Assembly (NCBI GenBank): GCA_029265615.1
Contig: JAJUIB010000012.1
Span: forward strand, 1-64,000
Length of the DNA: 64,000 nucleotides
DNA from: Spirochaetota bacterium
GTDB lineage: Bacteria > Spirochaetota > Spirochaetia > Treponematales > Rectinemataceae
Reading direction: 5' to 3'
The number at the start of each line of letters is the position of its first letter. Positions within the stretch are counted from its first letter, which is position 1. Of this stretch, positions 1 through 64,000 are shown piece after piece. The notes beneath the pieces were generated by a model. That model worked only from the letters and a program-made list of their open reading frames with translations. It was not told where the DNA came from and did no database searches. Both the position numbers and the translations under genes were made by a program.

Positions 1-1
1 G

Positions 2-442
2 GTCCGCCGTGGCGCCTACGGCGCCTCCTGTTACGCAGAGCCCCTCGAAGGCGTCTTTCTTTTTTCAACCTATCACGATCCGCGTCCCGCCGAAAGCCTC
101 CTCTTTTTTGGCGAGGCGCTTATGCAGGCGGCGCGGGGTATCGATCGCAGCTCCGTCGAGGAGGCGGTGATCGGCAGCGTGGGGAGGGACAGCAAGCCGC
201 TACTACCCGAGGAGCGCGGCTTTGCCGACTGGAAGCGCAACCTGTACGGCATCGATGACGCGGTGCGTCAGGAAAAACGCGCGACCCTCCTTGCAGCGGA
301 GGCACAGGACATCGAAAAGGCGGCACGGCGCCTTGCGGATGCATATCGCGATGCTTCCGCGGTCTTGATCTCCCGGGCGGAGGAGGTGCAATCCCTTGCG
401 GCGCGGTGCAAGGACACGCGCATCGTGGAACTCAAACTCTGA
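2..442 (+). CDS. C-terminal end of an M16C (PreP/falcilysin-like) zinc metalloprotease, cut by window edge
   Basis: Only the last 146 residues are present; the start lies before the window. The segment begins VRRGAYGASC, then has FSTYHDPRP and later EEAVIGSVGRDSKPL, which match the C-terminal M16 repeat of presequence-protease-type insulinase enzymes (typically about 970 residues, zinc site in the missing N-terminal part). These enzymes degrade short unfolded peptides. The tail is charged and helical. Its TGA stop overlaps the next ATG by one base (TGATG), so it is probably translationally coupled to the transferase gene. The family is fairly clear from the remnant; activity cannot be judged because the catalytic half is outside the window. 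Confidence 0.75.
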   Translation, partial: VRRGAYGASCYAEPLEGVFLFSTYHDPRPAESLLFFGEALMQAARGIDRSSVEEAVIGSVGRDSKPLLPEERGFADWKRNLYGIDDAVRQEKRATLLAAEAQDIEKAARRLADAYRDASAVLISRAEEVQSLAARCKDTRIVELKL

Positions 443-1179
443 TGTACGTGCTCGACCTCGGTCCCTGCCCCTATCTCGAAGGACGATCGTGGCGGGCTCA
501 AGAGTTTGGCGCCGCCTCTATGCCCGGCGAGGTCTATGAAGCCCTCCTCGTTCAGGGCTTTAGACGGAGTGGCCTGTTGTTTTACAAGCCGGTCTGCACC
601 GCCTGCGCGCGCTGCGTGCCGCTAAGGCTCGATGCGGAGCGCTTCGAGCCAAGTCCCTCGCAACGCCGCCTCGTCCGCCGCAACAGCGATGTGCGGGTCG
701 AGCTGTCCGAAGGTGGCTTTTCGGAGGAACGCTTTTCCCTCTATCGCCGCTACCTCCGCGCCCGCCACGGAGGAGAGGAAGAGGACGAGGAGGCGGCGCG
801 AAGGGCCTATGTGGAATTTCTCGTAGAGAGTCCCTTGCGCGGCCCCGGGGCGGGGAGCGCCGTCGCAGAGTACCGGCTCGCCGACGGCCGCCTCATCGCG
901 ACTGGCTACATCGACCTCCTCCCCGCAGGGCTTTCAAGCGTATACTTCGCCTTCGACCCCGATGAGTCGCGTCGCAGTCTCGGCACCTGGTCGGTGTTGC
1001 GCGAACTTGCGCTGGCGCTATCGCTCGGAAGGCGGTATTATTATCTTGGGTTTTGGGTGCCCGGATCAAGGAAAATGGACTATAAAGCTTGGTTTCGGCC
1101 CTTCGAATACGCGCAGGGTGGACGCTGGATGGTCGCAGAGGACGCCGCTGCGGCCTTCGCAGCCCTGGAGGGGGCATGA
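442..1179 (+). CDS. bpt: Aspartate/glutamate leucyltransferase (Bpt/Ate family)
   Basis: 245-residue tRNA-dependent aminoacyl-protein transferase of the bacterial Ate1/Bpt family, which adds Leu (or Arg) to N-terminal acidic residues and marks proteins for ClpS/ClpAP degradation (known family role). The N-terminal Cys cluster YKPVCTACARCVPLRL (Cys52, 55, 58) and the C-terminal block YLGFWVPGSRKMDYK, followed by WFRPFE, are the family signatures, and GTWSVLRE matches the GTY.IL segment. The start at 442 overlaps the stop of the protease gene; a longer reading frame to 406 would run into that gene and adds nothing family-like. It overlaps the next ATG by four bases (ATGA), so the three genes look like one transcript. 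Leu versus Arg specificity cannot be read from the sequence. Confidence 0.88.
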   Translation: MYVLDLGPCPYLEGRSWRAQEFGAASMPGEVYEALLVQGFRRSGLLFYKPVCTACARCVPLRLDAERFEPSPSQRRLVRRNSDVRVELSEGGFSEERFSLYRRYLRARHGGEEEDEEAARRAYVEFLVESPLRGPGAGSAVAEYRLADGRLIATGYIDLLPAGLSSVYFAFDPDESRRSLGTWSVLRELALALSLGRRYYYLGFWVPGSRKMDYKAWFRPFEYAQGGRWMVAEDAAAAFAALEGA

Positions 1180-3362
1180 ACGACCGCAGTGCGGCCATCG
1201 ATGAGCAGAACGCGAGGGCCTGGACTCTCATGCTCTCTGAGCCCGAGGCCGCACTCGCCCTCGCCGAACGCGCCCGTATAGAAGCCGAGGAGATCGGCTA
1301 TGAGCCGGGAAGGGCGGCCGCGGAGCTCAACATCGGTTGGTGCGAGTATTTTCTCACCCGTCCCACCGAAGCGATCGACCCCTTCGAACAAGCGCTTACT
1401 CGCTTCACCGCGCTATCCGACACGGAGGGGGCGAGCAAGGCGCTCAACGGGCTCGGGGTGGTCTACCACGAGCTCGGCCGCTTCGACCGGGCGATGGACT
1501 ACTACACGCGGAGTCTCGAGGAAGCGCGCCGCGTCGGCAACCGCCTGCGCGAAGCGATCACCCTCAATAACATCGGCGAGGTCTGCCTCGATCTTGGTGA
1601 ACACAAGGAAGCGCTTGACTATTTTCTCAAATCCTATGAAACCGTCCCCGACGACCGGGAGGCAGAGATCGTCTCCAACGTTCTCCTCAACATCGGGTCA
1701 GCCTTCCACCGCATGGAGAACTGGCCGCTCGCGCGCGAGTTCTGCGAAAAAGCCCTTGTCATCGCACACGAGGCAGAAAACCGCGTCATCGAAGGACAGT
1801 GCTGGCTTGCGCTCGGCCGCATCGCCCGTTCCTCTGAGCTCCTCGACCAGGCCGAAAGCCATTTCACCAAGGCCCTCGGCATCTGCGAAGGGCTCAAGAA
1901 CGAGCGACAGCGCGTCGAAGTCCTCCTTGAACTCGGCTCGCTGCACCTTGCCCGCGGCGATGCTGAACACGCGCGCGGACGCTTTGTCGAGGCATTGGGC
2001 CGCGCCGAAGCGCTCGAGGCAAAGAAGCTCATCAATGAGGCGCATAGGCGCCTTTCCGAGGCCTACGAGCGCCTCGGCGACTATCGGACGGCTCTCGACT
2101 ACTATAAGCGGTTCTCCCGCTTCGAGCGCGAAATCGTCGGTGAGGACACGAACCGCAAGATCAAGAACATCACCGTCCAGTACGAAACGGAAAAGAGCCG
2201 CCAACAGGCGGAGATATTCCGCCTGCGCAACACCGAACTCAAGGAGAAGACACAGGAGCTTGAGGAGGCGAACGAGCAGCTACGTTCGATATCCGAACTC
2301 GGAAGACGCATAACCTCAAGCCTTGACCTCGACACGGTGATCAGCACCCTCTATGAAGCGCTCGCGCGCCACCTCGACGTGAGCGTCTTCGGCCTCGCCA
2401 TCCTCGACGAGGCCGAAGGGGAGCTCGAGTGGCGGCGCTTCATCGACCGCGGCACACGGGTGCAGCGCAAGATCCAGAAGCTCGACCCAAAGCGGAGCTT
2501 CGCGGCCTGGGCGGTGTGCAACCGCAGCACCCTCGTCATCAACGACGTGGAACGGGAAGCAGGAAACTACCTTGTAAAGGGGCGCATTTCGCACGGACTC
2601 CCCGCCGCATCGATCGTCTGCCTTCCCCTCGAAATCGAGGAACGCGTCATCGGCGTTTTGACCGTACAAAGCTACGAAAAAAACGCCTACCCGCCCAAGG
2701 CGCGCGCCCTCCTTGAGGCGCTCAGACCCTATGTCTCGATCGCCGTCGAAAACGGCCTCATCCACGACCGACTTGAGGCGCTCAACCGCATTATTTCGGG
2801 CGAGAAGGCGGAGCTCGAGCGGGCCGCCCGGCGCATAAGCCACCTTGCGAACCACGACAGCCTTACGGGGCTTCCGAATCGGCGGCTACTCTTCGAACTC
2901 CTCCAAAAGTCCTTCGATCTTGCCTCGCGCGCCGGACGCAAAGTCGCCGTCGCCTTCATCGACCTCGATGACTTTAAGCCGATCAACGACCGCTACGGAC
3001 ACTCGGTGGGCGATCGGGCGCTTGTCGCGGTCGCCGAACGGCTTGGAACGATACTCCGCGCCTCCGACACGCTTGCGCGGGTGGGCGGCGACGAATTCGT
3101 CGCCGTGCTCACCAATGTTCGTGGAAAAACGGACATCGAACTCGTCTGCCGTAAGCTCCTTGAGGAGTTCAAAAAACCGCTTGCCGCAGGCGGCATTTCC
3201 TGCGTCGTCGGGCTTTCGATCGGCGTCTCGATCTACCCCGACGACGGCGAAGCGATCGAGGAGCTTGTCAACCGCGCCGATGCGGCGATGTACAAAGTAA
3301 AGCACGAGCAAAAAAACGGCTTTGTCTTCCACGCAGCCACAGGGAACGAGGCGACTGCCTAG
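1176..3362 (+). CDS. TPR-GAF-GGDEF diguanylate cyclase
   Basis: 728 residues. Residues 1 to about 330 are tandem TPR repeats (LGVVYHELGRFDRAMDYYTR is one unit), followed by a coiled-coil linker (about 335-395), a GAF domain (about 400-545) and a GGDEF domain (about 565-728). The catalytic motif is intact GGDEF (637-641) with an RxxD inhibitory site (RASD, 628-631) at the usual spacing upstream, so it should make c-di-GMP and be product-inhibited. There is no signal peptide or membrane segment; input is presumably a protein partner on the TPRs or a ligand in the GAF domain (inference). The ATG overlaps the bpt stop by four bases. The TPR-coil-GGDEF architecture is common in spirochaetes and other bacteria; the GAF insertion is an additional input module. 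Confidence 0.9.
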   Translation: MNDRSAAIDEQNARAWTLMLSEPEAALALAERARIEAEEIGYEPGRAAAELNIGWCEYFLTRPTEAIDPFEQALTRFTALSDTEGASKALNGLGVVYHELGRFDRAMDYYTRSLEEARRVGNRLREAITLNNIGEVCLDLGEHKEALDYFLKSYETVPDDREAEIVSNVLLNIGSAFHRMENWPLAREFCEKALVIAHEAENRVIEGQCWLALGRIARSSELLDQAESHFTKALGICEGLKNERQRVEVLLELGSLHLARGDAEHARGRFVEALGRAEALEAKKLINEAHRRLSEAYERLGDYRTALDYYKRFSRFEREIVGEDTNRKIKNITVQYETEKSRQQAEIFRLRNTELKEKTQELEEANEQLRSISELGRRITSSLDLDTVISTLYEALARHLDVSVFGLAILDEAEGELEWRRFIDRGTRVQRKIQKLDPKRSFAAWAVCNRSTLVINDVEREAGNYLVKGRISHGLPAASIVCLPLEIEERVIGVLTVQSYEKNAYPPKARALLEALRPYVSIAVENGLIHDRLEALNRIISGEKAELERAARRISHLANHDSLTGLPNRRLLFELLQKSFDLASRAGRKVAVAFIDLDDFKPINDRYGHSVGDRALVAVAERLGTILRASDTLARVGGDEFVAVLTNVRGKTDIELVCRKLLEEFKKPLAAGGISCVVGLSIGVSIYPDDGEAIEELVNRADAAMYKVKHEQKNGFVFHAATGNEATA

Positions 3363-3384
3363 GGCGCGCGCAAGGCCCCTTGTC

Positions 3385-3419
3385 GCTCTTACGTCGGCGC
3401 AAAGCGCCAACATAAGAGC
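3385..3419 (+). terminator. 16-bp hairpin after the cyclase gene
   Basis: Arms 3385-3400 and 3404-3419 pair over 16 positions (two G-U pairs) with an AAA loop, 22 bases after the GGDEF gene stop. There is no U-run behind it, so it may be a weak terminator, an attenuator or an mRNA-end stabiliser. It lies directly before the promoter of the next gene. Confidence 0.5.
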
Positions 3420-3424
3420 CGACG

Positions 3425-3454
3425 TTGACACCCGCTAAATGACCGTGCTATGGT
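3425..3454 (+). promoter_or_regulatory. sigma-70-type promoter for the PpiD-like gene
   Basis: Perfect -35 TTGACA (3425-3430), 18-base spacer, -10 TATGGT (3449-3454). It sits behind the hairpin at 3385-3419 and gives a leader of about 110 bases to the ATG at 3573. Confidence 0.6.
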
Positions 3455-3572
3455 TCCCGATGCCTAGAGCCTTCGGGGTCGAGAACACACCTCTGGCGGC
3501 GCCGAGGGGCCTCCCCGCGGACCGCGACCCCCGGAAGGCGCGGACGCAAGAGCCCCGAAACGGAAGGAAGTC

Positions 3573-5141
3573 ATGGCATCCCAGACACCCAACGCGATCT
3601 CCGGCAAGGCCCCCAAAAAAGAGACGCCCGACACGCCGAAGCGCGGCATAAAGAACCCCTTCATCTACGCCGGCACAATCATTCTTCTCGTCATCGTCGT
3701 CATCGCCTTCGTGTTCGTGCCCTCGGTGGGCGGGAGCCTCGGCTCGGGAGGGCGGGGCCTTGATTTCGGAACCTACGCCGGCAAGAGCATTTCCTATACG
3801 CAGGGTAGCTACTTCGCGCGCCAGGTGCAGGCCGTCAATGACGCACTCCGCCAGCAGGGCCTTTCCGAGCAGAACTTCCAGTTTTTCGCCTACCAAGTGT
3901 GGCGCGAGGCCTTTGAGCGGACCGTCTTCCGCACCGCCATTCTCGACGAGGTCGTGACGGCGGGTGGGCGGGTTACCGAAGCCCGCCTGGACGCAAAACT
4001 TGCGGAAAATCCCGCCTTCCTGGAAGACGGTAAATTCTCCGCCCGCCGCTACCGCGAGACCTCGATGAGCGAAAAACTCGCGCTCAGGACGAGCCTTCGT
4101 GACGACCTCCTTTCCCAGCTCTATCTCAATGAGGCCTATGCCCTTGCTCCGAGCTCGAAGGAGATCGCCTTTGTGAAAGACATGGCAAAAGAGACGCGCA
4201 GCATCGAGTACGTTGCATTCCCGCTCTCCGCCTATCCCGATACCGAGCTTGCGGCCTATGCAGCCGCGCATGCCGATCTCTTCCGCCGCCTCAAGCTCTC
4301 GCGCGTGACCATCACCTCGAGCGAAGCCGACGCGCTTAAAGTCCGTAAGCAGGTCGAGTCTGGTAGCCTTTCCTTCGAAGATGCCGCCAAAGGTCATTCT
4401 AAGGACGCGTATGCCGATAAGGGTGGTGCACTTGGCACCATCTACTACTTTGAACTTGCAGGCGACCTTGCCAAAAAAGAGGATGCCGACAAGATCGCCG
4501 CGCTCAAAAAAGGTGAGCTTTCGCCGGTCGTCAAGACCGCCTCGGGTTCCTTCGCGTTTTTCCGCGCCGAGGGCGAGGCGGCATCCGCCGAGCTTGAGAA
4601 TCCCTCTGTCTTGAGCGATGTCCGCTCTTATGTGCTTTCCAACGAAAAAGGCAGGGTCGAGGACTATGTCATCGCAAAGGCCAAAGAATTCGCCCTCGCC
4701 GCCGCCTCGAACTTCGGTGCAGTCGGCAAGGCGGCAGGGCTCGAGGTTAAATCTGCCGGTCCCTTCCCCCTTAATTATGGCGATCTTTCGTTTTCGATCT
4801 ACGGCCAGAACGTCCCGCTCTTCAAACGCGTGAACGAGGCGACAAGCTCCGAACTCGCCTATGCGTCGACGAGCGAAAAATTCCTTTCCGCCGCCTTTGG
4901 CCTTGCCCCGGGTTCGGTTTCCGAGCCCATCGTGCTCGGCGAGTCCGTCGTTGTGCTCCGCGTCAAGGAAGCGGGCGCTGCCCTCGATGAAGACCTTGCG
5001 CCCATCTCGCTCTATTACCCCTACTTCTACCAGCAGCGCTCGGATATCGAACTGCGCGGCCTTTTCCTCAAGAGTCCGAAGCTCAAGGACAACTTCACGA
5101 ACGTCTTCTTCAAGTATTTCACGCCCAAGAAGGAGTCGTAA
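3573..5141 (+). CDS. PpiD/SurA-like periplasmic chaperone with parvulin-type domain
   Basis: 522 residues with a cytoplasmic N-tail, one transmembrane segment (about residues 29-49, IYAGTIILLVIVVIAFVFV) and a long periplasmic part, the layout of membrane-anchored PpiD foldases. A SurA-N-like helical region (about 60-200) is followed by a parvulin-like segment around 250-340, where FEDAAKGHSKDAYADKGGAL resembles the family's D.....G..G core. The full peptidyl-prolyl isomerase active site was not verified, so it may be chaperone-only. A good Shine-Dalgarno (GGAAGG) precedes the ATG and a strong promoter lies upstream. Four bases separate it from the DUF115 gene, suggesting co-transcription. Expected role: folding of exported or outer-membrane proteins. 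Confidence 0.75.
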   Translation: MASQTPNAISGKAPKKETPDTPKRGIKNPFIYAGTIILLVIVVIAFVFVPSVGGSLGSGGRGLDFGTYAGKSISYTQGSYFARQVQAVNDALRQQGLSEQNFQFFAYQVWREAFERTVFRTAILDEVVTAGGRVTEARLDAKLAENPAFLEDGKFSARRYRETSMSEKLALRTSLRDDLLSQLYLNEAYALAPSSKEIAFVKDMAKETRSIEYVAFPLSAYPDTELAAYAAAHADLFRRLKLSRVTITSSEADALKVRKQVESGSLSFEDAAKGHSKDAYADKGGALGTIYYFELAGDLAKKEDADKIAALKKGELSPVVKTASGSFAFFRAEGEAASAELENPSVLSDVRSYVLSNEKGRVEDYVIAKAKEFALAAASNFGAVGKAAGLEVKSAGPFPLNYGDLSFSIYGQNVPLFKRVNEATSSELAYASTSEKFLSAAFGLAPGSVSEPIVLGESVVVLRVKEAGAALDEDLAPISLYYPYFYQQRSDIELRGLFLKSPKLKDNFTNVFFKYFTPKKES

Positions 5142-5145
5142 GGCG

Positions 5146-6807
5146 ATGGACGACCAAGGGCCCTGTGTCGTTGAGACGGCGGGGGCCCGCAACATCCGCT
5201 ATCGGGGCCGCCTCCTCTATTCGGAGCGCGGCCCCGCGCTTATTCCGCGCAAGGCCGCACTGGCCTGCGAACTTGGGCCTGCTCGCCTCTACCTGGTATT
5301 TTCCCCCGGTCTCTGGTACGGCGTGCCCGAACTCCTTGCGCGAATCGAACAGGGCTCGGCAATTCTCTGTGTCGAGGCCGACCCCCGCCTCGCGGCCCTC
5401 TCGCGCACCGCGGCACCGCCTGAGCTCCTTGCGGATGGGCGGATCGCCTTCGTCGAAAGCGCCGATCCTGAAAAGCTCCGCGTGATCGCCTGCGGACTTG
5501 GCGCCTTTAGGCGCGTGATACCTTTACGGCTTTCGGGCGGCGAGGTCTTCCACGCCGAGGCCTATCGCCGCGCGGCGGCGCTACTTCAGGCTGAGTTTGC
5601 GGCAGATTGGCGGAACCGTGCCTCGTTCCTCGCCCTGGGGCGGCTCTGGGCGCGCAATTCATTCAAAAACCTTGCCGCGATGGGCGAACTTAAGCCGCTG
5701 CCGCTTGTAGCCTTTCCGCGCCCCGCCCTCGTCGCAGGAGCAGGCCCCTCGCTTGAAGCGGCCCTGCCCTTTATCCTGCGCGAACGGGACAGGCTCTATC
5801 TCGTCGCAGTCGACACGGCGCTCCCCTCCTTGCTCGCCGCACAGATCGAACCCGACCTTGTCGTCTGCCTCGAGGCGCAGACGCACAACCTCGCCGACTT
5901 TATCCCTGCCGGAGGAAGAGCGCTCCCCCTCCTTGCGGACCTTTCTTCGCACCCCGCAACCTTCCGGGCGCTGTCAGGGCCGCGGCACCTCAGCATGGTG
6001 CGCATCGCGCGCGGCGGCTTTGCGCGGCGGCTCGGCGAGCTTGCCCTTCCCGCCCTTGCGGTTCCACCGCTCGGTTCGGTAGGCGTCCACGCGCTCCACA
6101 TCGCACGGAGGCTTTCGCCCGCGTACGTGCTCGTGACAGGGCTCGACTTCGCCTATGAGCTTGGAAAGACGCACGCACGTAGCGCCCCTGCGCTCGGAGC
6201 GGAAGAGCGGCGGATGAACCGCCTTTACCGCGCAAACGGCCAAATCGCCGCCGCCTTCAAGGAGGGCGCCCGGCCCGCGCCCGAAGCGGAACATATGCCG
6301 CCCTCCGCCGCACAGGGCCGGGCGCGTACGGATCCCGTACTCGCCTCGTACGCGGCTCTCCTTGCCGAAGAGTGCGCCGCCCCCGGGCCGCTTGTCCTCG
6401 ACCTCCGCGGCCGCGGCCTTTCCATCGGCGCCCGCAGCACCAGCTTTGCGGAGGCCGCGGCCGCGCTTGCCGCATTCGACGCAGAGCGTCATCGCTCGGA
6501 CCGCATCACGGCGGAAGCAAGGGAGGGGGGACGAGAGGCGGGACCTCAAGCCGCAGAGCGCGCCGCAGGATTTATAGCTGAGGAGCGAGGCCGACTTGAG
6601 AATATCCACGCGGCGATGAAGGGACGGGGGAGCCTTTCGCGCGAGGGCTTTTCCTCCCTCGTCCTCGATTCCGACTACCTTTTATGGCCCTTCCCCGACG
6701 CTGAACGCTTTAGGCTTCTCCCGCAGGACCTTCTCAACCGGCTCCTCGTCGAGGTCGAATACTGGCGGTGGAAACTCGCCGACATCGCCTCGGGCGCCGG
6801 CCTTTAA
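5146..6807 (+). CDS. DUF115 / Maf-like (motility-associated) glycosyltransferase-family protein
   Basis: 553 residues. The central block (PALVAGAGPSLEAALPFI, then VAVDTALPSLLAAQIEPDLV, about residues 190-245) is the signature of the DUF115/MptE-like domain found in Maf flagellin glycosyltransferases and in 6-hydroxymethylpterin pyrophosphokinase MptE. In flagellated bacteria these proteins transfer nonulosonic acids to flagellin. LVTGLDFAYELGKTHARS (about 330-345) is the second conserved part. No signal peptide is seen. It follows the chaperone gene by four bases. The glycosylation role is inferred from the family and from the sugar-nucleotide operon at 16130-24586 and FlaA nearby; an MptE-like or other transferase role is the alternative. 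Confidence 0.75.
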   Translation: MDDQGPCVVETAGARNIRYRGRLLYSERGPALIPRKAALACELGPARLYLVFSPGLWYGVPELLARIEQGSAILCVEADPRLAALSRTAAPPELLADGRIAFVESADPEKLRVIACGLGAFRRVIPLRLSGGEVFHAEAYRRAAALLQAEFAADWRNRASFLALGRLWARNSFKNLAAMGELKPLPLVAFPRPALVAGAGPSLEAALPFILRERDRLYLVAVDTALPSLLAAQIEPDLVVCLEAQTHNLADFIPAGGRALPLLADLSSHPATFRALSGPRHLSMVRIARGGFARRLGELALPALAVPPLGSVGVHALHIARRLSPAYVLVTGLDFAYELGKTHARSAPALGAEERRMNRLYRANGQIAAAFKEGARPAPEAEHMPPSAAQGRARTDPVLASYAALLAEECAAPGPLVLDLRGRGLSIGARSTSFAEAAAALAAFDAERHRSDRITAEAREGGREAGPQAAERAAGFIAEERGRLENIHAAMKGRGSLSREGFSSLVLDSDYLLWPFPDAERFRLLPQDLLNRLLVEVEYWRWKLADIASGAGL

Positions 6808-6819
6808 TGGCAGAGCGCT

Positions 6820-8634
6820 TCAGCGCTCGTTTTCCTCGTTTTCGCGTAGCACCGCGAGAAAGGCTTCCTGCGGTAGCTCGACATCACCGACCATTTTCAT
6901 ACGCTTTTTGCCCTCTTTTTGCTTTTCAAGGAGCTTGCGCTTTCTGGTGATGTCTCCGCCGTAGCACTTTGCAAGGACATCCTTGCGCACCGGGTTGATC
7001 GTCTCGCGCGCGATGATCTTGGAACCGATGGCGCCCTGGATCGGTATTTTGAACTGCTGCCGCGGGATGGCGCCCTGGAGCCGCTCGCAGGTCTTTCGCG
7101 CGCGCTCATAGGCATTAGGCTCGTAGACGAGCTGGGCAAGCGCATCGACGGGCTTGTCGTTGATGAGAATGTCGAGCTTGGCGAGCTTTGTCGGCCGATA
7201 GCCAATAACCTCATAGTCGAAGCTCGCATAGCCGCGGCTTGTCGACTTGAGCTTGTCGTAGAAGTCGAAGAGCACCTCGGCAAGCGGCATCTCGAAGATG
7301 AGCTCGACGCGCCGTTCGTCGAGATGGTTCTGGGAAACGAGGGTGCCGCGCTTGTCGAAGCACAGCGTGTTGAGGTTGCCGATATAGGCGAGCGGGGTGA
7401 TGATCTGAGCTTTGATATACGGCTCCTCCGCCGCTTCGATCCGTGAGGGTCCGGGATAGTCCGCAGGGTTGTCGATAAATATCGTCTCGCCCGAGGTGAG
7501 CTTGATGCGATAGCGGACCGAGGGGGCCGTCATGATGATCGCCTGATCGTATTCGCGCTCAAGCCGCTCCTGCACGACTTCAAGGTGGAGGAGGCCGAGG
7601 AAGCCGCAACGGAAGCCGAAGCCGAGGGCGACGGAGTTGTCCTTTTCGTACACGAGGGAGGCGTCGTTGAGCTTGAGCTTCTCAAGCCCTTCTTTGAGCT
7701 CGTCGTAGTCAGCGGCGTCCATCGGATAGATTGACGAAAAGACGACTGGCTTCACTTCCTTGAATCCCGGTAGCGCGGAGGCGGCGGGCCGTGCGGCGTC
7801 GGTGACCGTGTCGCCAACCCGCACGTCCGAGACGGTTTTGATGCCAGCGATGATGTAGCCGACCTCGCCGGGCCCGAGCCCTTCGGTCTTTGCAAGCGTT
7901 ATGCGAAACTTGCCCGTTTCCTCGACCTCGTACTCGGCGCCCGAGTTCATGAGTCTGATGCGCTGCCCCGGCACGATTGATCCGCCAAAAACCCGGAGGT
8001 GGACGATCACGCCGCGATAGGGGTCGTAGTGCGAGTCAAAAATAAGGGCCTGGAGAGGGTCTTCCGCCTTGTGGCGAGGTGCGGGAATGCGCTCGACAAT
8101 GGCCTCGAAGAGTTCGTCGACGCCCGTGCCGAGCTTACCCGAGACGAGCAAGGCGCCCTCGGGGTCGAGACCGAGCTCGTGTTCGATCTGGCGTCGCGTC
8201 TCCGCGATGTCTGCGGCGGGCATGTCGATCTTATTGATGACGGGAATTATCTCAAGGTCGTGCTCAAGGGCCATGTACATGTTGGAGAGGGTTTGAGCCT
8301 CCACGCCCTGCGTCGCATCGATGAGCAAAAGCGCGCCCTCACAGGCAGAAATAGCTCGGGAAACCTCGTAGGAGAAGTCCACGTGGCCAGGGGTGTCGAC
8401 AAGGTTGAGCGTGTAGGTTTTACCGTCCTTCGCCTCGTACTCGAGCGCGACCGCCTGGCTCTTGATGGTAATGCCTCGCTCGCGCTCGATGTCCATGTTG
8501 TCGAGCATCTGGTCCTGCATCTTACGGCTATCCACAACGCGCGCCTTTTCGATAAAGCGGTCGGCGAGCGTTGATTTCCCATGGTCGATGTGAGCGATGA
8601 TGCAGAAATTCCGAATGAAGGCGGGGTCTCGCAT
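6820..8634 (-). CDS. lepA: Elongation factor 4 (LepA)
   Basis: 604 residues, the normal LepA length. The GTPase starts at the N-terminus ([16 protein letters not shown]-loop about residues 14-22), with DTPGHVDF (G3) and NKIDMP (G4) following, and the C-terminal region contains [15 protein letters not shown] of the LepA-specific domain. It back-translocates or remodels stalled ribosomes (known role). An in-frame extension to 8757 is rejected because [10 protein letters not shown] is the conserved start and the extra residues are unlike the family. The gene is divergent from glutaredoxin; a TTGAAG...TACTCT pair lies directly before the ATG, and the Shine-Dalgarno is weak. It converges with the DUF115 gene, with 12 bases between stops. 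Confidence 0.96.
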
Positions 8635-8755
8635 GAAAAGAGAGTAGCCAAAACGGTTATTTTCTTCAATACACGGCGCGCGGACTTCTACTGGACAGCA
8701 TTGCCGCCACCCGCATGGCCATAGTAGTATATAGTGGACCTTGCAAGGAGGCAGC

Positions 8756-9055
8756 ATGCTCGATACCCTCGCCTATACGCGCATCGAAGGGGCCCGTAGC
8801 GACCACGACATCACGGTGTATGCGCTATCCACCTGCGGCTTTTGCAAGCGCGCCCTTTCCTATCTCAAGGAGAAGGGCTTTGCACACCGCTACATCCACG
8901 TCGACACCATTCCGCTTGAGACGAAGAACGAGGTAAAACGCATACTCAAAGAGCGTTTCAAGGATGATGTCGCTTTTCCCTTTGCGGTCATAGACGGCGA
9001 CAAACACCTCGTCGGCTTTATCGAAGCCGACTGGGCAAAGACGCTCGGCGTCTAG
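8756..9055 (+). CDS. Glutaredoxin-like protein
   Basis: 99 residues with a glutaredoxin fold signature: [17 protein letters not shown], with dithiol site C27-G-F-C30, then [15 protein letters not shown], equivalent to the cis-proline and GG region. AAGGAGG at 8745-8751 fixes the start at 8756. The next gene, 13 bases downstream, is a ferredoxin-thioredoxin-reductase-like catalytic protein, suggesting that this glutaredoxin is reduced by, or is the partner of, that iron-sulfur disulfide reductase instead of glutathione. NrdH-type or thioredoxin-like function is the alternative; ribonucleotide reductase here is class II and could use it as electron donor. Confidence 0.85.
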
Positions 9056-9068
9056 GAAGGCGGCGCCG

Positions 9069-9398
9069 ATGTCCGAAAAGAGCCCCGAACAAACGCGCAC
9101 CTTCGCCACCATGGTCGCGGCGAAACAGGGCTGGGTGCTCAATCCCGATGCCGCCTTCACCGATAGCCTCATCGAGGGGCTTACGGTCAACTGGAATCGC
9201 TACGGATACTACCTCTGCCCCTGCCGTGACTCGGACGGCTCGCGGGCGGCCGATGCGGATGTCATCTGCCCCTGTGCATACTCGTGGAAGGACATAGAGA
9301 CGCACGGCCACTGCTTTTGTGCCCTCTACCTCGCTCCGGCCTTTGCACAGCGTGGCGAGCAGCCAAGCGGCATCCCCGACCGCCGTTATGTGCACTAG
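9069..9398 (+). CDS. Ferredoxin-thioredoxin reductase catalytic-chain homologue
   Basis: 109 residues. Six cysteines are arranged as CPC (50, 52), CPC (67, 69) and CFC (82, 84), the ordering of the FTR catalytic beta chain, where four Cys bind a [4Fe-4S] cluster and two form the redox disulfide. The 12-residue gap before the last pair matches the bacterial/archaeal group better than the plant enzyme (8 residues), as I recall it. The protein would pass single electrons from ferredoxin to a dithiol protein. It is coupled to the glutaredoxin gene upstream, its likely substrate. A small 2x[4Fe-4S] ferredoxin is encoded in this window at 48631-48801, a possible donor (inference). Confidence 0.87.
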   Translation: MSEKSPEQTRTFATMVAAKQGWVLNPDAAFTDSLIEGLTVNWNRYGYYLCPCRDSDGSRAADADVICPCAYSWKDIETHGHCFCALYLAPAFAQRGEQPSGIPDRRYVH

Positions 9399-9474
9399 GT
9401 CAGCCCGCGAGTAAGTGGGCCGCAGGGCGGCGGGGGCTTGAGAGCCGGGCTGGGGCCTCGGTAGTATCCTTAGG

Positions 9475-10662
9475 ATGATCTATCTCGACTGGGCGAGTAC
9501 GAGCCCTCCGGATCGCGCGATCCTCCTTGAGGCTGCCGAGCTTGCAGCCGCCTGCTACGGCAATCCTTCAAGCACCCACCGTCTTGGCACGGAAGCCCGC
9601 GCAAAACTCGAAGAAGCGCGATCGCGCCTCGCTTTATGCCTTCATGCGACCAAAGAGGCCGCGCGTGGCTGCATCGTCTTTACAAGCGGCGGTTCCGAAG
9701 CCAATGCGATCGCCCTTCTTGCTACGCTACGCAAAAGGTCCCATGCGCGCGCCGCGCCCCTCCACATCGTCGCAAGCGCGATCGAACACGCGGCGATCCA
9801 CGAACAGCTACGCCTTCTTGCGGGGCTCGGCGTCGAAACAAGCTTTGTCCGCCCGGGGGCCAATGGCCTTGTTACGCCAGAGGCGGTCGCCGCAGCCATC
9901 CGCAAAGAAACCGCACTTGTCACCGTGATGGCGGTCAATAACGAAACCGGGGCGATTCAGCCGCTCGGCGACATTGTCCGCGCAGTCGCCTGCGCCGCCC
10001 GCGAGCTCGGTCGCGCCACTCCCCCACGCGTCCATGCAGATGCCGTCCAGGCCTTTGGAAAAATCCCCTTCGACCCGCTTAAGCTGGGCCTTTCGTCGGC
10101 CGCATTTTCCGCACACAAACTTCGCGGCCCCCGCGGCACGGGAGCCATGTGGCTCGCCGCGACGCTTGAGCCTTTCGTTGTTGGCGGCGGCCAGGAAGGC
10201 GGCATCCGGCCGGGCACCGAAAATCTCGCAGGCGCCTGGGCTTTTTCAAATGTAGCAGAACAGGCCGTGACCAGCCTCGCCTCCGAACTCCAGCACGCCC
10301 GCGAGCTCGAGGCGCGGCTTATCGCCGGAATGGAAGCGATTCCGGGGGCCATCGTCCTGCCCTTCGGGCGGAAGGCAGGCGACACACGTTATTCCCCCTA
10401 CATTCTCTCGGCTTCGTTTCCGGGTCTTGCGGGTGAGGTGCTCGCCCGCGCGCTCTCCGATGAAGGAATCGCCGTCTCGACGGGTTCGGCCTGCGCCTCA
10501 AACGCACATGCGAAAGAACGGCGCGTGCTCGCGGCCATGGGCGTACCACCAGAGCTTTCCTTCGGGGCGATCCGCATATCCACAGGCACGCTCACACTGC
10601 CTGCGGACGTCGACCGTTTTCTCGAAACTGCAGCCCGCGTCTACACACGTCTTAAGCCCTAA
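9475..10662 (+). CDS. Cysteine desulfurase (NifS/IscS family, PLP-dependent)
   Basis: 395 residues. It has the class V aminotransferase features MIYLDWASTSP at the N-terminus, the PLP lysine in SAHKLRGPRGTGA (K215), and the catalytic loop Cys in TGSACASN (C340). It removes sulfur from cysteine as an enzyme-bound persulfide for Fe-S clusters and tRNA thiolation. Five bases separate it from thiI, so the desulfurase most likely feeds ThiI. The length fits the NifS/IscS group I. No IscU or IscA gene is next to it, so the iscS versus nifS symbol is left open. A short GC-rich gap (9399-9474) lies upstream and no clear promoter was seen. Confidence 0.93.
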   Translation: MIYLDWASTSPPDRAILLEAAELAAACYGNPSSTHRLGTEARAKLEEARSRLALCLHATKEAARGCIVFTSGGSEANAIALLATLRKRSHARAAPLHIVASAIEHAAIHEQLRLLAGLGVETSFVRPGANGLVTPEAVAAAIRKETALVTVMAVNNETGAIQPLGDIVRAVACAARELGRATPPRVHADAVQAFGKIPFDPLKLGLSSAAFSAHKLRGPRGTGAMWLAATLEPFVVGGGQEGGIRPGTENLAGAWAFSNVAEQAVTSLASELQHARELEARLIAGMEAIPGAIVLPFGRKAGDTRYSPYILSASFPGLAGEVLARALSDEGIAVSTGSACASNAHAKERRVLAAMGVPPELSFGAIRISTGTLTLPADVDRFLETAARVYTRLKP

Positions 10663-10667
10663 GGAGC

Positions 10668-11852
10668 ATGGCCGTGGACACGCTCTACCTTGTGAAGCTC
10701 GGCGAAATTATTCTCAAACTAGGAAACCGCAAGGAGTTCGAAGACCGCCTCAAGGCCGACCTAAAACGCAGACTCGGCGGCGCGCTTAAGCGGCTTGAGC
10801 TTTCGCATGGCCGCATCGCCCTCGAAGTGGAACTTGAGCGTGCGGCGTTTGTCGAAGCGGCGCTCGCACGCACGCCCGGCATCAACGGCTTTGCCCGCGC
10901 CATACGCACGGAAAAGCAGCCCGAGGCGGTTCTTGCCGCGGCGCTCGACATCGCCCGCGCCGAGGTTGCCCAGGGGAAACGCGCCTTCAAAGCGGAGTCG
11001 CGCCGCGCCGACAAGAGCTTTCCTCTGGATTCCTACGGCCTTTCAAGCGAAATCGGCCATCTCGTCCTCGAAAATTGCCCAGGCACCCGCGTCGACCTCC
11101 ACGCGCCACAGTTCACAATCCATGCCGAAATCAGGGACAAGGCCTACGTCTATGCGTCGCCGATCCAGGGGATACGCGGCCTGCCCACAGGCTCGCAGGG
11201 ACGCGGCCTTCTACTCCTCTCTGGCGGCATCGATTCGCCGGTCGCAGGCTACCTCATGGCGCGGCGGGGGCTCGCGCTCGACGCTGTCTACTTCCACGCC
11301 TACCCCTATACCTCCGCCGAAGCGCAGGAAAAGGTCATTGCCCTCGCGCGCGTCCTTGCAGGCTATACCGGGGGTCTTTCGCTGTACACGATCCCCTTCA
11401 CGGCGACGCAAATGCGCATTAAGCAAAAGGCACGCGAAGAGAGCACGACGCTCATGATGCGCGCGGCGATGATGGAGCTTGCCGAACGGCTTGCGTTTAA
11501 AATTGGGGCAAACAGCCTTGTGACGGGCGAGAGCCTCGGCCAGGTGGCAAGTCAAACCGCGGAAAACTTACGCTTCACCAATTCGCGCGTCAAGCTCCCT
11601 GTGTTTCGCCCCCTGGTCGGCCTTGATAAAGAAGAGACGATCGAACTCGCACGAAAAATAGGGAGCTACAATATCTCGGTTCTCCCCTACGAGGACTGCT
11701 GTGTGCTTTTTTCGCCCAAGCACCCCATCCTCCGGGCGGATATGACGCGGGAAAGCGGGGCATACGAAGAGCTTGAACTCGGCCCCCTTCTCGACGAGGC
11801 GCTTAAGGGCGCGGAACGCAAGGCCATCCCCTTTTCCGTCCCCGGATTTTAA
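10668..11852 (+). CDS. thiI: tRNA 4-thiouridine synthase ThiI
   Basis: 394 residues. LVKLGEIILKLGNRKEFE opens the ferredoxin-like/THUMP part (about 1-170), followed by the PP-loop ATPase motif SGGIDSPVAGYLM (from about residue 185) and TGESLGQVASQT in the catalytic domain. It adenylates U8 of tRNA and inserts sulfur. The C-terminal rhodanese domain of E. coli ThiI is absent, as in many short ThiI proteins, so a Cys in the catalytic domain or direct transfer from the desulfurase must serve. AAGGAG at 10661 fixes the start, five bases after the desulfurase stop. Confidence 0.93.
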   Translation: MAVDTLYLVKLGEIILKLGNRKEFEDRLKADLKRRLGGALKRLELSHGRIALEVELERAAFVEAALARTPGINGFARAIRTEKQPEAVLAAALDIARAEVAQGKRAFKAESRRADKSFPLDSYGLSSEIGHLVLENCPGTRVDLHAPQFTIHAEIRDKAYVYASPIQGIRGLPTGSQGRGLLLLSGGIDSPVAGYLMARRGLALDAVYFHAYPYTSAEAQEKVIALARVLAGYTGGLSLYTIPFTATQMRIKQKAREESTTLMMRAAMMELAERLAFKIGANSLVTGESLGQVASQTAENLRFTNSRVKLPVFRPLVGLDKEETIELARKIGSYNISVLPYEDCCVLFSPKHPILRADMTRESGAYEELELGPLLDEALKGAERKAIPFSVPGF

Positions 11853-11854
11853 AA

Positions 11855-11894
11855 CGCCATAGGCGAGGTCACAGGCTGGGCCTCGCCTATGGCG
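11855..11894. terminator. Bidirectional hairpin between thiI and trx
   Basis: Perfect 14-bp inverted repeat (CGCCATAGGCGAGG, arms 11855-11868 and 11881-11894) between convergent genes. On the minus strand it is followed by TTTT, giving an intrinsic terminator for trx; on the plus strand it closes thiI without a U-run. Confidence 0.75.
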
Positions 11895-11910
11895 CCCGAG
11901 CGAACGCGGC

Positions 11911-12267
11911 TCACACGACGCCGAGCACCTCGGTGATGGCGCGCTCGAGTTCCTTCTTGGGAAGCGCGCCCAGTGCGAACCGCGGCTCGCCTTCCTTCGG
12001 CACAAAAAAGATCGTCGGGATGCTCTGAATCTGGAACATCGCGGAGAGTTCAGGCTCCTCGTCGGTATTCACCTTGTATACCTTGAGCTTGCCCTCATAT
12101 TTTGCCGCAAGCTCGTCAAGCACGGGTGCGACCATTTTGCAGGGACCGCACCAGTCGGCATAGAAATCGATGATTGCGGGAAGCTCTCCTTCGTATTTCC
12201 ATTCCGTGTGTTTCTCGAAATCGAAAACCTTATCCTTGAAGGTATCCTTGGTAAGCCGCTCGGACAT
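11911..12267 (-). CDS. trxA: Thioredoxin
   Basis: 118 residues with the classical active site DFYADWCGPCKMVAPVL (C40, C43) and the cis-proline region QSIPTIFFV. It has a slightly longer, charged N-terminus than E. coli TrxA. The start at 12267 has GAAGGAGG upstream; the in-frame extension to 12294 is not needed. General protein disulfide reductase, a possible electron donor for the class II ribonucleotide reductase. It diverges from the AhpD-like gene across an AT-rich interval. No thioredoxin reductase gene is in the window. Confidence 0.96.
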   Translation of the reverse strand: MSERLTKDTFKDKVFDFEKHTEWKYEGELPAIIDFYADWCGPCKMVAPVLDELAAKYEGKLKVYKVNTDEEPELSAMFQIQSIPTIFFVPKEGEPRFALGALPKKELERAITEVLGVV

Positions 12268-12289
12268 GGCTGCCTCCTTCTGGGGGTAT

Positions 12290-12330
12290 GGCACAAATAT
12301 ATGACTTTTACTATATAAAGTCTAGTCCCG
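12290..12330. promoter_or_regulatory. AT-rich divergent promoter interval with dyad
   Basis: Between trx (minus) and the AhpD-like gene (plus), a markedly AT-rich patch in GC-rich DNA carries TATATAAA/TATAGT elements on both strands and a GACTTT...AAAGTC dyad (12304-12323). It could serve both genes, possibly with a regulator on the dyad. Exact -35/-10 pairs were not resolved. Confidence 0.35.
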
Positions 12331-12386
12331 CTCTCCCCTTTACCTCCCCCACGAGGGTCGCTATGCTCGCACACAAGGAGGTCATG

Positions 12387-12752
12387 ATGTCAGAAAATAG
12401 CCTTTTCGATAAAAGCGTCGCCGAATGGCAGGAGGAGCGCGCCGCACTCAATGAAAAAGTCCTCGCTATCGCCGGTCTCGAGATCAAGCGGTTTTTCAGC
12501 CTTGATGGACAATGCTACCGCGATGGGGCCCTCCCCGCCCGCACTAAAGAGCTCCTGGGCCTCGTTGCCTCGCTCGTCTTGCGGTGCGACGACTGCATCC
12601 TCTACCACACGATCCGCTGCAAAGAAGAAGGCATCAGCACCGAAGAATTCCAGGAGGCATGTTCGATCGGTCTTGTCGTCGGAGGTTCAATCGTGATTCC
12701 GCATTTGAGGCGCGCGGCGGCGCGCTGGGAAGAGCTTTCCCTGAAGCGCTAA
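12387..12752 (+). CDS. Carboxymuconolactone-decarboxylase / AhpD-like protein
   Basis: 121 residues with the AhpD-type motif LRCDDCILYHTIRC (C67, C70, H74), the CxxC...H site used for peroxidase or disulfide chemistry in the CMD superfamily. AAGGAGG at 12375-12381 favours ATG 12387 over 12384. Being divergent from thioredoxin suggests an oxidative-stress or thiol role (inference). True gamma-carboxymuconolactone decarboxylase activity is unlikely because no aromatic catabolism genes are nearby. The substrate is unknown. Confidence 0.85.
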   Translation: MSENSLFDKSVAEWQEERAALNEKVLAIAGLEIKRFFSLDGQCYRDGALPARTKELLGLVASLVLRCDDCILYHTIRCKEEGISTEEFQEACSIGLVVGGSIVIPHLRRAAARWEELSLKR

Positions 12753-12790
12753 ACGCACGCAAAGCGGCGAAAATTCCCACCCTTTTGACA

Positions 12791-12826
12791 CAGGGCCGCC
12801 CTGAAACTGCATCCAGAGCGGCCCTG
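12791..12826. terminator. Hairpin between convergent genes
   Basis: Perfect 9-bp inverted repeat (CAGGGCCGC / GCGGCCCTG; 12791-12799 and 12818-12826) with an 18-base loop between the AhpD-like gene and the barrel-like gene. There is no clear U-run on either strand. Confidence 0.45.
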
Positions 12827-12848
12827 CGTGTATCGAGCGGACGAGCCT

Positions 12849-13319
12849 TTAGAACCAGAAGCGGAAACCAAAACCCGCCTGGAGTCCCCAGGCAGGGATC
12901 TTCACGCCCGTAGGCGCAAGAAAGGTAACCGCGGGAGCGAACTCGGCAAAGAGTTCGAGGGGCTTAATCGGGAAGAAGTTGATGCCGACCGGCACACGGA
13001 GTCCGAGGGTCGCCGCATCCTGCGAGATGCCGAGGAAGGCGCCGGGGCCGATATAAAGGCCGAGGGAATCAACAAGCCGCCCCTGATAGAGCCACCAGTC
13101 GGCAAGAAGTGCAAAGGAGGAGCTGTTCTCGCCGATGGAAACGCCAAGACCGAAAACGGGGGGCAGCTTCGGTAGCCTAAAGGAGAGGAGAGCCGAGCTC
13201 GGCAAGCCATCGCCGATTTTGAGCGCGAATTCGCCACCGATCGCGGCCTTGTACGCAAAGACGTTGGCACTCGCGGCGAGCGCAAGCACAAGAGCAAGGA
13301 GCAGAGCTTTCTTCTTCAT
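12849..13319 (-). CDS. Small outer-membrane beta-barrel-like protein, function unknown
   Basis: 156 residues with a typical signal peptide (MKKKALLLALVLALAASANVFA) and then alternating hydrophobic/polar strands rich in Gly and aromatics, ending GFGFRFWF with a C-terminal Phe, as in outer-membrane barrels. The size would allow about eight strands. Small barrel-like proteins of this type are common and poorly characterised in spirochaetes. GGAGGTGCT precedes the ATG at 13319; the extension to 13343 is rejected because the signal peptide starts at MKKK. The specific family was not recognised. Confidence 0.65.
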   Translation of the reverse strand: MKKKALLLALVLALAASANVFAYKAAIGGEFALKIGDGLPSSALLSFRLPKLPPVFGLGVSIGENSSSFALLADWWLYQGRLVDSLGLYIGPGAFLGISQDAATLGLRVPVGINFFPIKPLELFAEFAPAVTFLAPTGVKIPAWGLQAGFGFRFWF

Positions 13320-13445
13320 AGCACCTCCATAGCGGCGCGCCAATATTCAGGCGCATGTGTTTCTATCGCACATGACTATATCGCCTGCAAAGCCTGAGCG
13401 ACAAGCGGACATGAGCGCTCGCGCCCTTCGATTCCCCATGGCTAC

Positions 13446-13474
13446 AAAAAAAGCCGGCCTTATGGCCGGCTTTT
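13446..13474 (-). terminator. Intrinsic terminator of tRNA-Glu
   Basis: Perfect AGCCGGCC-TTAT-GGCCGGCT hairpin (13452-13471) flanked by a run of seven A on the plus strand (T-run on the minus strand) and TTTT on the other side. It follows the tRNA-Glu 3' end on the minus strand and could act in both directions. Confidence 0.85.
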
Positions 13475-13481
13475 ACTTTCA

Positions 13482-13553
13482 CATCCCCAAGGGGAATCGA
13501 ACCCCTGTTGGCGGGATGAAAACCCGCTGTCCTAACCGCTAGACGATGGGGAC
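13482..13553 (-). tRNA. tRNA-Glu (TTC)
   Basis: Read on the minus strand it folds as a complete cloverleaf: acceptor GTCCCCA/TGGGGAT, a D-arm containing TAGCGGTTAGGA, anticodon stem GCGGG/CCCGC around loop TTTTCAT (anticodon TTC), and T-arm GGGGTTCGATTCCCC. CCA is not encoded. A good promoter lies upstream and a terminator downstream, so it is a single-gene transcript. Confidence 0.97.
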
Positions 13554-13563
13554 CTGCAAGCCG

Positions 13564-13593
13564 ACTATAGTAAGTATTGCCCGTGAATGTCAA
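13564..13593 (-). promoter_or_regulatory. Promoter of tRNA-Glu
   Basis: Minus strand -35 TTGACA (plus 13588-13593), 18-base spacer, -10 TATAGT (plus 13564-13569), ending 11 bases before the tRNA 5' end. The -35 overlaps the last codon and stop of the RelA/SpoT-TPR gene, so the tRNA is driven from inside that gene's end. Confidence 0.8.
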
Positions 13594-14870
13594 GCATTAA
13601 ACGGCTCCAATTTCGCCTGAGCAAGGGATTTGAGCGCACGGGCATGGGCATGATCGGGTTCGATCTTGAGTGCGGCGTCGCAATCGGCGAGCACCTTGGG
13701 GTAGTCGCCAAGGTGGAAATAGGCCTGCGCTCGCCGGTAAAGCGCATAAAATTGAAAGGGGTTGATCGCCAGAGCGAGGTCAAAATCCGCAAGCGCCGCG
13801 CCGTAATCTCCAAGGACGCTCCGCGCGACGCCCCGGAAATACGCAGCCCGGTAGCACGCAGGATCGAGTTCAAGCGTCCGCGAAAAATCCTTGATCGCCT
13901 CCGCATAACGCGATTCTGAAAAATACGCCATGCCGCGATGCTTGGTAACAATGGCGGCAGCCTCTTTGGGGGGATCCGCGGCAAGGATGCGACCGTATAT
14001 CTCGATTGCCCGCTCATAGTCGCCCCGGTTATGCGCATAGAGCGCGTCGAGCAAGAGGTCGTCGAGCGAGCGGTTTTCCTCAGCCATGAATCCGTCCTCC
14101 GCTGCGTGAACCTCAAACCGCGAAGGATTGACAGATAGGGAGGAGCCGGATCCGGCCACATTTTCGAGTGGCCGATCCATGTAATCCTCGATTTTCGCAT
14201 AAAAGGTATTGCGCCGCCGTGCAAGTTCCTCGGAAAGGCGTCGCTGGTATTCCCGAATTTCTTGAAAGATGATGTCCGAAAGCGAAAGATTCGCATTGAG
14301 CGCGGCGAGTTTGCGCTTCATCGGTTCATCGAAGGGGGTGAATTCCGCTTTGTAGACAAGCTCGTGCTCGACCTCCGCCCAGGCCTCCTGGAGGATGGTC
14401 CTGAGCTGTATCTCGCAATATTCCGCATCCAGGCCGGGACGGGCCGATCCAAGTTCCGGAGGGAGCGCCACGAGAAGATGGATCGATTCATAGCCGAATT
14501 CACGGAACGAGCGCTCAGCGCCTTTTCGTTCAACTTCGACCACAGTGAATGCGGCGGCAAGAGCTCGCTCGACCTCGCCAAGATCGCCCAAAAAGGGGCA
14601 AACGACGCGCAAGCCGATGATATCGCGTATCGGAATGGGGAGGCGACCTTCGGCTCGCGCTTGGCGAAGAATGCGTATCTTTTTTTTATAGTAGCTTTCA
14701 AAGGACTTAACCCGGCCCTTGATGGTGGGGCGCAAGCCGGCCCTGTCGAGTTTATCGCGGACAAGGCGCTCCATGTCCTCGAGAGCCGCCTGATACGCCG
14801 GCCGCCGACGCAGGTACTCGGCCTCGAGGCGTCCGCGATCCGGGATGCCTTCGGCTTCCTCTCCGCTCAT
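13590..14870 (-). CDS. RelA/SpoT-domain (p)ppGpp synthetase-like protein with TPR tail
   Basis: 426 residues. The N-terminal half (about 20-250) is a RelA/SpoT synthetase domain with GRVKSFESYYKKK, RDIIGLRVVCPF, FGYESIHLLV and CEIQLRTILQEAWAEVEHEL, covering the ATP/GTP-binding and catalytic elements of small alarmone synthetases. There is no HD hydrolase domain. The C-terminal part (about 300-420) holds three or so TPR units (AAYFRGVARSVLGDYGAALA). It probably makes (p)ppGpp or a related nucleotide, with the TPRs as a protein-interaction sensor (inference). The start at 14870 is preferred over 14948 because the extra residues are unlike the family. The gene is read into the tRNA-Glu promoter. 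Confidence 0.85.
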   Translation of the reverse strand: MSGEEAEGIPDRGRLEAEYLRRRPAYQAALEDMERLVRDKLDRAGLRPTIKGRVKSFESYYKKKIRILRQARAEGRLPIPIRDIIGLRVVCPFLGDLGEVERALAAAFTVVEVERKGAERSFREFGYESIHLLVALPPELGSARPGLDAEYCEIQLRTILQEAWAEVEHELVYKAEFTPFDEPMKRKLAALNANLSLSDIIFQEIREYQRRLSEELARRRNTFYAKIEDYMDRPLENVAGSGSSLSVNPSRFEVHAAEDGFMAEENRSLDDLLLDALYAHNRGDYERAIEIYGRILAADPPKEAAAIVTKHRGMAYFSESRYAEAIKDFSRTLELDPACYRAAYFRGVARSVLGDYGAALADFDLALAINPFQFYALYRRAQAYFHLGDYPKVLADCDAALKIEPDHAHARALKSLAQAKLEPFNA

Positions 14871-14907
14871 ACGCCCATTGTACAACGGAATAGGCGAAGG
14901 ATAAAGC

Positions 14908-14941
14908 AAAAAGGGCCGGAACCTTTCGCGGGTTCCGGCCC
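14908..14941 (-). terminator. Intrinsic terminator of flaA
   Basis: Perfect 11-bp stem GGGCCGGAACC/GGTTCCGGCCC (14913-14923, 14931-14941) followed on the minus strand by TTTTT, 28 bases after the flaA stop. It separates flaA from the RelA/SpoT-TPR gene. Confidence 0.88.
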
Positions 14942-14969
14942 TCAACATGCAGCGCGAAAGCCCTAAGCC

Positions 14970-16052
14970 TTACTTCGTTGCGGGAGCGGTGAAGTCGCCC
15001 GTTTCCTGCTTCTGGCGCTCGATGTAGCGAAGAACCTGCGGGCTACCAAAGCGCTTAGACTCGATCGTCTTGCGCTCGGCTTCCTTCTTGCCAACGATGC
15101 CCCAAATCGCCTCGTCGTCGATGTCGCGGACCGGCTCAAGAACGGCCTTGTCGTAGAGGATCTTGACGTCCCTGATGTAGGCGACAAAGTCACCGCCCTC
15201 GTTCGCTGCATCGCGGGTAAAGACAAAGCCGGCGAGCTTCACAAAGGGGGTGGTCTTCGGGTAGAGGGGGTAGATCCTCAGCTCGCGGTTGCGAACGTCG
15301 GTCACATACTGCGGGTTATCCCAGCGGAGCTCTTTCCAGCCGTCGAAGTTGAGGTAGCCCATGAACATCGTCCGCTCATTGCCATCCGCATCCTTGAGAA
15401 TGACCGAAAGCCCATGCGGGAAATTGAGGCCCTTCACGGTGACGGCAAGAGACTTGATGGTGCCGACATTCTTAACCACGCCGAGCGCAGTCGTGATCTT
15501 GGTGTTGGTGTCGTAGCTCCCCTCAAAGCGCGTAAGGCGGGCGTTGATGGGGTCGCTACCCTGGGCGTCATTTTTCGGCGTGATGGTGCCCTGATCGTCG
15601 ATGTCAGCCTTGGGCTCGAAGGCGGGAATCTCGAAGGGCGGCTGCACGCGGGCCCAGCTGTTATACGGCTCGGTGGGGAAGCGGACCCGCACGCCGAGAA
15701 CCGTCTCGCCAGGAAACTGTTTGGCGTTCTGGGAAATAGTCGCCTCGTTCGTCATGGACAGAGCCTGGTTGTAGCCAGTCTGCGATGAGGAGGCGAGAAC
15801 AACCTCCCAGTTTTTGATGGCGAGGGAGCCGCGCATCTGCTTCTTCTGATCCTCGGTGTAGCTGGCGCCGGCGGCCCCAGAGTAGTCCATCATCGTCGCG
15901 CGATTCTCAAGGAACTTATCCTTGTTGAGCGGATCGGCGATGATGTCTGCCTTGAGGAGGTTGAAGTTCATGATGACGGCTTCGTCCGCGGAGACGGCGG
16001 CGGCGCCTACGAGGAAGAGCGCAAGCATGCCCGCGATGATCTGCCTTCTCAT
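14970..16052 (-). CDS. flaA: Flagellar filament sheath protein FlaA
   Basis: 360 residues with a cleavable signal peptide (MRRQIIAGMLALFLVGAAAVSA, mature start DEAVIMNF). The conserved spirochaete FlaA features are the N-terminal VIMNFNLLKADI segment, FPTEPYNSWARVQPPFEIPA and the central jelly-roll-like region ending in FVAYIRDVKILYDKAV. FlaA coats the FlaB core of periplasmic flagella and is exported through Sec, unlike FlaB. AAAGGAG eight bases before the ATG at 16052 fixes the start; an upstream ATG at 16070 contains the Shine-Dalgarno itself. It has its own strong promoter and terminator, so it is monocistronic, although it follows the glycosylation/amidase operon. This gene is the main evidence for a spirochaete. 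Confidence 0.95.
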   Translation of the reverse strand: MRRQIIAGMLALFLVGAAAVSADEAVIMNFNLLKADIIADPLNKDKFLENRATMMDYSGAAGASYTEDQKKQMRGSLAIKNWEVVLASSSQTGYNQALSMTNEATISQNAKQFPGETVLGVRVRFPTEPYNSWARVQPPFEIPAFEPKADIDDQGTITPKNDAQGSDPINARLTRFEGSYDTNTKITTALGVVKNVGTIKSLAVTVKGLNFPHGLSVILKDADGNERTMFMGYLNFDGWKELRWDNPQYVTDVRNRELRIYPLYPKTTPFVKLAGFVFTRDAANEGGDFVAYIRDVKILYDKAVLEPVRDIDDEAIWGIVGKKEAERKTIESKRFGSPQVLRYIERQKQETGDFTAPATK

Positions 16053-16105
16053 TTCTATGGCTCCTTTCATCGTTCGCGTTGTCGTTTTTCGTTAATTAGT
16101 TTTGA

Positions 16106-16133
16106 AGTATACGTGCCAGGAGTGCTTTGTCAA
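16106..16133 (-). promoter_or_regulatory. Strong promoter of flaA
   Basis: Minus strand -35 TTGACA (plus 16128-16133), 16-base spacer, -10 TATACT (plus 16106-16111), giving a leader of about 45 bases. This is a sigma-70-type site, not a sigma-28 or sigma-54 motif. The -35 overlaps the last bases of the GerMN-like gene. Confidence 0.8.
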
Positions 16134-16642
16134 TTCTTTTTCTCACTTTTCGCCTCCGGAACAACCGCGGGAAGGTCCCCCCAGGGCACTCTTCCGCCTA
16201 TCGTGAGCACGACGCGCCTAACCGCGGGCGAGGCGGCACGGAGCGAGCGGGTAAGAGCCTCGAGGGCGCGTTCGAGTTCCGATCGGGGCGCAAGCGCAGC
16301 GTCCTCGGACAGATCAAGATAGAGGCTCCCCTTGCGCAGGAGCACCTTTTCCACCCGGACGCCGGGCGGAAAGCAAGCGTGGAGGCCCGGCGTCATCGGG
16401 CCGAGCAGGGCCTCTGCGGCGACCAGTTCGGCGCGGGCCTCGGCACCGCGCGCCGCGGGTATCGAGCGGAGCTCGCCCCGAAGGCGACCGCGCCCATCCG
16501 GAAAAAAAACGAGCGCATCTTCAAAGCGGTCTGAAACGAGCCAGGCAAGCCCTGATACGGCGAAGGAGAACCCGAGAAGGACGAGGCACATGCGCTCGGG
16601 CGGGGCGAGCCAGGCCGCGACACGCGAGAGGAGCTTTTTCAT
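16130..16642 (-). CDS. Membrane-anchored GerMN-like domain protein
   Basis: 170 residues. One N-terminal transmembrane segment (about 17-36, MCLVLLGFSFAVSGLAWLV) precedes an extracytoplasmic domain with GLHACFPPGVRVEKVLLRKG, then SLYLDLS, and RRVVLTIGGRVPW, resembling the GerMN domain of spore-germination and lipoprotein families, often found next to N-acetylmuramoyl amidases. Its ATG overlaps the amidase stop by four bases, so the two are coupled and it may help or localise the amidase (inference). The GerMN assignment is tentative. It is the last gene of the operon starting at 24586. Confidence 0.62.
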   Translation of the reverse strand: MKKLLSRVAAWLAPPERMCLVLLGFSFAVSGLAWLVSDRFEDALVFFPDGRGRLRGELRSIPAARGAEARAELVAAEALLGPMTPGLHACFPPGVRVEKVLLRKGSLYLDLSEDAALAPRSELERALEALTRSLRAASPAVRRVVLTIGGRVPWGDLPAVVPEAKSEKKN

Positions 16643-17745
16643 GGTGCGGGAACGCCTTTCATGCTCTCGAAATAGCCCACAAAATCGACAATGCCAGTAT
16701 ATATCCCCTCGGCAAGCTTCCGCAAGTAATCCTCGTTTGCAAGGAGGGCCGCCTCTTCGGGATTTGTCACAAAACCGGCCTCGACCAGCACCGAAGGCAT
16801 CTTGGCGTTCCTGACCACGAACCATTCTTCGGCACGGACGCCCCGATTCGGGCTGTCGGCGCCGATTCGCGCGCCAAGGCCGTTCATGATGTGTCGGGCA
16901 AGGAGTATGCTCTCGGTCGTGAACTCCTCCTCAAGCATCGCATTGAGGATGGGGGCGATATCCTCGCCAGCACGCGCCGCGGCCGCGCCGTCGACGAGGG
17001 TGCGGCGATATTCGGGGTTGAGATACCACACCTCATAGCCGCGCGCGTTCTTGTTGAACGAGGCGTTGGCGTGTATCGAGACATAAATGATCGCCTCGTT
17101 CGACGCAAGGGAGACCTCGTTGGCCATCGCTACGCGTTCCTCAAGGCTCGGATAGCTGTCTCCCGACCGCGTTATGAGAATGCGCCTGTCCGGAAAACGG
17201 GTGCGGAGGGCATCGTAGACGCGCAAGGAGAGCTTGAGGGCTATGTCTTTTTCGACCACGCGGAGCCGTTTGCCGCCTACAAGGTGCTCGCCCACCGCGC
17301 CTGAGTCCTTGCCACCATGCCCCGGATCAATGAGGATTGCTGCCACCGAAAAGCGAGCCGCACGCGCCGCCTCCGCCTGAGAAAATCGCTCCTCGATCGT
17401 CGCTAGGGCCGCCTCGGAAAAGGCAAGCCCTGCACCCTCATCGCGCGGAGGATCGAGGACGAAGGCCTCCGTATAGCGGAAAAGGGCGATCGGCGATCCA
17501 AGGGCAAAAGAGAGTGCGTTGCCGTTCCGCTCTAGGGAGCCTGTGGCGGTGAGAGGGTCCCAGCAAAGCCGCGCCTTGAGTCGCGCCGCAGCCTCGGCGG
17601 CGGGAAGCGGCGCGCCACGTGGCCCCGGAGCAGCGAGGACAGGGGGGACGGCAAGGAGGATCGCCCCTAGGTAGCATGCCGCCACAAAGCCTCGATGGGA
17701 TGGCGGGGCGAATGCTCTCTGGCGGGGGCGCTCCATGTAGCTCAC
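16639..17745 (-). CDS. N-acetylmuramoyl-L-alanine amidase (Amidase_3, AmiC-like)
   Basis: 368 residues. An N-terminal signal or anchor (about 18-40) and a divergent N-terminal region precede an Amidase_3 catalytic domain (about 135-355) with zinc ligands in LIDPGHGGKDSGA (His), VVEKDIALKL (Glu) and YVSIHANAS (His), and the catalytic Glu in VLVEAGFVTNPEE. It cleaves the amide between muramic acid and peptide stems, for cell separation or wall remodelling. The chosen GTG start overlaps the ATP-grasp stop by four bases (GTGA); an ATG at 17736 is an equally possible start. Downstream coupling is to the GerMN-like gene. Wall remodelling for periplasmic flagella is possible but inferred. Confidence 0.9.
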   Translation of the reverse strand: MSYMERPRQRAFAPPSHRGFVAACYLGAILLAVPPVLAAPGPRGAPLPAAEAAARLKARLCWDPLTATGSLERNGNALSFALGSPIALFRYTEAFVLDPPRDEGAGLAFSEAALATIEERFSQAEAARAARFSVAAILIDPGHGGKDSGAVGEHLVGGKRLRVVEKDIALKLSLRVYDALRTRFPDRRILITRSGDSYPSLEERVAMANEVSLASNEAIIYVSIHANASFNKNARGYEVWYLNPEYRRTLVDGAAAARAGEDIAPILNAMLEEEFTTESILLARHIMNGLGARIGADSPNRGVRAEEWFVVRNAKMPSVLVEAGFVTNPEEAALLANEDYLRKLAEGIYTGIVDFVGYFESMKGVPAP

Positions 17746-19388
17746 CCCCGAGCCCCCGTAACTGCTTCGCTATCAAGCACATAGAGCGCCGCCTGCGCGC
17801 CACCAGCGATCAGCGCCCGCCAAAACCGCCCCGCGAGCACGGTGGTTCCGGGCACAGGGTCACGGGCATAGGTGGCGCCCGCCAGGGCGAGCGCGAGAGC
17901 CGCTGACTCAAGGAGGGTTCGCCCGGACCAATCGGGTGCAATGAGAAGGGCCGCAGCTTCGAGCGCCGGGGAAAGCTGCCTGACGGCGATGCGCGGGGTG
18001 CGGGCTTGTGCAGCGGGTGCGGCGGGGGGCGAAACCACATCGTACTCGGGCATGGCGGCGACTTCACGGAACAGGGCGACAGAGGCGGGTTCCACGGGGG
18101 AAAACGCCTGCGGAGGCCAGCTACCCCCCTCGGGGTTCATGAGCCGTCCTTCGCCGCGAAGAAAAGCCTCCGTGCGTCCCTCGTTGGGGGCAAGGCGGAC
18201 GAGCAGACCGCGGATCGCGTCAGAGGCGGCGCGGACCGCCGCGTCATGCGTCGGGGCCTGGCTTATAACATTGCCGCATTTTTCGACATTGTTCGAGGGA
18301 AAAACGACTGCGTCGCCTGGGGCGACACGAACAAAGACGTCCTTCACATAGGGCGTCTGCCGCGCCGCGCGAAGGCCGTGGATCGCGGCAACACGGCCGG
18401 GAATCGAAATGAATGCGCGCTCTGCTGAATGCCAGCCGCGATCGGCGGAGCTGGGGCTCATGGGAAGCCCCAGAGCAAGCTCAAGGGCGGACCGGGTCAC
18501 CTCGATACCCGATGCGTAAGGATAGGTCCACCCCGACATATAGCCGCCCGAAAGCCGCGCGGCAATCTCGCCGACATAGGCCCCACCTCGGCCTGGACAA
18601 TACTTTATGTCGCCCTTCGCCGCACCGTGCGAAAGTCCGAGCGCGCGCACGCCGGCGCAAAAGACGCGGAGCACCTCGTCCTGGACCGCCTGGGGCTGAA
18701 CACTGGGCATCGTGTGACCAAGTTCGACAAAATAGGGCGCAAAGGTGACATGCCGATCGGCGATACCGCGTATGTGAATGGCCCCGTCTTCGACAAGCGC
18801 GTCTATCGAGAACTCGGGCCCCTCGAGGTATTCCTCGACGATGGCGCGACCCGTTCTGCTGTGGGGCAGAGCGTCCATAAGCGCCTCGGCGAGTTCGGAG
18901 TCGGAGCCGACAAGGCGACAGCCGCGCGCCCCCATGTTGTCCGCGGGCTTCACGACGAGCGGATAGGCGAGCCCCGCGTGAGCGAGGGCCTTTTCGACCT
19001 GGTCCGTCTGCGAAAGTTCCACAAAACGGGGCGACGGGACGGATGCCGAAAGAAGGGCGGCGCGCATCCGCGGCTTGTCGGAAGCCGCGAGCGCCGCCTC
19101 GGGACTGTGGCCGGCTAGGCCGAGCTCGTGGGCAAGATAGGCGACATTGGCGGAAAAATCCGTACCGGCCGTGAACACGGCATCGAGCCCCCCATCGGCC
19201 GAAAGCGCGCGGGCCGCGGCGAGAAGGCCTTCACGGTCCTTGAGATCGACGTGAATGAAACGGTCGACGAGTGCGACGCCCGGGGCCTCGGGGTTGGCGT
19301 CGGCCGCAACGACACGCCACCCGAGCGATCGGGCTATCTCGATGGCGGGGATCTGCATCACCCCTGCGCCGAGGATGAATACGGTCAT
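17742..19388 (-). CDS. ATP-grasp family ligase of the surface-polysaccharide/glycosylation operon
   Basis: 548 residues. The N-terminus is a Rossmann-like pre-ATP-grasp (MTVFILGAGVMQIPAIEIAR), then an ATP-grasp core (about 110-310) with YPLVVKPADNMGARG as the ATP-binding lysine/loop region, VEEYLEGPEFSIDALV, and GEIAARLSGG near the metal-binding part. Members join a carboxylate to an amine or thiol using ATP. The C-terminal 150 residues are not recognised. The substrate is unknown; its place behind SpsF- and PseG-like genes suggests a step in glycan or sugar-acid modification, for example aminoacylation of a sugar acid (inference). GAGGTG precedes ATG 19388; an in-frame ATG at 19421 lacks Shine-Dalgarno spacing. 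It is followed by the amidase with a four-base overlap. Confidence 0.8.
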   Translation of the reverse strand: MTVFILGAGVMQIPAIEIARSLGWRVVAADANPEAPGVALVDRFIHVDLKDREGLLAAARALSADGGLDAVFTAGTDFSANVAYLAHELGLAGHSPEAALAASDKPRMRAALLSASVPSPRFVELSQTDQVEKALAHAGLAYPLVVKPADNMGARGCRLVGSDSELAEALMDALPHSRTGRAIVEEYLEGPEFSIDALVEDGAIHIRGIADRHVTFAPYFVELGHTMPSVQPQAVQDEVLRVFCAGVRALGLSHGAAKGDIKYCPGRGGAYVGEIAARLSGGYMSGWTYPYASGIEVTRSALELALGLPMSPSSADRGWHSAERAFISIPGRVAAIHGLRAARQTPYVKDVFVRVAPGDAVVFPSNNVEKCGNVISQAPTHDAAVRAASDAIRGLLVRLAPNEGRTEAFLRGEGRLMNPEGGSWPPQAFSPVEPASVALFREVAAMPEYDVVSPPAAPAAQARTPRIAVRQLSPALEAAALLIAPDWSGRTLLESAALALALAGATYARDPVPGTTVLAGRFWRALIAGGAQAALYVLDSEAVTGARG

Positions 19389-19448
19389 GGCACCTCGCTT
19401 GACGGTCTTCTTACGCGCCATCCTCCGCCGATACGTACGGCGCCTTAT

Positions 19449-21314
19449 TTAAGATTTCGGCGCAACCCGGGCAGGTTGGACCGCCGAAGCTCCGGCCGAA
19501 GCGGCGCCGAGCGCTTCGCGCACGGCGTAAACTTCAAACGTGTCGCCGAGACCGCACAGGCGAGAGAGGGGGCCGAACACCGCCTGCGCGAAGCGACCTT
19601 TCGACCCGCCCGGCAGCCGCGCGGCGAGCGGAAAACGCTCGGGATGGTGACCCGTCACCTTGAGCTTTTCTACCCGAAAGCCATAGGCCTTGAGAATCCC
19701 CCCCACGCGCGAAGGCTCCCAGATGGTGAAATGGTCTTCGGGGCTGCGCTCGAAAAAACCCGCGCGGTCGAACCTTGCGGAAACCCCCTCTCCCGAGGGA
19801 GTCGCCAAAGCGAGCACCCCGCCCGGACGCAGAAGGGCCGCTGCATTCGCAAGCGCCCGATCGAGGTCCGCAAAATGCTCGATCACGTACCACATGCAAA
19901 GGACGTCAAACGGAGCGCCGAAGCCCGCCGCGGCCTGGGCGTCGAGGAAGTCGCCCCGCACCGCGGGGATGCCGAGCTCTTTGCGCACATAGCGGACTGC
20001 ATCTTCGGCGACATCGAGACCGTAGGGCTCGTGGCCGCGTTCGCGCGCCGCATGGAGAAAGGGGCCATAGGCGCAGCCGACATCGAGGATCACAAGGCCG
20101 GAACTCCGCCCCAGACTCCGCCGGGCAATCGCGTCGATCTCGTTAAGCCGCGAGGATGCGAACGCGCTCAAAGCAGGCCAGTCCTCGAGATAGCTCCGAC
20201 CGTATTGACGCCGGTATTCCTCAAAAAAGTACGTTTCCGTGTAGGGATTGTCGCGGTCGGACACAAAGCGCTCAAGATAGAGCATCCCGCAGGAGGCGCA
20301 GCGAAAGTAGCTTTTTCGGGCATCGCGGTAAACGACGCGGCGGTCGCCCCTGCCACAGCAGGGACAGCGGGGAACGGATGCGCGCGCAAGCGACGCAAGG
20401 AGCGACGCAAGCGACCTACGCTCTTTGGGCGCGATCGCCGCAGTCTTTTTGAGTGTCTCAGGAGGATTGTCGAGATAGCGCTTGAGCAGAGCGAGCTTCG
20501 GTCGAAGGACGCCGATCTCCGGAAATCCAGCACGCCGTGAAAGGGTGCGATGATAGGGACTCGGATTGAACAGAATGACCCCCGCGCCCGCGAAGGCGGC
20601 CTCGAAGGCGGTGAGACCGAACTGCGTAAACACGAGGTCATACTGGGCTAGATGTTCTTTAAGATCCTGCACGGGGCCGAGCCGCGTCACCCCCTCGAGA
20701 TCTGAGGGCATGCTGTCCCGCGAAAGGGCGCCCGAAACGATCGTCAGCGCTTCGGATCTGAAGAATCCATGGACGACGAGCGCGCGTGCGAGCCTGAACG
20801 CGAGCCCCGCCGGGTCCTCGCCCCCGAAGGAGATGAGGACCCGGCGAAAGGCTAAAGGCGGCGTGCGGCGGTGGGCCGGAAGATCGAGAAAGCCGAGCGA
20901 GGCGAGATTTGGCGCGTCCCAGCCCGATCGCGTGCGGCGCAAGGGCCGTGCGCGGGGGAGCACATCGACGAGATACGATGCGGCCTTCCGGGCTTCGCCG
21001 CCTTCGTCGATTGCACAGACGGGGCCGAGACGCGCCCAAAAGGCAAGCTCCTCGCGCGAGGTCGCGCGGCGGTCGAGTACGACGAGATCCCATGCGTGGT
21101 CGGCGCGGAGCGCGGAGACGAGCGGTACGCCGGCAAACTCGCGCGCATAGGCGAGCGCAAGTTCTGCGGCGCTCCACGCGTCGCTCGTCTTCGCCTCGGG
21201 CGCGTACACCGACGCGCCCTCACCAAGCTCCCGGGCGAGCGCGAGGCAGCGCACAAGATGTCCCGAGCCGTTCCCCTTTGCGGCCGAGGGGACGAGGAGT
21301 ATGCGGGGACTCAT
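19449..21314 (-). CDS. PseG-like GT-B protein fused to zinc-ribbon SAM methyltransferase
   Basis: 621 residues in two parts. Residues 1 to about 310 resemble PseG/SpsG nucleotide-sugar hydrolases (GSGHLVRCLALARELG, LVVLDRRA, VLISFGGEDPAG, YDLVFTQFGLTAFEAAFAGA). From about 315 there is a four-Cys zinc ribbon (CPCCGRG ... FRCASCGMLY), then a class I SAM methyltransferase (about 380-600) with motif I VILDVGCAYGPFL and MWYVIEHFADL. It may remove the nucleotide from a sugar and methylate the product or a related sugar. The N-terminal His/Asp catalytic residues of PseG were not verified. The ATG overlaps the SpsF-like stop by four bases, so it is co-translated with the cytidylyltransferase. A fusion of these two activities is unusual. 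Confidence 0.8.
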   Translation of the reverse strand: MSPRILLVPSAAKGNGSGHLVRCLALARELGEGASVYAPEAKTSDAWSAAELALAYAREFAGVPLVSALRADHAWDLVVLDRRATSREELAFWARLGPVCAIDEGGEARKAASYLVDVLPRARPLRRTRSGWDAPNLASLGFLDLPAHRRTPPLAFRRVLISFGGEDPAGLAFRLARALVVHGFFRSEALTIVSGALSRDSMPSDLEGVTRLGPVQDLKEHLAQYDLVFTQFGLTAFEAAFAGAGVILFNPSPYHRTLSRRAGFPEIGVLRPKLALLKRYLDNPPETLKKTAAIAPKERRSLASLLASLARASVPRCPCCGRGDRRVVYRDARKSYFRCASCGMLYLERFVSDRDNPYTETYFFEEYRRQYGRSYLEDWPALSAFASSRLNEIDAIARRSLGRSSGLVILDVGCAYGPFLHAARERGHEPYGLDVAEDAVRYVRKELGIPAVRGDFLDAQAAAGFGAPFDVLCMWYVIEHFADLDRALANAAALLRPGGVLALATPSGEGVSARFDRAGFFERSPEDHFTIWEPSRVGGILKAYGFRVEKLKVTGHHPERFPLAARLPGGSKGRFAQAVFGPLSRLCGLGDTFEVYAVREALGAASAGASAVQPARVAPKS

Positions 21315-22060
21315 CGCGTGCCTCCGCGCGCGTCCCCGCGCGCGTCCCCGCGCGAGCCCCCGCGGCCGTTTTCCGTCCCTTGGGCCCGCAGGTGCGCCAT
21401 AAGCCGGTCGCTCGGAATGGGGAGACCATCATAGAGCGCGTCGTAGATCGCGCACACCGCCTCATAATCTGCACGCGTATCCACGGTAACCCGCGCCGAA
21501 GGCAGGCGAAAGGCGAAAGGGGCCTCGGGCCGATCGATGACGAAGAGTTCAGGGTGGCCGTAGAGGTAGGGGCAGACATGTTCGCGCTCGGCGGGAAGAC
21601 TCGCTTCGCGTTCCGCGCGAAGGAGCGCCCGGGCCGAGACGAGCTCGACCCCCATGCCAAGCGGAAGCCCCGCATACGCGCGATAGTCCGCGCGAACGAG
21701 GCCCGCCGAGGACGAACAGAGCTCGTTTGCTAGCTCGAACCCAACAAGGGGGTTGTCGCCCGTCGCGCGGATGACCTCATCAAGGTCGAAGCGCCGCACC
21801 GCGAGACAGAAGCGGGCAAGGACGTCCTCGGCGGGACCGACGAGAAGGTCGAAGCCATGCGCCGCGGCGATCGGCGCAAGCTCGCCTGCGCTCGCCTCGT
21901 CCGTCGCAAGCACATGGACACAGGCGGTCACGAGAGCAAGCCGCGCGAGCACCTGATCGGCGAGCGTCGCGCCGCCGAGCGGCAAAAGGGCCTTGCGCGG
22001 CAGCCGCGTTGAGCCGAGCCGCATCTGGACAACGAGACCCGTCCGTGAGGAATTGCTCAT
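21311..22060 (-). CDS. SpsF-like cytidylyltransferase
   Basis: 249 residues. MSNSSRTGLVVQMRLGSTRLPRKAL is the nucleotide-binding N-terminus of SpsF/KdsB/NeuA-type cytidylyltransferases (R.GS.RLP.K), followed by RATGDNPLVGFELANEL and VTVDTRADYEAV. These enzymes activate acidic sugars with CMP. The last 18 residues are a low-complexity Gly/Arg/Asp/Ala tail encoded by 12-bp DNA repeats and are probably not part of the fold. The gene overlaps both neighbours by four bases. The sugar is not identifiable; a nonulosonic acid is plausible because of the PseG-like neighbour, but PseB, C, H and I equivalents are not in the window. Confidence 0.82.
   Translation of the reverse strand: MSNSSRTGLVVQMRLGSTRLPRKALLPLGGATLADQVLARLALVTACVHVLATDEASAGELAPIAAAHGFDLLVGPAEDVLARFCLAVRRFDLDEVIRATGDNPLVGFELANELCSSSAGLVRADYRAYAGLPLGMGVELVSARALLRAEREASLPAEREHVCPYLYGHPELFVIDRPEAPFAFRLPSARVTVDTRADYEAVCAIYDALYDGLPIPSDRLMAHLRAQGTENGRGGSRGDARGDARGGTR
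21326..21360. repeat. 12-bp tandem repeat in the 3' end of the SpsF-like gene
   Basis: GCGCGCGTCCCC is repeated exactly at 21326-21337 and 21338-21349, followed by a degenerate third unit. It encodes the repeating Arg-Gly-Asp-Ala tail of the cytidylyltransferase, an obvious slippage-prone site. Confidence 0.8.
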
Positions 22061-23022
22061 CGTGATTCATCCTCCCAGAGATCGACAAGGCTCGACGCAT
22101 CGAGACGGAAGCGGTAGCGGTTATCCCGCACCCATTCCGCGGCCTCACGGAATTCGGCGCGCGCGGCAAAAAGCGAGCCGCCAGAGCGCCGCCAGTACGA
22201 CCACAGACGCCCAGGCGGCGTCAAGGCGTGATCACCCCGGAACATGGGGGCAAGATTCTTGAGCCAGAAGCGCTTGTAGCCGTCGTCGGGCGTCGTATCG
22301 GTGGCGGGCGCGGCCTCAAGGTATTCAAGACGGAGCGCCTGGGAGAGGCGTATCTCCTCGCCCCAAAGCCAGGCCCGAAACCCAAAGTCGAGAAGCTGCC
22401 AGTGGGGGTTCTCGATCGAAGGGTCAAAGCCACCAGAGAGCAGAAACTTTTTGCGCGCATAAATGCCCGCATAGTCGAAAGGGAAGAGGCTGCGCGCAGC
22501 ATCGCGGCCCGGCATGAGCGGAAGAATGCGCAGACTCTGCCGTTCGAGTGCGGGCGCAAGGGCGGTCGGCACGAGATCGCCCGAGCGTGAAGCCAGAAAG
22601 GGCGCAAGGCAGAGAAGATCGAGCGCCGCGACGCGGTCGAAAAATCGGCTTGAAAGTCCGGCGCTCGAAAACCGCATGTCGCTCCACATGGCGAGCGCGT
22701 ATGGACGCTTCACCTCGCGCATGCCGAGGTTGAGACGCTCGCCGGGGTTCGCGGGCGCACCGAGAAGGACGAAGCGTACACGCGGATGCCGCAGCGCGAG
22801 CGCCTCCACGTCGACCGCCTCGGCCCCGTCCTCGACGGACACCACATCGTCGAAGCCAAGCCGCTCGAGTTCGCGAAAAAGATCGGTGCGATACAGACGG
22901 CTACCGCGCGCAAGGAGGATGACGGAGACCGCCCTCCCCTCACCTGAGCCTTCCGCCGATCCGCCGCCGACAACCGTGTAGGGCGGCGGCTCGCGCCTAT
23001 GCGTTGTACGTGTAATACTCAT
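22057..23022 (-). CDS. Glycosyltransferase-like protein (GT-A/GT2 type)
   Basis: 321 residues. The domain begins at VSVILLARG (about residue 32), with FREIE-like FRELERLGFDDVVSVE, RVRFVLLGAPANPGERLN, YALAMWSDMRF (possible DXD-like acidic site) and a later FDYAGIYARKKFLLSGGFDP, the pattern of GT2 acceptor-side GGFD motifs. The substrate is unknown. The start is uncertain: ATG 23022 lies 26 bases inside the spiro-SPASM gene and has no clear Shine-Dalgarno, while the reading frame is open further upstream. It overlaps the SpsF-like ATG by four bases. No membrane segment is seen, so it probably acts at the cytoplasmic face. Confidence 0.68.
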   Translation of the reverse strand: MSITRTTHRREPPPYTVVGGGSAEGSGEGRAVSVILLARGSRLYRTDLFRELERLGFDDVVSVEDGAEAVDVEALALRHPRVRFVLLGAPANPGERLNLGMREVKRPYALAMWSDMRFSSAGLSSRFFDRVAALDLLCLAPFLASRSGDLVPTALAPALERQSLRILPLMPGRDAARSLFPFDYAGIYARKKFLLSGGFDPSIENPHWQLLDFGFRAWLWGEEIRLSQALRLEYLEAAPATDTTPDDGYKRFWLKNLAPMFRGDHALTPPGRLWSYWRRSGGSLFAARAEFREAAEWVRDNRYRFRLDASSLVDLWEDESR

Positions 23023-24586
23023 CGCAACGGAGGCATGGTTCGGGGTAGTTTCCCGCGATATGCCGGGCAAGCGGGGCTTCGCCGGCCCTCCAGACTGCCT
23101 CGAGACTCCGCGCAAGCTCGACAGGCCCTTCGCCTGAGTCAAACAGCCGCCCGAGAACCTGCTCGCCTTGGAGGCATTCGCGGCAGAGCGGGACCGTTCC
23201 GTCGAGCAAGATCGAAAGATCGCGGAGGAGGTGCCAACAGGGCCGCCTCACGAGGGGGGAAAGGTCGGTCACCTTGCGCTGCGGCAGGAATCCCGCGAAG
23301 GTCGAGTACTTTTGCACGATGACATTGTCCGTTTTTTTCTTCCAGCCGCGCCAGAATTCCTCAAGCGCATCCTCGTTGTCAATGGCGCGGAGCGTCTGCA
23401 CATAGGCGCTCTTCGGGAAAAGGGAAAGGAGCAGCTCGGCAGTGGCGACCGCCTCCTCGTAGCCCTTTCCCCTGAGGCGCGCATAGAGTTCCGGCTCGGG
23501 AGCGTCGAGCGCGACCACCCAGGAAAGTCGTGAAGCTCGTGCATCCGTGGCCGCCTCGCCGCCGGAACCCCAGCGTGCGGCAAGGCTTTCGAGGCTATCC
23601 CGGCGCCAACCCAGGCCCGAGGTCTCGATGATGAGAGAGAGCCCGGGATGGACAAGAACGTCCTCAACGAGCCCCTCGAAGTCCGGGTGGAGGGCCGGCT
23701 CGCCCCAAAGAGAGAGCGACACAACAGCCTCGCCCGCGAATGAGGTAAGCGCCTCCATGAGGGCAGCAAAACGCGCGCGCGGCATATAGTCGCGGCGGGC
23801 GAGAATGTCGCCCCCGAAGCGCGGATAGGGGCAGAGCGCGCAGGCCTGGGGGCAGCCACCCGCAACCTGCACCTGGACATAGGCAGGTAGCGTCCGCAAA
23901 AGCTCAAGATGGTCGGGAATGACCGAAAGCGCGCTTTCAGCGTCCCGGACACCCGCGGCACCGAAACGGTCGACCAGAAGCAGGTTCCGGCGCGTGTCGC
24001 AGGCGAGCGACACGCGCAGATCGCGGAGATCGCGGGGCGAGATTTCGGTCTCGATGTCGAACGAATTGATGTCCTTCTGAATGAGAGCGAACAGCCACCC
24101 CCGCTCGACCTTAAGCGGGTTGCGTTCCGCAAGAAGCCTGAGGGCAGGGAGCACACGCGGATGGAGCATCTCGGCGGCAAGGCCGAGGGGGTAGCCGTCG
24201 GCAAAGGAGTAGTCAGCACGGTACCGCCTGTAATTTTCGAGCATCCGCCGCGCAAGCGCGGGGTCAAGCAGGGGTTCATCGGCGCGGATAAGCACGATGG
24301 CGTCAATAGGCGCTTCTTCCTCTTCCTTGCCAAGGTCTGCAGTGAAAGCCTCCATCGCTTCGAGGATCGCACCAACAGTCCATGGCTCGCGGCGTTCGCG
24401 GCGGAATCCGGATGGCTGGGGCGGCAGGGTCGGCCCCGTGCACGCTTCCAGAACCAGGGCTCCAGCAAAGCCGGGAAGGCTCGCGGCGAAAGCCAAAGCG
24501 CGCTCACAGGCAGAAGCTCCGCCCCAGAGGGGCGTAAAGGCGTACTCGCCGATCGAGGCGGCGTCAATCAGGGCGGCAACTCTCAT
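22997..24586 (-). CDS. Spiro-SPASM protein: nucleotidyltransferase-like domain fused to radical SAM/SPASM
   Basis: 529 residues. Residues 1 to about 240 look like a nucleotide-sugar pyrophosphorylase or cytidylyltransferase ([54 protein letters not shown]). From about 255 comes a radical SAM domain with CxxxCxxC in [18 protein letters not shown], followed by [11 protein letters not shown], and a C-terminal SPASM-type Cys set ([23 protein letters not shown]). This arrangement matches the spirochaete-restricted spiro-SPASM family (TIGR04321, from memory), whose substrate is unknown. It is the first gene of the minus-strand operon and is divergent from nrdJ. The start at 24586 (MRVAALID) is preferred over an extension to 24673. 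Confidence 0.88.
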
Positions 24587-24667
24587 CTCGTTCACGATTA
24601 TCGGCGTAAAACGCGTTCGCGTTACCGGCAAGCGCCCAGGGCTCGCCAGGTTTTTCGCCCACACCCC

Positions 24668-24695
24668 TTGCATATCCCATGTGTTGGGTTATAAC
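24668..24695 (+). promoter_or_regulatory. Likely nrdJ promoter
   Basis: -35 TTGCAT (24668-24673), 16-base spacer, -10 TATAAC (24690-24695), in the AT-rich stretch between the spiro-SPASM gene and nrdJ. The NrdR-like box follows directly downstream. Confidence 0.55.
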
Positions 24696-24705
24696 ATTCA
24701 TTTTA

Positions 24706-24721
24706 CCACAATATATGGTAG
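24706..24721 (+). promoter_or_regulatory. Putative NrdR box upstream of nrdJ
   Basis: CCACAATATATGGTAG matches the NrdR consensus acaCwAtATaTwGtgt at 12 of 16 positions, including the whole CAATATAT core. It lies just after the -10, 20 bases before the nrdJ start. NrdR normally uses two boxes about 31 bases apart; a second good copy was not found. Confidence 0.5.
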
Positions 24722-24740
24722 TACGCCAGGGGAGGATTGC

Positions 24741-27700
24741 GTGAAATTCGAACGCCGCTTTACACAAAAGGGCACAGGGCCCTATGCCGGTATCCGCTTC
24801 GAGGAGCGGAAAAGCGAGATCCGCAATCCGGACGGCAGAATCGTCTTTCAGATGGAGGGTATTGCCGTCCCCTCGAGCTGGAGCCAGATCGCGACCGACA
24901 TCATCGCCCAGAAATACTTCCGCAAGGCCGGCGTGCCCGACGACAAGGCGGATGCATGGAAACGCTTTGTTCCTGAGACGCAGACCCGCGTCGAGCGGGC
25001 TGATGGTGCGCCGCCTCCCGCTCCCCATCCTGGCGCCGAACGCGACGCGCGGCAGGTTTTCCACCGGCTGGCCTACACCTGGACTCTCTGGGGCAAAGAA
25101 GCGGGGTACTTCGACAGCGAGGAGGACGAAGCCGCCTTCTACGACGAGATCCTCTATATGCTTGCGCGGCAGATGGCGGCTCCCAACAGCCCCCAGTGGT
25201 TCAATACGGGCCTTCACGCAGTCTACGGCATCGAAGGCCCCGCCCAGGGCCACTACTACGTCGACCCCGCGACGGGCGAGGTGGTGAAAAGCGCTTCTGC
25301 CTACGTGCGTCCCCAGCCCCACGCCTGCTTCATCCTCGACATCGAGGATGACCTCGTCAACGAAGGCGGCATCATGGACTTGGTCACGCGGGAGGCGCGG
25401 CTGTTCAAATACGGCTCGGGCACGGGATCGAATTTCTCGAAAATCCGCGCCGCAAATGAGCCCCTCTCGGGCGGCGGCGTCTCTTCGGGCCTCCTCTCCT
25501 TCCTCAAGATCGCCGATCGCTCCGCGAGCGCAATCAAATCAGGAGGCACGACGCGGCGCGCCGCGAAAATGGTCATCCTCGACGCCGACCACCCCGATAT
25601 CGAAGCCTACGTCGCGTGGAAGGCCGAGGAGGAGTACAAGGTCGCCTGCCTTGCGGCGGGTTCGGCCCTCATCAAAACGCATGCCGCCGCCCTCCTTGCC
25701 GCGGCCAAGTCGGGTGGGCCCAGGGTTGAGGAGCGGTTCTCCTTTGAACACAACCCCGCGCTCCGCAAGGCCGCTCGCGATGCGCTTCGGGCGGGGCTTC
25801 CCGCGGCCTTTCTCCACCAGATACTCTCGCGCTTCCGACAGGGGGACGAATCACTCGAGCTCCCCCGTTACGACACGGCCTGGGAAGGCGAAGCCTACAA
25901 CACCGTTTCCGGCCAGTCCTCGAACAACTCGGTGCGTCTCGACAATCGCTTCATGAAGGCGGTGGAAGAAGACGGCGAGTGGGAGCTCGTAGGCAGGATA
26001 AGCGGCGCACCGATGCGGAAGATCCGCGCCCGGGCGCTGTGGGACAAGATCGCCCAAGCTGCCTGGCAGTGCGCCGATCCCGGGCTTCAGTTCCACGGCA
26101 CGGTGAACGAATGGCACACCTGCCCCAAGGACGGCGCGATCCGCGGCTCAAACCCCTGCTCCGAGTACATGTTCCTTGACGACACAGCCTGCAACCTCGC
26201 CTCACTCAACCTGATGGCCTTCTACGACGAGCGAAGCGGCACTTTTGACGACGAGGCCTACCGCCACGCGATACGCATCTGGACCACCGTCCTCGAAATA
26301 TCGGTCGTGATGGCCCAGTTCCCCTCGAAAGAGATAGCGCGGAAGAGCTACGACTACCGCACCCTCGGCCTCGGCTATGCGAACCTCGGCACCCTCCTCA
26401 TGGTGATGGGGCTTGCCTACGATTCCGAGGAGGGGCGGGCGGTCGCCGCCGCGCTCACCGCCATTCTCTCGGGCGAGGCTTATGCGCAATCCGCGCGGAT
26501 GGCCGCGGCCTTCGGGCCCTTTGCCCGTTATGCGACGAATGCAGAGGACATGCTTCGGGTCATCCGCAATCACCGCCGCGCCGCGTATGCCGCGGATGAA
26601 ACGGAGTACGAAGGCCTTACGGTGAAACCTCGCGCCCTCGATGCCTCGCGCTGCCCCGAAAACCTTGTTTGTGCGGCGCGGAGCGCCTGGGACGAGGCGC
26701 TCGAAATCGGTAGCTCGGCGGGCTTCCGCAATGCCCAAGTGACCGCCATCGCACCCACGGGGACTATCGGCCTCCTCATGGACTGCGATACAACCGGCGT
26801 CGAACCCGACTATGCCCTCGTCAAATTCAAAAAACTCTCAGGCGGCGGATATTTCAAGATCATCAACTCGAGCGTGCCGCGCGCCCTCCGCGCGCTCGGC
26901 TACTCGGCAGAAAAGATCGCGGCGATCGAGCGTTACGCCCTTGGCCATGAGACGCTCAAAAAAGCCGTGAGTGCGATAGGCGTTCCGCTTGCCCTCTCCT
27001 ACGAGGCACTCCGCGCCAAGGGACTTCCTGCCGATGCGCTCGATCGGGCGGAGGCCGCGCTCAAAACGGCCATTTCGCTCGAATCATGCTTTGCGCCCTA
27101 CGTGCTCGGCAAGGACGCATTCGCAGCGCTCGGCGTCCCCGAGGCGACCTACACGCTTCCGGGATTCAGCCTTCTGCGGCACCTTGGCTTCAGCGAGCGC
27201 GAAATCGAAGAGGCAGAGCTCTTTGCTTGCGGCACGATGGGGGTCGAAGGAGCCCCCGATCTCAAGCCCGAGCATGTCGCCGTCTTCGACACCGCCACGC
27301 CCTCGGGAAAGCGCGGGACACGCGCCATCGCCTGGAAGGCGCACATAGCCATGATGGCCGCGGTCCAGCCCTTCGTCTCCGGCGCGATCTCCAAGACGAT
27401 CAACATGCCCAACAGCGCGACCTATGAGGACGTCAAGGGCGCATATATCCTTGCCTGGCGCTCGATGCTCAAAGCGATCGCCCTCTATCGCGACGGGTCA
27501 AAGCTCTCCCAGCCGCTTTCGGCACTCGCGCCCGGCGCCGATGTCATCGCCGATTCCATCGTCGCCCTCGAAACGGGCGGTCTTGAGGAAGAAGCCGAGT
27601 ACACAGCCGCCGAGACGCCCCTACTGCCACGGTACGGGGCGATCGCGCCGGAACTCCCTGGCATGCCTCTAGCGCCGCGCGGCGTGCGACGCCAGCTTCC

Positions 27701-28307
27701 AAACCGTCGCACCGGCTACACGCAAAAAGCGAAAATCGGCGGCCACTCGATTTTTGTCCGCACCGGCGAATACGAGGACGGGAGCTTGGGAGAAATCTTC
27801 CTCGACATGCACAAGGAAGGTGCTGCCTTCCGCTCCATCCTCAATTCCTTTGCCATCGCCGTTTCGCTCGGCCTACAATACGGCGTTCCGCTTGAGGAAT
27901 ACGTCGACGCCTTCACCTTCACCCGCTTCGAGCCAAACGGCATGGTCCAGGGCCACGATTACGTCAAAATGGCGACCAGCACGCTCGATTTCATCTTCCG
28001 CGACCTGGCAATCTCCTACCTCGGCCGCCATGATCTTGGGCAGGTAAAGCCCGAAGACCTCGAGGCCGGTAATACGGACACCAGGGACAAAGTGCCCCGC
28101 GAGATGCGGCCGCGCAAAGGCTCGGGCAAAACGCCCCGTGCGAACGCGGCCCCTTCGCTTCTTTCAGGGCCCAGGGAGACGGCGCGAACCGCGCGGCAAA
28201 AGGGCTACGAGGGCGACCCCTGCCCCGTCTGCGGGCACCTCACCCTCGTCCGCAACGGAACCTGCCTGAAATGCGAGACCTGCGGATCCACAACGGGTTG
28301 CAGTTGA
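24741..28307 (+). CDS. nrdJ: Adenosylcobalamin-dependent (class II) ribonucleoside-diphosphate reductase
   Basis: 1188 residues, the long NrdJ form. Recognisable parts are [11 protein letters not shown], the [15 protein letters not shown] stretch, [20 protein letters not shown] (catalytic Cys and glycyl-type finger loop of the reductase barrel), [12 protein letters not shown] near the second redox Cys, a TSCPD-like region ([19 protein letters not shown]) and a Cys-rich C-terminus (CPVCGH ... [14 protein letters not shown]) that would shuttle electrons. It makes dNDPs with B12, independent of oxygen. GTG 24741 follows GGGGAGG at ideal spacing. It is the only reductase in the window. Thioredoxin or glutaredoxin nearby could reduce it. 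No B12 riboswitch was seen upstream. Confidence 0.95.
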
Positions 28308-28333
28308 AAGGCAGGCAGGTCTCGCATTTCGGG
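28265..28333. repeat. 19-bp inverted repeat spanning the nrdJ stop
   Basis: Arms 28265-28283 (within the Cys-rich C-terminal codons of nrdJ) and 28315-28333 (after the stop) match at 18 of 19 positions with 31 bases between. The nrdJ 3' end can therefore fold into a long hairpin that contains the stop codon. Confidence 0.8.
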
Positions 28334-28345
28334 TCTACGGAAAAT

Positions 28346-28385
28346 CGCGGAAGCCCTCAGGGCATAAGCCCGTTGGGCTTCCGCG
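28346..28385 (-). terminator. Hairpin terminator between nrdJ and arcA
   Basis: Perfect 11-bp outer stem (CGCGGAAGCCC / GGGCTTCCGCG, 28346-28356 and 28375-28385) with a small inner GGGC-ATAA-GCCC hairpin. On the minus strand it is followed by TTTT, so it fits as the arcA terminator; it may also stop nrdJ readthrough. Confidence 0.65.
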
Positions 28386-28395
28386 CCGCCACAAG

Positions 28396-28423
28396 GTCCG
28401 TGCGGAGTTGTCCGTGCGGAGTT
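28396..28423. repeat. 14-bp tandem duplication
   Basis: GTCCGTGCGGAGTT occurs twice head to tail (28396-28409 and 28410-28423), ending just before the arcA stop codon. It looks like a recent slippage duplication. Confidence 0.85.
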
Positions 28424-28427
28424 CAGC

Positions 28428-29672
28428 CTACAAATCGGCGCGGTCAATGGGCATCGTCATACAGCGGGCGCCGCCACCGCCACGCGCAAGCTCGATGCCG
28501 TCAAAGCCGACCGCGAGTCGGCCGTAGCTTAAGGGGTCCTCGCCGCCCTCGATGAAATCAACGGCGCGCTTCACCGCAAACCCTGACCGCGCGAGCGCCT
28601 CGAGGGTCTTCTGGTTGCAGGAATACATAACGATCTTACCCGGCGCGAAGGCAAAGGAATTCGCCCCCGACCACCACTGCTCGCGGTCCTCGTAGAGGGG
28701 ATCCCCGTCACCGCAGAGGATGGGCTCAAGATCCCAGCCGAGCTCCTTGAGTGCGGGGAGAAGGCCGTTTGTATCCTTGTAGGACACCTCGCCGCGCGGG
28801 TCGACGTCGAGGCGGACGACCTGGGCGTGGTTCTTGCCCATGATGACCGGCGCGTAGACGAGCGCGGCGTCGCGGTCGACGATCGTGAAGCACATGTCAA
28901 GATGGATGGTCGCGCGCTCCTTGGGGATGACGACGGCGAGAATCGTGACCGGCTCCTCGAAGGAGCGGCCGGTGTTGCGCGCGAGGAGCTCAACGGCGTC
29001 TGGGGCGGTCCTCTCGGAAATGCCGATCGCGAGCACCTTGGGACTCACGACAAGGATGTCACCGCCCTCGATCGAGATGAAGCGGTTGCGCTCGCGCGGA
29101 CCGTCGAGCAGAAGCCCTCGGGCGCGGAACTCGGGGTGACGACTGAAGACGAAGCGCGTGATTATCGACTCGATGAGGCGCACATCGTAGGCGGTGGCGC
29201 AGGAAATTGCCCAATCGCGAAAAACGGCGGCTGAATCGCGCATGAAGTAGGTATTTGGTAGCGGCCGCATGACGAAGCTCCGCGGCGAGAGAATGCCCGC
29301 AAGGGTCGAGGGCCGAGCGGGAAGCCCCTCGATCACGAGATCGGCGAGGTCGGCGGGGTGAAGGTTCATGAGCTCGTCGATGAGGGGCCGAATCGGGCAG
29401 AGCCCCGCAAGGGCTGTGATGAATTCGAAGCGGCTACCGGGACTCGCAAGGGATTCGGCAAGCAGATCCTTGAGCTCGTGGACATTCGCGACCAGCGAGA
29501 GAAAGGTCTTGAGCTGGTCGTGTTCTGCGCGGACCGCGGAAAGCGGAATGATGTCGTTGTAAAGGTCCTCCGCGGCCTCTTTGGGCGTCATCGCCTCGAC
29601 CTCAGGGCCGGGGCTGTGAAGGACGACGCGCTTAAGGGCGCCTATCTCGCTCGTCACGTTGAGTCCGGGCAT
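28428..29672 (-). CDS. arcA: Arginine deiminase
   Basis: 414 residues. NVTSEIGALKRVVLHSPG at the N-terminus, YFMRDSAAVF (substrate-binding Arg/Asp region), IEGGDILVV, IHLDMCFTIVD (catalytic His/Asp region) and the C-terminal GGGGARCMTMPI with the nucleophilic Cys are all arginine deiminase signatures. It converts arginine to citrulline and ammonia, giving ATP through ornithine carbamoyltransferase and carbamate kinase, which are not in this window. AAAGGAG precedes ATG 29672 (six bases), better than the adjacent ATG 29675. The gene is divergent from the cDPGS-like gene. It is cytoplasmic, with an acid-resistance or arginine-fermentation role. Confidence 0.94.
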   Translation of the reverse strand: MPGLNVTSEIGALKRVVLHSPGPEVEAMTPKEAAEDLYNDIIPLSAVRAEHDQLKTFLSLVANVHELKDLLAESLASPGSRFEFITALAGLCPIRPLIDELMNLHPADLADLVIEGLPARPSTLAGILSPRSFVMRPLPNTYFMRDSAAVFRDWAISCATAYDVRLIESIITRFVFSRHPEFRARGLLLDGPRERNRFISIEGGDILVVSPKVLAIGISERTAPDAVELLARNTGRSFEEPVTILAVVIPKERATIHLDMCFTIVDRDAALVYAPVIMGKNHAQVVRLDVDPRGEVSYKDTNGLLPALKELGWDLEPILCGDGDPLYEDREQWWSGANSFAFAPGKIVMYSCNQKTLEALARSGFAVKRAVDFIEGGEDPLSYGRLAVGFDGIELARGGGGARCMTMPIDRADL

Positions 29673-29921
29673 CATAATCTCCTTTGCCGGACACTTTAAT
29701 CGAGGAGCGGCCTTTCGTTCAATCGGCGCGCGTAGGCGACATGGGAAAGGCCTTTTCGCGATTTTTATTTTTTTTCGCACGGTGGCGTGGAGGGCCGGTT
29801 TTGCATAACTATGTGACACCGAGGCGCCGAATACGCATGAATTTCCGCGCCACCTGCACGCGCGCGCATATCTATTCAAAAACGCCCCTCGCCACGCGAA
29901 GGCTCAGGGGGAAGGCCGTTC

Positions 29922-29949
29922 TTGACAGCATGCACAGCGGGTTTATACT
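29922..29949 (+). promoter_or_regulatory. Strong promoter of the cDPGS-like gene
   Basis: -35 TTGACA (29922-29927), 16-base spacer, -10 TATACT (29944-29949). These elements and the spacing are the same as the flaA promoter, suggesting high constitutive expression. Confidence 0.8.
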
Positions 29950-29957
29950 CGCGCAAG

Positions 29958-29979
29958 CGATCAGGCGAAGGCCTGATCG
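29958..29979 (+). promoter_or_regulatory. Hairpin at the transcript 5' end
   Basis: CGATCAGGC-GAAG-GCCTGATCG forms a perfect 9-bp stem with a GNRA-like tetraloop, starting at or just after the predicted transcription start. 5' hairpins of this kind protect mRNA from decay; an attenuator is less likely because there is no U-run. Confidence 0.65.
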
Positions 29980-30009
29980 ACCCGTACCAACAACCAGGAG
30001 GATCCTCTC

Positions 30010-31344
30010 ATGACGAAGAGGAACGTGATCATCATCGGCGCCGCAGGACGAGACTTCCACAACTTCAACACCTTCTTCCGCGACAACGAGGCATACAACG
30101 TCGTCGCCTTCACCGCCGCGCAGATTCCCGACATCGACGGCCGCAAGTATCCCGCGGCCCTCGCCGGCAAGCTCTACCCCGAGGGCATCCCCATCTACGC
30201 CGAGGCTGATCTGCCGAAACTCATCAAGGAGCTCAAGGTCGACGAGTGCGTCTTCGCCTACTCCGACGTCCCCTACAGCCATGTCATGGGCATCGGCGCA
30301 ATTGTTAACGCCGCGGGCGCGACCTTCCGCCTCCTCGGCCCCTCCGACACTCAGGTCAAGTCGACCAAGCCCGTCATCGGTGTCTGCGCCGTCCGCACCG
30401 GCGCAGGCAAATCCCAGACCTCCCGCAAGATCGTGCAGATGCTCATGCAGAAGGGCCTCAAGGTCGTCGCGGTCCGCCACCCGATGCCCTACGGCGACCT
30501 TGTCGCACAGAAGGTCCAGCGCTTCGCCACGGTCGAGGATCTCAAGAAGCACAAGTGCACGATCGAGGAGATGGAGGAATACGAGCCCCATGTCGTCCGC
30601 GGCAACGTGATCTACGCCGGCGTCGACTACGAGGCGATTCTCCGCGAGGCCGAGAAGGAGGCCGATGTCATCCTTTGGGACGGTGGCAACAACGACTTCC
30701 CCTTCTACAAGACCGACCTCCTCGTCACCGTTGCCGATCCGCACCGCCCGGGCAACGAGATCTCCTTTTATCCCGGTGAGGTCTCCCTCCGTATGGCCGA
30801 CGTAGTCGTGATCAACAAAATCGACACTGCGAGCCCCGAAGCAATTCAGACCGTGCGCGAGAACATCCAGAAGGTGAACCCCAAGGCCACCGTGATCGAC
30901 GGCGCCTCCCCCATCACCGTGGACAAGCCCGAACTCATCAAAGGCAAGCGCGTGCTCTGCATCGAAGATGGTCCGACGCTCACCCATGGCCACATGAAGA
31001 TCGGCGCCGGCGTCGTCGCGGCACGCAAGTTCGGCGCGAAAGAGCTCGTCGATCCCCGCCCCTATGTCGTCGGCAAGCTCGCCGAAACCTTTAAAATCTA
31101 CCCGAACATCGGCACCCTTCTCCCCGCCATGGGCTACGGCGAGGAACAGGTTCGCGACCTCGAGAAGACGATCGAGAAGACCGACTGCGACACCGTCGTT
31201 ATCGCCACCCCGATCGACCTTAACCGCATCGTCAAGATCAACAAGCCCACGGTGAAGGTTGGCTACGACCTCCAGGAGATCGGCTCTCCCAACCTCACCG
31301 AGATCCTCGACGACTTCTGTAAGCGCCACAACCTCGGGAAGTAA
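30010..31344 (+). CDS. Cyclic 2,3-diphosphoglycerate synthetase-like P-loop protein
   Basis: 444 residues. An N-terminal Rossmann-like part (NVIIIGAAGRDFHNFN) is followed by the P-loop VCAVRTGAGKSQTSR (GAGKS, 131-135), ILWDGGNNDFPFY, and NKID (G4-like) in VVVINKIDTAS. This is the layout of the cyclic-2,3-bisphosphoglycerate synthetase family known from methanogens, with bacterial homologues of unknown role that I recall near arginine or carbamoyl-phosphate genes; here it is divergent from arginine deiminase. AGGAGGA precedes the ATG, the promoter is strong and codon use is highly biased (GTC/CTC/ATC), so it is probably an abundant protein. Product and substrate are not established in bacteria. 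Confidence 0.82.
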   Translation: MTKRNVIIIGAAGRDFHNFNTFFRDNEAYNVVAFTAAQIPDIDGRKYPAALAGKLYPEGIPIYAEADLPKLIKELKVDECVFAYSDVPYSHVMGIGAIVNAAGATFRLLGPSDTQVKSTKPVIGVCAVRTGAGKSQTSRKIVQMLMQKGLKVVAVRHPMPYGDLVAQKVQRFATVEDLKKHKCTIEEMEEYEPHVVRGNVIYAGVDYEAILREAEKEADVILWDGGNNDFPFYKTDLLVTVADPHRPGNEISFYPGEVSLRMADVVVINKIDTASPEAIQTVRENIQKVNPKATVIDGASPITVDKPELIKGKRVLCIEDGPTLTHGHMKIGAGVVAARKFGAKELVDPRPYVVGKLAETFKIYPNIGTLLPAMGYGEEQVRDLEKTIEKTDCDTVVIATPIDLNRIVKINKPTVKVGYDLQEIGSPNLTEILDDFCKRHNLGK

Positions 31345-31420
31345 GGGGCGCAGGGCTCAAGGAGGGTCGGCCGCGCAGGATGCGAGGGCGCGTGGCCGCC
31401 CTCAGCAAAAGCCGGCTAAC

Positions 31421-31460
31421 GCGAAGGGCTGCCCCGCCAGGGGGCGGCCCTTCGCTTCTT
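31421..31460 (+). terminator. Terminator of the cDPGS-like gene
   Basis: 15-bp stem with one wobble pair (31421-31435 and 31441-31455, GCGAAGGGC/GCCCTTCGC at its base), loop GCCAG, followed by TTCTT. A smaller GAGGGCG/CGCCCTC hairpin lies upstream at 31384-31403. Confidence 0.75.
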
Positions 31461-31522
31461 GGCAAGCCTGTTTCGACTATCCGCCTATCTCTGCCCCGGA
31501 TACTGGGATAAGCACAGCGGGC

Positions 31523-33910
31523 CTATCGCACCTCGTAGCGGACGCGCTCGGTAACATCGCCGTCAAGGACGAGAAGCACCTCATGACTGCCCCTATGCAC
31601 AGGAACGAGAAAGCGGCCGTCGGAGCCGCCTGAGAGGGCTTCGCCGTCATGGAAGAGCTCAAGGCCGGGAGCGCCCGGGTTCGCTACCTGAATGAGGATG
31701 GCCTGGTCGGATGCGGGGCGCGAGGGATCGAACCAAAAAACCGCGCCGTCGCGGGGGCGGACAATGCCCGCTACCGCGGATGCGCCTACCCTAGCGCCAT
31801 CCGCCGCGCCGTGTCGGGCGCCCTGGGCGAGCCAGGCCGCATACTCAGGCGGAAACACCGGACTTTCCAGCCCAGGCCGATGCCATGAGCAGGGCTCGGG
31901 CAGGGCTTTGGGCCTGAAAAGCTCCTCGACCGTCGCGGGGCAGGCATCGGTTGCAAGACCACCTGAAAGCGCGCAAATGCGCGCCTTTTCGACACCCTCA
32001 GGCGGCGCAAATACGCGCCCGGACTCGGAGATGAAAGAAAGAACGCGGGCAACGGCGCGGGCGGGGATACCTGAGCCGGTGCGGCCGATGATGGTCTCTC
32101 CGGTAAAGTTACCCATCCATACGCCCACGACGTGCCGTTCAGTCGCACCGAGCGCCCACACGTGCTGATACTGGTTCGCGGTGCCCGTCTTGAAGATTGC
32201 GTCGTAGGGAACCGCAAAGGCCTTGCCCTCGCCAAAGCCCGTAAAGCGGCTTGCGGGGTCGGAGAGCATCGAGCGAACCGTCACAGCCGCATAGTGGCTC
32301 ATGAGCGGAGGTTCCGAGGCGGTGCTCGAATGCGCAAAGGCGTGCCCGCCTTGTGCTGCGAAAACACGACCGCCTTTCGCGAAGGGTGTCACCACGAGCG
32401 GACGGCCGTCGCGCACAAAAATGGAAAATGCTCGGGCGAGCTCAAGAAGGGTGACGCGCGCATTGCCAAGTGCAAGTCCTACGCCGACATCATCGCGCTG
32501 GGTCCGCATCGATTCGAATCCGATTTGAATGAGGAAATCCGCGAAACTCTGAACGCCGAGGCGGTTGAGCACATAGACGGCGGGAACATTGAGGCTCGAG
32601 GCGAGGGCGACGCGAAGCCGCACGGGACCGTTGTAGCGGTTATTAAAGTTGAGTGGAATGTAGACCGCCCCGCCCCCGAATTCGAGCGGCAGGTCGGGAA
32701 GCACGGTCGCCGGGGTGAACCCGTGGTCGAGGGCGAGGGCATAGAGAAAGGGCTTGAGACAGGATCCCGGTTGCCCCGGCGCAAGGACGCCATCCATTTG
32801 TCCGCGCGCCTCCTCGTCGTAAAAGTCGACGGACCCGACCCAAGCGAGTATTTCCCCCGTCACCGCGTCGAGGACAATTCCCGCCGCGTTGGTGAGGCGT
32901 GCGCGCTCCCAGCCCGCTACGCCGTCCTTCAAGGTGGTCTCGAGCGTTCGCTGAATCTCAGGATCGAGGGAGCTCACGAGGCGGAAGGCCGCGGCTTCCC
33001 CCGGGACCGCCCGGCTCTGCGCATCCGCCCGGCGAGCGGTGGAGGCGGGGAGGAGTGCGTCTCGGAGAAAGTGGGGCGCCCGGTTCGGATACACACCCCG
33101 CCGCGCGCCTTTCGCCGCCGAACGGAACAAGGCGAATAGTTCTTCCCGCGAATGGCCCCGCCCCAGAGGGGCGCGCGCAAATACACGCACGGCGGCCTGC
33201 GCAAGCTCCTCAGGATGCGCGGCGGGGTCGTAGCGGCTCGGGCTCCGCGGTAACACCGCAAGAAGGGCGGCCTCGTAATCACCAAGCTCGCAGGCGCGCC
33301 TGCCGAAATAGGCGAAAGCGGCTGACTCGATGCCCTCGGCGCCGCGTCCGTAGGGCACGTTGGAAAGGTAGAGCTCGAGAATGCGGCGTTTGCCGAGCCT
33401 GAGTTCGAGCCGCGCCGCATCGAGGGCCTCGCGAAGCTTACCGACAATACCGCCCTCCCGCGGACGCACCATGCGCGCAAGCTGCATCGTGATCGTCGAG
33501 CCGCCTGAGACAACACGCCCTGCGGCGGCTCCCTGGAAAGCCGCGCGCATAAGCGCAAGCGGGTCGAAGCCCGGATGGACAAAGAAGCGGCGGTCCTCCG
33601 CCTCGAGGAAGCGGTCAAGGACGCGGCGCGGCAGTTCCCCGAGCACGACGGGCTCGCGGCGAATGCCGTCATCCACGGCGAAAACGGCGAGGCGGCCCCC
33701 GTTGCGGTCAAGGGCGACCAGACTGTAGGGCCGCCTCAGAAAGGTCTCAAGCGCAGGATAGGGCGAAAAGCGAAGCACCAGCCACAAGAGCGTTAAGACC
33801 GTGGCGAGCGCAGCAGCCACCGCAGGCGCGCGCGTTCGTGATGCGCGCGCCGCGGCGACGGATGATGCTTCCGCAGGGCGGCCGCCCGGCGCGCAAGGCC
33901 GCCGCCTCAT
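31523..33910 (-). CDS. pbpC: Penicillin-binding protein 1C
   Basis: 795 residues. A Pro/Arg-rich N-tail and one membrane anchor (about 30-47) are followed by the GT51 glycosyltransferase domain (about 80-250) with EAEDRRFFVHPGFDP (catalytic Glu105) and GGSTITMQLARM, then the transpeptidase with SxxK in PGSCLKPF (S383, K386), SLN (439-441) and KTG in IFKTGTANQYQH. The last about 90 residues are the BiPBP_C domain typical of PBP1C. Its ATG overlaps the macroglobulin stop by four bases. The pair is a known linkage in which the macroglobulin is thought to trap proteases that breach the envelope while PBP1C repairs the wall. The start at 33910 is chosen by the overlap. Confidence 0.95.
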   Translation of the reverse strand: MRRRPCAPGGRPAEASSVAAARASRTRAPAVAAALATVLTLLWLVLRFSPYPALETFLRRPYSLVALDRNGGRLAVFAVDDGIRREPVVLGELPRRVLDRFLEAEDRRFFVHPGFDPLALMRAAFQGAAAGRVVSGGSTITMQLARMVRPREGGIVGKLREALDAARLELRLGKRRILELYLSNVPYGRGAEGIESAAFAYFGRRACELGDYEAALLAVLPRSPSRYDPAAHPEELAQAAVRVFARAPLGRGHSREELFALFRSAAKGARRGVYPNRAPHFLRDALLPASTARRADAQSRAVPGEAAAFRLVSSLDPEIQRTLETTLKDGVAGWERARLTNAAGIVLDAVTGEILAWVGSVDFYDEEARGQMDGVLAPGQPGSCLKPFLYALALDHGFTPATVLPDLPLEFGGGAVYIPLNFNNRYNGPVRLRVALASSLNVPAVYVLNRLGVQSFADFLIQIGFESMRTQRDDVGVGLALGNARVTLLELARAFSIFVRDGRPLVVTPFAKGGRVFAAQGGHAFAHSSTASEPPLMSHYAAVTVRSMLSDPASRFTGFGEGKAFAVPYDAIFKTGTANQYQHVWALGATERHVVGVWMGNFTGETIIGRTGSGIPARAVARVLSFISESGRVFAPPEGVEKARICALSGGLATDACPATVEELFRPKALPEPCSWHRPGLESPVFPPEYAAWLAQGARHGAADGARVGASAVAGIVRPRDGAVFWFDPSRPASDQAILIQVANPGAPGLELFHDGEALSGGSDGRFLVPVHRGSHEVLLVLDGDVTERVRYEVR

Positions 33911-36900
33911 CGCGCGATGAGCACGAGGGTCGAAACATCCCGCCCAAAGACCTCTGGCTCGTACATGCACTCGGCCGTTGCGGGCGGCACGGGGAACACA
34001 CCTGCGCTCGTCGCACGGAAGAGCACCGAAAAGCTCTGCGTGCCGGGCGCAAAGCGTGTCACATAGGCGTGCGCCTCGTTGTCAAACACCTTAACCGTGG
34101 AAGCGGCGTAGTACCCATCATCGCAGCATGCTTCATCGTCATACCCATACTCGTCACCTCCGCGCCGGGGCGTGGGCTCCGCCCCGGCCCCGAAGCCCGC
34201 GTCGGCGGCTCCGCCCAAACGCCAGGCGGGAGCCACCGATTCGACGATGTCCGCCCCCGAGGGCACGGGCATGCGCACGGCGACAAACTCGCGCAGTTTG
34301 TCGCTCGTCACACTCACCGTAAGGCGATAAAGCTGTCCACGCTTGAGAGCTCCTGCAGGCAGGGGGCTACCGTCCGCCAACGTGATGCGCGACACCACCT
34401 CAAAGCCCTCGTCGCGGTTCACCGCGGTTTCGAGCGGCACGGCATAGCGGAGAACGGCGCCGTAGTAGAGCGTGCCCCTTCCCTCCTTGCGAAATTCAAG
34501 GGGGAGGAGGCGGTCTCGGGGGAACGAGGAGAGGGGTGTCTCCGCGAAGGGCCATTCCCGCACCTGACGGAGCCCCGAAAGCGAGCGAAATTCCGCTGAT
34601 GTAAGCTCTTTGCCCGCAAGAAGCACGCTCGCCTTGAAGTCGGGCGTCCCCCCTTCCGCCTTGACCGCGGCAGCGAAGGCGGAAAGCACCCAATAGGTCG
34701 TGTTTGTCGACTGCCAATAACCCGCGCGCTGCTCCGCGAGCATCGAAGCGACAAGGCGGCGCGCGATGTCGCTCGAGGGGTTGCGGCGCACGAGGAGCTC
34801 GAGGAGCATCGACATCGAGGAAAGGCGATCGTTCCAGCGGCCAAGCCCCGAAGCGTCGATATCGACCGAACGCGGCGATTGCTTGAGGAAACCCAAGGCC
34901 TTTTGGAGGCAGAAGTCCGCCCGCGCCTCGTCCTTGAGCGCGAGGAACACGAGGCCGAGCTGGCTCCATTCGGCCGCCTTGAAGTTTCGCGTGGAGCGCA
35001 GCACCGCCTCGGCCTCGTCCTTGCGGAGTTCGCCTGCCTCAGCAAGGACACGGAGCGCGAAACTGAACTCAAAGGGGAGGTCCTCGCTGCGCTTCTCGCG
35101 GACATAGCGGAAAAGCGGCTCGACCTTGAGCTTAGCGGGCAGAGTCCAGCCCTTTTTGCGCATGAGGTCGACGATGTGCGCCACCCGGACGGTGACATAG
35201 TAGTCAGCGGCGGCGCTCCAGGCCCATATGCCGAAGCTACCGTCAGACCGCTGGGTCGCAGCGATCTGCGCGAGGGCGGCCTCCGCAGCGGCGCGGGGGT
35301 CGGCGACCCGGCTCGAAAGCCCAAAGGCGTCGATATACTCGCCGAAGAGCACGAGGGGGAGGATCCGCGCAGAGAGCTGTTCGTTGCACCCATAGGGGTA
35401 GTCGAACACATAGCGGACCGCGCCCGAGAGCGTGGGGAGCTTAGAGGCGCCAAGCGTTATTTCAAGGCCGCCCTTCCCGCCCGGACTGTCGGCCGGAAGC
35501 ACCAGCCCTTCGAGGAAGCTCGCGGGAACATCGGCCGCGGCTTCGACGGAGCCAAGCGAAGCGACCGTCTCCATGACGAGCGGCTCCTCGACCACATAGC
35601 GCTCCTTGAGCACCTCGCTGTGCGCGGCGCTACGGGTCGTGAACGTAATCTCGCCCGTCCCCGCCCTGGTTGCACAGAGGGCGAAGGCGAGCTCGGCGCT
35701 CGCACCCGGCTGTATCGTCACGCTACGCTCCTTGGGGTCGTCCACCTCAAGGAGGTCCGACTCGCAGCGCACCGTGACGCGCTGGGGAGCGGCATCCATG
35801 TTGGTGACAATAACCCCCGCATAGGCCGTGTCCCGGATGCGCATCTTGCGCGGCAGGGCGGTCTTTACGTTGATCGGATTGCGCACCTGGCTGTCGACCT
35901 CTGCAAGACCAAAGCGCTCAGCCGTCACGGCGAGCGCGGTGCAGCGGTAGGTGGTGAGGTTGTCGGGCCACGTAAAGCTGATCCGCGCCTTCCCATCGGG
36001 ACCGGTCTTGAGCGCCGGCTCGAAAATCGCCGTGGGGCGGAAATCCTTGCGTTCGGAGAGCTTCGTATCCTCTTCGTCGCCGCCAAACTGGTCCTTTACC
36101 TGGTACGTGACGGGGTCGAGAAGCCAGGCGCGCGAGTCGCCGCCCCTCGTGCCGAGCGGGAAACGATAGGCCGCGTAGAAATAGCTCATGGGATCCTGGA
36201 CATGGTAGTTCACAATGTCCACGACTCCCCGGTCGACGGCCATGAAGCAGATCTCGGCACCCGGCACGGGCTTGCCGCCCAGCGTCGCGGTGACGGTGAA
36301 GGTCGCCTTGGCGCCCGGGAGATAGGAGGGTTTGTCGGCCGCGATGTCGAGTTTGATGCGGCGCGTGCTCGTATCGACTCGGACCTGCGCAAGACCGAAA
36401 TAGCCTTTGGGCTTGTCGAGATCGGGTTCCCCGTAGCGGTGCGCTGGCGGCCCCTTACGCACCGAATAGGAGGAAATAGCAACATACACCACGGGCACAT
36501 GGCGCTCCTCGATCGGCAGCTCGATCAGCTGAGTCGGTCCGTCGTAGTGGACGAGGCGGGAGCTCATGATGCCCTCGCGCTCGACCGTGACGAGGTAGTC
36601 GCCTGCGGGAAGCGGCGAGCGCATGAGTAAGCGTGCGGTCTCGCCCACCGCGTACACGGGTTTTTCAGGGGAAAGATCGATGCCGTTGGGATTCGAACCG
36701 TACCAGTTCACCCACTCGTTGCCGGTGGCCCAGATGCGGAAGGCGACGACCGTCTCGCGGCCGAGGCGGTCCTGCGCGGCGATGCGGATGAGATACTGGC
36801 CCTCCTTGTCCGGCGTGAAGGTGAACGACGACGCGCTCGCGGCGAGCTTCTCTTCGCGCTCGAGAACGGGCACCTCGCTATGCGTCCAGCGCGAGTCGAT

Positions 36901-39876
36901 GCCGTCCTCGCCCTGCTGCTGGACGAGCTTCCATTCCTCGCGCACGACGGACAACGATACGGGCCGCGGCGTTGCGGGGCTGTATGCCGCGCCTGAAGGC
37001 AGAAGGGCGACATAGTCGATACCAACCGCCTCCCCCTTGCGGAAGTAGCTTGCGTAGCTTGTACCGCGAGCGGTACCGCTTGCGGTACGGGCTGCGGCGC
37101 CTATGATGAACTCCGCAGGATAGACGATGACGCCCCGCGTCGCAGAAACGCTCTGCCCCGAGAGATTGTCGGTGATGTCGGCATGCGCGACATAGCGGTA
37201 TATCTTGCCCTGGACACCCTCGGGCGCGGCCTTCTGCCGCACTGTTGCGCGTCCTTCGCCATCGAGCATGCCCGAGAACGAGGAAAGCGTGACGCGCTCG
37301 CCCCACTCATCACCCTGATTGAAGCGAAATGCCGCATAACGCGGATCGGTGGGCCGGAAGGCATAGGGCTCCTTGGTCCAGTAGCCTTCGTACGAGGCGT
37401 TCTGCATCGCGCCACCTGCGAGGTAGCTCGCGGCAAGCGTCATCGCGACATCATCGCTTGCGAAGGCGGGGAGTATGGAGGACTCGAAGGCGGCCTGGAA
37501 CTGGAGGCGGCGGAAATTCGATACGACGACCCAATCGACCGTCTCCCTGCGCGAGCCTCCGCGCCGATAGACGAGGCGGTACGAGCCGGGCTCAAGATCT
37601 TCGGGGAGGCGTAACTCGCCCCAGAATGAGCCTGCCTCCGTCGTCGTTCCCGCATTGGAGAGGACGGATTCCTCATCTTCTTCGCGTTCGAGCTTAATCT
37701 CATAGGCGAGCTTCGCCGCAGGCGAGTAGGTCCCCAGGGCGAGGTTGCGATCAATACCCCGGAATTTGAGCGTCTCACCGGGCCTGTAGATCATTCGGTC
37801 GGAGAACAGAAAGGCAACTTCCTGCGCGGCCTCGACGTCCTCGGGATCCGCGCGACCGGCCACATCGTAGCGCCAGGCGTCGTGCCCCGAGGGTTCCCAG
37901 TAGATGCGATCCTCGCCCTTCGAAACCTCGAGGGCGAGGCGATCCATTTTCCAACTCTCGCCGGGGGCCGAGACATAGAAGTTATCCCGGTAGTAGCCGG
38001 GGGGAAGCTCGAAAACCGCGACTCCCGCCTCATCGGTGCGGGCTGAGAGTTTTTCCGCATACCGCGCAAGGAGCTTAACCGTCGCCCCCTGGACCGGTCG
38101 TCCGGTTGCGAGCGAGGTGACAAGGCAGACCACCCTGTTGTAGGCGATCCGCGTCGTCACACCAAGATCGGTGACCTGGAGGAAGAGCGATGATTTGTAG
38201 CTACGTCGGTCGCGGGACTTGTCGCGCGCCTCCCAATCGACGCGCACCCAGCCCTTGCCCTCGCGGTTCAGCGAGGGTGCAAGATCGAGCACCTCGTAGT
38301 GCTTGGTCTGAGGCGGAAGTCCGCGGAGATTGACGGGCGCGAGCTGGGCCTTGGCCGCGGCCTCCTCGATACGGTTCACCTTGCGCACCCCGACCTTGAG
38401 GTATTCGAGCTCCTGCACCTCGGCGAGCGTCTTGGCGGGGAACTGAGCCTCCATCATAGCCCAGCCCTCGTGGGGGAAATAGGCGTAGCTCAGAGGGTTG
38501 CCGAGACGGAAGCGGAAGGAGCCGCCTTTTGCAAGGCTCCGACCGTAGACATCCTTGATGCCAGGGGAGATCGTGACGAGGTACTCGGCGTCGAGGTCGA
38601 ATTTGAGGCCGTTGATGCGGACGCGCCGCCCGAAAATCCCGATGTTGTCATCGGCAATGCGGAGCTCCGTCCTCGATGGATCGACGGCGGCTGCGCCCCG
38701 GCGTGACTTCTTTTCGCTCTGGAGCTCCGCGCGCGAAAGGCTCGGAGGAGCCGAAAGATTCCGCACCGAGAGAAACCCGGCAAGACCCGCAGGATCGACG
38801 GGATGGCTGAACTCGAGCCAGATCGGATTTGCGTCGTCTGCGCGATAGCGATAGAGTCCTCGCTGCGTTTCCCGAGGAAGCTCGCCGAGCGTAAAGGGAA
38901 AGAGCGTGTGAAACTGCAGGGCATACGGGACCTCGGTCGGCGCGGCGCCCGGGTAGGCGCGAGCGCCTGCCTTGAGAACGATTTCTATATCGCTGTTTTC
39001 AGGCAGGGGCGCAAGAAAGCGCAGGCGCGCGATCGATGTGGTCGGACTTGGTCGGCCCGAGCCCGCGTTCCAGGCCTCGAGCTCGAAGGCAAGTGACGCG
39101 CCGCCCCTGACCCGAACGTCAAGGCTTTTCCTCAGGCCGGCTATGTTCGCCTCACGGTTGAAATAGAGGAGTATCGCGGCGCTTTCCGCAGGCGAAAGCT
39201 CATAGGCGTCCTTTTCTGGGGCCGCTTCGCTCCTCAGGGCGAGAAGCTGAAACTCGCCGGCATGAAAGCCGAAGGAAAAGGGCGTTTTGAGCGAGGTGCC
39301 GTAGAGCGAAACCGCCTCCTTGCCCACGGTAACCCGGTATTCGGCAAGCGGCGCAAGCGATTCCTCAGGCTCGATGACGAGGGATTTCGTGCTGTTCCAG
39401 CGATAGACGCCCTTAAGGGGCGGCTCGATCGAAATGCCGGGCGCGCCGAGAAGGGGGGCGCCAAGTTTTGCGACCGGCACCATGGGCTGCGAAAACGTGA
39501 GATAGATCTGGGGGCGCGCGTTCTCGGCAAGAAGCGTCCCCCGCGGGCCGAATTCGATCACGGAGAGTTCACCGACCTTGTCCGGGCTGAGCTTCTGCCC
39601 CGCTAGCGCGGTCTGGCTAAGACCCTCGATTCCTTGCGCCGCCTGAAGGGCGAGGTCGAGACGCTCGGCGGGACGCCAATACTGGATGCGGTTCGAGGCG
39701 GGAAGGTCGGGATGGAGGACGGGAGTCGGGCCATAGGGTTCGCGAGAAGCGGCACCCGGCGAGCCGACGCTCATGCCGGGCTTGACTGGCGCCTGAGCCT
39801 GCGCGGCAAGGGGAAGAAGGACGAGGGCCAACCAGACCAACACATCATGCCACATCCGCCTGCGCTGCAGTCTCAT
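33907..39876 (-). CDS. Bacterial alpha-2-macroglobulin (YfhM-like), secreted
   Basis: 1989 residues. A Sec signal peptide (LALVLLPLAAQAQA) follows a basic start. Repeated MG-type beta domains run through the first 1200 residues, then a bait region and the thioester motif YGCNEQLSARILPL (CNEQ, matching CxEQ), with alpha/alpha-toroid helices behind it and a receptor-binding-like end. It covalently traps proteases in the periplasm. E. coli YfhM is a lipoprotein; here no lipobox is visible, so the protein may be soluble. GGGAGGAG precedes ATG 39876. It forms an operon with pbpC downstream. The gene is divergent from earP. Confidence 0.93.
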   Translation of the reverse strand: MRLQRRRMWHDVLVWLALVLLPLAAQAQAPVKPGMSVGSPGAASREPYGPTPVLHPDLPASNRIQYWRPAERLDLALQAAQGIEGLSQTALAGQKLSPDKVGELSVIEFGPRGTLLAENARPQIYLTFSQPMVPVAKLGAPLLGAPGISIEPPLKGVYRWNSTKSLVIEPEESLAPLAEYRVTVGKEAVSLYGTSLKTPFSFGFHAGEFQLLALRSEAAPEKDAYELSPAESAAILLYFNREANIAGLRKSLDVRVRGGASLAFELEAWNAGSGRPSPTTSIARLRFLAPLPENSDIEIVLKAGARAYPGAAPTEVPYALQFHTLFPFTLGELPRETQRGLYRYRADDANPIWLEFSHPVDPAGLAGFLSVRNLSAPPSLSRAELQSEKKSRRGAAAVDPSRTELRIADDNIGIFGRRVRINGLKFDLDAEYLVTISPGIKDVYGRSLAKGGSFRFRLGNPLSYAYFPHEGWAMMEAQFPAKTLAEVQELEYLKVGVRKVNRIEEAAAKAQLAPVNLRGLPPQTKHYEVLDLAPSLNREGKGWVRVDWEARDKSRDRRSYKSSLFLQVTDLGVTTRIAYNRVVCLVTSLATGRPVQGATVKLLARYAEKLSARTDEAGVAVFELPPGYYRDNFYVSAPGESWKMDRLALEVSKGEDRIYWEPSGHDAWRYDVAGRADPEDVEAAQEVAFLFSDRMIYRPGETLKFRGIDRNLALGTYSPAAKLAYEIKLEREEDEESVLSNAGTTTEAGSFWGELRLPEDLEPGSYRLVYRRGGSRRETVDWVVVSNFRRLQFQAAFESSILPAFASDDVAMTLAASYLAGGAMQNASYEGYWTKEPYAFRPTDPRYAAFRFNQGDEWGERVTLSSFSGMLDGEGRATVRQKAAPEGVQGKIYRYVAHADITDNLSGQSVSATRGVIVYPAEFIIGAAARTASGTARGTSYASYFRKGEAVGIDYVALLPSGAAYSPATPRPVSLSVVREEWKLVQQQGEDGIDSRWTHSEVPVLEREEKLAASASSFTFTPDKEGQYLIRIAAQDRLGRETVVAFRIWATGNEWVNWYGSNPNGIDLSPEKPVYAVGETARLLMRSPLPAGDYLVTVEREGIMSSRLVHYDGPTQLIELPIEERHVPVVYVAISSYSVRKGPPAHRYGEPDLDKPKGYFGLAQVRVDTSTRRIKLDIAADKPSYLPGAKATFTVTATLGGKPVPGAEICFMAVDRGVVDIVNYHVQDPMSYFYAAYRFPLGTRGGDSRAWLLDPVTYQVKDQFGGDEEDTKLSERKDFRPTAIFEPALKTGPDGKARISFTWPDNLTTYRCTALAVTAERFGLAEVDSQVRNPINVKTALPRKMRIRDTAYAGVIVTNMDAAPQRVTVRCESDLLEVDDPKERSVTIQPGASAELAFALCATRAGTGEITFTTRSAAHSEVLKERYVVEEPLVMETVASLGSVEAAADVPASFLEGLVLPADSPGGKGGLEITLGASKLPTLSGAVRYVFDYPYGCNEQLSARILPLVLFGEYIDAFGLSSRVADPRAAAEAALAQIAATQRSDGSFGIWAWSAAADYYVTVRVAHIVDLMRKKGWTLPAKLKVEPLFRYVREKRSEDLPFEFSFALRVLAEAGELRKDEAEAVLRSTRNFKAAEWSQLGLVFLALKDEARADFCLQKALGFLKQSPRSVDIDASGLGRWNDRLSSMSMLLELLVRRNPSSDIARRLVASMLAEQRAGYWQSTNTTYWVLSAFAAAVKAEGGTPDFKASVLLAGKELTSAEFRSLSGLRQVREWPFAETPLSSFPRDRLLPLEFRKEGRGTLYYGAVLRYAVPLETAVNRDEGFEVVSRITLADGSPLPAGALKRGQLYRLTVSVTSDKLREFVAVRMPVPSGADIVESVAPAWRLGGAADAGFGAGAEPTPRRGGDEYGYDDEACCDDGYYAASTVKVFDNEAHAYVTRFAPGTQSFSVLFRATSAGVFPVPPATAECMYEPEVFGRDVSTLVLIAR

Positions 39877-40013
39877 AACTCCTCCCGCCGCTACTGTTGC
39901 TGTTCGGCCACAAACGTAGCACACAAAGGCCCGGCCCTCAAGTTTTGCTACCCCGAAAGCGGGCCCACTTCCCGCAGTTTATCGGCACCTGATACACTGC
40001 GCTCGCGCACCCT

Positions 40014-41183
40014 ATGAAGATCGACCTTCTCTGCCGCGTCATCGACAACTACGGCGACATCGGCGTCGTCTACCGGCTCGCCAAGGCGCTTTCGGCGCTC
40101 GAACCCACACTCGAACTCAGGCTCATCGTCGATGGACTTTCCTCATTCAGCGCGCTTGTGCCGGAAATCGAGCCCTGCCGCGAGGAACAGCGCTGCCGCG
40201 GCTGGGAAATCTATCCCTGGGAGCTCCCCAAGGGACAGGCCCGACAGCGCTTTCGCGCATATAGGCCCCGCCTGATTGTCGAAGCCTTTGCCTGCGGCAA
40301 GCCCGCGTGGTATGAGGAGCTCGTTTTCGACCCCGCCGACCCCGAGCCGCGCACCATCCTCAATCTCGAGTACCTTACCGCGGAAGACTACGCAGCGGAG
40401 TTCCACCTCTTCCGCGCGGCGACGCGCTCTCCCCTTGTGCGAAAGTTCTTCTTCATGCCTGGCTTCACTGAGGGCACGGCCGGCCTCATTCTGGATCGGG
40501 ACTTTGCCGCCACCCGTGAGCGCCTTTCGGACCCGGCAGGACGTCAAGCCGCACGTCTTGCCGCGGCGCGGCGCGCCGGTCTTGCGTTCAGCGCCGCGGA
40601 CGCCGCGCGGCTCTGGGTGCTCGTATTCAGTTACGAACGGGATTTCAGGCGCATCGTCGCCGACCTTGCCGCCTACGGACAACAGAGGCCCCTTCTCGCC
40701 CTCGTCGCAGCCGGTCGTTCGTCCTCGCCCTTTTTCGCGGCGTGGGAGGAGGCGGGCCGCCCCTTCCCCGCTCACCAGATCCCCTTTCTGCGCCAGGAAG
40801 CATGGGACGAGCTTCTTCTTGCCGCAGACGTTTCGATCGTCCGCGGCGAGGAAAGTCTTGCACGCGCCGCCTTGGGCGGCAGACCCTTCCTCTGGCATGC
40901 ATATCTCCAGGATGAGGCCCACCAGCTCGTCAAGGTTCAGGCCCTCCTTGATTGCATGCGTCCGCACTTTGCGCCGGAAGACCATGCCGTGCTCTCATCG
41001 CTCTTTCTCGCATTCAACGACCGCCGCGTCGACAGTCCGGCCTCAGGCGGTGGCGAAGCCCTCCTGCCCTTCCTCGAGCGCCTGCCGAGCCTCGAAACGG
41101 GCTTCGCCTCCTTTGCGCGAAAGCTCGACTCCCTCGGCGACCTCGCCCTCCACCTACTGACATTTTTCCGCGAAATAGGCTAA
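40014..41183 (+). CDS. earP: EF-P arginine rhamnosyltransferase EarP
   Basis: 389 residues of the DUF2331 GT-B family. The N-terminus IDLLCRVIDNYGDIGVVYRL contains the catalytic aspartates (D11, D15; D13/D17 in characterised enzymes), with NLEYLTAEDYAA in the middle and SIVRGEESLARAALGGRPFL, then WHAYLQDE, in the C-terminal nucleotide-sugar-binding part. It transfers rhamnose from TDP-rhamnose to Arg32 of EF-P, allowing polyproline translation. The efp gene follows 89 bases downstream and has the matching arginine, which confirms the call. TDP-rhamnose synthesis genes are not in the window. An extended -10 (TGATACACT) lies before the gene. Confidence 0.96.
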   Translation: MKIDLLCRVIDNYGDIGVVYRLAKALSALEPTLELRLIVDGLSSFSALVPEIEPCREEQRCRGWEIYPWELPKGQARQRFRAYRPRLIVEAFACGKPAWYEELVFDPADPEPRTILNLEYLTAEDYAAEFHLFRAATRSPLVRKFFFMPGFTEGTAGLILDRDFAATRERLSDPAGRQAARLAAARRAGLAFSAADAARLWVLVFSYERDFRRIVADLAAYGQQRPLLALVAAGRSSSPFFAAWEEAGRPFPAHQIPFLRQEAWDELLLAADVSIVRGEESLARAALGGRPFLWHAYLQDEAHQLVKVQALLDCMRPHFAPEDHAVLSSLFLAFNDRRVDSPASGGGEALLPFLERLPSLETGFASFARKLDSLGDLALHLLTFFREIG

Positions 41184-41206
41184 AATAGCCCGACGAGACA
41201 GTCGAA

Positions 41207-41242
41207 AGGGCCCCCTCCCCATGGGGAGACGGACCGGGCCCT
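41207..41242 (+). promoter_or_regulatory. Structured efp leader
   Basis: An outer AGGGCCC/GGGCCCT pair (41207-41213, 41236-41242) encloses a perfect palindrome CTCCCCATGGGGAG (41215-41228), between earP and efp. It is not followed by a long U-run. It could be an attenuator, an RNA processing site or a control element that adjusts efp over earP. Confidence 0.5.
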
Positions 41243-41272
41243 CATCCTTTTCCATAGCGAGGGTTCACTCCC

Positions 41273-41839
41273 ATGATAATGACCGGCGATATCCACGGCG
41301 GCACCGTCTTCAAAGTCGGCAACGATGTCTACATCGTCCAGCGTATGCTTGGCATCAAGGGCGGGCGCAACGGCCAGGTCAAGCGGCTCCGCGTTAAAAA
41401 CATCGTCACCGGCTCCACCTGCGAGCTCGGCCTTGACATGGGCGAGAAGTTCGAGGACGTCCAACTCGATTACCACAAGATGAAGCTTTCGTACATCGAC
41501 GGCGACACCTATGTCTTCATCGACCAGGAGAGCTACGAGCAGTACGAACTCACGAAAGAGGACCTGGGCGACAACGCCGGGTACATCACGCCCGAGGATG
41601 ATTTCGAGGTCGAAGTCTGCTTCTACGAGGGGAAGCCCGTCGGCATGACCCTTCCCATCGCGATCGAGCGGACGATCACCTACTGCGAACCCGGCGTCAA
41701 GGGCGACACCTCCGGTAAGACCTTTAAGCCGGCGACGCTTGACACCGGCATCGAGATCTCCGTGCCCCTTTTCTGCGAAATCGGCACGAAGATCAAGCTC
41801 GACACCCGTGACGGCACCTTCATCGAGCGCGTGAAGTAA
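41273..41839 (+). CDS. efp: Elongation factor P, rhamnosylated-arginine type
   Basis: 188 residues with the three-domain EF-P length. The loop that reaches the ribosomal P-site reads GIKGGRNGQVKRL, with Arg at position 32, the residue modified by EarP; EF-Ps modified by EpmA have Lys here. The C-terminal GTKIKLDTRDGTFIERVK is conserved. It relieves ribosome stalling at polyproline. GAGGG ten bases upstream supports ATG 41273; ATG 41279 is possible but badly spaced. A perfect terminator follows. It lies directly downstream of earP. Confidence 0.97.
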   Translation: MIMTGDIHGGTVFKVGNDVYIVQRMLGIKGGRNGQVKRLRVKNIVTGSTCELGLDMGEKFEDVQLDYHKMKLSYIDGDTYVFIDQESYEQYELTKEDLGDNAGYITPEDDFEVEVCFYEGKPVGMTLPIAIERTITYCEPGVKGDTSGKTFKPATLDTGIEISVPLFCEIGTKIKLDTRDGTFIERVK

Positions 41840-41870
41840 GACTAGGCCCTGCCTGCCTCCTTCCTGCATG

Positions 41871-41899
41871 AAAAAGACCGCCCTAAAGGCGGTCTTTTT
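41871..41899. terminator. Bidirectional intrinsic terminator after efp
   Basis: AAAAAGACCGCC-CTAAA-GGCGGTCTTTTT, a perfect 12-bp inverted repeat with A- and T-runs, between efp and the convergent M3 peptidase gene. It works in both directions. Confidence 0.92.
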
Positions 41900-41918
41900 C
41901 ATTGTGTAAGAGGCTATC

Positions 41919-43664
41919 CTACAGCTTCTTCTCTTCTTCTGCGATCCGTTCCTCGAGGAAGTCCGCCGCCTCTTTGAGCGTCGCGGTGTCGAAGGCGAAG
42001 CGGCCGCCCGATGCCGCGAAAAGCTCGGGCAGACTCACCGAGTAGCCGAGCGAAAGGCCGCGGAGGTAGCCCTGGACCGCGGCCTCCTTGTCCTTGCGCG
42101 ACCGCGCGTATATCTGCGTGGCGCACAGTTGGGCAAGGCCGTACTCGATGTAGTAGAACGGATAGTGGAAGGGGTGGAGCTTCCGCTGCCAGCCCTTGGC
42201 CTTTGCCGCTTCAAGGCCCGTCCAATCGACCCCCTTGATGAAACGGTCCCAGAGCCCCGCCCAGGCCTTGTCGCAGGCCGCAGCGTCGGCACCCGCCTCG
42301 CCTGCCTCATAGGCCCAGTGCTGAAATCCGTCGACGACCGCCATGAAGGGCCAGAAGAGAAGGAACTGCTCGAGGTGCATGATGGCGGCGCGGGACGCCT
42401 CCTCATCGGTATAGAAGGCGCCCTCGGCCTTCGTAAGGTAGGGCGAACCAAGGAGTTCCATGCTCATGGAGGCAACCTCGGCGAATTCGGCGGGATAGTC
42501 CCAGAGCTGGTAATAGCGCAAGGCGGGATTCCGATAGCATTGGAATGTGTGAAAGGCGTGGCCCATCTCGTGCAGGCAGGTATCGACATCGGCCGGGCCG
42601 CCTGCGGCGTTCATGAGGACGAAGGGCCGCCGTGACGCATTGAGGCCTGTGCAGTAGGCGCCGGGCGCCTTGCCCTTGTAATTGTCGAGGTCGTAGAGCC
42701 GCTCCGCCTTCATGAGGCGGAAATAGTCGCCGAGGCGGGGATCGACGCGATCGAAAACGCCCTCGACCTTCGCCTCGAGTTCGGCGGCGTCCTTGAACGG
42801 CCGTAGCGGCGGGCGGCCGAAGCAATCGACATTGATGTCCGTCTGACGCATAACGTCAACGGACACGTCCCAGGGGCGGAGCCGTTCGACACCGAGGCGC
42901 CTTGCACGACGCTCATACACGCGCGCCGCAGCGGGGACGACCGCCTCTTCGATGGCGTCGCGGAAGGCCGCGCAGTCCGCGGGGCTATAGTCGAAGCGGA
43001 GACGCGCCTTCCAGGCAAAATCGCGGTAATCCCCGCATCCCGCGTTGGTCGCTATCCGCCTGCGGATGCCCATGAGGCGGCTCCAGATGCCGTCGATCGC
43101 CGGGGCGTCGGCGAGCACGCGGTTCATCGCAAGGCGCCAGCCCTTTTCGCGCAAGTCGCGGGAGGCACCCGAAAGTCTTCCGACAAGCTGGGTGATCGTA
43201 AGCTCTTCGCCCTCCCAGCTCACGGTACGCGCAGAGACGAGCTTGTCGTACTCGAGGGCGGTCTTTTCGTGCTCGGTATAGAGCGGAAGGTTCTCCGCGC
43301 GGTAGAGCGCCGCTTCCGCACGCATGTTTCGCAAGGGGATGGCAAAGCCCTCGGGCTCAAGGCCGCTTTCAAGGAGCTTCCGCTTGAGCACCTGCTCGGC
43401 GGCCTGGGCAGGCTCGCCCACCCCCTCAAGGAAGGCCGTATAACGTTTTTCGAGTTCGGGGTCGTCTGCATGGAGATCGAGGGCGATGCGGAGCCGCGTA
43501 CCGACCTCCTGGACAAGCGAAGCGAGGGCGGTCCAGTCGAGCATCCAGGCATCGAGGTTTTGCGCATCAAGCGGGCGTGCGGCAAGCTCGTCGAAATGAA
43601 CTTTGAACCGGGGCCAGTCCCAGTCGAGAGCTGACTCAGGCTTTGCAGGAAGATCGAGCGGCAT
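41919..43664 (-). CDS. M3-family oligoendopeptidase (PepF-like)
   Basis: 581 residues. The zinc motif is intact: CLHEMGHAFHTF (HExxH), with the downstream Glu ligand in WDYPAEFAEVASMSME, and the C-terminal FHYPFYYIEYGLAQ is the PepF/M3B signature. It has no signal peptide and degrades peptides in the cytoplasm. GGAGAG precedes ATG 43664; the ORF opening at 43679 is less likely. It is a single gene between two unrelated units, with a gap of 130 bases to the antiporter. Substrate size preference cannot be predicted. Confidence 0.92.
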   Translation of the reverse strand: MPLDLPAKPESALDWDWPRFKVHFDELAARPLDAQNLDAWMLDWTALASLVQEVGTRLRIALDLHADDPELEKRYTAFLEGVGEPAQAAEQVLKRKLLESGLEPEGFAIPLRNMRAEAALYRAENLPLYTEHEKTALEYDKLVSARTVSWEGEELTITQLVGRLSGASRDLREKGWRLAMNRVLADAPAIDGIWSRLMGIRRRIATNAGCGDYRDFAWKARLRFDYSPADCAAFRDAIEEAVVPAAARVYERRARRLGVERLRPWDVSVDVMRQTDINVDCFGRPPLRPFKDAAELEAKVEGVFDRVDPRLGDYFRLMKAERLYDLDNYKGKAPGAYCTGLNASRRPFVLMNAAGGPADVDTCLHEMGHAFHTFQCYRNPALRYYQLWDYPAEFAEVASMSMELLGSPYLTKAEGAFYTDEEASRAAIMHLEQFLLFWPFMAVVDGFQHWAYEAGEAGADAAACDKAWAGLWDRFIKGVDWTGLEAAKAKGWQRKLHPFHYPFYYIEYGLAQLCATQIYARSRKDKEAAVQGYLRGLSLGYSVSLPELFAASGGRFAFDTATLKEAADFLEERIAEEEKKL

Positions 43665-43794
43665 GGTATCTCTCCTCATGGTCGCCGTCTTTTGGCGATC
43701 TAGGCGCCAGTGTGCCCCAGGCCATGAAGGACGTCAAGAAATTCCGGCCGCTTAAATCCCCCTCGGGGGCGCATCGATCCTGAGCATAGCGGGC

Positions 43795-45228
43795 TTAGGG
43801 CGCGCCAAGCGCCTTTGCTATGTCCGCATCCCTGCCGCGGGGAGCAAGCACAAACAACAGGTCGCCCGCCTCGATGCGCGTGTCGCCGCGGGGGGCGATG
43901 AGGCGGTCCCGCCGTACGATGGAGCTTATGAGTATGTCGTGATCAAGGCCAAGTTCAGCGATACACCGTCCGCAGGCGGCAAAGTCCACTTCGACAGGGA
44001 TTTCAAGCATGCCGTAGTCGCTTCGGCCGAGCGAATGGAGTTCGAGCGTGTGCAGACTACGCGGTTTTGCGGGCATGGCGAGCCCTAGTCGCCGCGCCAG
44101 GGCGCCTAAGCTCGTTCCCTGGAACAGGCAGCTTGCAAGCACGGCGAAAAAGATAACAGAAAACACCTCGCCCTCGGGGTCGAGCCCGTAGGCGGCGGGA
44201 TAGGTCGCAAGGACGATCGGCACCGCGCCCTTGACGCCTCCCCACATGATGAGGAGGCGCTCCCGTGCCGTATAGCGGAAAGGCAGGGTGCAGGCAAGGA
44301 CCGCAAGAGGCCGCGCGACAAAGATGAGTAAAACTGCGACCGTGAGCGCCTCGCCCGCGATGAGGACGAAGCGGCTTGGAAAGGCAAGTAGGCCGAGCAT
44401 GAGAAACAACGCGATGTTGCCGAATGCCGAGAGGCTTTCAAGAAAATTCCCGACGCCGCGCTTACCGGCGAATTCGGCGTTGCCGAGCCAGTAGCCCATG
44501 AAGAACACCGCGATGACGCCGTTCGCCCGCGCAAGGCCGGATAACGCATATGCGAGGAGGATGAGCCCCACGGCGAGGACATCGTAGTAGCCGCGGCTCT
44601 CCGAGCCAAGCCGATCGAAAAGCCAGGCCGCGACCCTGCTCATAAGCGCGCCCACCGCGATGCCGCCTGCAAGCTGCCACACAAGCGCAAGAGTGAACGC
44701 AAGCGGCCCCGAACCGCCGCCTGAAAGGCTTTCGACGAAGGCGAGCGTGAGTAGGATCGCCATGGGATCGTTGGCCGCGGATTCGACGTTGAGCGTCGCC
44801 GCCGCCTTGCCGGCGATGGGGTTCCTCCGGGTGATCGACATCACTGCCGCCGCGTCAGTGGATGAGATAATCGCCGATATCATAAGCGCACGGACAAAAT
44901 CAAGGCCGAGCGCGAGATGGACGAAAAAACCGAGCGCGAGCGCGGTGAGTGCGACGCCGACGGTCGCAAGCGAGAGCGCGGGCCCGGCGACCGAGCGAAG
45001 CTCCGATCTACTCGTCCTAAAGCCGCCGTCGAAGAGGATGAATATGAGGATGAGATCCGCGATCTTCTTGGTGAGCGCCGCGTCATCGAAGTATATGAGG
45101 TTGAGGACATCCGAACCAGCAATAAAGCCGATGCCGATAAACACGACAAGCACCGGAATGCCGAAGCGGAGACTCATCTTGGCTGCGAACACCGCAGCGA
45201 CGAGGAGAAGTGCGACGAGCAGAATCAT
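43795..45228 (-). CDS. Cation/proton antiporter (CPA1, NhaP2/CvrA-like) with TrkA-C domain
   Basis: 477 residues with about 12 transmembrane segments. The exchanger core contains LILIFILFDGGFRT, ISSTDAAAVMSI and NVESAANDPMAI (ND motif of CPA1 ion binding). Residues from about 400 are a soluble TrkA-C-like domain ending in AGDLLFVLAPRGRDADI, which in NhaP2/CvrA regulates K+/H+ exchange. K+ or Na+ specificity is not settled by the motifs. AAGGAGGTGACC gives an excellent start at 45228, rejecting the ORF extension to 45321. It is transcribed in the same direction as the RRM gene but separated by a terminator. Confidence 0.92.
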   Translation of the reverse strand: MILLVALLLVAAVFAAKMSLRFGIPVLVVFIGIGFIAGSDVLNLIYFDDAALTKKIADLILIFILFDGGFRTSRSELRSVAGPALSLATVGVALTALALGFFVHLALGLDFVRALMISAIISSTDAAAVMSITRRNPIAGKAAATLNVESAANDPMAILLTLAFVESLSGGGSGPLAFTLALVWQLAGGIAVGALMSRVAAWLFDRLGSESRGYYDVLAVGLILLAYALSGLARANGVIAVFFMGYWLGNAEFAGKRGVGNFLESLSAFGNIALFLMLGLLAFPSRFVLIAGEALTVAVLLIFVARPLAVLACTLPFRYTARERLLIMWGGVKGAVPIVLATYPAAYGLDPEGEVFSVIFFAVLASCLFQGTSLGALARRLGLAMPAKPRSLHTLELHSLGRSDYGMLEIPVEVDFAACGRCIAELGLDHDILISSIVRRDRLIAPRGDTRIEAGDLLFVLAPRGRDADIAKALGAP

Positions 45229-45292
45229 GGTCACCTCCTTCCGGCGCGGGCCATGCGGCTTGCCTTGCCTCGTTCGGAAGCACAAAATAAAA

Positions 45293-45317
45293 AGCCCGAC
45301 CGTCGGACGGCCGGGCT
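45293..45317 (-). terminator. Terminator of the RRM protein gene
   Basis: 11-bp stem with one A-C mismatch (AGCCCG-A-CCGTC against GACGG-C-CGGGCT) followed on the minus strand by TTTTTATTTT. It separates the RRM gene from the antiporter gene. Confidence 0.85.
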
Positions 45318-45337
45318 CCATCGCGCGAAGGACTCGC

Positions 45338-45610
45338 TTACCAGCGGGTATCGTCGCGGCGGGGCTTGTCCATCGCCTCGTTGACGCGGAGCATGCGTCC
45401 GTCGAGGTTCTGGCCGTTCATGCCGGCGATCGCGGCGGCAGCCTCATCCTCGGAGCTCATCTCCACAAAACCAAAGCCCTTCGACTGGCCGGAATCGCGG
45501 TCGATGATGATGCGCGCGGAAACGACGTTGCCGAAGTTCATGAAGGCGGAGCGGAGGCTATCCTCGACGGTGTTGTAGGAGAGGTTGCCGACGTAGATCT
45601 TCTTGCCCAT
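45338..45610 (-). CDS. RRM-type RNA-binding protein
   Basis: 90 residues, a single RRM. RNP2 is KIYVGNL at the N-terminus and RNP1 is SKGFGFVEM; the C-terminus is a short basic tail. Such Rbp proteins act as RNA chaperones, often cold-induced in cyanobacteria and other bacteria. AAGGAAG precedes the ATG. A candidate promoter lies about 200 bases upstream, giving a long structured leader (hairpins at 45625-45642 and 45655-45671), which suggests post-transcriptional control. The gene ends in its own terminator. Confidence 0.95.
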   Translation of the reverse strand: MGKKIYVGNLSYNTVEDSLRSAFMNFGNVVSARIIIDRDSGQSKGFGFVEMSSEDEAAAAIAGMNGQNLDGRMLRVNEAMDKPRRDDTRW

Positions 45611-45624
45611 TGGGTCTTCCTTCG

Positions 45625-45642
45625 CCCGGGGCCCGCCCCGGG
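45625..45642 (-). promoter_or_regulatory. GC-rich hairpin before the RRM Shine-Dalgarno
   Basis: Perfect 8-bp inverted repeat CCCGGGGC/GCCCCGGG with a 2-base centre, ending a few bases before the AAGGAAG. It could modulate access of the ribosome. Confidence 0.5.
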
Positions 45643-45654
45643 ACTCGTTGTTCT

Positions 45655-45671
45655 GCTTATCCAGGATAAGC
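45655..45671 (-). promoter_or_regulatory. 17-bp palindrome in the RRM leader
   Basis: GCTTATCC-A-GGATAAGC, perfect 8-bp arms, in the leader of the RRM gene. It may be a DNA operator or an RNA hairpin; the position downstream of the promoter allows either. Confidence 0.5.
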
Positions 45672-45816
45672 GTTTCGCCGCCTCTTAGAGCGCAAGCGGC
45701 GCGAGCGGAGCGAGTCGTCTGTGGCGTTGTATTGGCTTCCCAAGGCGGAGGCGTGATGCTTTTTGGCTGGAAAGGTCGTAACGGTCCATTCGGTCTTCTG
45801 CTCGTACTCTGAGGTG

Positions 45817-45845
45817 ACTATAGCACAAGCGCAGAATCGTGGGAA
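45817..45845 (-). promoter_or_regulatory. Candidate promoter of the RRM gene
   Basis: Minus strand -35 TTCCCA (plus 45840-45845), 17-base spacer, -10 TATAGT (plus 45817-45822). It would produce a leader of about 200 bases. Confidence 0.5.
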
Positions 45846-45902
45846 GAGGTCTGTGCGCTAAAAAGCGGCGGGAAAACACGTTGTCCGACGGCGAAAGGAG
45901 GC

Positions 45903-45932
45903 GTGACGCGCAGGAGCCTCCCGGGCTATACT
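45903..45932 (+). promoter_or_regulatory. Candidate promoter of the DAHP synthase gene
   Basis: GTGACG (45903-45908), 18-base spacer, TATACT (45927-45932). The -10 ends only 12 bases before the ATG, which would give an almost leaderless mRNA; a GGAG lies between them. Confidence 0.4.
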
Positions 45933-45944
45933 CGGAGCATCGCC

Positions 45945-47009
45945 ATGATTTCCCCTCGTGAATTGACAGAAACGCTCCCCCTCGCCGCTACGTCCGCAAA
46001 CCGCGTGCGGGAGCACCGAGCGGCGGTGATGCGCGTGCTCCGCGGTGACGATGGACGATTTCTCGTCGTGGCGGGCCCCTGCTCGCTCCACGACCCCGCA
46101 GCGGCCCTCGCCTACGGCGAGCGCCTCGCCGCCCTCGCCGCGCGGGTTTCAAGCACCCTGCTCCTCGTCATGCGCGCCTACCCCGAAAAATCCCGCACCG
46201 CTCTTGGCTGGCGTGGGCTGGCCGAGGAACCCTTTCTCGACGGGCGGCGCGACCCCGAAGCCGGCATACAGCGGGCCCGCCGCCTCCTCGTCGAGCTTGC
46301 GGACCTGGGTATTCCGCTCGGCGCGGAAATCGTCTCGCCCTACCTCTGGCGCTACTGGGAAGACTGCCTTTCCTGGGGAGCCGTCGGCGCACGCGGCGTC
46401 GAGGCCCAAATTCTCCGCGAAACGGCGGCGAACCTCCCCTTTGCCTGCGCCTTCAAAAACACCCTCTCAGGCGACCTCGGCGCCGCCGTCAATGCGGCGC
46501 TTGTCGCCTCGCGCCCTACGTTGAGCGTCGCACTCGGCCCTGGGGGAAAAGCCGAGCCAATTCAGGCAAGGGGCAACCCCCTCCCCCATCTCGCCCTCCG
46601 GGGAGGGCGGAACACGCCCCCTGCGGTGGCGGGTTTTGCAGGCAGAGGCCCCACGGCCCGGACGCTCAGGCAGGCGATCGCGCTGATGCGCAACGCGGGG
46701 CTTGCGCCCTCCGTCCTCATCGATGCGGCGCACGACAACGCCCGGCCCTTCGGCCAGGCGCATGCGGCGCGCAGGGCGGCGCGGCTCGCGCTTCGCGAAA
46801 GGCGGGCGCAAGGGGGCGCGGAGCAAAGCGCAGGTGACCGCGCGCTCATAGGTCTACGGGGCATCATGCTCGAGTCAAACCTCGAACCAGGCTCACAGGC
46901 GCCAGGCCCCCTTGCCACGCTCCGCTACGGCGTCTCGGTCACCGATCCCTGCATCGGCTGGGCCGAAACCGAGGCGCTCGTCCTCGAGCTTGCGGAGCTT
47001 CTTGCATAA
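45945..47009 (+). CDS. 3-deoxy-7-phosphoheptulonate (DAHP) synthase, class I (AroG/F type)
   Basis: 354 residues. VVAGPCSLHDPAAALAYGERL, MRAYPEKSRTALGWRGL, CLSWGAVGARGVEAQ, CAFKNTLSG and LIDAAHDNARP correspond to the substrate- and metal-binding blocks of class I DAHP synthases, with the metal Cys (in GPCS) and His (in AAHDN) retained; GIMLESNLEPGSQ is the C-terminal metal-ligand block. It condenses PEP and erythrose 4-phosphate, the first shikimate step. Several motifs deviate from E. coli AroG, so the feedback amino acid cannot be predicted. It is convergent with gnd, whose pentose pathway product gives erythrose 4-phosphate. Confidence 0.9.
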   Translation: MISPRELTETLPLAATSANRVREHRAAVMRVLRGDDGRFLVVAGPCSLHDPAAALAYGERLAALAARVSSTLLLVMRAYPEKSRTALGWRGLAEEPFLDGRRDPEAGIQRARRLLVELADLGIPLGAEIVSPYLWRYWEDCLSWGAVGARGVEAQILRETAANLPFACAFKNTLSGDLGAAVNAALVASRPTLSVALGPGGKAEPIQARGNPLPHLALRGGRNTPPAVAGFAGRGPTARTLRQAIALMRNAGLAPSVLIDAAHDNARPFGQAHAARRAARLALRERRAQGGAEQSAGDRALIGLRGIMLESNLEPGSQAPGPLATLRYGVSVTDPCIGWAETEALVLELAELLA

Positions 47010-47039
47010 CGCTCACGGCCCTATAAAAGGCCGTAAGTA

Positions 47040-48458
47040 CTATTTCCACTCGCTATGGAAGCTCTCGCCGCGGGGCCGATCAACGCGTTCATACCCGTGC
47101 GCGCCGAAACGGTCGCGCAAGGCTTGAAGGAGGTTTGCAGGAAGCCAGGTGCTCCGGTAGCCGTCATAGAACGCGACCGCCGCCGAAAAGGCGGGCGCGG
47201 GGGCGCCCGATTCGATCGCGCGCGCGGCGACCCGCCTGAGCGCGGGCATGCACTGGTCGAGGAGGGCCTTGAAATACGCGTCAACGAGGAGGTTCGGAAG
47301 GCCGGGCTCGCGGCGGTACGCCTCGGCGATGCGCTCGAGAAAGGCGGAGCGGATGATGCATCCTTCGCGCCACACGAGTGCGACAGAGGCGAGATCAAGC
47401 CCCCAGCGCCACTCGGCCGATGCGCGCCTAAGAAGCTGGAAGCCCTGGGCGTAGGCGATGATCTTTGCGGCAAGGAGGGCCCTGCGGAGATCTTCGATCA
47501 TCGCCTGGCGCTCGCCGGTCGGTGCGGCCTTGGGGCCGCCGAGGACGGCGCTCGCACCCATCCGCTCATCCTTGAGCGCAGAAAGGTCGCGCGCGAACAC
47601 CGCTTCCGCCAAGAGCCCCGCAGGCGAACCGAGTTCGAGCGCCGCCTCGGCGGCCCAGGCGCCCGTGCCTTTTTGGGCGGCGGAGTCGAGAACCTTCTCG
47701 ACGAGCGGCTCGCCGTCTTCATCCATCACGCCAAAAACGTCGGCGGTGATGCCGACAAGATAGCTTGCAAGTTCAGTCTTGTTCCACTCGGCGAACACGG
47801 TGCGCATCTCGTCATGGCTTGCGCGCACATAGCTACGGAGTAGCTGGTAGGCTTCTGCGATGAGCTCCATGTCCGCATATTCGATGGCGTTATGCACCAT
47901 TTTGACAAAATGCCCCGCCCCGCCCGGTCCCATCCACGCGACACAGGGTTCGCCGCTTGCGGTTTTCGCCGCGATCGACTCAAGAAGGGGGCGGACGAGC
48001 GGCCATGCTGCAGGATCGCCGCCAGGCATGAGCGAGGGTCCGTTCCGCGCCCCCTCCTCGCCGCCCGAGACGCCGAGACCGACAAAATGGACGCCGCGAG
48101 GAGCGGCGAGAGCCGCGCGGCGCTCCGTGTCACGGTGGTGCGAATTGCCACCGTCGAGCACCACATCGCCCGGAGCGAGGAGCGGTAGTAGCTGTAAAAG
48201 CGCCTCGTCGACCGCCTCGCCAGCCTTGACCATGAGTATGAGCCTGCGCGGGCGCGCAAGGGCGGCCACAAGCTCCTCGGCGCTCGCCGCACGGCAAAGG
48301 CCGGGATACGCCGCGCCGTGTTCCGCAAGAAATTCCTCGGCGCGTTCGGGACTGCGGTTATAGACACAAAGCCGAAAACCCCTGTCGAGGATGTTGAGGG
48401 CGAGATTGCGTCCCATGACGGCAAGGCCGTAGAGACCGACGTCGCTTGCGTGTTCCAT
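47040..48458 (-). CDS. gnd: 6-phosphogluconate dehydrogenase (decarboxylating)
   Basis: 472 residues, the normal long form. VGLYGLAVMGRNLALNI (NADP-binding GxxxMG), GVSGGEEGARNGPSLMPGG, GHFVKMVHNAIEYADMELIAE (catalytic Lys/Asn) and, at the C-terminus, LRDRFGAHGYERVDRPRGE, then FHSEW, are diagnostic. It oxidises 6-phosphogluconate to ribulose 5-phosphate and CO2 with NADP. GGGAG lies upstream of the ATG. It converges with the DAHP synthase gene (30 bases). No zwf or pgl gene is nearby. A TATAGT element lies about 35 bases upstream but lacks a good -35. Confidence 0.97.
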   Translation of the reverse strand: MEHASDVGLYGLAVMGRNLALNILDRGFRLCVYNRSPERAEEFLAEHGAAYPGLCRAASAEELVAALARPRRLILMVKAGEAVDEALLQLLPLLAPGDVVLDGGNSHHRDTERRAALAAPRGVHFVGLGVSGGEEGARNGPSLMPGGDPAAWPLVRPLLESIAAKTASGEPCVAWMGPGGAGHFVKMVHNAIEYADMELIAEAYQLLRSYVRASHDEMRTVFAEWNKTELASYLVGITADVFGVMDEDGEPLVEKVLDSAAQKGTGAWAAEAALELGSPAGLLAEAVFARDLSALKDERMGASAVLGGPKAAPTGERQAMIEDLRRALLAAKIIAYAQGFQLLRRASAEWRWGLDLASVALVWREGCIIRSAFLERIAEAYRREPGLPNLLVDAYFKALLDQCMPALRRVAARAIESGAPAPAFSAAVAFYDGYRSTWLPANLLQALRDRFGAHGYERVDRPRGESFHSEWK

Positions 48459-48588
48459 AGCGAGCTCCCCGCGTTAGTCGGTTACAGGAACTATAGCGAA
48501 TACGCCTTGTGGTGAACAGCTCGTCTCTTCGTTGTTAGCTTTATATAGCACAAGGGCCACCCCCAAAGACGGGATGGCCCTCGAATCG

Positions 48589-48620
48589 CTCCGGGACGCG
48601 CGATAGCCGCGGTCCCGGAG
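48589..48620 (-). terminator. Hairpin after the ferredoxin gene
   Basis: Perfect 9-bp stem CTCCGGGAC/GTCCCGGAG (48589-48597, 48612-48620), followed on the minus strand by a second hairpin AGGGCCA/TGGCCCT (48553-48559, 48575-48581). No long U-run, so terminator strength is uncertain. Confidence 0.55.
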
Positions 48621-48630
48621 AGACCGCTTG

Positions 48631-48801
48631 TCAGCCCTGGATGATGGCCTCGACGGGGCAGACGGAGGCGCAGGCGCCGCAGTCAACGCACTTGGCCGGA
48701 TCTATCCAGCGGGCGCCGTTCTTCTCGCTGATCGCCTCGGAGGGGCACTCGGGCTCGCAGGCGCCACAGTTCACGCAGGCATCGGTAACCTTGTAGGCCA
48801 T
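48631..48801 (-). CDS. 2[4Fe-4S] ferredoxin
   Basis: 56 residues, [20 protein letters not shown] and later [16 protein letters not shown]: two complete CxxCxxCxxxC(P) motifs, the clostridial-type low-potential ferredoxin. It carries electrons for radical SAM enzymes, FTR, hydrogenases or oxidoreductases. It has its own promoter (TTGTCA-17-TATACT) and a hairpin downstream, so it is monocistronic. GAGG lies 9 bases before the ATG. In this window it could supply the FTR-like protein and the radical SAM enzymes (inference). Confidence 0.97.
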
Positions 48802-48836
48802 GGGATCAACCTCGCTTTTCGAGAGATGTCGCGGTT

Positions 48837-48865
48837 AGTATAGCATCCTGCGCGGGAACTGACAA
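48837..48865 (-). promoter_or_regulatory. Promoter of the ferredoxin gene
   Basis: Minus strand -35 TTGTCA (plus 48860-48865), 17-base spacer, -10 TATACT (plus 48837-48842), about 35 bases before the ferredoxin ATG. Confidence 0.75.
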
Positions 48866-48912
48866 GGCGAGGATCGCCCGGCCGAACACCCGGTTGCACA
48901 AAGATCCTCGCC
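48866..48912 (-). terminator. Hairpin after the GT-B glycosyltransferase gene
   Basis: Perfect 10-bp inverted repeat GGCGAGGATC/GATCCTCGCC (48866-48875, 48903-48912) with a 27-base loop, between the glycosyltransferase stop and the ferredoxin promoter. No U-run. Confidence 0.5.
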
Positions 48913-48924
48913 GTGCGAGGGGGA

Positions 48925-50259
48925 TCAGCGATGGAGCGGATCGCCGCTTCGCGACATCGCACCCGTCGCGATAAGTTCCTTGATCTTGAAAATGCCGCAT
49001 TTCCGCGCCTTGAGGAAGCCGCTCCACGCGGCCTCGGCGAACCGCCCCTGTTCAAGAAGCTCGAAAAGCCAGTCCTTCGCATAACGCGGATCATGCTGGG
49101 GGATGCCCGCCTGGACCTCCTCAAGCCATCGGCGGTTGAACACCTCCTGGGAGCCGATGGTCGGCGCCATGAGAAGTGGGATGCCGAGCCCCACATAGAA
49201 GGACAGCTCGGAAGGCTTAGTCCAGAGAATGTCGGTCGTGTGGAGAGCCTGTGCAAAGGAGGCAAAGTACTCCGCCTCGCCTCGGCCGCCGATAACGCGG
49301 ACGTGGGGCGAGCCCTCAAGTCCCGCCTCCTTGACGGCGGCTTCGAAAAAGGCGCGGACCTCGGGGCGGACGCCCGAAACAAGGTTCATCGCAAGTTCGC
49401 CGCAGGCGATCTTGTCGCGCAGGCTCATGAGCGCCTCCGCGCCGATCTCGCGCTGGGCGCCTGCGCCGCCGACGGCAAAGCTGATCGTGAGCGGACGGTC
49501 TGGCGGAACAGCGCAATTCTGCTCGCCAAGAAAGTGCTCGACGTTGTAGCGGTGCAGGGGCCAAAAACGGTCTTGGGGATCGAGCACCCTGAGTCGCTTT
49601 GCAAGATCGGCCTTAAGCACGCCGAGATCCTCCCCCCCAAGGAGCTCCTCGGGGAAGGGGAAGCCGGTCATGTAGATCCGCTCGTCGGGGACGCCGTACT
49701 GCTTAAGCCGCCGCATGACCGACCCGCAGGGGACGAGGTAATCAATCCGGGAGGAGCGCGGATCCGCCGAAACCCAGACGCGGTTGATGTCCGCATCGCA
49801 AATGATGCAGTAGATGCGCCCATAGCCCGCGCGGTCGGCGGCGACCGCGGGCTGAAAATGCGAGGTGATGAGCGGCAGGGGGGCTTCCTTGATCCGGTCA
49901 AGCATGCCCTTGCACAGGCCCTTTTTCAGCGTGGATTCCACCATGCGCGTCTGGATGCTTGGCCGGGACAGATCGATGCGGGGATAGGCGGGCTGGATAC
50001 GCTGAAAATAGTCCATAATGCCGAAGAGGAACTGCCCGATGACGGGCACCTTTTTGATTCGCGAAAGCCGCTCGTAGAGCTCGAGAACCTTGGTCCAGAG
50101 CTTGAGTTCGTCGGGCGAGGCGACCGAGGGGTCGTTTACGATCATAATGCCGCCCCGCGCGATGTCACGAAGCGGTTCCACCGCCCGCTTGTGTCCAAGC
50201 CCCATGTTGACCGCCGCGACCCAGGCCTCGGGGTGTTTTCGGGCACCGGCTTCCGCCAT
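48925..50259 (-). CDS. GT-B glycosyltransferase, MurG/MGDG-synthase-like
   Basis: 444 residues. The N-terminus has AWVAAVNMGLGHKRAVEPL, like the GxGH start of MGDG synthase/GT28 enzymes; the C-terminal sugar-nucleotide domain has LTISFAVGGAGAQREIGAEA, HVRVIGG and a long TKPSELSFYVGLGIPLLMAP with GSQEVFNRRWLEEVQAG, as in MurG-type E-(x)n-G-P motifs. It is probably peripheral to the inner membrane and might glycosylate a lipid. The donor and acceptor are not known. GGAGGGAGC precedes ATG 50259. It is a single gene, divergent from the AAA+ ATPase gene. Confidence 0.75.
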   Translation of the reverse strand: MAEAGARKHPEAWVAAVNMGLGHKRAVEPLRDIARGGIMIVNDPSVASPDELKLWTKVLELYERLSRIKKVPVIGQFLFGIMDYFQRIQPAYPRIDLSRPSIQTRMVESTLKKGLCKGMLDRIKEAPLPLITSHFQPAVAADRAGYGRIYCIICDADINRVWVSADPRSSRIDYLVPCGSVMRRLKQYGVPDERIYMTGFPFPEELLGGEDLGVLKADLAKRLRVLDPQDRFWPLHRYNVEHFLGEQNCAVPPDRPLTISFAVGGAGAQREIGAEALMSLRDKIACGELAMNLVSGVRPEVRAFFEAAVKEAGLEGSPHVRVIGGRGEAEYFASFAQALHTTDILWTKPSELSFYVGLGIPLLMAPTIGSQEVFNRRWLEEVQAGIPQHDPRYAKDWLFELLEQGRFAEAAWSGFLKARKCGIFKIKELIATGAMSRSGDPLHR

Positions 50260-50420
50260 AGGCGCTCCCTCCTCATGCTGCTGTGGGCTTCCCACTCAGG
50301 ATTCCCAGCGTTGAGTATCGGACGCGCTTGAGCTTTTGTCAAAATCGCCCCTTCGCGCGTTCGCGCCCGCGCCGTTGACCGTTCCAATCGGCGCGCGCTA
50401 TCATTCGGCGGGGGGATTCC

Positions 50421-52172
50421 ATGAAAGAGCAGCTCATCGTCAAGAACCTTCCCTTCATCAAAATCCTCCCCGCCTGGGCCCAGGAGCTCTCCTACAAGTA
50501 CTGCTCGAAAACCGCGAACCTCTACATCGTCCACGGCAACATCCGCGACTTTCTCCCGCACAAGATGAACGAGGGCGAGTTCATGTTCGTGAAGATCCAG
50601 GAATACGTGTCCGAGGTACTCTTCGGAAACCGCGACGTGATCGTCTTCTATGACCGCTCAAGCGGCGTCTCATTCTGCACACCCGAGATGCGAAAGGAAT
50701 ACCTCAAGACGATGAAGGAGCGCCATCCCGACGCAGGCGAGGGCGAGTTCCTTTCCAACGAGCCCCTTGAGGCCTTCGCCCTCCTCGAGGAGTATTTCCT
50801 CCTCCAGATACCGCAAAAAAAGCGCATCGTCCTCATCGCCGACTACGCCGAGACTCTCGCTCCCGCAAGCGACGTCGCGCGGCTTTCCGAGGAAGATCGC
50901 TACTGCTTTGTCACCCTGAACCGCTGGTCGCACGAACCCGTGTTCACCCGCGGCGATGTGTCGATCATCCTCCTCACGGAGAATCTTGCGGACCTAAATC
51001 CTCGCATCGTCGCAAGCCCGAGCACGGTGAAGGTCGAGATTCCCATCCCCGACGAAGGCGTGCGCGCGCAGTTTTTGCGGTTTCTCGAACGGCGGAACAC
51101 CCTCCTCCTTGACAAGGGACTCTCCTGCGAGCAGGTCGCCGCCGTCGCGAGCGGCCTCAACCTCATGAACCTAAACCGCCTCGCCGCGGAGAGCTGGCAG
51201 GAAGACCGCCCCATTTCGATGGACTATCTCCGCGAAAAAAAGAAAGAGATCATCGAGGGCGAGGCGGCAGGTCTCCTTGAGTTCCTCGATACGGATCACG
51301 ACCTCTCGTATGTCTCCGGCCATGACTTCGTGAAGCGACGCCTCAAAAACGCAACCCGGGCGATCAAGCAGGGGAGGCTCGACGTCCTCCCGATGGGCTA
51401 CCTTATCGCGGGTCCCGTCGGCACGGGCAAAAGCTTCCTTGTCTCCGCCTTTGCCGGCGAGATCGGCGTCCCCATGGTAAAATTCCGCAACTTCCGTTCA
51501 AAGTGGCAGGGTGTCACCGAATCGAACCTCGAAAAGGTGCTCACCATACTCAAGGCGATGGCGCCCGTCGCCGTGATGATCGACGAAGCGGACGCCTTCC
51601 TCGGCGACCGGAACCAGGAGGGCGATTCGGGCGTCTCGAACCGCGTTTTTTCGCAGATCGCGAGCTTCATGGGGAACACGGAGTACCGGGGCAAGATCAT
51701 CTGGTTTCTCATAACCTGCCGCCCCGACCTTCTTCCCATCGACCTCAAGCGCCAGGGGCGGGCGGAGGAGCACCTTGCCCTCTTCTACCCCGAGTCCGAC
51801 GAGGAGAAGATCGCGCTTTTCGACACGCTCGTCCGAAAACTCGACCTCTCAATCCGCAAATTCCCCGTTTCCGAGCTTCTCAAAAAGTTCCGCCACGAGT
51901 TTTCGGGCGCTGATCTCGAAGCCGTCCTCATCCGCGCGAAATTCCGCGCCGCGATGGAGGGCAGAACCTTCGTCACACGCGAGGACATGGAGGAGACGAT
52001 GAACGACTTCGTCCCTCCCGCCTATCCGCACGAAATAGAGCTCCAGAACCTCGTCGCGGTCCTCGAATGCACCTCGAAGGAAATGGTGCCGAAGCGGTTC
52101 CAGAACCTCGACCGCACGAAACTCGTCCGTGACATCAGGGAACTCAAGGCCCTCCTCGGGGAACGCGAGTGA
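50421..52172 (+). CDS. AAA+ ATPase (Ycf46/ClpX-unrelated, classic AAA type)
   Basis: 583 residues. The C-terminal half is a classic AAA module: Walker A GPVGTGKS (331-338), Walker B VAVMIDEADAF, an arginine-bearing second region of homology (LITCRPDLLPIDLKRQGRAE), and an AAA lid (FSGADLEAVLIRAKF). The N-terminal half (about 1-290) looks like a degenerate AAA domain, the arrangement in Ycf46-like proteins; it lacks a Walker A. There is no protease or transmembrane region, so it is likely a remodelling ATPase of unknown target. A GGGGGA lies before the ATG. It is coupled to the GNAT gene by a GTGA overlap. Confidence 0.85.
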   Translation: MKEQLIVKNLPFIKILPAWAQELSYKYCSKTANLYIVHGNIRDFLPHKMNEGEFMFVKIQEYVSEVLFGNRDVIVFYDRSSGVSFCTPEMRKEYLKTMKERHPDAGEGEFLSNEPLEAFALLEEYFLLQIPQKKRIVLIADYAETLAPASDVARLSEEDRYCFVTLNRWSHEPVFTRGDVSIILLTENLADLNPRIVASPSTVKVEIPIPDEGVRAQFLRFLERRNTLLLDKGLSCEQVAAVASGLNLMNLNRLAAESWQEDRPISMDYLREKKKEIIEGEAAGLLEFLDTDHDLSYVSGHDFVKRRLKNATRAIKQGRLDVLPMGYLIAGPVGTGKSFLVSAFAGEIGVPMVKFRNFRSKWQGVTESNLEKVLTILKAMAPVAVMIDEADAFLGDRNQEGDSGVSNRVFSQIASFMGNTEYRGKIIWFLITCRPDLLPIDLKRQGRAEEHLALFYPESDEEKIALFDTLVRKLDLSIRKFPVSELLKKFRHEFSGADLEAVLIRAKFRAAMEGRTFVTREDMEETMNDFVPPAYPHEIELQNLVAVLECTSKEMVPKRFQNLDRTKLVRDIRELKALLGERE

Positions 52173-52846
52173 GGATGCACGGCGCCTATGGAGTTCCCGA
52201 GGGGCTATCGCCCCTCCTCGCTGCGCAGCGCGACGCCGCGGCGGATTTCGCTGGTCGAGCGTTTTTGTCCGACCCGCTCTACCTAGCGCTCGAAGCAGAC
52301 CCCGCGGCTCGGGCCACGCTCTGCCGCGAGGTGTCGCGCCTTTTTTGCCGCTACTGCCTTCGCTACGGCCTAGCCTTCAGGGCCCCCGCCGCGCCGGCTG
52401 AGCCCGAGGCACTCCTCCTTGCCCTTCCTCCTGAGGAATACGATCTCAGCCTTCCCAAACTCCTGCGCTCAGGCGCAGCGCGTCTCCTTGCACGGGTGGG
52501 TGCACGACGGCTCATGCGGCTACGCCCCGTCGAGCGAACCGCGGACCGAGCTCACGCCGAAAACGTGCGGGGGCCGCACTGGTATCTCCTCTTTCTCGCC
52601 GTCGCCCCCGAACGCCAGGGACGAGGGCTCGCCTCTTCGCTTCTTCGGCCCTTTCTCGACGCGCACGACAGGGCTGGGGAGGCCGTTTACCTCGACACCC
52701 AAAACCCGGACAATGTGCGTCTGTACCGTCGCTACGGCTTTACGCTCATCTCTGAGCGCCCGGTACCCGAACTGGGAGAGCTCATCCACTACTCGATGCT
52801 CAGACCTCCGCGATCCTCGGCGCTAAGCGAAACGAGAAACTCGTAG
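52169..52846 (+). CDS. GNAT-family N-acetyltransferase
   Basis: 225 residues. The acetyl-CoA-binding block HWYLLFLAVAPERQGRGLAS (motif A, V.P..QG.G) and the motif B-like VYLDTQNPDNVRLYRRYGF identify a GNAT acyltransferase. The substrate is unknown. GTG 52169 overlaps the ATPase stop by four bases; ATG 52175 is the alternative. The last 58 bases overlap the 3' end of the convergent membrane-protein gene at 52789-53727. Coupling to the AAA+ ATPase suggests a functional pair, but no known system was recognised. Confidence 0.88.
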   Translation: MRMHGAYGVPEGLSPLLAAQRDAAADFAGRAFLSDPLYLALEADPAARATLCREVSRLFCRYCLRYGLAFRAPAAPAEPEALLLALPPEEYDLSLPKLLRSGAARLLARVGARRLMRLRPVERTADRAHAENVRGPHWYLLFLAVAPERQGRGLASSLLRPFLDAHDRAGEAVYLDTQNPDNVRLYRRYGFTLISERPVPELGELIHYSMLRPPRSSALSETRNS

Positions 52847-53727
52847 CACAGACGCGTAAGCCGCCTGCAATCCTCGGGGCTGGTATAATAGCCGCCGCCC
52901 GAAGTCGCCTGCCGTAGCACCACCGTCCCGTACTCGCCCTCCCCGCCCGGCTCGATTTCGAAGCCCCGGGCGCGGATTCCGCAGGCGCGCCTATACGAAG
53001 GCCCCAATCGACCTTTCGTGAGGATGACTGCGTAGAGGTAGGGAACCTCGCCGTTCGGCCCCTTGTTGACCGCCGCCTGAAGCTGGATGCCGACAAAATC
53101 CTCGAAAGGCCTCTTAAGCTCGAGCATGAGCCGCAGGTCCTCCGGAATGTCGCGGCCCGCCGGATCCTTGTCAAAGCGGAGATAGGGAACGAGCGCGACC
53201 CCCTGGGGCCAAGGCTCCTCGAGCGCCGCCTTGAAGGAAGGTAGCTTGAAATCTATGTCCTTCGGAAGGAATATGCGCACCCGGCCAAAGAACAGCGCGG
53301 GAACGAGAAACACGAGGCCGTAGCCTGCCGCGAAAACGAGGTCCTCGCGCTCAAGCGCAAGCCCGACTACGAGCGCAAGAGCGGCAAGAGCGGCGAAGGG
53401 CACGGCGAGGGATGCGATGCTCGGCGACCGCGCCTTGCGGCGGAGCTTGCGCGAAGTTCGAAGGCTCTCGTCGAGTCGGTCGAGCTCCGCCATGGAAACG
53501 GGCCGCCACTCTTCAAGGCCCTGATCCTCGGGACGGTTCGTCGCGGGACGGAGCATGAGGGGGAACCAGCCCAGGACAGCGAGCGCAGGGCCGAGAAGCC
53601 GCAAAGGACCCTGGAACGCAAGATCGAGTCCCGCGCCTGCGGTGAAAAGCCCTGCGGCAAGGACGATACGCGACGCAAGACCGAGCGGAAAAAACCGGAA
53701 TTCGCGATCGGAGGCTCCACCGTCCAT
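52789..53727 (-). CDS. Membrane protein of the ACHX-repeat/radical SAM operon
   Basis: 312 residues. There are two pairs of transmembrane segments (about 14-60: SRIVLAAGLFTAGAGLDLAF, LLGPALAVLGWFPLML; about 110-155: VPFAALAALALVVGLALE, AAGYGLVFLVPALFF), a short charged loop between, and a C-terminal soluble domain (about 160-312) with ELKRPFEDFVGIQLQAAVN and GGGYYTSPED. No family was recognised. ATG 53727 has GGAGG seven bases upstream; ATG 53733 overlaps the radical SAM stop. Its place directly after the radical SAM gene, in the same transcript, suggests a role in transport, assembly or sensing of the modified protein (inference). Its 3' end overlaps the GNAT gene by 58 bases. Confidence 0.72.
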   Translation of the reverse strand: MDGGASDREFRFFPLGLASRIVLAAGLFTAGAGLDLAFQGPLRLLGPALAVLGWFPLMLRPATNRPEDQGLEEWRPVSMAELDRLDESLRTSRKLRRKARSPSIASLAVPFAALAALALVVGLALEREDLVFAAGYGLVFLVPALFFGRVRIFLPKDIDFKLPSFKAALEEPWPQGVALVPYLRFDKDPAGRDIPEDLRLMLELKRPFEDFVGIQLQAAVNKGPNGEVPYLYAVILTKGRLGPSYRRACGIRARGFEIEPGGEGEYGTVVLRQATSGGGYYTSPEDCRRLTRLCYEFLVSLSAEDRGGLSIE

Positions 53728-53729
53728 TA

Positions 53730-55115
53730 TCATTCCTCCCTCGGGGCGATGCGGCATGATGCGAGTTCGCCATACCCCGCGTAGCGCCAATAGAGGGGGC
53801 AGGCGCCCTGGCAGGCGACAAAGGCCGCGCATCCAGCGCAGGCCGCAGGTGCCTCGTGCTTCAGTTTGAGGTGCCGCGCACGCTCGGAAAACCAGATATT
53901 GGCGAAGGGCCGTGTAAGCACATTGCCAAGCCCCTCGGGCCAGGATGAGCAGGGTAGCACCTCGCCCGTCGGGCTCACATGGAGGAGACCATCGGCCGCA
54001 GCGCAACTCTTGTTGCCAAGGCCGCGGGCGACGGGGTTGTACAGGCCGTAAGGCGTCGGGCTGTACCAGAGAAAATCGATGCCCTCTGTGTGAGCCGCTC
54101 GCCGGACTGAATCAACGATGACGCCGATCTCGGCGTAGGGCACAAAGAGCCCTCTGTCGGCAAGCCCGCGCCCCGAGGGGATGAAGAGGTTCATGGAAAA
54201 GCGCCTCACGCCGAGCGTGCGTAAAAACGCGGGCAATGTGGCAAGTGCTGAACGATTAACCGCCGTGACCGTCGTGTTGGTCTGGACGGCGATGCCCGCC
54301 TCGAGAAGGGAACGGATACCCGCGACGGTCCTCGAAAAGGCACCTTTGACGCCTGCAAGGTCGTCGTGCGTCGCAGGGTCGGCACTTTCAAGGCTGACCT
54401 GCGCCGTATCGAATCCCGCCTCTTTGAGCGAGCGGGCCCGCTCGGGCGTCGCAAGGCTCCCATTGGTTATCAGGTTGATCCTGAGGCCACGCCCGACCGC
54501 ATAGGCGCCAAGCTCTTCGAGATCGGAGCGAAGAAGCGGCTCACCACCCGTGAAAGAAAAGAACGGAATTTTCGCCTCGTCACGAAAAATATCGATGACG
54601 CGCTTAGCCTCGGCGGTTGAGAGCTCCCGGGTTTCGCAAGCACCGCTGGGGACAGAGCCTTCGCCGGCTGCACCGCAACCTTCGCCGGCTGCACCGCAGC
54701 CGGCGTAGCAGAACCGGCAGCGTTCGTTGCACCGGTAGGTGAGTGCGAGTTCGCCGAGCACGGGAAGGCGCGTGAAGTCGAAGTCGTAGGGGACGCGTTC
54801 AAGCGATACAGCCCTACCTGCGCTTGCGGCCTCAAGCTCGGCAAAAAAACGCTCAAGGTCCCCGACTTTCGCCGCATCCATGCCTGGGATGGTAGCGAGC
54901 GAGCCGCCTTTCTCGAGAAAGGCAAGGACATCCGCACCGGAACCGCCCAGCTTATACACGCGGTTCGGCGGCAGGATGAGTACGGCATCTGCGCTACGGA
55001 AAAGCATCCAAGGCTTGAGCGCGCGGTAGATGCTCTCAAGCCGGAGAAGCCTCGCCGCGAGCGCACCATCCGTGATGCCGGAAGCAAAGCGATCCCGGCA
55101 AAAGAGACCGCGCAT
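53730..55115 (-). CDS. Radical SAM/SPASM peptide-modifying enzyme with possible PqqD-like N-domain
   Basis: 461 residues. The first 100 include ILPPNRVYKLGGSGADVLAF, then DLERFFAEL, resembling a PqqD-like RiPP-recognition domain. Radical SAM CxxxCxxC is C129-C133-C136 in LTYRCNERCRFCYAGC, with extra Cys at 140, 147 and 160 between duplicated CGAAGEG units; GGEPL lies at 190-194. The C-terminal SPASM region (about 350-455) has many Cys (SCAAADG, VLPCSSW, ACAGCAAFVACQGACPLY). Its ATG overlaps the stop of the ACHX-repeat protein (TGATG), so it is almost certainly dedicated to that substrate. The most similar described systems are the ACGX and CXXX-repeat radical SAM pairs (from memory). Expected chemistry: thioether or other Cys/His/Ala crosslinks. 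Confidence 0.85.
   Translation of the reverse strand: MRGLFCRDRFASGITDGALAARLLRLESIYRALKPWMLFRSADAVLILPPNRVYKLGGSGADVLAFLEKGGSLATIPGMDAAKVGDLERFFAELEAASAGRAVSLERVPYDFDFTRLPVLGELALTYRCNERCRFCYAGCGAAGEGCGAAGEGSVPSGACETRELSTAEAKRVIDIFRDEAKIPFFSFTGGEPLLRSDLEELGAYAVGRGLRINLITNGSLATPERARSLKEAGFDTAQVSLESADPATHDDLAGVKGAFSRTVAGIRSLLEAGIAVQTNTTVTAVNRSALATLPAFLRTLGVRRFSMNLFIPSGRGLADRGLFVPYAEIGVIVDSVRRAAHTEGIDFLWYSPTPYGLYNPVARGLGNKSCAAADGLLHVSPTGEVLPCSSWPEGLGNVLTRPFANIWFSERARHLKLKHEAPAACAGCAAFVACQGACPLYWRYAGYGELASCRIAPREE
54658..54699. repeat. 21-bp direct repeat inside the radical SAM gene
   Basis: Two adjacent copies (54658-54678, 54679-54699; 20 of 21 bases identical) encode CGAAGEG twice, directly after the cluster motif CxxxCxxC and CYAGC. 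An in-frame duplication that adds a Cys. Confidence 0.85.
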
Positions 55116-56872
55116 CAGTGCGCACCGCCAGAAACACAAGCGGAGTGGCAGGCGGAATGGCAGGCCGAGTGACAAGCTGAATGGCAGGCGGAATGGCAGG
55201 CGTCGTGACAGGCATTATGGCAGGCCGAATAACACGCATCGATCGTACCGCCAGGAGGGGAAAAACATCCAGAAAAACACGCGGCACTCCGCATGAACTC
55301 CGCATAGCCCGTCGAAAATTCGCGCGGAAGCGCAAGGAGCGCATGCCGTTCCGGGTGGCGCTGGATGGCTACATAGCCTGCCCAATATCCCCAGGTGGAA
55401 TCCTGCGCGCCGGTGCGCGGCGCGGTGGCCGTAGGCAGGCCCAGACTGTGCTCGCTCCCTGTCTCAGCCGCCTCCGCGGCACGTTCGGCTTCATCGAGCT
55501 TTGCAAGTCGCCTCCGGTAGTAGGCCTTCGTCGCCTCGATGTCGCAGTCCCAGACCTTCTCCTGGAGTCTTTTGATCGCCTCTTCAAAAAAATCGGCCAT
55601 GAGCCCCGAAAGGACACGCCCTTCTGCGTCGAAGGCCGCGAGAAAGGCCTCTTCGTAGTCGCTTTCCGCACGGGCCGCCGATTGCAGTTCGATGCGCAAG
55701 GGATTTTCCTCGACGAGGTGCGCAATTCCCTGTCGCTCAAGTCCTTCGAGCATGATCGCGACGATACGGGGGAGCGGCAGCTCCATAAGGAGGGCGACCT
55801 CGATCGGATGGAGGTTTTCGGCCACCTTGCCGGGCACCTGGTATGAGCCAACAAGCAGCCGCGGAGGCATCCACGAGTCGCCCGCCCAGCTGAGCTCGCT
55901 GACAAGGCGCCGCTTTTTCCGAAATGCGGAAAGCCGGGCCATATAGAGCGCAAGTGCCGCTCCAGCAAGGCTCAGGATGAGGAGCGCCGCGACAAGCGGC
56001 TGTTTCCCCAGGGTTCGCGCAGGCCTAGCGCCCGACGGCGACGAAGGCGCGCCGAGCGCCTTCGAGTCTCCGACAGACGCCTCGTCCACATGCCGCTCGC
56101 CGCTCCCAGGGCCTTTTTCCGCAGCGGCGAGCGTCGCTCCACCGAGATCGAGGTAGCCCTCCGGAAAATAGATAGCCAGCCGCTGCCCCTGCCGGGCCGA
56201 AGGGGCCTTTTGAAAAAAAAGTGCGGTGAGATAGTAGCGCTCGTCGGCACCAGGGCTACCGTACCAATCGATTTTATTTTCAGCGTTGACATCCACCGTG
56301 TGCCGTTCGGTGAGGAGGGGAATAGCGGCCTTTGTGTCGGCATCGAGGGTCGCCCCGGCAGTAGGCCGCGGCAGGACGAGGCGCACGGTGCGCGAAACAA
56401 GGGCTTCGTCCCAGGCGGGCGGGCTCCAGTCGAAATACACAAGGCGTTCGTTTGAGGCGGCGACGGTCGTTCCGATGAGGCGTGATGCGGCGAAATCGGC
56501 CCCATAGGTGAGTGTGTAGTAGGCGGTGCCGGAAAAGCCCTTGCCGCCTGCGAGAAGAACGTCAAAACGGCCTGATCCGAGCCGCCTGATCGACAGGGGG
56601 TGGCGCTTCCCATCGGGAAGATCCGCAAAACAGCGTTCGGCGTCCCAGACGGGCTCGAAGGGGAGACCTTCGTAGTAAAAACCATGCATCGCCCCGCCCG
56701 AAGCATGCCATTCAAGCCGTTCGGCAATGGCCGCCTTGCCATCTGGCCTGAGGACAAGGGTGATGTCGGAACGCACAAGGTCGGCTGAAAGGGCGGCGAC
56801 TTTTTCCGCCGCCGCAAGGGCGAGAATTGCCGCGACAAGGACGGCGGACAGGGTACGACCTGGATGCTTCAT
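55115..56872 (-). CDS. Membrane-anchored protein with nine C-terminal Ala-Cys-X-X repeats
   Basis: 585 residues: a signal peptide (1-28), a beta-rich DUF2207-like extracytoplasmic domain (about 30-245), a linker, one transmembrane segment (292-313), and a cytoplasmic helical part (about 330-470) with an EVALLMELPLPRIVAIMLEG segment. The last 40 residues are nine units of A-C-x-x (546-581): ACYS, ACHN, ACHD, five ACHS, ACVS, preceded by two more Cys (ACFSGC). The topology puts the repeats on the cytoplasmic side, where the radical SAM enzyme works. The repeats show synonymous codon differences, so the protein sequence is maintained. The ATG overlaps the upstream stop by four bases and its own stop overlaps the radical SAM ATG. 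Function is unknown. Confidence 0.82.
   Translation of the reverse strand: MKHPGRTLSAVLVAAILALAAAEKVAALSADLVRSDITLVLRPDGKAAIAERLEWHASGGAMHGFYYEGLPFEPVWDAERCFADLPDGKRHPLSIRRLGSGRFDVLLAGGKGFSGTAYYTLTYGADFAASRLIGTTVAASNERLVYFDWSPPAWDEALVSRTVRLVLPRPTAGATLDADTKAAIPLLTERHTVDVNAENKIDWYGSPGADERYYLTALFFQKAPSARQGQRLAIYFPEGYLDLGGATLAAAEKGPGSGERHVDEASVGDSKALGAPSSPSGARPARTLGKQPLVAALLILSLAGAALALYMARLSAFRKKRRLVSELSWAGDSWMPPRLLVGSYQVPGKVAENLHPIEVALLMELPLPRIVAIMLEGLERQGIAHLVEENPLRIELQSAARAESDYEEAFLAAFDAEGRVLSGLMADFFEEAIKRLQEKVWDCDIEATKAYYRRRLAKLDEAERAAEAAETGSEHSLGLPTATAPRTGAQDSTWGYWAGYVAIQRHPERHALLALPREFSTGYAEFMRSAACFSGCFSPPGGTIDACYSACHNACHDACHSACHSACHSACHSACHSACVSGGAH
55130..55237. repeat. Nine 12-bp coding repeats (ACHX units)
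   Basis: Nine adjacent 12-base units, each a minus-strand Ala-Cys-His/Tyr/Val-X tetrapeptide. Units differ by synonymous changes (GCC/GCT, TGC/TGT, CAT/CAC, TCC/TCA/TCG), so this is an old, selected protein repeat and not a recent slippage product or a CRISPR. Confidence 0.95.
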
Positions 56873-57489
56873 GAAAGTTCCTCTTCTGCGGCAACGCGGT
56901 CGACAAAGGTGGGAAGGCCTGAAACACGCTCGCGGGCGCGAGCGACTAAGGTGGCGCGCTCGCGGAGTTCTGCGGCGACACGGGCTGCGGCATCGGGAAA
57001 GGGGTGGGTGTCAGCCTGACCGAAGCGGCGCTCGGTCGCAGATTCGTCTGCCTCGTGGAGCCAGGCGTCGATGAGCGCCTGCGCCTCTTCGAGCGCGGCG
57101 TCGGCTTCTGGGTCGCGGGACTGCGTAGCCAGAGCGGCCTCAAGATACCGCCCCGCTTCGAGGACGAGGAGGTCGCGCGCCGCGGCGACTTCAGGCTCGA
57201 CGATCCTAAGGGCAGAAAGGCGCCGCCTCGTGAGCGACGCGGCCTCAAGCTCCACGCGATTTTGCCGCGCCATGGCGGCTTCCGCCTCGCGAGCAGCGGC
57301 GCGCGGGCCGATCCCGGATACAAGGCCGAGGCCGAAGGCGGCAAGTGGCGCGGCAAGCACCGCAAAAGCCACAAGACCGGGCCCGAGTCCGAGCCCCCCG
57401 ACTACAAGCCCCGCAAGCGGCCCCGCGAGGAGGCTACCTATGCCAAGCGGCGAACGAAGGTAGTGCCGGACAAATTCACCGAGCGTCAT
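56869..57489 (-). CDS. Small membrane protein, first gene of the ACHX-repeat operon
   Basis: 206 residues. Two hydrophobic segments (about 15-57, SLLAGPLAGLVVGGLGLG and then FAVLAAPLAAFGLGLVSGI) are followed by a long Ala/Glu/Arg-rich cytoplasmic helix or coiled coil (about 65-206). No family was recognised. Its TGA overlaps the next ATG by four bases (ATGA), so the repeat protein is translationally coupled to it. The 137-base gap to pgeF lacks an obvious promoter, so the operon may be read through from pgeF or further upstream. It might anchor or scaffold the repeat protein (inference). Confidence 0.7.
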   Translation of the reverse strand: MTLGEFVRHYLRSPLGIGSLLAGPLAGLVVGGLGLGPGLVAFAVLAAPLAAFGLGLVSGIGPRAAAREAEAAMARQNRVELEAASLTRRRLSALRIVEPEVAAARDLLVLEAGRYLEAALATQSRDPEADAALEEAQALIDAWLHEADESATERRFGQADTHPFPDAAARVAAELRERATLVARARERVSGLPTFVDRVAAEEELS

Positions 57490-57626
57490 GCCACGAGCCT
57501 AACGCGGGCGAGGGCCTTCCCGCAAGGCCACTCGCCTGAAGGCGGCCTCCCGGCGCGACGGGCAGCGCTCAGAGCCGCTTGAGTGGCCGCGCAGCGTGGG
57601 TTTGCGGGTGCGAATGAAGGAGGCGC

Positions 57627-58424
57627 TCAAGGTAGCACAGCGGCAAGCGCGAGCATGCGGGTGAAATTCGCCACATCTTCACGAGCGCCTTCGCGAACAG
57701 CCTCGCGGCGATACGAGCCAAGCTCGGACGTGCATACGGTGCACAGCTCCACGGAGAGCACCGCACCGAGACCAAGACGCTGGGCGAGGGCGAGGTTCGC
57801 GGCGCGAAGATCGAGATAGGCCTGCCCCCCGCGGCGCGGTGCGGCCGCGGCGCCGAACAAGGCGGCAAAGGAAAGGGCGCGCTCGTCGGGAACCGCATAG
57901 CAACAGACGCCGATCGCCGGCCCGAAAATAGCCGCCACCTCGCTTGGCCGCGTGCCGTACCGCAGGCGGAGCGCCTCCAGGGCCGTCTCGAGAATGCCTG
58001 TGCCCTTCCAGCCCGAATGGAGGACGCCGAATGCGCCCGAGCTCCGATCAAGGAGCCATATGGGCATGCAATCCGCCACCGTCACCGAAACAGCGTAGGC
58101 TGGATCGCGCAGGATGAGGCCGTCCGCCCCCTCCGATGGTGGGGCATGACCATCCTCGAGGGGGAAGTGCACGCGGCGGGAATGCGCGAGAGTGAGCCCA
58201 AAGACCCGGTGCGGCGCAATGCCGAGCTCCGAAAGAAAGCGAAGACGCGCCGGACCGGGACCTGTGTCCTCGTAGCTCATGTCGCCTTCGCTCCTTAATG
58301 ACAAAATGGCGACCGGTTCACGGTCGGCATAGACGCCCCCAGGGGAAGCGGGAAAGCGGAAGCGCAGCGCGGCGGGTCGCGTAAGCCGTTCAACGTCTGC
58401 TCGATCAAGGCGTTTGACGATCAT
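57627..58424 (-). CDS. pgeF: PgeF/YfiH laccase-domain (peptidoglycan editing) protein
   Basis: 265 residues with the DUF152/Cu-oxidase_4 signatures VTVADCMPIWLLD, FGVLHSGWKGTG and GPAIGVCCYAV, whose Cys and His residues bind metal and form the active site of polyphenol-oxidase/purine-nucleoside and peptidoglycan-editing enzymes. In E. coli PgeF corrects wrongly incorporated L-Ser in muropeptides. The ATG at 58424 follows TGAGG, the TGA of which is the end of the DUF5312-like gene; ATG 58439 is an alternative. It is downstream of the DUF5312-like gene in an apparent operon. Confidence 0.9.
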   Translation of the reverse strand: MIVKRLDRADVERLTRPAALRFRFPASPGGVYADREPVAILSLRSEGDMSYEDTGPGPARLRFLSELGIAPHRVFGLTLAHSRRVHFPLEDGHAPPSEGADGLILRDPAYAVSVTVADCMPIWLLDRSSGAFGVLHSGWKGTGILETALEALRLRYGTRPSEVAAIFGPAIGVCCYAVPDERALSFAALFGAAAAPRRGGQAYLDLRAANLALAQRLGLGAVLSVELCTVCTSELGSYRREAVREGAREDVANFTRMLALAAVLP

Positions 58425-58431
58425 CGGAGCC

Positions 58432-60150
58432 TCAAGCATCCCCGCCAAGATCAAGGCCGGAAAGCGCCGCAAGGAGCGCGTGGGCGCGCTCGGCGCGATC
58501 CTTCGCAAGCGACAGGGATTTGAGGAACTCCCTATTCGCACGACCGTCGATCGACGAGAGGTTCGCCAGCGAGTCATAGCGCCCGCCCGCCTCGCCCTTG
58601 AGTATGCCCCGCAGCACCCGGACAAGGGATAGGAGTGCTGCCCCCGCCCGCCGGACGATGCGCTCTGCCTCCTCGTCGGCCGCGCGGGCGGCGTTCTGGA
58701 GCTTGCGCCGCTTGAGAGCAAGCGGCGCCACCTCGAACTGCGCCTGGTTCCAGGCCCCGCCAAGATCGCCCTCGGGCGCGAGGCGAGCGTCGAGGGCGAG
58801 GATTTCCTCGGAAAGTCGCAGGAGTGTGTTATAGGCGTCGGTGAACTCGACCCGATTTTCCTTGCGGTAAAACTCGCCGTCAACGAGCACGAGCTTGAGG
58901 GGCCGGTTGATTTCGGCGAGAAAGGGGCCGCGGTAAAACCCGTCCAAAAAGGAAAGGGCGAGCTCGAGCCGCACAGGTGGAAGCCCAGGCCGCTCTTCGC
59001 GCGATAGGTGATCGAAATTGCGGAGTCCCGCGTGCCCCACAAAGGCGGCTATCTCCTCGGCGAGGGCGCGGTAGCGGCGTTCCTCGCGATACTCATCAAG
59101 CCGCGTGTCGATACGCTCGCGCCAAAACGCCTTGTAGACGGCGAGCCAGTCCTCGCCACCTGCAAGCTCGCGCGGTGCGGCTTCGGGATCCTCGGAGGCA
59201 AGCCTGAGGATTTCGCCGAGAGGCACCTGGGCATTGAAGGCGCGGATGCGGCCAAGCGCCTCCTCGGCCTTGGCAAGGTCGCCTGAGATGAGCGCCTCCG
59301 CCTCCTCGGCCGGCCTCCGCGCAAGCTCATCCCGCTCCGCAAAGACAAAGAGCGCCTCGAGAAGCTCGGCGGAGGGGGGAACGGCAAGCGAGTAGACGAT
59401 ATCGCCAAGATCGGCAAGGAGCTCGCGCGTCTCCGCAAAGGAGGCAGCGGAACCGCCAGAGGGCGAGAGACCGGGCCTGAATGCCTGGATAAAACGTTCG
59501 AAGAGGAAGCCGGAAAGACGCTTGAGAAAGAGGAGGCTACGGACATCATGGTACATCGCCCGTTTCCGCTCCTCGGGGATCGACTGGATGATACTCTCGA
59601 AGAGCTCAAAGAGCTCTGAGCGGAGGTTCTCGTCGCGGAGTTCCGGGTGTGCCGCGGCGTAGACGGCGGGATCCGTCTCCTCAAGGAGTCGACGGTTCGC
59701 CTCGGGAAGCTCAATCTGGCCGAGAAACGCGAAAAACGCACCCTTGTCCTTTTCGACACTGCGGTCGAGCACCTCGTAAAAAAAACGCGCCGCATCACGG
59801 AGGCGCTTGAGCTCCTCGAGGAAGCCGACGAGAAGGAGGCCGCGCCGATAGTCGACAAGCCCGGGTGCGCGGCTTTCGACGCGGTGCGCGATCGCCTTGA
59901 GCTCGTCCGCGGCAAGCAGATCCTCAAGGCTCTTTCCCGAAAAGAGGCGGCGGAAAAAGAGCAGCACGCGCCTAAGAAAGCCGAGCTCGGCGACTCGCGC
60001 CGCCCTCCGCTCAGGCGGCGGAATGGATTCGGCGCCGTAAAGCGGCTCGAGCGACACACGCGCGCCCGAGCGTATCCGTTCGAGGAGCTCGCGCCGCTCG
60101 GCAACGGAAAGTTCGGCGACGAGGCTATCGAAAACCGACCGTTCAGCCAT
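58432..60150 (-). CDS. DUF5312-like protein, spirochaete-type hypothetical
   Basis: 572 residues, Leu/Glu/Arg/Ala-rich and largely helical with one short hydrophobic segment around residues 53-62. No signal peptide, known catalytic motif or transmembrane region is seen. I recall a family of this size and composition in treponemes named DUF5312, but the match is from memory. It may be a scaffold or adaptor protein. ATG 60150 is chosen over the upstream 60189. It lies 13 bases after the RluA-type gene and overlaps the start region of pgeF, so the three genes form one minus-strand operon. Confidence 0.72.
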   Translation of the reverse strand: MAERSVFDSLVAELSVAERRELLERIRSGARVSLEPLYGAESIPPPERRAARVAELGFLRRVLLFFRRLFSGKSLEDLLAADELKAIAHRVESRAPGLVDYRRGLLLVGFLEELKRLRDAARFFYEVLDRSVEKDKGAFFAFLGQIELPEANRRLLEETDPAVYAAAHPELRDENLRSELFELFESIIQSIPEERKRAMYHDVRSLLFLKRLSGFLFERFIQAFRPGLSPSGGSAASFAETRELLADLGDIVYSLAVPPSAELLEALFVFAERDELARRPAEEAEALISGDLAKAEEALGRIRAFNAQVPLGEILRLASEDPEAAPRELAGGEDWLAVYKAFWRERIDTRLDEYREERRYRALAEEIAAFVGHAGLRNFDHLSREERPGLPPVRLELALSFLDGFYRGPFLAEINRPLKLVLVDGEFYRKENRVEFTDAYNTLLRLSEEILALDARLAPEGDLGGAWNQAQFEVAPLALKRRKLQNAARAADEEAERIVRRAGAALLSLVRVLRGILKGEAGGRYDSLANLSSIDGRANREFLKSLSLAKDRAERAHALLAALSGLDLGGDA

Positions 60151-60163
60151 ATCTAGTAAGAGC

Positions 60164-61126
60164 CTACCTGAGCGGCGGCGAAAAAGCAACGTTTCCCTCG
60201 CAGGTGATGTTCGTCATCGTACCTGTGACGGGATGCCAAAAGGAGACACGGCTTGCATGAAGCATGAGCCGGGGCGCCGCCGCGCCGCCATAGAGCGTGT
60301 CGCCGACGAGCGGAAGGCCGATCCAGGAAAGCTGGGCGCGTATCTGGTGGCGAAAGCCGCGAAAAAGGCGCACGCGGAGAGCGAGCGCGGCCTTTAGGTC
60401 CTCGCGGAGGTTATTGCCCACGTTGTAGCGCAGGCCTTCCGCCTCGAGGAGGTAGGTGGCATACCGTCGCTGCGGCGCACCGCGCCGCTTGGCATTTTCG
60501 ACACCCTCAGCGACACAGGCGACGCGGGCGCCCCCCGGCCCAAAGGGACGGAAATAGCACTCGACGAGGGGGCATGCGGCGGCAAGGGATGCAAGAAGCG
60601 AGGCAAGCCCAGACAACGTAGCAAAAACTGACTCCTCGCGCCCGCGATCGAAGGCCCCCCGCGCCTCGGCGAGCGCCTGCTGCCAGACCTCCGGCTCAAG
60701 GCCTAGGGGCGTGCCACAAGGCGGCCGGGAACCACATAAACCCTCCGCATGCGGCGCAGGTCGCGCGCAGAGAAGATACTCCTTCTCAATGCGGCCGGCC
60801 TCTTGTTCGGCGAGGAACCCTGCGAACGCAGCCTCATTTCGGGCGAAGAGCACAAGCCCCGAGGTCTCGTAATCAAGGCGGTGGATGAGGCCGCCTTCGC
60901 GCGCAACCCGCACCGCAAGGGCACCGCCTTCCGGCGCCACCCCCTGCGCGAGCGCGCCATCGCGCAGAGCCGCGTCGGGGAAGCGCTCGAAAACCCAGGC
61001 GGCAAGCGAAGGGCCGCCTCCTGGAAGGGGCGCTGAGTGCAGCCGTGGCGGCTTATACACCGCGACGAGGGAATCATCGGCCGCGACGACCCGGGGCTCG
61101 GATCCCGCCTCGAAGGGGAAACGCAT
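60164..61126 (-). CDS. RluA-family pseudouridine synthase
   Basis: 320 residues. The catalytic motif GLIHRLDYETSGLVLFAR (HRLDxxTSG, catalytic Asp) and the C-terminal GFRHQIRAQLSWIGLPLVGD followed by YGG are RluA-family hallmarks. A family-atypical Cys/Gly-rich insertion of about 90 residues lies between, with ECYFRPFGPGGARVACVAEG. There is no S4 domain. Target RNA (rRNA or tRNA uridine) is unknown. The start at 61126 is based on the beginning of the conserved domain; a TATATA element directly upstream would make the mRNA almost leaderless. It is divergent from the K+ channel gene. Confidence 0.88.
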   Translation of the reverse strand: MRFPFEAGSEPRVVAADDSLVAVYKPPRLHSAPLPGGGPSLAAWVFERFPDAALRDGALAQGVAPEGGALAVRVAREGGLIHRLDYETSGLVLFARNEAAFAGFLAEQEAGRIEKEYLLCARPAPHAEGLCGSRPPCGTPLGLEPEVWQQALAEARGAFDRGREESVFATLSGLASLLASLAAACPLVECYFRPFGPGGARVACVAEGVENAKRRGAPQRRYATYLLEAEGLRYNVGNNLREDLKAALALRVRLFRGFRHQIRAQLSWIGLPLVGDTLYGGAAAPRLMLHASRVSFWHPVTGTMTNITCEGNVAFSPPLR

Positions 61127-61238
61127 ATCTCTATATACACTGGCGGCCGTCGATGCGGAAAGGGCGAAAGCATCGCGCACCGCTCGCCGATAATCTACCG
61201 TGAACAAGAACGTCATGCGACGCGACGGGGAAAGACAC

Positions 61239-62489
61239 ATGCAGCTTCGAGGGCATGCGCAGGAAGGCGGGCGGCAGCGCGTTCGGCGGCGCGAAACGCG
61301 GCGCGAAGCACTGCGCAAAATGCTACGCGAGATGCGCAGGCTCTACGCGCGGCTCTACGGCGACATCGCCCGGTCGGGCCTCCCCGCGCTCCTTGCGGTC
61401 TTTGTCATCGCCGTCCTCGCGGCGGCGGTCCTCGTCTATTTCGTGGAACGCGGCGCTGACGATGGGATGTTCAAGCGATTTTTCGACGGCATCTGGTTCG
61501 CCGTCGTGACCATCGGCACCGTGGGTTACGGCGACACCTACCCCGTCACCGACCTCGGGCGAGGAATCGCGACGCTGCTCATTCTGGCGGGGATCGTGCT
61601 CACATCCCTCATTTCGGGAACGGTGGCGTCGATCTTCGTCGAACGACGCATCAGGGAGGGCAAAGGTTTGCAGGAGCTTCGCGTCAAAAATCACCTCGTC
61701 ATCTGCGGTTGGAACCCGGACGCGGAAGCCGTGCTCCGCGGCCTTGAGTCTTCGCCCGATACACGCGCGAAACCGATCGCCCTCGTCAACTGGATCGAGG
61801 CGGAAGCCTTCGATGCGCTCAAGGCAAAATTCCCCGGCCTCGACCTCCGCTTCGTGCGCGGGGATTTTACCCAGGAATCGGTCCTTAAGCGGGCGGCGGC
61901 TAAGACGGCTCAGGCGGCAATTTTTTTGCCTGATGCTTCGGGCGGCAACTCGACCGCGAACGCGGACGAGCGCACCGTCCTCGGCTGTCTCGCCTTCCGC
62001 GAGGTGAACCGCGAAGCGACGCTTAGTGCAGAAATTCTGCGACCTGAAAGCGAACAGCACCTGCGCCGCGCGGCGGTGGACAACGTCGTCGTCGTCGGGG
62101 CAATCGAGGGCTTCCTCCTGTCCGCTGGTTCGCTTTCCGCCGCTCTCCCCACCGCCGCCGCCCGGCTCCTTTCAAATACTGACGGGCCGCACCTTCAGGA
62201 GATGGTCGTCCCGCCTTCGCTCATCGGCAAGACCTTCGCCGAGGCGGCGCCCTGGTTCCTCGCAAACGGCAAGGGCGTCCTCGTCGGCTTCCTCTCCACC
62301 GCCCGGGGCGTGTCCCTCCATGACCTCCTCTCCGATGACTCAAGCGCAATCGACGCGTTCATACGGCGCAAGTTCTCCGAAGCGGAGATCGATCTCGAAG
62401 CCGAGACCGAGGGCGCGCGCGAGCTTGCGCTTGCGCCTGGTCCCGACCACGTCATTCGCGAGGGCGACATCGCCTTCGTCATCGGCTAG
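61239..62489 (+). CDS. Kch-like potassium channel with TrkA-N (RCK) domains
   Basis: About 416 residues. A basic N-tail is followed by TM1 (ALLAVFVIAVLAAAVLVYFVE), the pore loop with selectivity filter TVGYGD in VVTIGTVGYGDTYPVT, and TM2 (IATLLILAGIVLTSLISGTV), then a TrkA-N/RCK domain (about 110-240, LVICGWNPDAEAVLRGL) and a second domain to the C-terminus (ending GDIAFVIG). It should be a two-TM K+ channel gated by ligand on the RCK domains. The start is not certain: 61200 (GTG) and 61215 (ATG) are alternatives; 61239 has GGGGAAAG. The cNMP-binding protein gene follows by eight bases. Confidence 0.9.
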   Translation: MQLRGHAQEGGRQRVRRRETRREALRKMLREMRRLYARLYGDIARSGLPALLAVFVIAVLAAAVLVYFVERGADDGMFKRFFDGIWFAVVTIGTVGYGDTYPVTDLGRGIATLLILAGIVLTSLISGTVASIFVERRIREGKGLQELRVKNHLVICGWNPDAEAVLRGLESSPDTRAKPIALVNWIEAEAFDALKAKFPGLDLRFVRGDFTQESVLKRAAAKTAQAAIFLPDASGGNSTANADERTVLGCLAFREVNREATLSAEILRPESEQHLRRAAVDNVVVVGAIEGFLLSAGSLSAALPTAAARLLSNTDGPHLQEMVVPPSLIGKTFAEAAPWFLANGKGVLVGFLSTARGVSLHDLLSDDSSAIDAFIRRKFSEAEIDLEAETEGARELALAPGPDHVIREGDIAFVIG

Positions 62490-62497
62490 GAGGGGGC

Positions 62498-63013
62498 ATG
62501 GCTCATCGCGCGGCGGAGACGGTGCGGCTTGCGACTTCGGGACTCCTTTCGGGGCTCGGCGAGGCTTCGGTCGCGGCGATACTCAATGTGGCAAAGAGAC
62601 TTGAAGTCCCCGCAGGCAAGGTGGTCATGCGTGAAGGCGAAGCGGGGGAAACCCTCTACATCCTCGCCGAGGGCGAGGTTGAGGTAACCAAGAACCTCAC
62701 GCTCAAGCTCGGCGCGCGCGACTTCGCCCGAGCGGACAAATCGATGACCAGAATCAGCGCCGCCTGCGCCCCCGTCTTCGGTGAGATGGCGCTCTTCGGC
62801 CCTGAGCCGCGAAGCGCGACGGTCACGACGGCCTCGCCCTGCGTGCTCTACGAAATCGCAAAAAAGGACTACGACGAGCTGTGCGCCCGCGAGCCGCGGC
62901 TCGGCCTTGAACTCACGCGGCGCATCGCGGCCATACTCGCCTCGCGCGTCCGCAAGGGCAACGAGGAGATACTCAAGCTCTCGACAGCCCTGAGCATCGC
63001 GCTCTCTCGGTGA
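62498..63013 (+). CDS. Stand-alone cyclic-nucleotide-binding domain protein
   Basis: 171 residues, one CNB domain (about 15-140): FGEMALFGPEPRSATVTTAS is the phosphate-binding cassette of CRP/PKA-type domains with the conserved Glu and Arg, and GEAGETLYILAEGEVEV is the earlier beta-roll. There is no DNA-binding helix-turn-helix, channel or kinase part. The eight-base gap to the K+ channel gene suggests that it acts as a regulatory subunit of the channel in trans (inference); in other bacteria the CNB domain is fused to the channel. The effector (cAMP, cGMP or other) is unknown. Confidence 0.88.
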   Translation: MAHRAAETVRLATSGLLSGLGEASVAAILNVAKRLEVPAGKVVMREGEAGETLYILAEGEVEVTKNLTLKLGARDFARADKSMTRISAACAPVFGEMALFGPEPRSATVTTASPCVLYEIAKKDYDELCAREPRLGLELTRRIAAILASRVRKGNEEILKLSTALSIALSR

Positions 63014-63023
63014 GGTGAACAAT

Positions 63024-63662
63024 ATGCGACACATGACGAGCCCCCGCGCGCTCACGACGGCCGCCCTCGCCGCGGCGCTCACCATCGTACCCGCCGCAAG
63101 CTGGGCCCAGCCGGCGACCACGGGCTCAGTCGCGCAGGCGGCCCGCACAGCGGCAGGGACGGCCGTCCCCGGTCAAACAGCGGCGACGGCAAAACCAGGC
63201 ACGCTTCCGCGCGGCTTTCGTGGTATCGAACTTGGGATGAGCAAGGAGGAAGTCGATGCGCTCCTTTCCGCGGACGAGCTATTCGAATACCGGGGCCCCG
63301 AAGACGTAACCCTCCTTCCATCGCCAAACCAAAGCCTCATCGAAGCCGCCGGTCTTTCCTTCGTAAAACGCGCCTTTTTCCAGTTCTACGAGGGGAAGCT
63401 CTGGGTCATCATCGTCGCGATGAATCCCGCGAAGATGGACCACTACTCGATCTTCACGACCCTTTCCCAGAAATACGGGCCGCCCGCCCTCCTTGATCCG
63501 CGCGAATCGCGCTGGGAGGACGAATCGACCCGCGTCGCGCTCGAACGTCCTCTCACGCTCCGCTACCTCGACCTCGAGGTCTATCAGAAGCTCCGCGAGG
63601 GAAGCGCGGCGCGGGAATCGGTCGAGGAGCTTGAGCGGCGGGAATTCCTTGGCGGATTGTAG
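63024..63662 (+). CDS. Exported protein, function unknown
   Basis: 212 residues. Signal peptide MRHMTSPRALTTAALAAALT followed by a stretch ending ASWA, then an Ala/Gly/Thr-rich linker, then a conserved-looking globular domain (RGFRGIELGMSKEEVDALL and FYEGKLWVIIVAMNPAKMDH), in which GIELGMSKEEV resembles domains found in periplasmic proteins of treponemes. GAGGTGA precedes ATG 63024; the GTG at 63015 is rejected for spacing. It is the last gene of the channel/CNB transcript, ten bases after it. No enzyme motif was recognised. Confidence 0.7.
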   Translation: MRHMTSPRALTTAALAAALTIVPAASWAQPATTGSVAQAARTAAGTAVPGQTAATAKPGTLPRGFRGIELGMSKEEVDALLSADELFEYRGPEDVTLLPSPNQSLIEAAGLSFVKRAFFQFYEGKLWVIIVAMNPAKMDHYSIFTTLSQKYGPPALLDPRESRWEDESTRVALERPLTLRYLDLEVYQKLREGSAARESVEELERREFLGGL

Positions 63663-63710
63663 TACTTTTGCTAAGGCGTCACAATATCGGTCACGGGCCT
63701 GCGGAATAGC

Positions 63711-63739
63711 TTGACAGCGATCGCTCCTTTTGTTAACCA
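63711..63739 (+). promoter_or_regulatory. Candidate birA promoter
   Basis: Perfect -35 TTGACA (63711-63716) and a poor -10 TAACCA (63734-63739), 17 bases apart, with the -10 inside the BirA-like operator. The ATG is only 10 bases after the -10, so the transcript would have an almost absent leader. Confidence 0.45.
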
Positions 63740-63762
63740 TCTTGACTAGATGGTTAACAAAA
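63728..63762 (+). promoter_or_regulatory. BirA-type operator overlapping the birA start codon
   Basis: Perfect 13-bp inverted repeat TTTTGTTAACCAT/ATGGTTAACAAAA (63728-63740, 63750-63762) with a 9-base centre. The inner TTGTTAACC-N13-GGTTAACAA is the biotin operator form known from Bacillus. The right arm contains the birA ATG. Confidence 0.85.
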
Positions 63763-64000
63763 GTGCTATTGCACGCGGCCGCATTCTTGCGCTGCTCCGC
63801 GCCGGATCCGACCCTGTTTCGGGGGACAGACTCGCCGAGGCGCTCGGGGTAAGCCGCGTTGCGATCTGGAAGCAGATCGAGGCGCTCAAAGAGGCGGGAT
63901 ATGCGATAGAGTCGGGACACTCCGGTTACCGGCTTCTGGGCGGCGGGGATTTTCTCTATCCCTGGGAATTCCCGGGACGCGAGGCGCGCGTCGTGCGATT
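63750..64000 (+). CDS. birA: Biotin ligase/biotin operon repressor BirA, N-terminal part (cut by window end)
   Basis: The first 83 residues are present: an N-terminal winged-helix DNA-binding domain with SGDRLAEALGVSRVAIWKQI (HTH) and SGHSGYRLL, the BirA pattern, then LGGGDFLYPW at the start of the linker. The catalytic biotin-protein ligase domain lies beyond the window. The presence of the HTH makes this the repressor-type (class II) BirA. The ATG at 63750 is in the right arm of the operator and has no Shine-Dalgarno, consistent with leaderless translation. Confidence 0.92.
   Translation, partial: MVNKSAIARGRILALLRAGSDPVSGDRLAEALGVSRVAIWKQIEALKEAGYAIESGHSGYRLLGGGDFLYPWEFPGREARVVR

Follow-up and report, generated by a model that had tools for sequence, protein, structure and literature searches.

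Four coupled genes on the minus strand of the window, i.e., the whole 64,000-nucleotide stretch of DNA analysed here, run from position 57489 to position 52789 and raise the question of whether the radical SAM/SPASM enzyme encoded by the third of them acts on the Ala-Cys-X-X repeat that ends the membrane protein encoded by the second (hereafter the carrier; Table 1). According to the reading of the open reading frames, gene 1 runs 4 bp into the carrier start (ATGA at 56872-56869), the stop of the carrier is overlapped in TGATG (55117-55113) by the start of the enzyme gene, and gene 4, with its most likely start at 53733, shares a 4-bp overlap (ATGA) with the enzyme stop. The joined genes had been described in an initial annotation made from this DNA, together with the nine-unit tail on a 585-residue protein with a signal peptide and one transmembrane (TM) segment, and with a radical SAM/SPASM gene that carries CxxxCxxC (C129xxxC133xxC136) and overlaps the stop of the repeat gene; all these features are confirmed. 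A plus-strand gene for a GNAT acetyltransferase-like protein (52169-52846) converges with gene 4 (52789-53733), with an overlap of 58 bases between the two 3' ends.

Table 1. Positions, in the window, of the four genes and of the parts of their products.
Feature	Position	Strand	Description and basis
Gene 1, 206 aa	56869..57489	-	ORF; N-terminal hydrophobic (TM) hairpin, then predicted soluble part
Carrier, 585 aa	55115..56872	-	Signal peptide, ectodomain, one TM, cytoplasmic domain, ACHX tail (predicted)
Carrier signal peptide, residues ~1-28	56789..56872	-	Hydropathy; model helix 6-23; by inspection
Carrier extracytoplasmic DUF2207-like beta domain, residues ~29-240	56153..56788	-	Model fold matches; PF09972 in homologues
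Carrier single TM segment, residues 293-311	55940..55996	-	Kyte-Doolittle 2.39
Carrier cytoplasmic domain, TIGR04222-like, residues ~329-475	55448..55888	-	Model; TIGR04222 in homologues
Tail, nine Ala-Cys-X-X units, residues 546-581	55130..55237	-	First unit ACYS, ACHS x5, last ACVS
Radical SAM/SPASM enzyme, 461 aa	53730..55115	-	PF04055, PF13186; start codon overlaps carrier stop
Enzyme N-terminal PqqD-like (RRE-like) region, residues ~30-95	54831..55028	-	PF05402 in homologues; placed by inspection
Enzyme SPASM domain, residues ~371-443	53787..54005	-	PF13186 at residues 371-429; six invariant Cys
Gene 4, ~314 aa	52789..53733	-	Model: four N-terminal TM helices and cytoplasmic alpha/beta domain

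Sequence pattern and selection of the tail

In the window carrier, the C-terminal stretch (ACHS)x5-ACVS-GGAH closes the array of nine AC units that begins with ACYS. A strict DNA pattern for ACHxACHxACH matches this array alone in the 2.7-Mb genome to which the window belongs, and the reversed control pattern has zero matches in the same genome. Among 81 tails, 72 consist of nine units and the other 9 of eight, and ACVS is the final unit in every one (81/81). Cys is kept in all 720 units of these tails, Ala in 709 and His in 602. The number of units is accordingly fixed at 8-9, and the variable repeat number expected in the initial annotation was not borne out.

Among 59 homologues, the median identity to the window carrier reaches 94% in the tail, compared with 43% in the body; in relatives with carrier bodies that are 47-66% identical, the tail is almost letter-identical. 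Within single arrays, pairs of ACHS units differ at 1,822 of the 3,656 codons compared, and every difference is synonymous, which rules out recent DNA duplication as the origin of the tail. Chance ACHX runs are set apart by the control pattern and the linkage tests. The exclusively synonymous divergence, the conservation of the tail and the fixed number of units argue for selection on both the amino-acid pattern and its length, i.e., as judged from these comparisons, the tail is conserved by extreme purifying selection on the protein pattern.

Distribution and conserved gene set

Of 59 relatives, 32 have a homologue of the carrier. When 84,980 named genomes were scanned for the conserved ACHSACHS sequence, 450 stretches were recovered, and 388 of them encode a relative of the carrier. 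The best 80 of these 388 loci come from Spirochaetota, Myxococcales, Elusimicrobia, Omnitrophota, Nitrospinota, Sumerlaeota, Armatimonadota, Acidobacteria, Aminicenantes, Lentisphaerae and others, with the organism names taken from the titles of records that are mostly metagenome-assembled genomes, such that single placements may be binning errors. The carrier system spans at least ten bacterial phyla, across which a nearly unchanging tail of 32-36 residues recurs; it is not the lineage-private expansion that had been considered a possible refutation. Within phyla the system is patchy, as indicated by matches to the ACHxACHxACH pattern in 9 of 297 genomes of one phylum (that of locus L117) and 11 of 284 genomes of another (that of L097). 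The C-terminal tails of the ACVS type that were examined with enough flanking DNA are located on carrier homologues, and none on short precursors.

When the loci were searched with profiles of the four proteins, almost every one of the 80 named loci with sufficient DNA showed the order carrier-enzyme-gene 4 on one strand. The predicted core of the system consists of the carrier, the enzyme and the multi-TM protein encoded by gene 4. This set is present, e.g., in Rectinema subterraneum (L077), a cultivable environmental bacterium. Of 100 loci, among which some places are counted twice, 66 have a homologue of gene 1 upstream of the carrier, and none was found in the loci of this set from Elusimicrobia/Omnitrophota or other phyla; gene 1 is an accessory component, seen solely beside spirochaete-type carriers. 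Clustering of flanking ORFs across phyla detected no further universal component, only lineage-level synteny. The four-gene unit of the initial annotation is coupled in the window, but the universal unit comprises three genes; the failure of co-conservation that was to count against the proposal did not occur for the carrier, the enzyme and gene 4.

Several loci depart from the common organization. One locus (L104, 3830-10637) contains the tandem carrier-enzyme-gene 4-carrier-gene 4, where one enzyme apparently serves two carriers. Another (L097) encodes a carrier and gene 4 without an enzyme, and the same genome (G420) has the full set on a different contig (L115). Two carriers are therefore combined with one enzyme in two genomes, G422 (with L104) and G420 (L097 plus L115). 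L161/L164 suggest the gene order carrier-gene 4-enzyme, and in G675 and G530 the carrier stands alone, with the enzyme and gene 4 on another contig.

Each of 20 tail-bearing genomes had a single match to a profile of the enzyme, at 423-652 bits, and nothing above 300 bits was obtained in 24 other genomes, including near relatives without the carrier and three genomes (G932, G959 and G951) in which the pattern matches are unrelated runs and there is no carrier. Fisher's test gives p ~6e-13 for this co-occurrence, a value that is overstated because the genomes are related and hand-chosen. The dedicated enzyme postulated in the initial annotation holds up in this comparison, even where the genes are unlinked. 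Over 195 genomes of the phylum of locus L125, the enzyme profile led to one new genome (G1010), in which the adjoining gene bears the tail; the window's own genome has one array and one enzyme of the family. The mirror distances correlate with r 0.88 for the carrier and the enzyme and with r 0.935 for the carrier and gene 4, values to which common descent contributes alongside any interaction.

Predicted architecture of the core proteins

The window enzyme matches PF04055 (3.8e-26) and PF13186 (8.9e-9) above the gathering scores. In 32 homologues, C129, C133 and C136 as well as C371, C389, C426, C429, C435 and C439 are invariant, and the six cysteines of the latter set are laid out as GX4C...CX2CX5CX3C, which we take to be a SPASM signature. 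By these matches, the enzyme is assigned to the radical SAM superfamily with a SPASM domain. The PqqD domain (PF05402), a search for which had been suggested in the initial annotation, was matched weakly in 11 of the 32 homologues (best E 0.0014) and not in the window enzyme. Among the matches listed, none of the curated NCBIfam peptide-maturase models was reached at its cut-off; the best sub-threshold matches are the haem-pathway enzymes AhbD (152.5 bits vs a cut-off of 500) and NirJ2, so that the enzyme may have a small-molecule or cofactor role. A short contig (L171, 1-2763) carries an adjacent pair that consists of a full radical SAM/SPASM enzyme (246 bits to the present family) and a look-alike seemingly without CxxxCxxC, and has no ACHX carrier.

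Searches of Pfam and NCBIfam gave no meaningful family match for gene 1, gene 4 or the window carrier, which is unmatched by PF09972/PF20990 and by TIGR04222. In 60 carrier homologues, DUF2207 (PF09972) is matched in 19 (best 9.7e-9) and TIGR04222 in 4 (best 3.9e-5, whole protein). In the model, the beta-rich ectodomain (residues 28-237) matches ribophorin I (OST1) at Z 15.5 and rmsd 2.8, with 182 residues aligned, as well as the N-domains of M1 aminopeptidases (Z 12-14); the shared fold shows no function. These matches and models identify the carrier as a putative remote DUF2207/TIGR04222-type protein with a ribophorin-I/M1-aminopeptidase-like ectodomain. For the cytoplasmic domain, the model has mostly pLDDT > 90 from about residue 350, and the tail is modelled as a helix (residues 544-579) at low confidence (pLDDT mostly 40-50).

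After the signal peptide, carriers have either one TM segment, as in the window, or three, as in the long carriers described below. Across the 60 members, the mean number of K+R is 4.3 after the TM segment vs 2.3 before it, which suggests that the C-terminus is in the cytoplasm. The tail is thus predicted to be located where a SAM- and Fe-S-dependent enzyme works. A periplasmic tail, as proposed for TIGR04222 proteins, is disfavoured by the TM count and by the positive side after the TM segment.

The gene 4 protein is modelled with a pLDDT of 91, and its fold has no convincing match among the chains compared (Z <= 6.5). A partnership with the carrier is more likely for it than one with the enzyme alone, given the higher correlation (r 0.935) and the extra carriers in L104 and L097, which bring gene 4 and no second enzyme. 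As a counterpoint, in G675 and G530 gene 4 stays with the enzyme.

Proposed maturation of the tail, alternatives and related systems

We propose that the carrier, the enzyme and gene 4 probably constitute a dedicated three-component protein-maturation system in which the tail is modified in place by the enzyme. The tail is very likely to be the substrate of the enzyme; thioether chemistry on the tail has a somewhat less than even chance, and a metal or redox role of the tail is suggested more tentatively still. The central idea of the initial annotation, namely that the enzyme acts on the Cys tail at the cytoplasmic end of the carrier, is strongly supported by the co-conservation, the co-occurrence of unlinked genes and the selection on the tail.

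The carrier would be inserted such that the DUF2207-like domain is outside, and the cytoplasmic domain and the ACHX tail are inside. The enzyme could dock on the tail via its PqqD/RRE-like N-terminal region and, probably, also via the cytoplasmic domain of the carrier, and would then modify the tail units by radical chemistry. SPASM enzymes with Cys-rich substrates often form thioethers, as established for sactipeptides and ranthipeptides, and the likeliest product would be a Cys-thioether crosslink, formed inside one C-H-X-A-C step or from one step to the next, with the final ACVS unit capping the series; the radical chemistry could also yield other products. One crosslink in each C-H-X-A-C step would explain the invariant Cys and Ala, the single His per step and the replacement of His by Val in the last unit. 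Gene 4 is expected to act together with the carrier, as a component that presents the tail or one that uses the modified product. This product would remain attached to the membrane protein, forming a fixed-length array on the inner side of the cytoplasmic membrane, and most plausibly would bind a metal or a redox group. In its most specific and rather doubtful form, this proposal casts the crosslinked poly-(Ala-Cys-His-X) array of fixed length as a membrane-protein cofactor of a new kind, a metal or electron relay that is coupled to the outside DUF2207 domain and is conserved in at least ten phyla as a mostly single-copy system and not as an antibiotic. The fixed unit number and the occurrence as a single copy in most genomes point to a function in physiology as opposed to a diversifying toxin.

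The tail could instead be an unmodified metal-binding CXXXC/His helix (for Cu(I), Zn or Fe) similar to copper-storage helices, with the enzyme acting elsewhere in the pathway, e.g., in the building or insertion of a cofactor. Cys and His at a four-residue period would form a stripe along the low-confidence model helix, and haem enzymes are the best sub-threshold matches of the enzyme; nevertheless, one enzyme in each tail-bearing genome and none in genomes without the tail is more than a shared pathway needs, and the tail keeps a fixed unit number and a near-invariant Ala, which is not a metal ligand and whose invariance needs another reason, so that we consider this alternative unlikely. Still less likely is the installation by the enzyme of an Fe-S cluster, a haem-like or another prosthetic group on the tail, with CXXXCH as the attachment sites. 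Although the CHXACH repeats contain CX3CH, and AhbD and NirJ are the nearest named enzymes, these matches are far below cut-off (152.5 bits vs 500), and the tail is predicted to be cytoplasmic, whereas c-type haem is attached outside the cytoplasm.

The ACGX (TIGR04340) and CXXX-repeat (TIGR04117) systems also combine a radical SAM/SPASM enzyme with four-residue Cys repeats; their substrate is a short peptide, in contrast to the ACHX tail, which sits on a membrane protein of 500-1000 residues. The name of the rSAM_vs_C_rich family (TIGR04463) likewise implies a Cys-rich protein with a radical SAM/SPASM enzyme next to it. Membership of the present system in one of these known families, to which the initial annotation had linked it in the case of ACGX and CXXX, is highly improbable and was rejected: ACHX superficially resembles ACGX and CXXX, and there is a fragment match to TIGR04463, but the enzyme scores 65.3 bits vs a cut-off of 400 for TIGR04340 and 23.7 bits vs 525 for TIGR04463, consistent with a separate enzyme family, and TIGR04117 leaves the window carrier unmatched and has a best E of 0.05 among 60 carriers. 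In 199 genomes of the phylum of locus L117, TIGR04463 gave nothing over its cut-off. The possibility that the tail is a tandem-repeat artefact, i.e., a GC-rich 12-base repeat read in one frame, can be practically dismissed. Such tandem-DNA look-alikes do exist (ACLS or ACPS runs in L130 and L133), and ACHX pattern matches occur without a carrier in G932, G959 and G951; in the true tails, however, synonymous variation at half of the compared codons and conservation across phyla refute this reading for the family. The ACLS/ACPS runs (L130, 6279-7354; L133, 4366-4545) are found in GC-rich genomes without an adjoining carrier or enzyme.

In-place maturation of a membrane-protein tail, the reading that we prefer, has its nearest described counterpart in TIGR04222 membrane proteins that end in Cys-rich C-terminal tails and have been proposed as substrates of MNIO (DUF692) enzymes (Antoine et al., 2025; PMC12452194). 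Both cases involve an integral membrane protein with a large domain and a Cys C-terminal tail as the proposed in-place substrate of a RiPP-type enzyme. However, the ACHX enzyme is a radical SAM/SPASM protein and not an MNIO, and the ACHX tail is invariant, of fixed length and predicted to be cytoplasmic, whereas the TIGR04222 tails are loose Gly/Ser/Cys sequences predicted to be periplasmic. The association with the enzyme is strict for ACHX carriers and loose for the TIGR04222 proteins, with MNIO absent from 490 of the 1372 genomes in that study (PMC12452194). DUF2207 proteins (PF09972/PF20990), e.g., SMU.243 of S. mutans, have a large extracellular N-domain, an intracellular C-terminus and a low-complexity tail (PMC10457818). 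The carriers, 19/60 of which match PF09972, are predicted to share the outside N-domain and the inside C-terminus, but the window carrier differs in its single TM segment, in the ACHX units in place of a Gly/Ser stretch and in the dedicated radical enzyme. In the TvgAB poly-cyclopropylglycine RiPP, one SPASM enzyme modifies a four-residue repeat non-processively, with a loss of 2 Da (PMC9062424); here, too, one radical SAM/SPASM enzyme is combined with a repeated four-residue motif, although TvgAB has a short precursor peptide with a TVGG repeat and no Cys. RiPPs in the strict sense have a separate short precursor with a cleaved leader, whereas the ACHX tail forms the C-terminal end of a membrane protein of 585 residues.

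A literature search, with subscription journals mostly outside its scope, found no paper on ACHX tails or on DUF2207 with radical SAM, and the copies of Pfam and NCBIfam searched contain no named family for the enzyme, the carrier or gene 4. The system is real, uncatalogued and widely distributed, and most likely represents radical-SAM peptide maturation with a permanent membrane-protein tail as the substrate. Should the tail prove to be modified by the enzyme, the reach of radical SAM peptide chemistry would extend beyond short precursors to a permanent cytoplasmic tail of a membrane protein, and the poorly understood DUF2207/TIGR04222 proteins would gain a testable function.

Diverged forms of the system were also identified. 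In a Spirochaetota family (f39; L126-L129, L134 and L135), the carriers are 919-1026 aa long, with ~360 extra residues, three TM segments and a tail of three ACV-capped ACHS blocks. The adjacent enzyme scores 440-458 bits, and no separate gene 4 was found at these loci; possibly, its function is built into the long carriers. In genome G431, a diverged carrier with a GGGCACACACAGCACACAGGG tail, ending in GGGCACACACAGCACACAGGGR, adjoins a diverged radical SAM enzyme (282 bits). These two forms indicate that the layout of a membrane carrier, a Cys tail and a radical SAM/SPASM enzyme is broader, and probably older, than the ACHX motif. At locus L170 (3985-7042), a carrier and a radical SAM/SPASM enzyme, both diverged, lie side by side; the carrier has a CACACACAGCACACA tail, and the pair is a sister system with another Cys tail.
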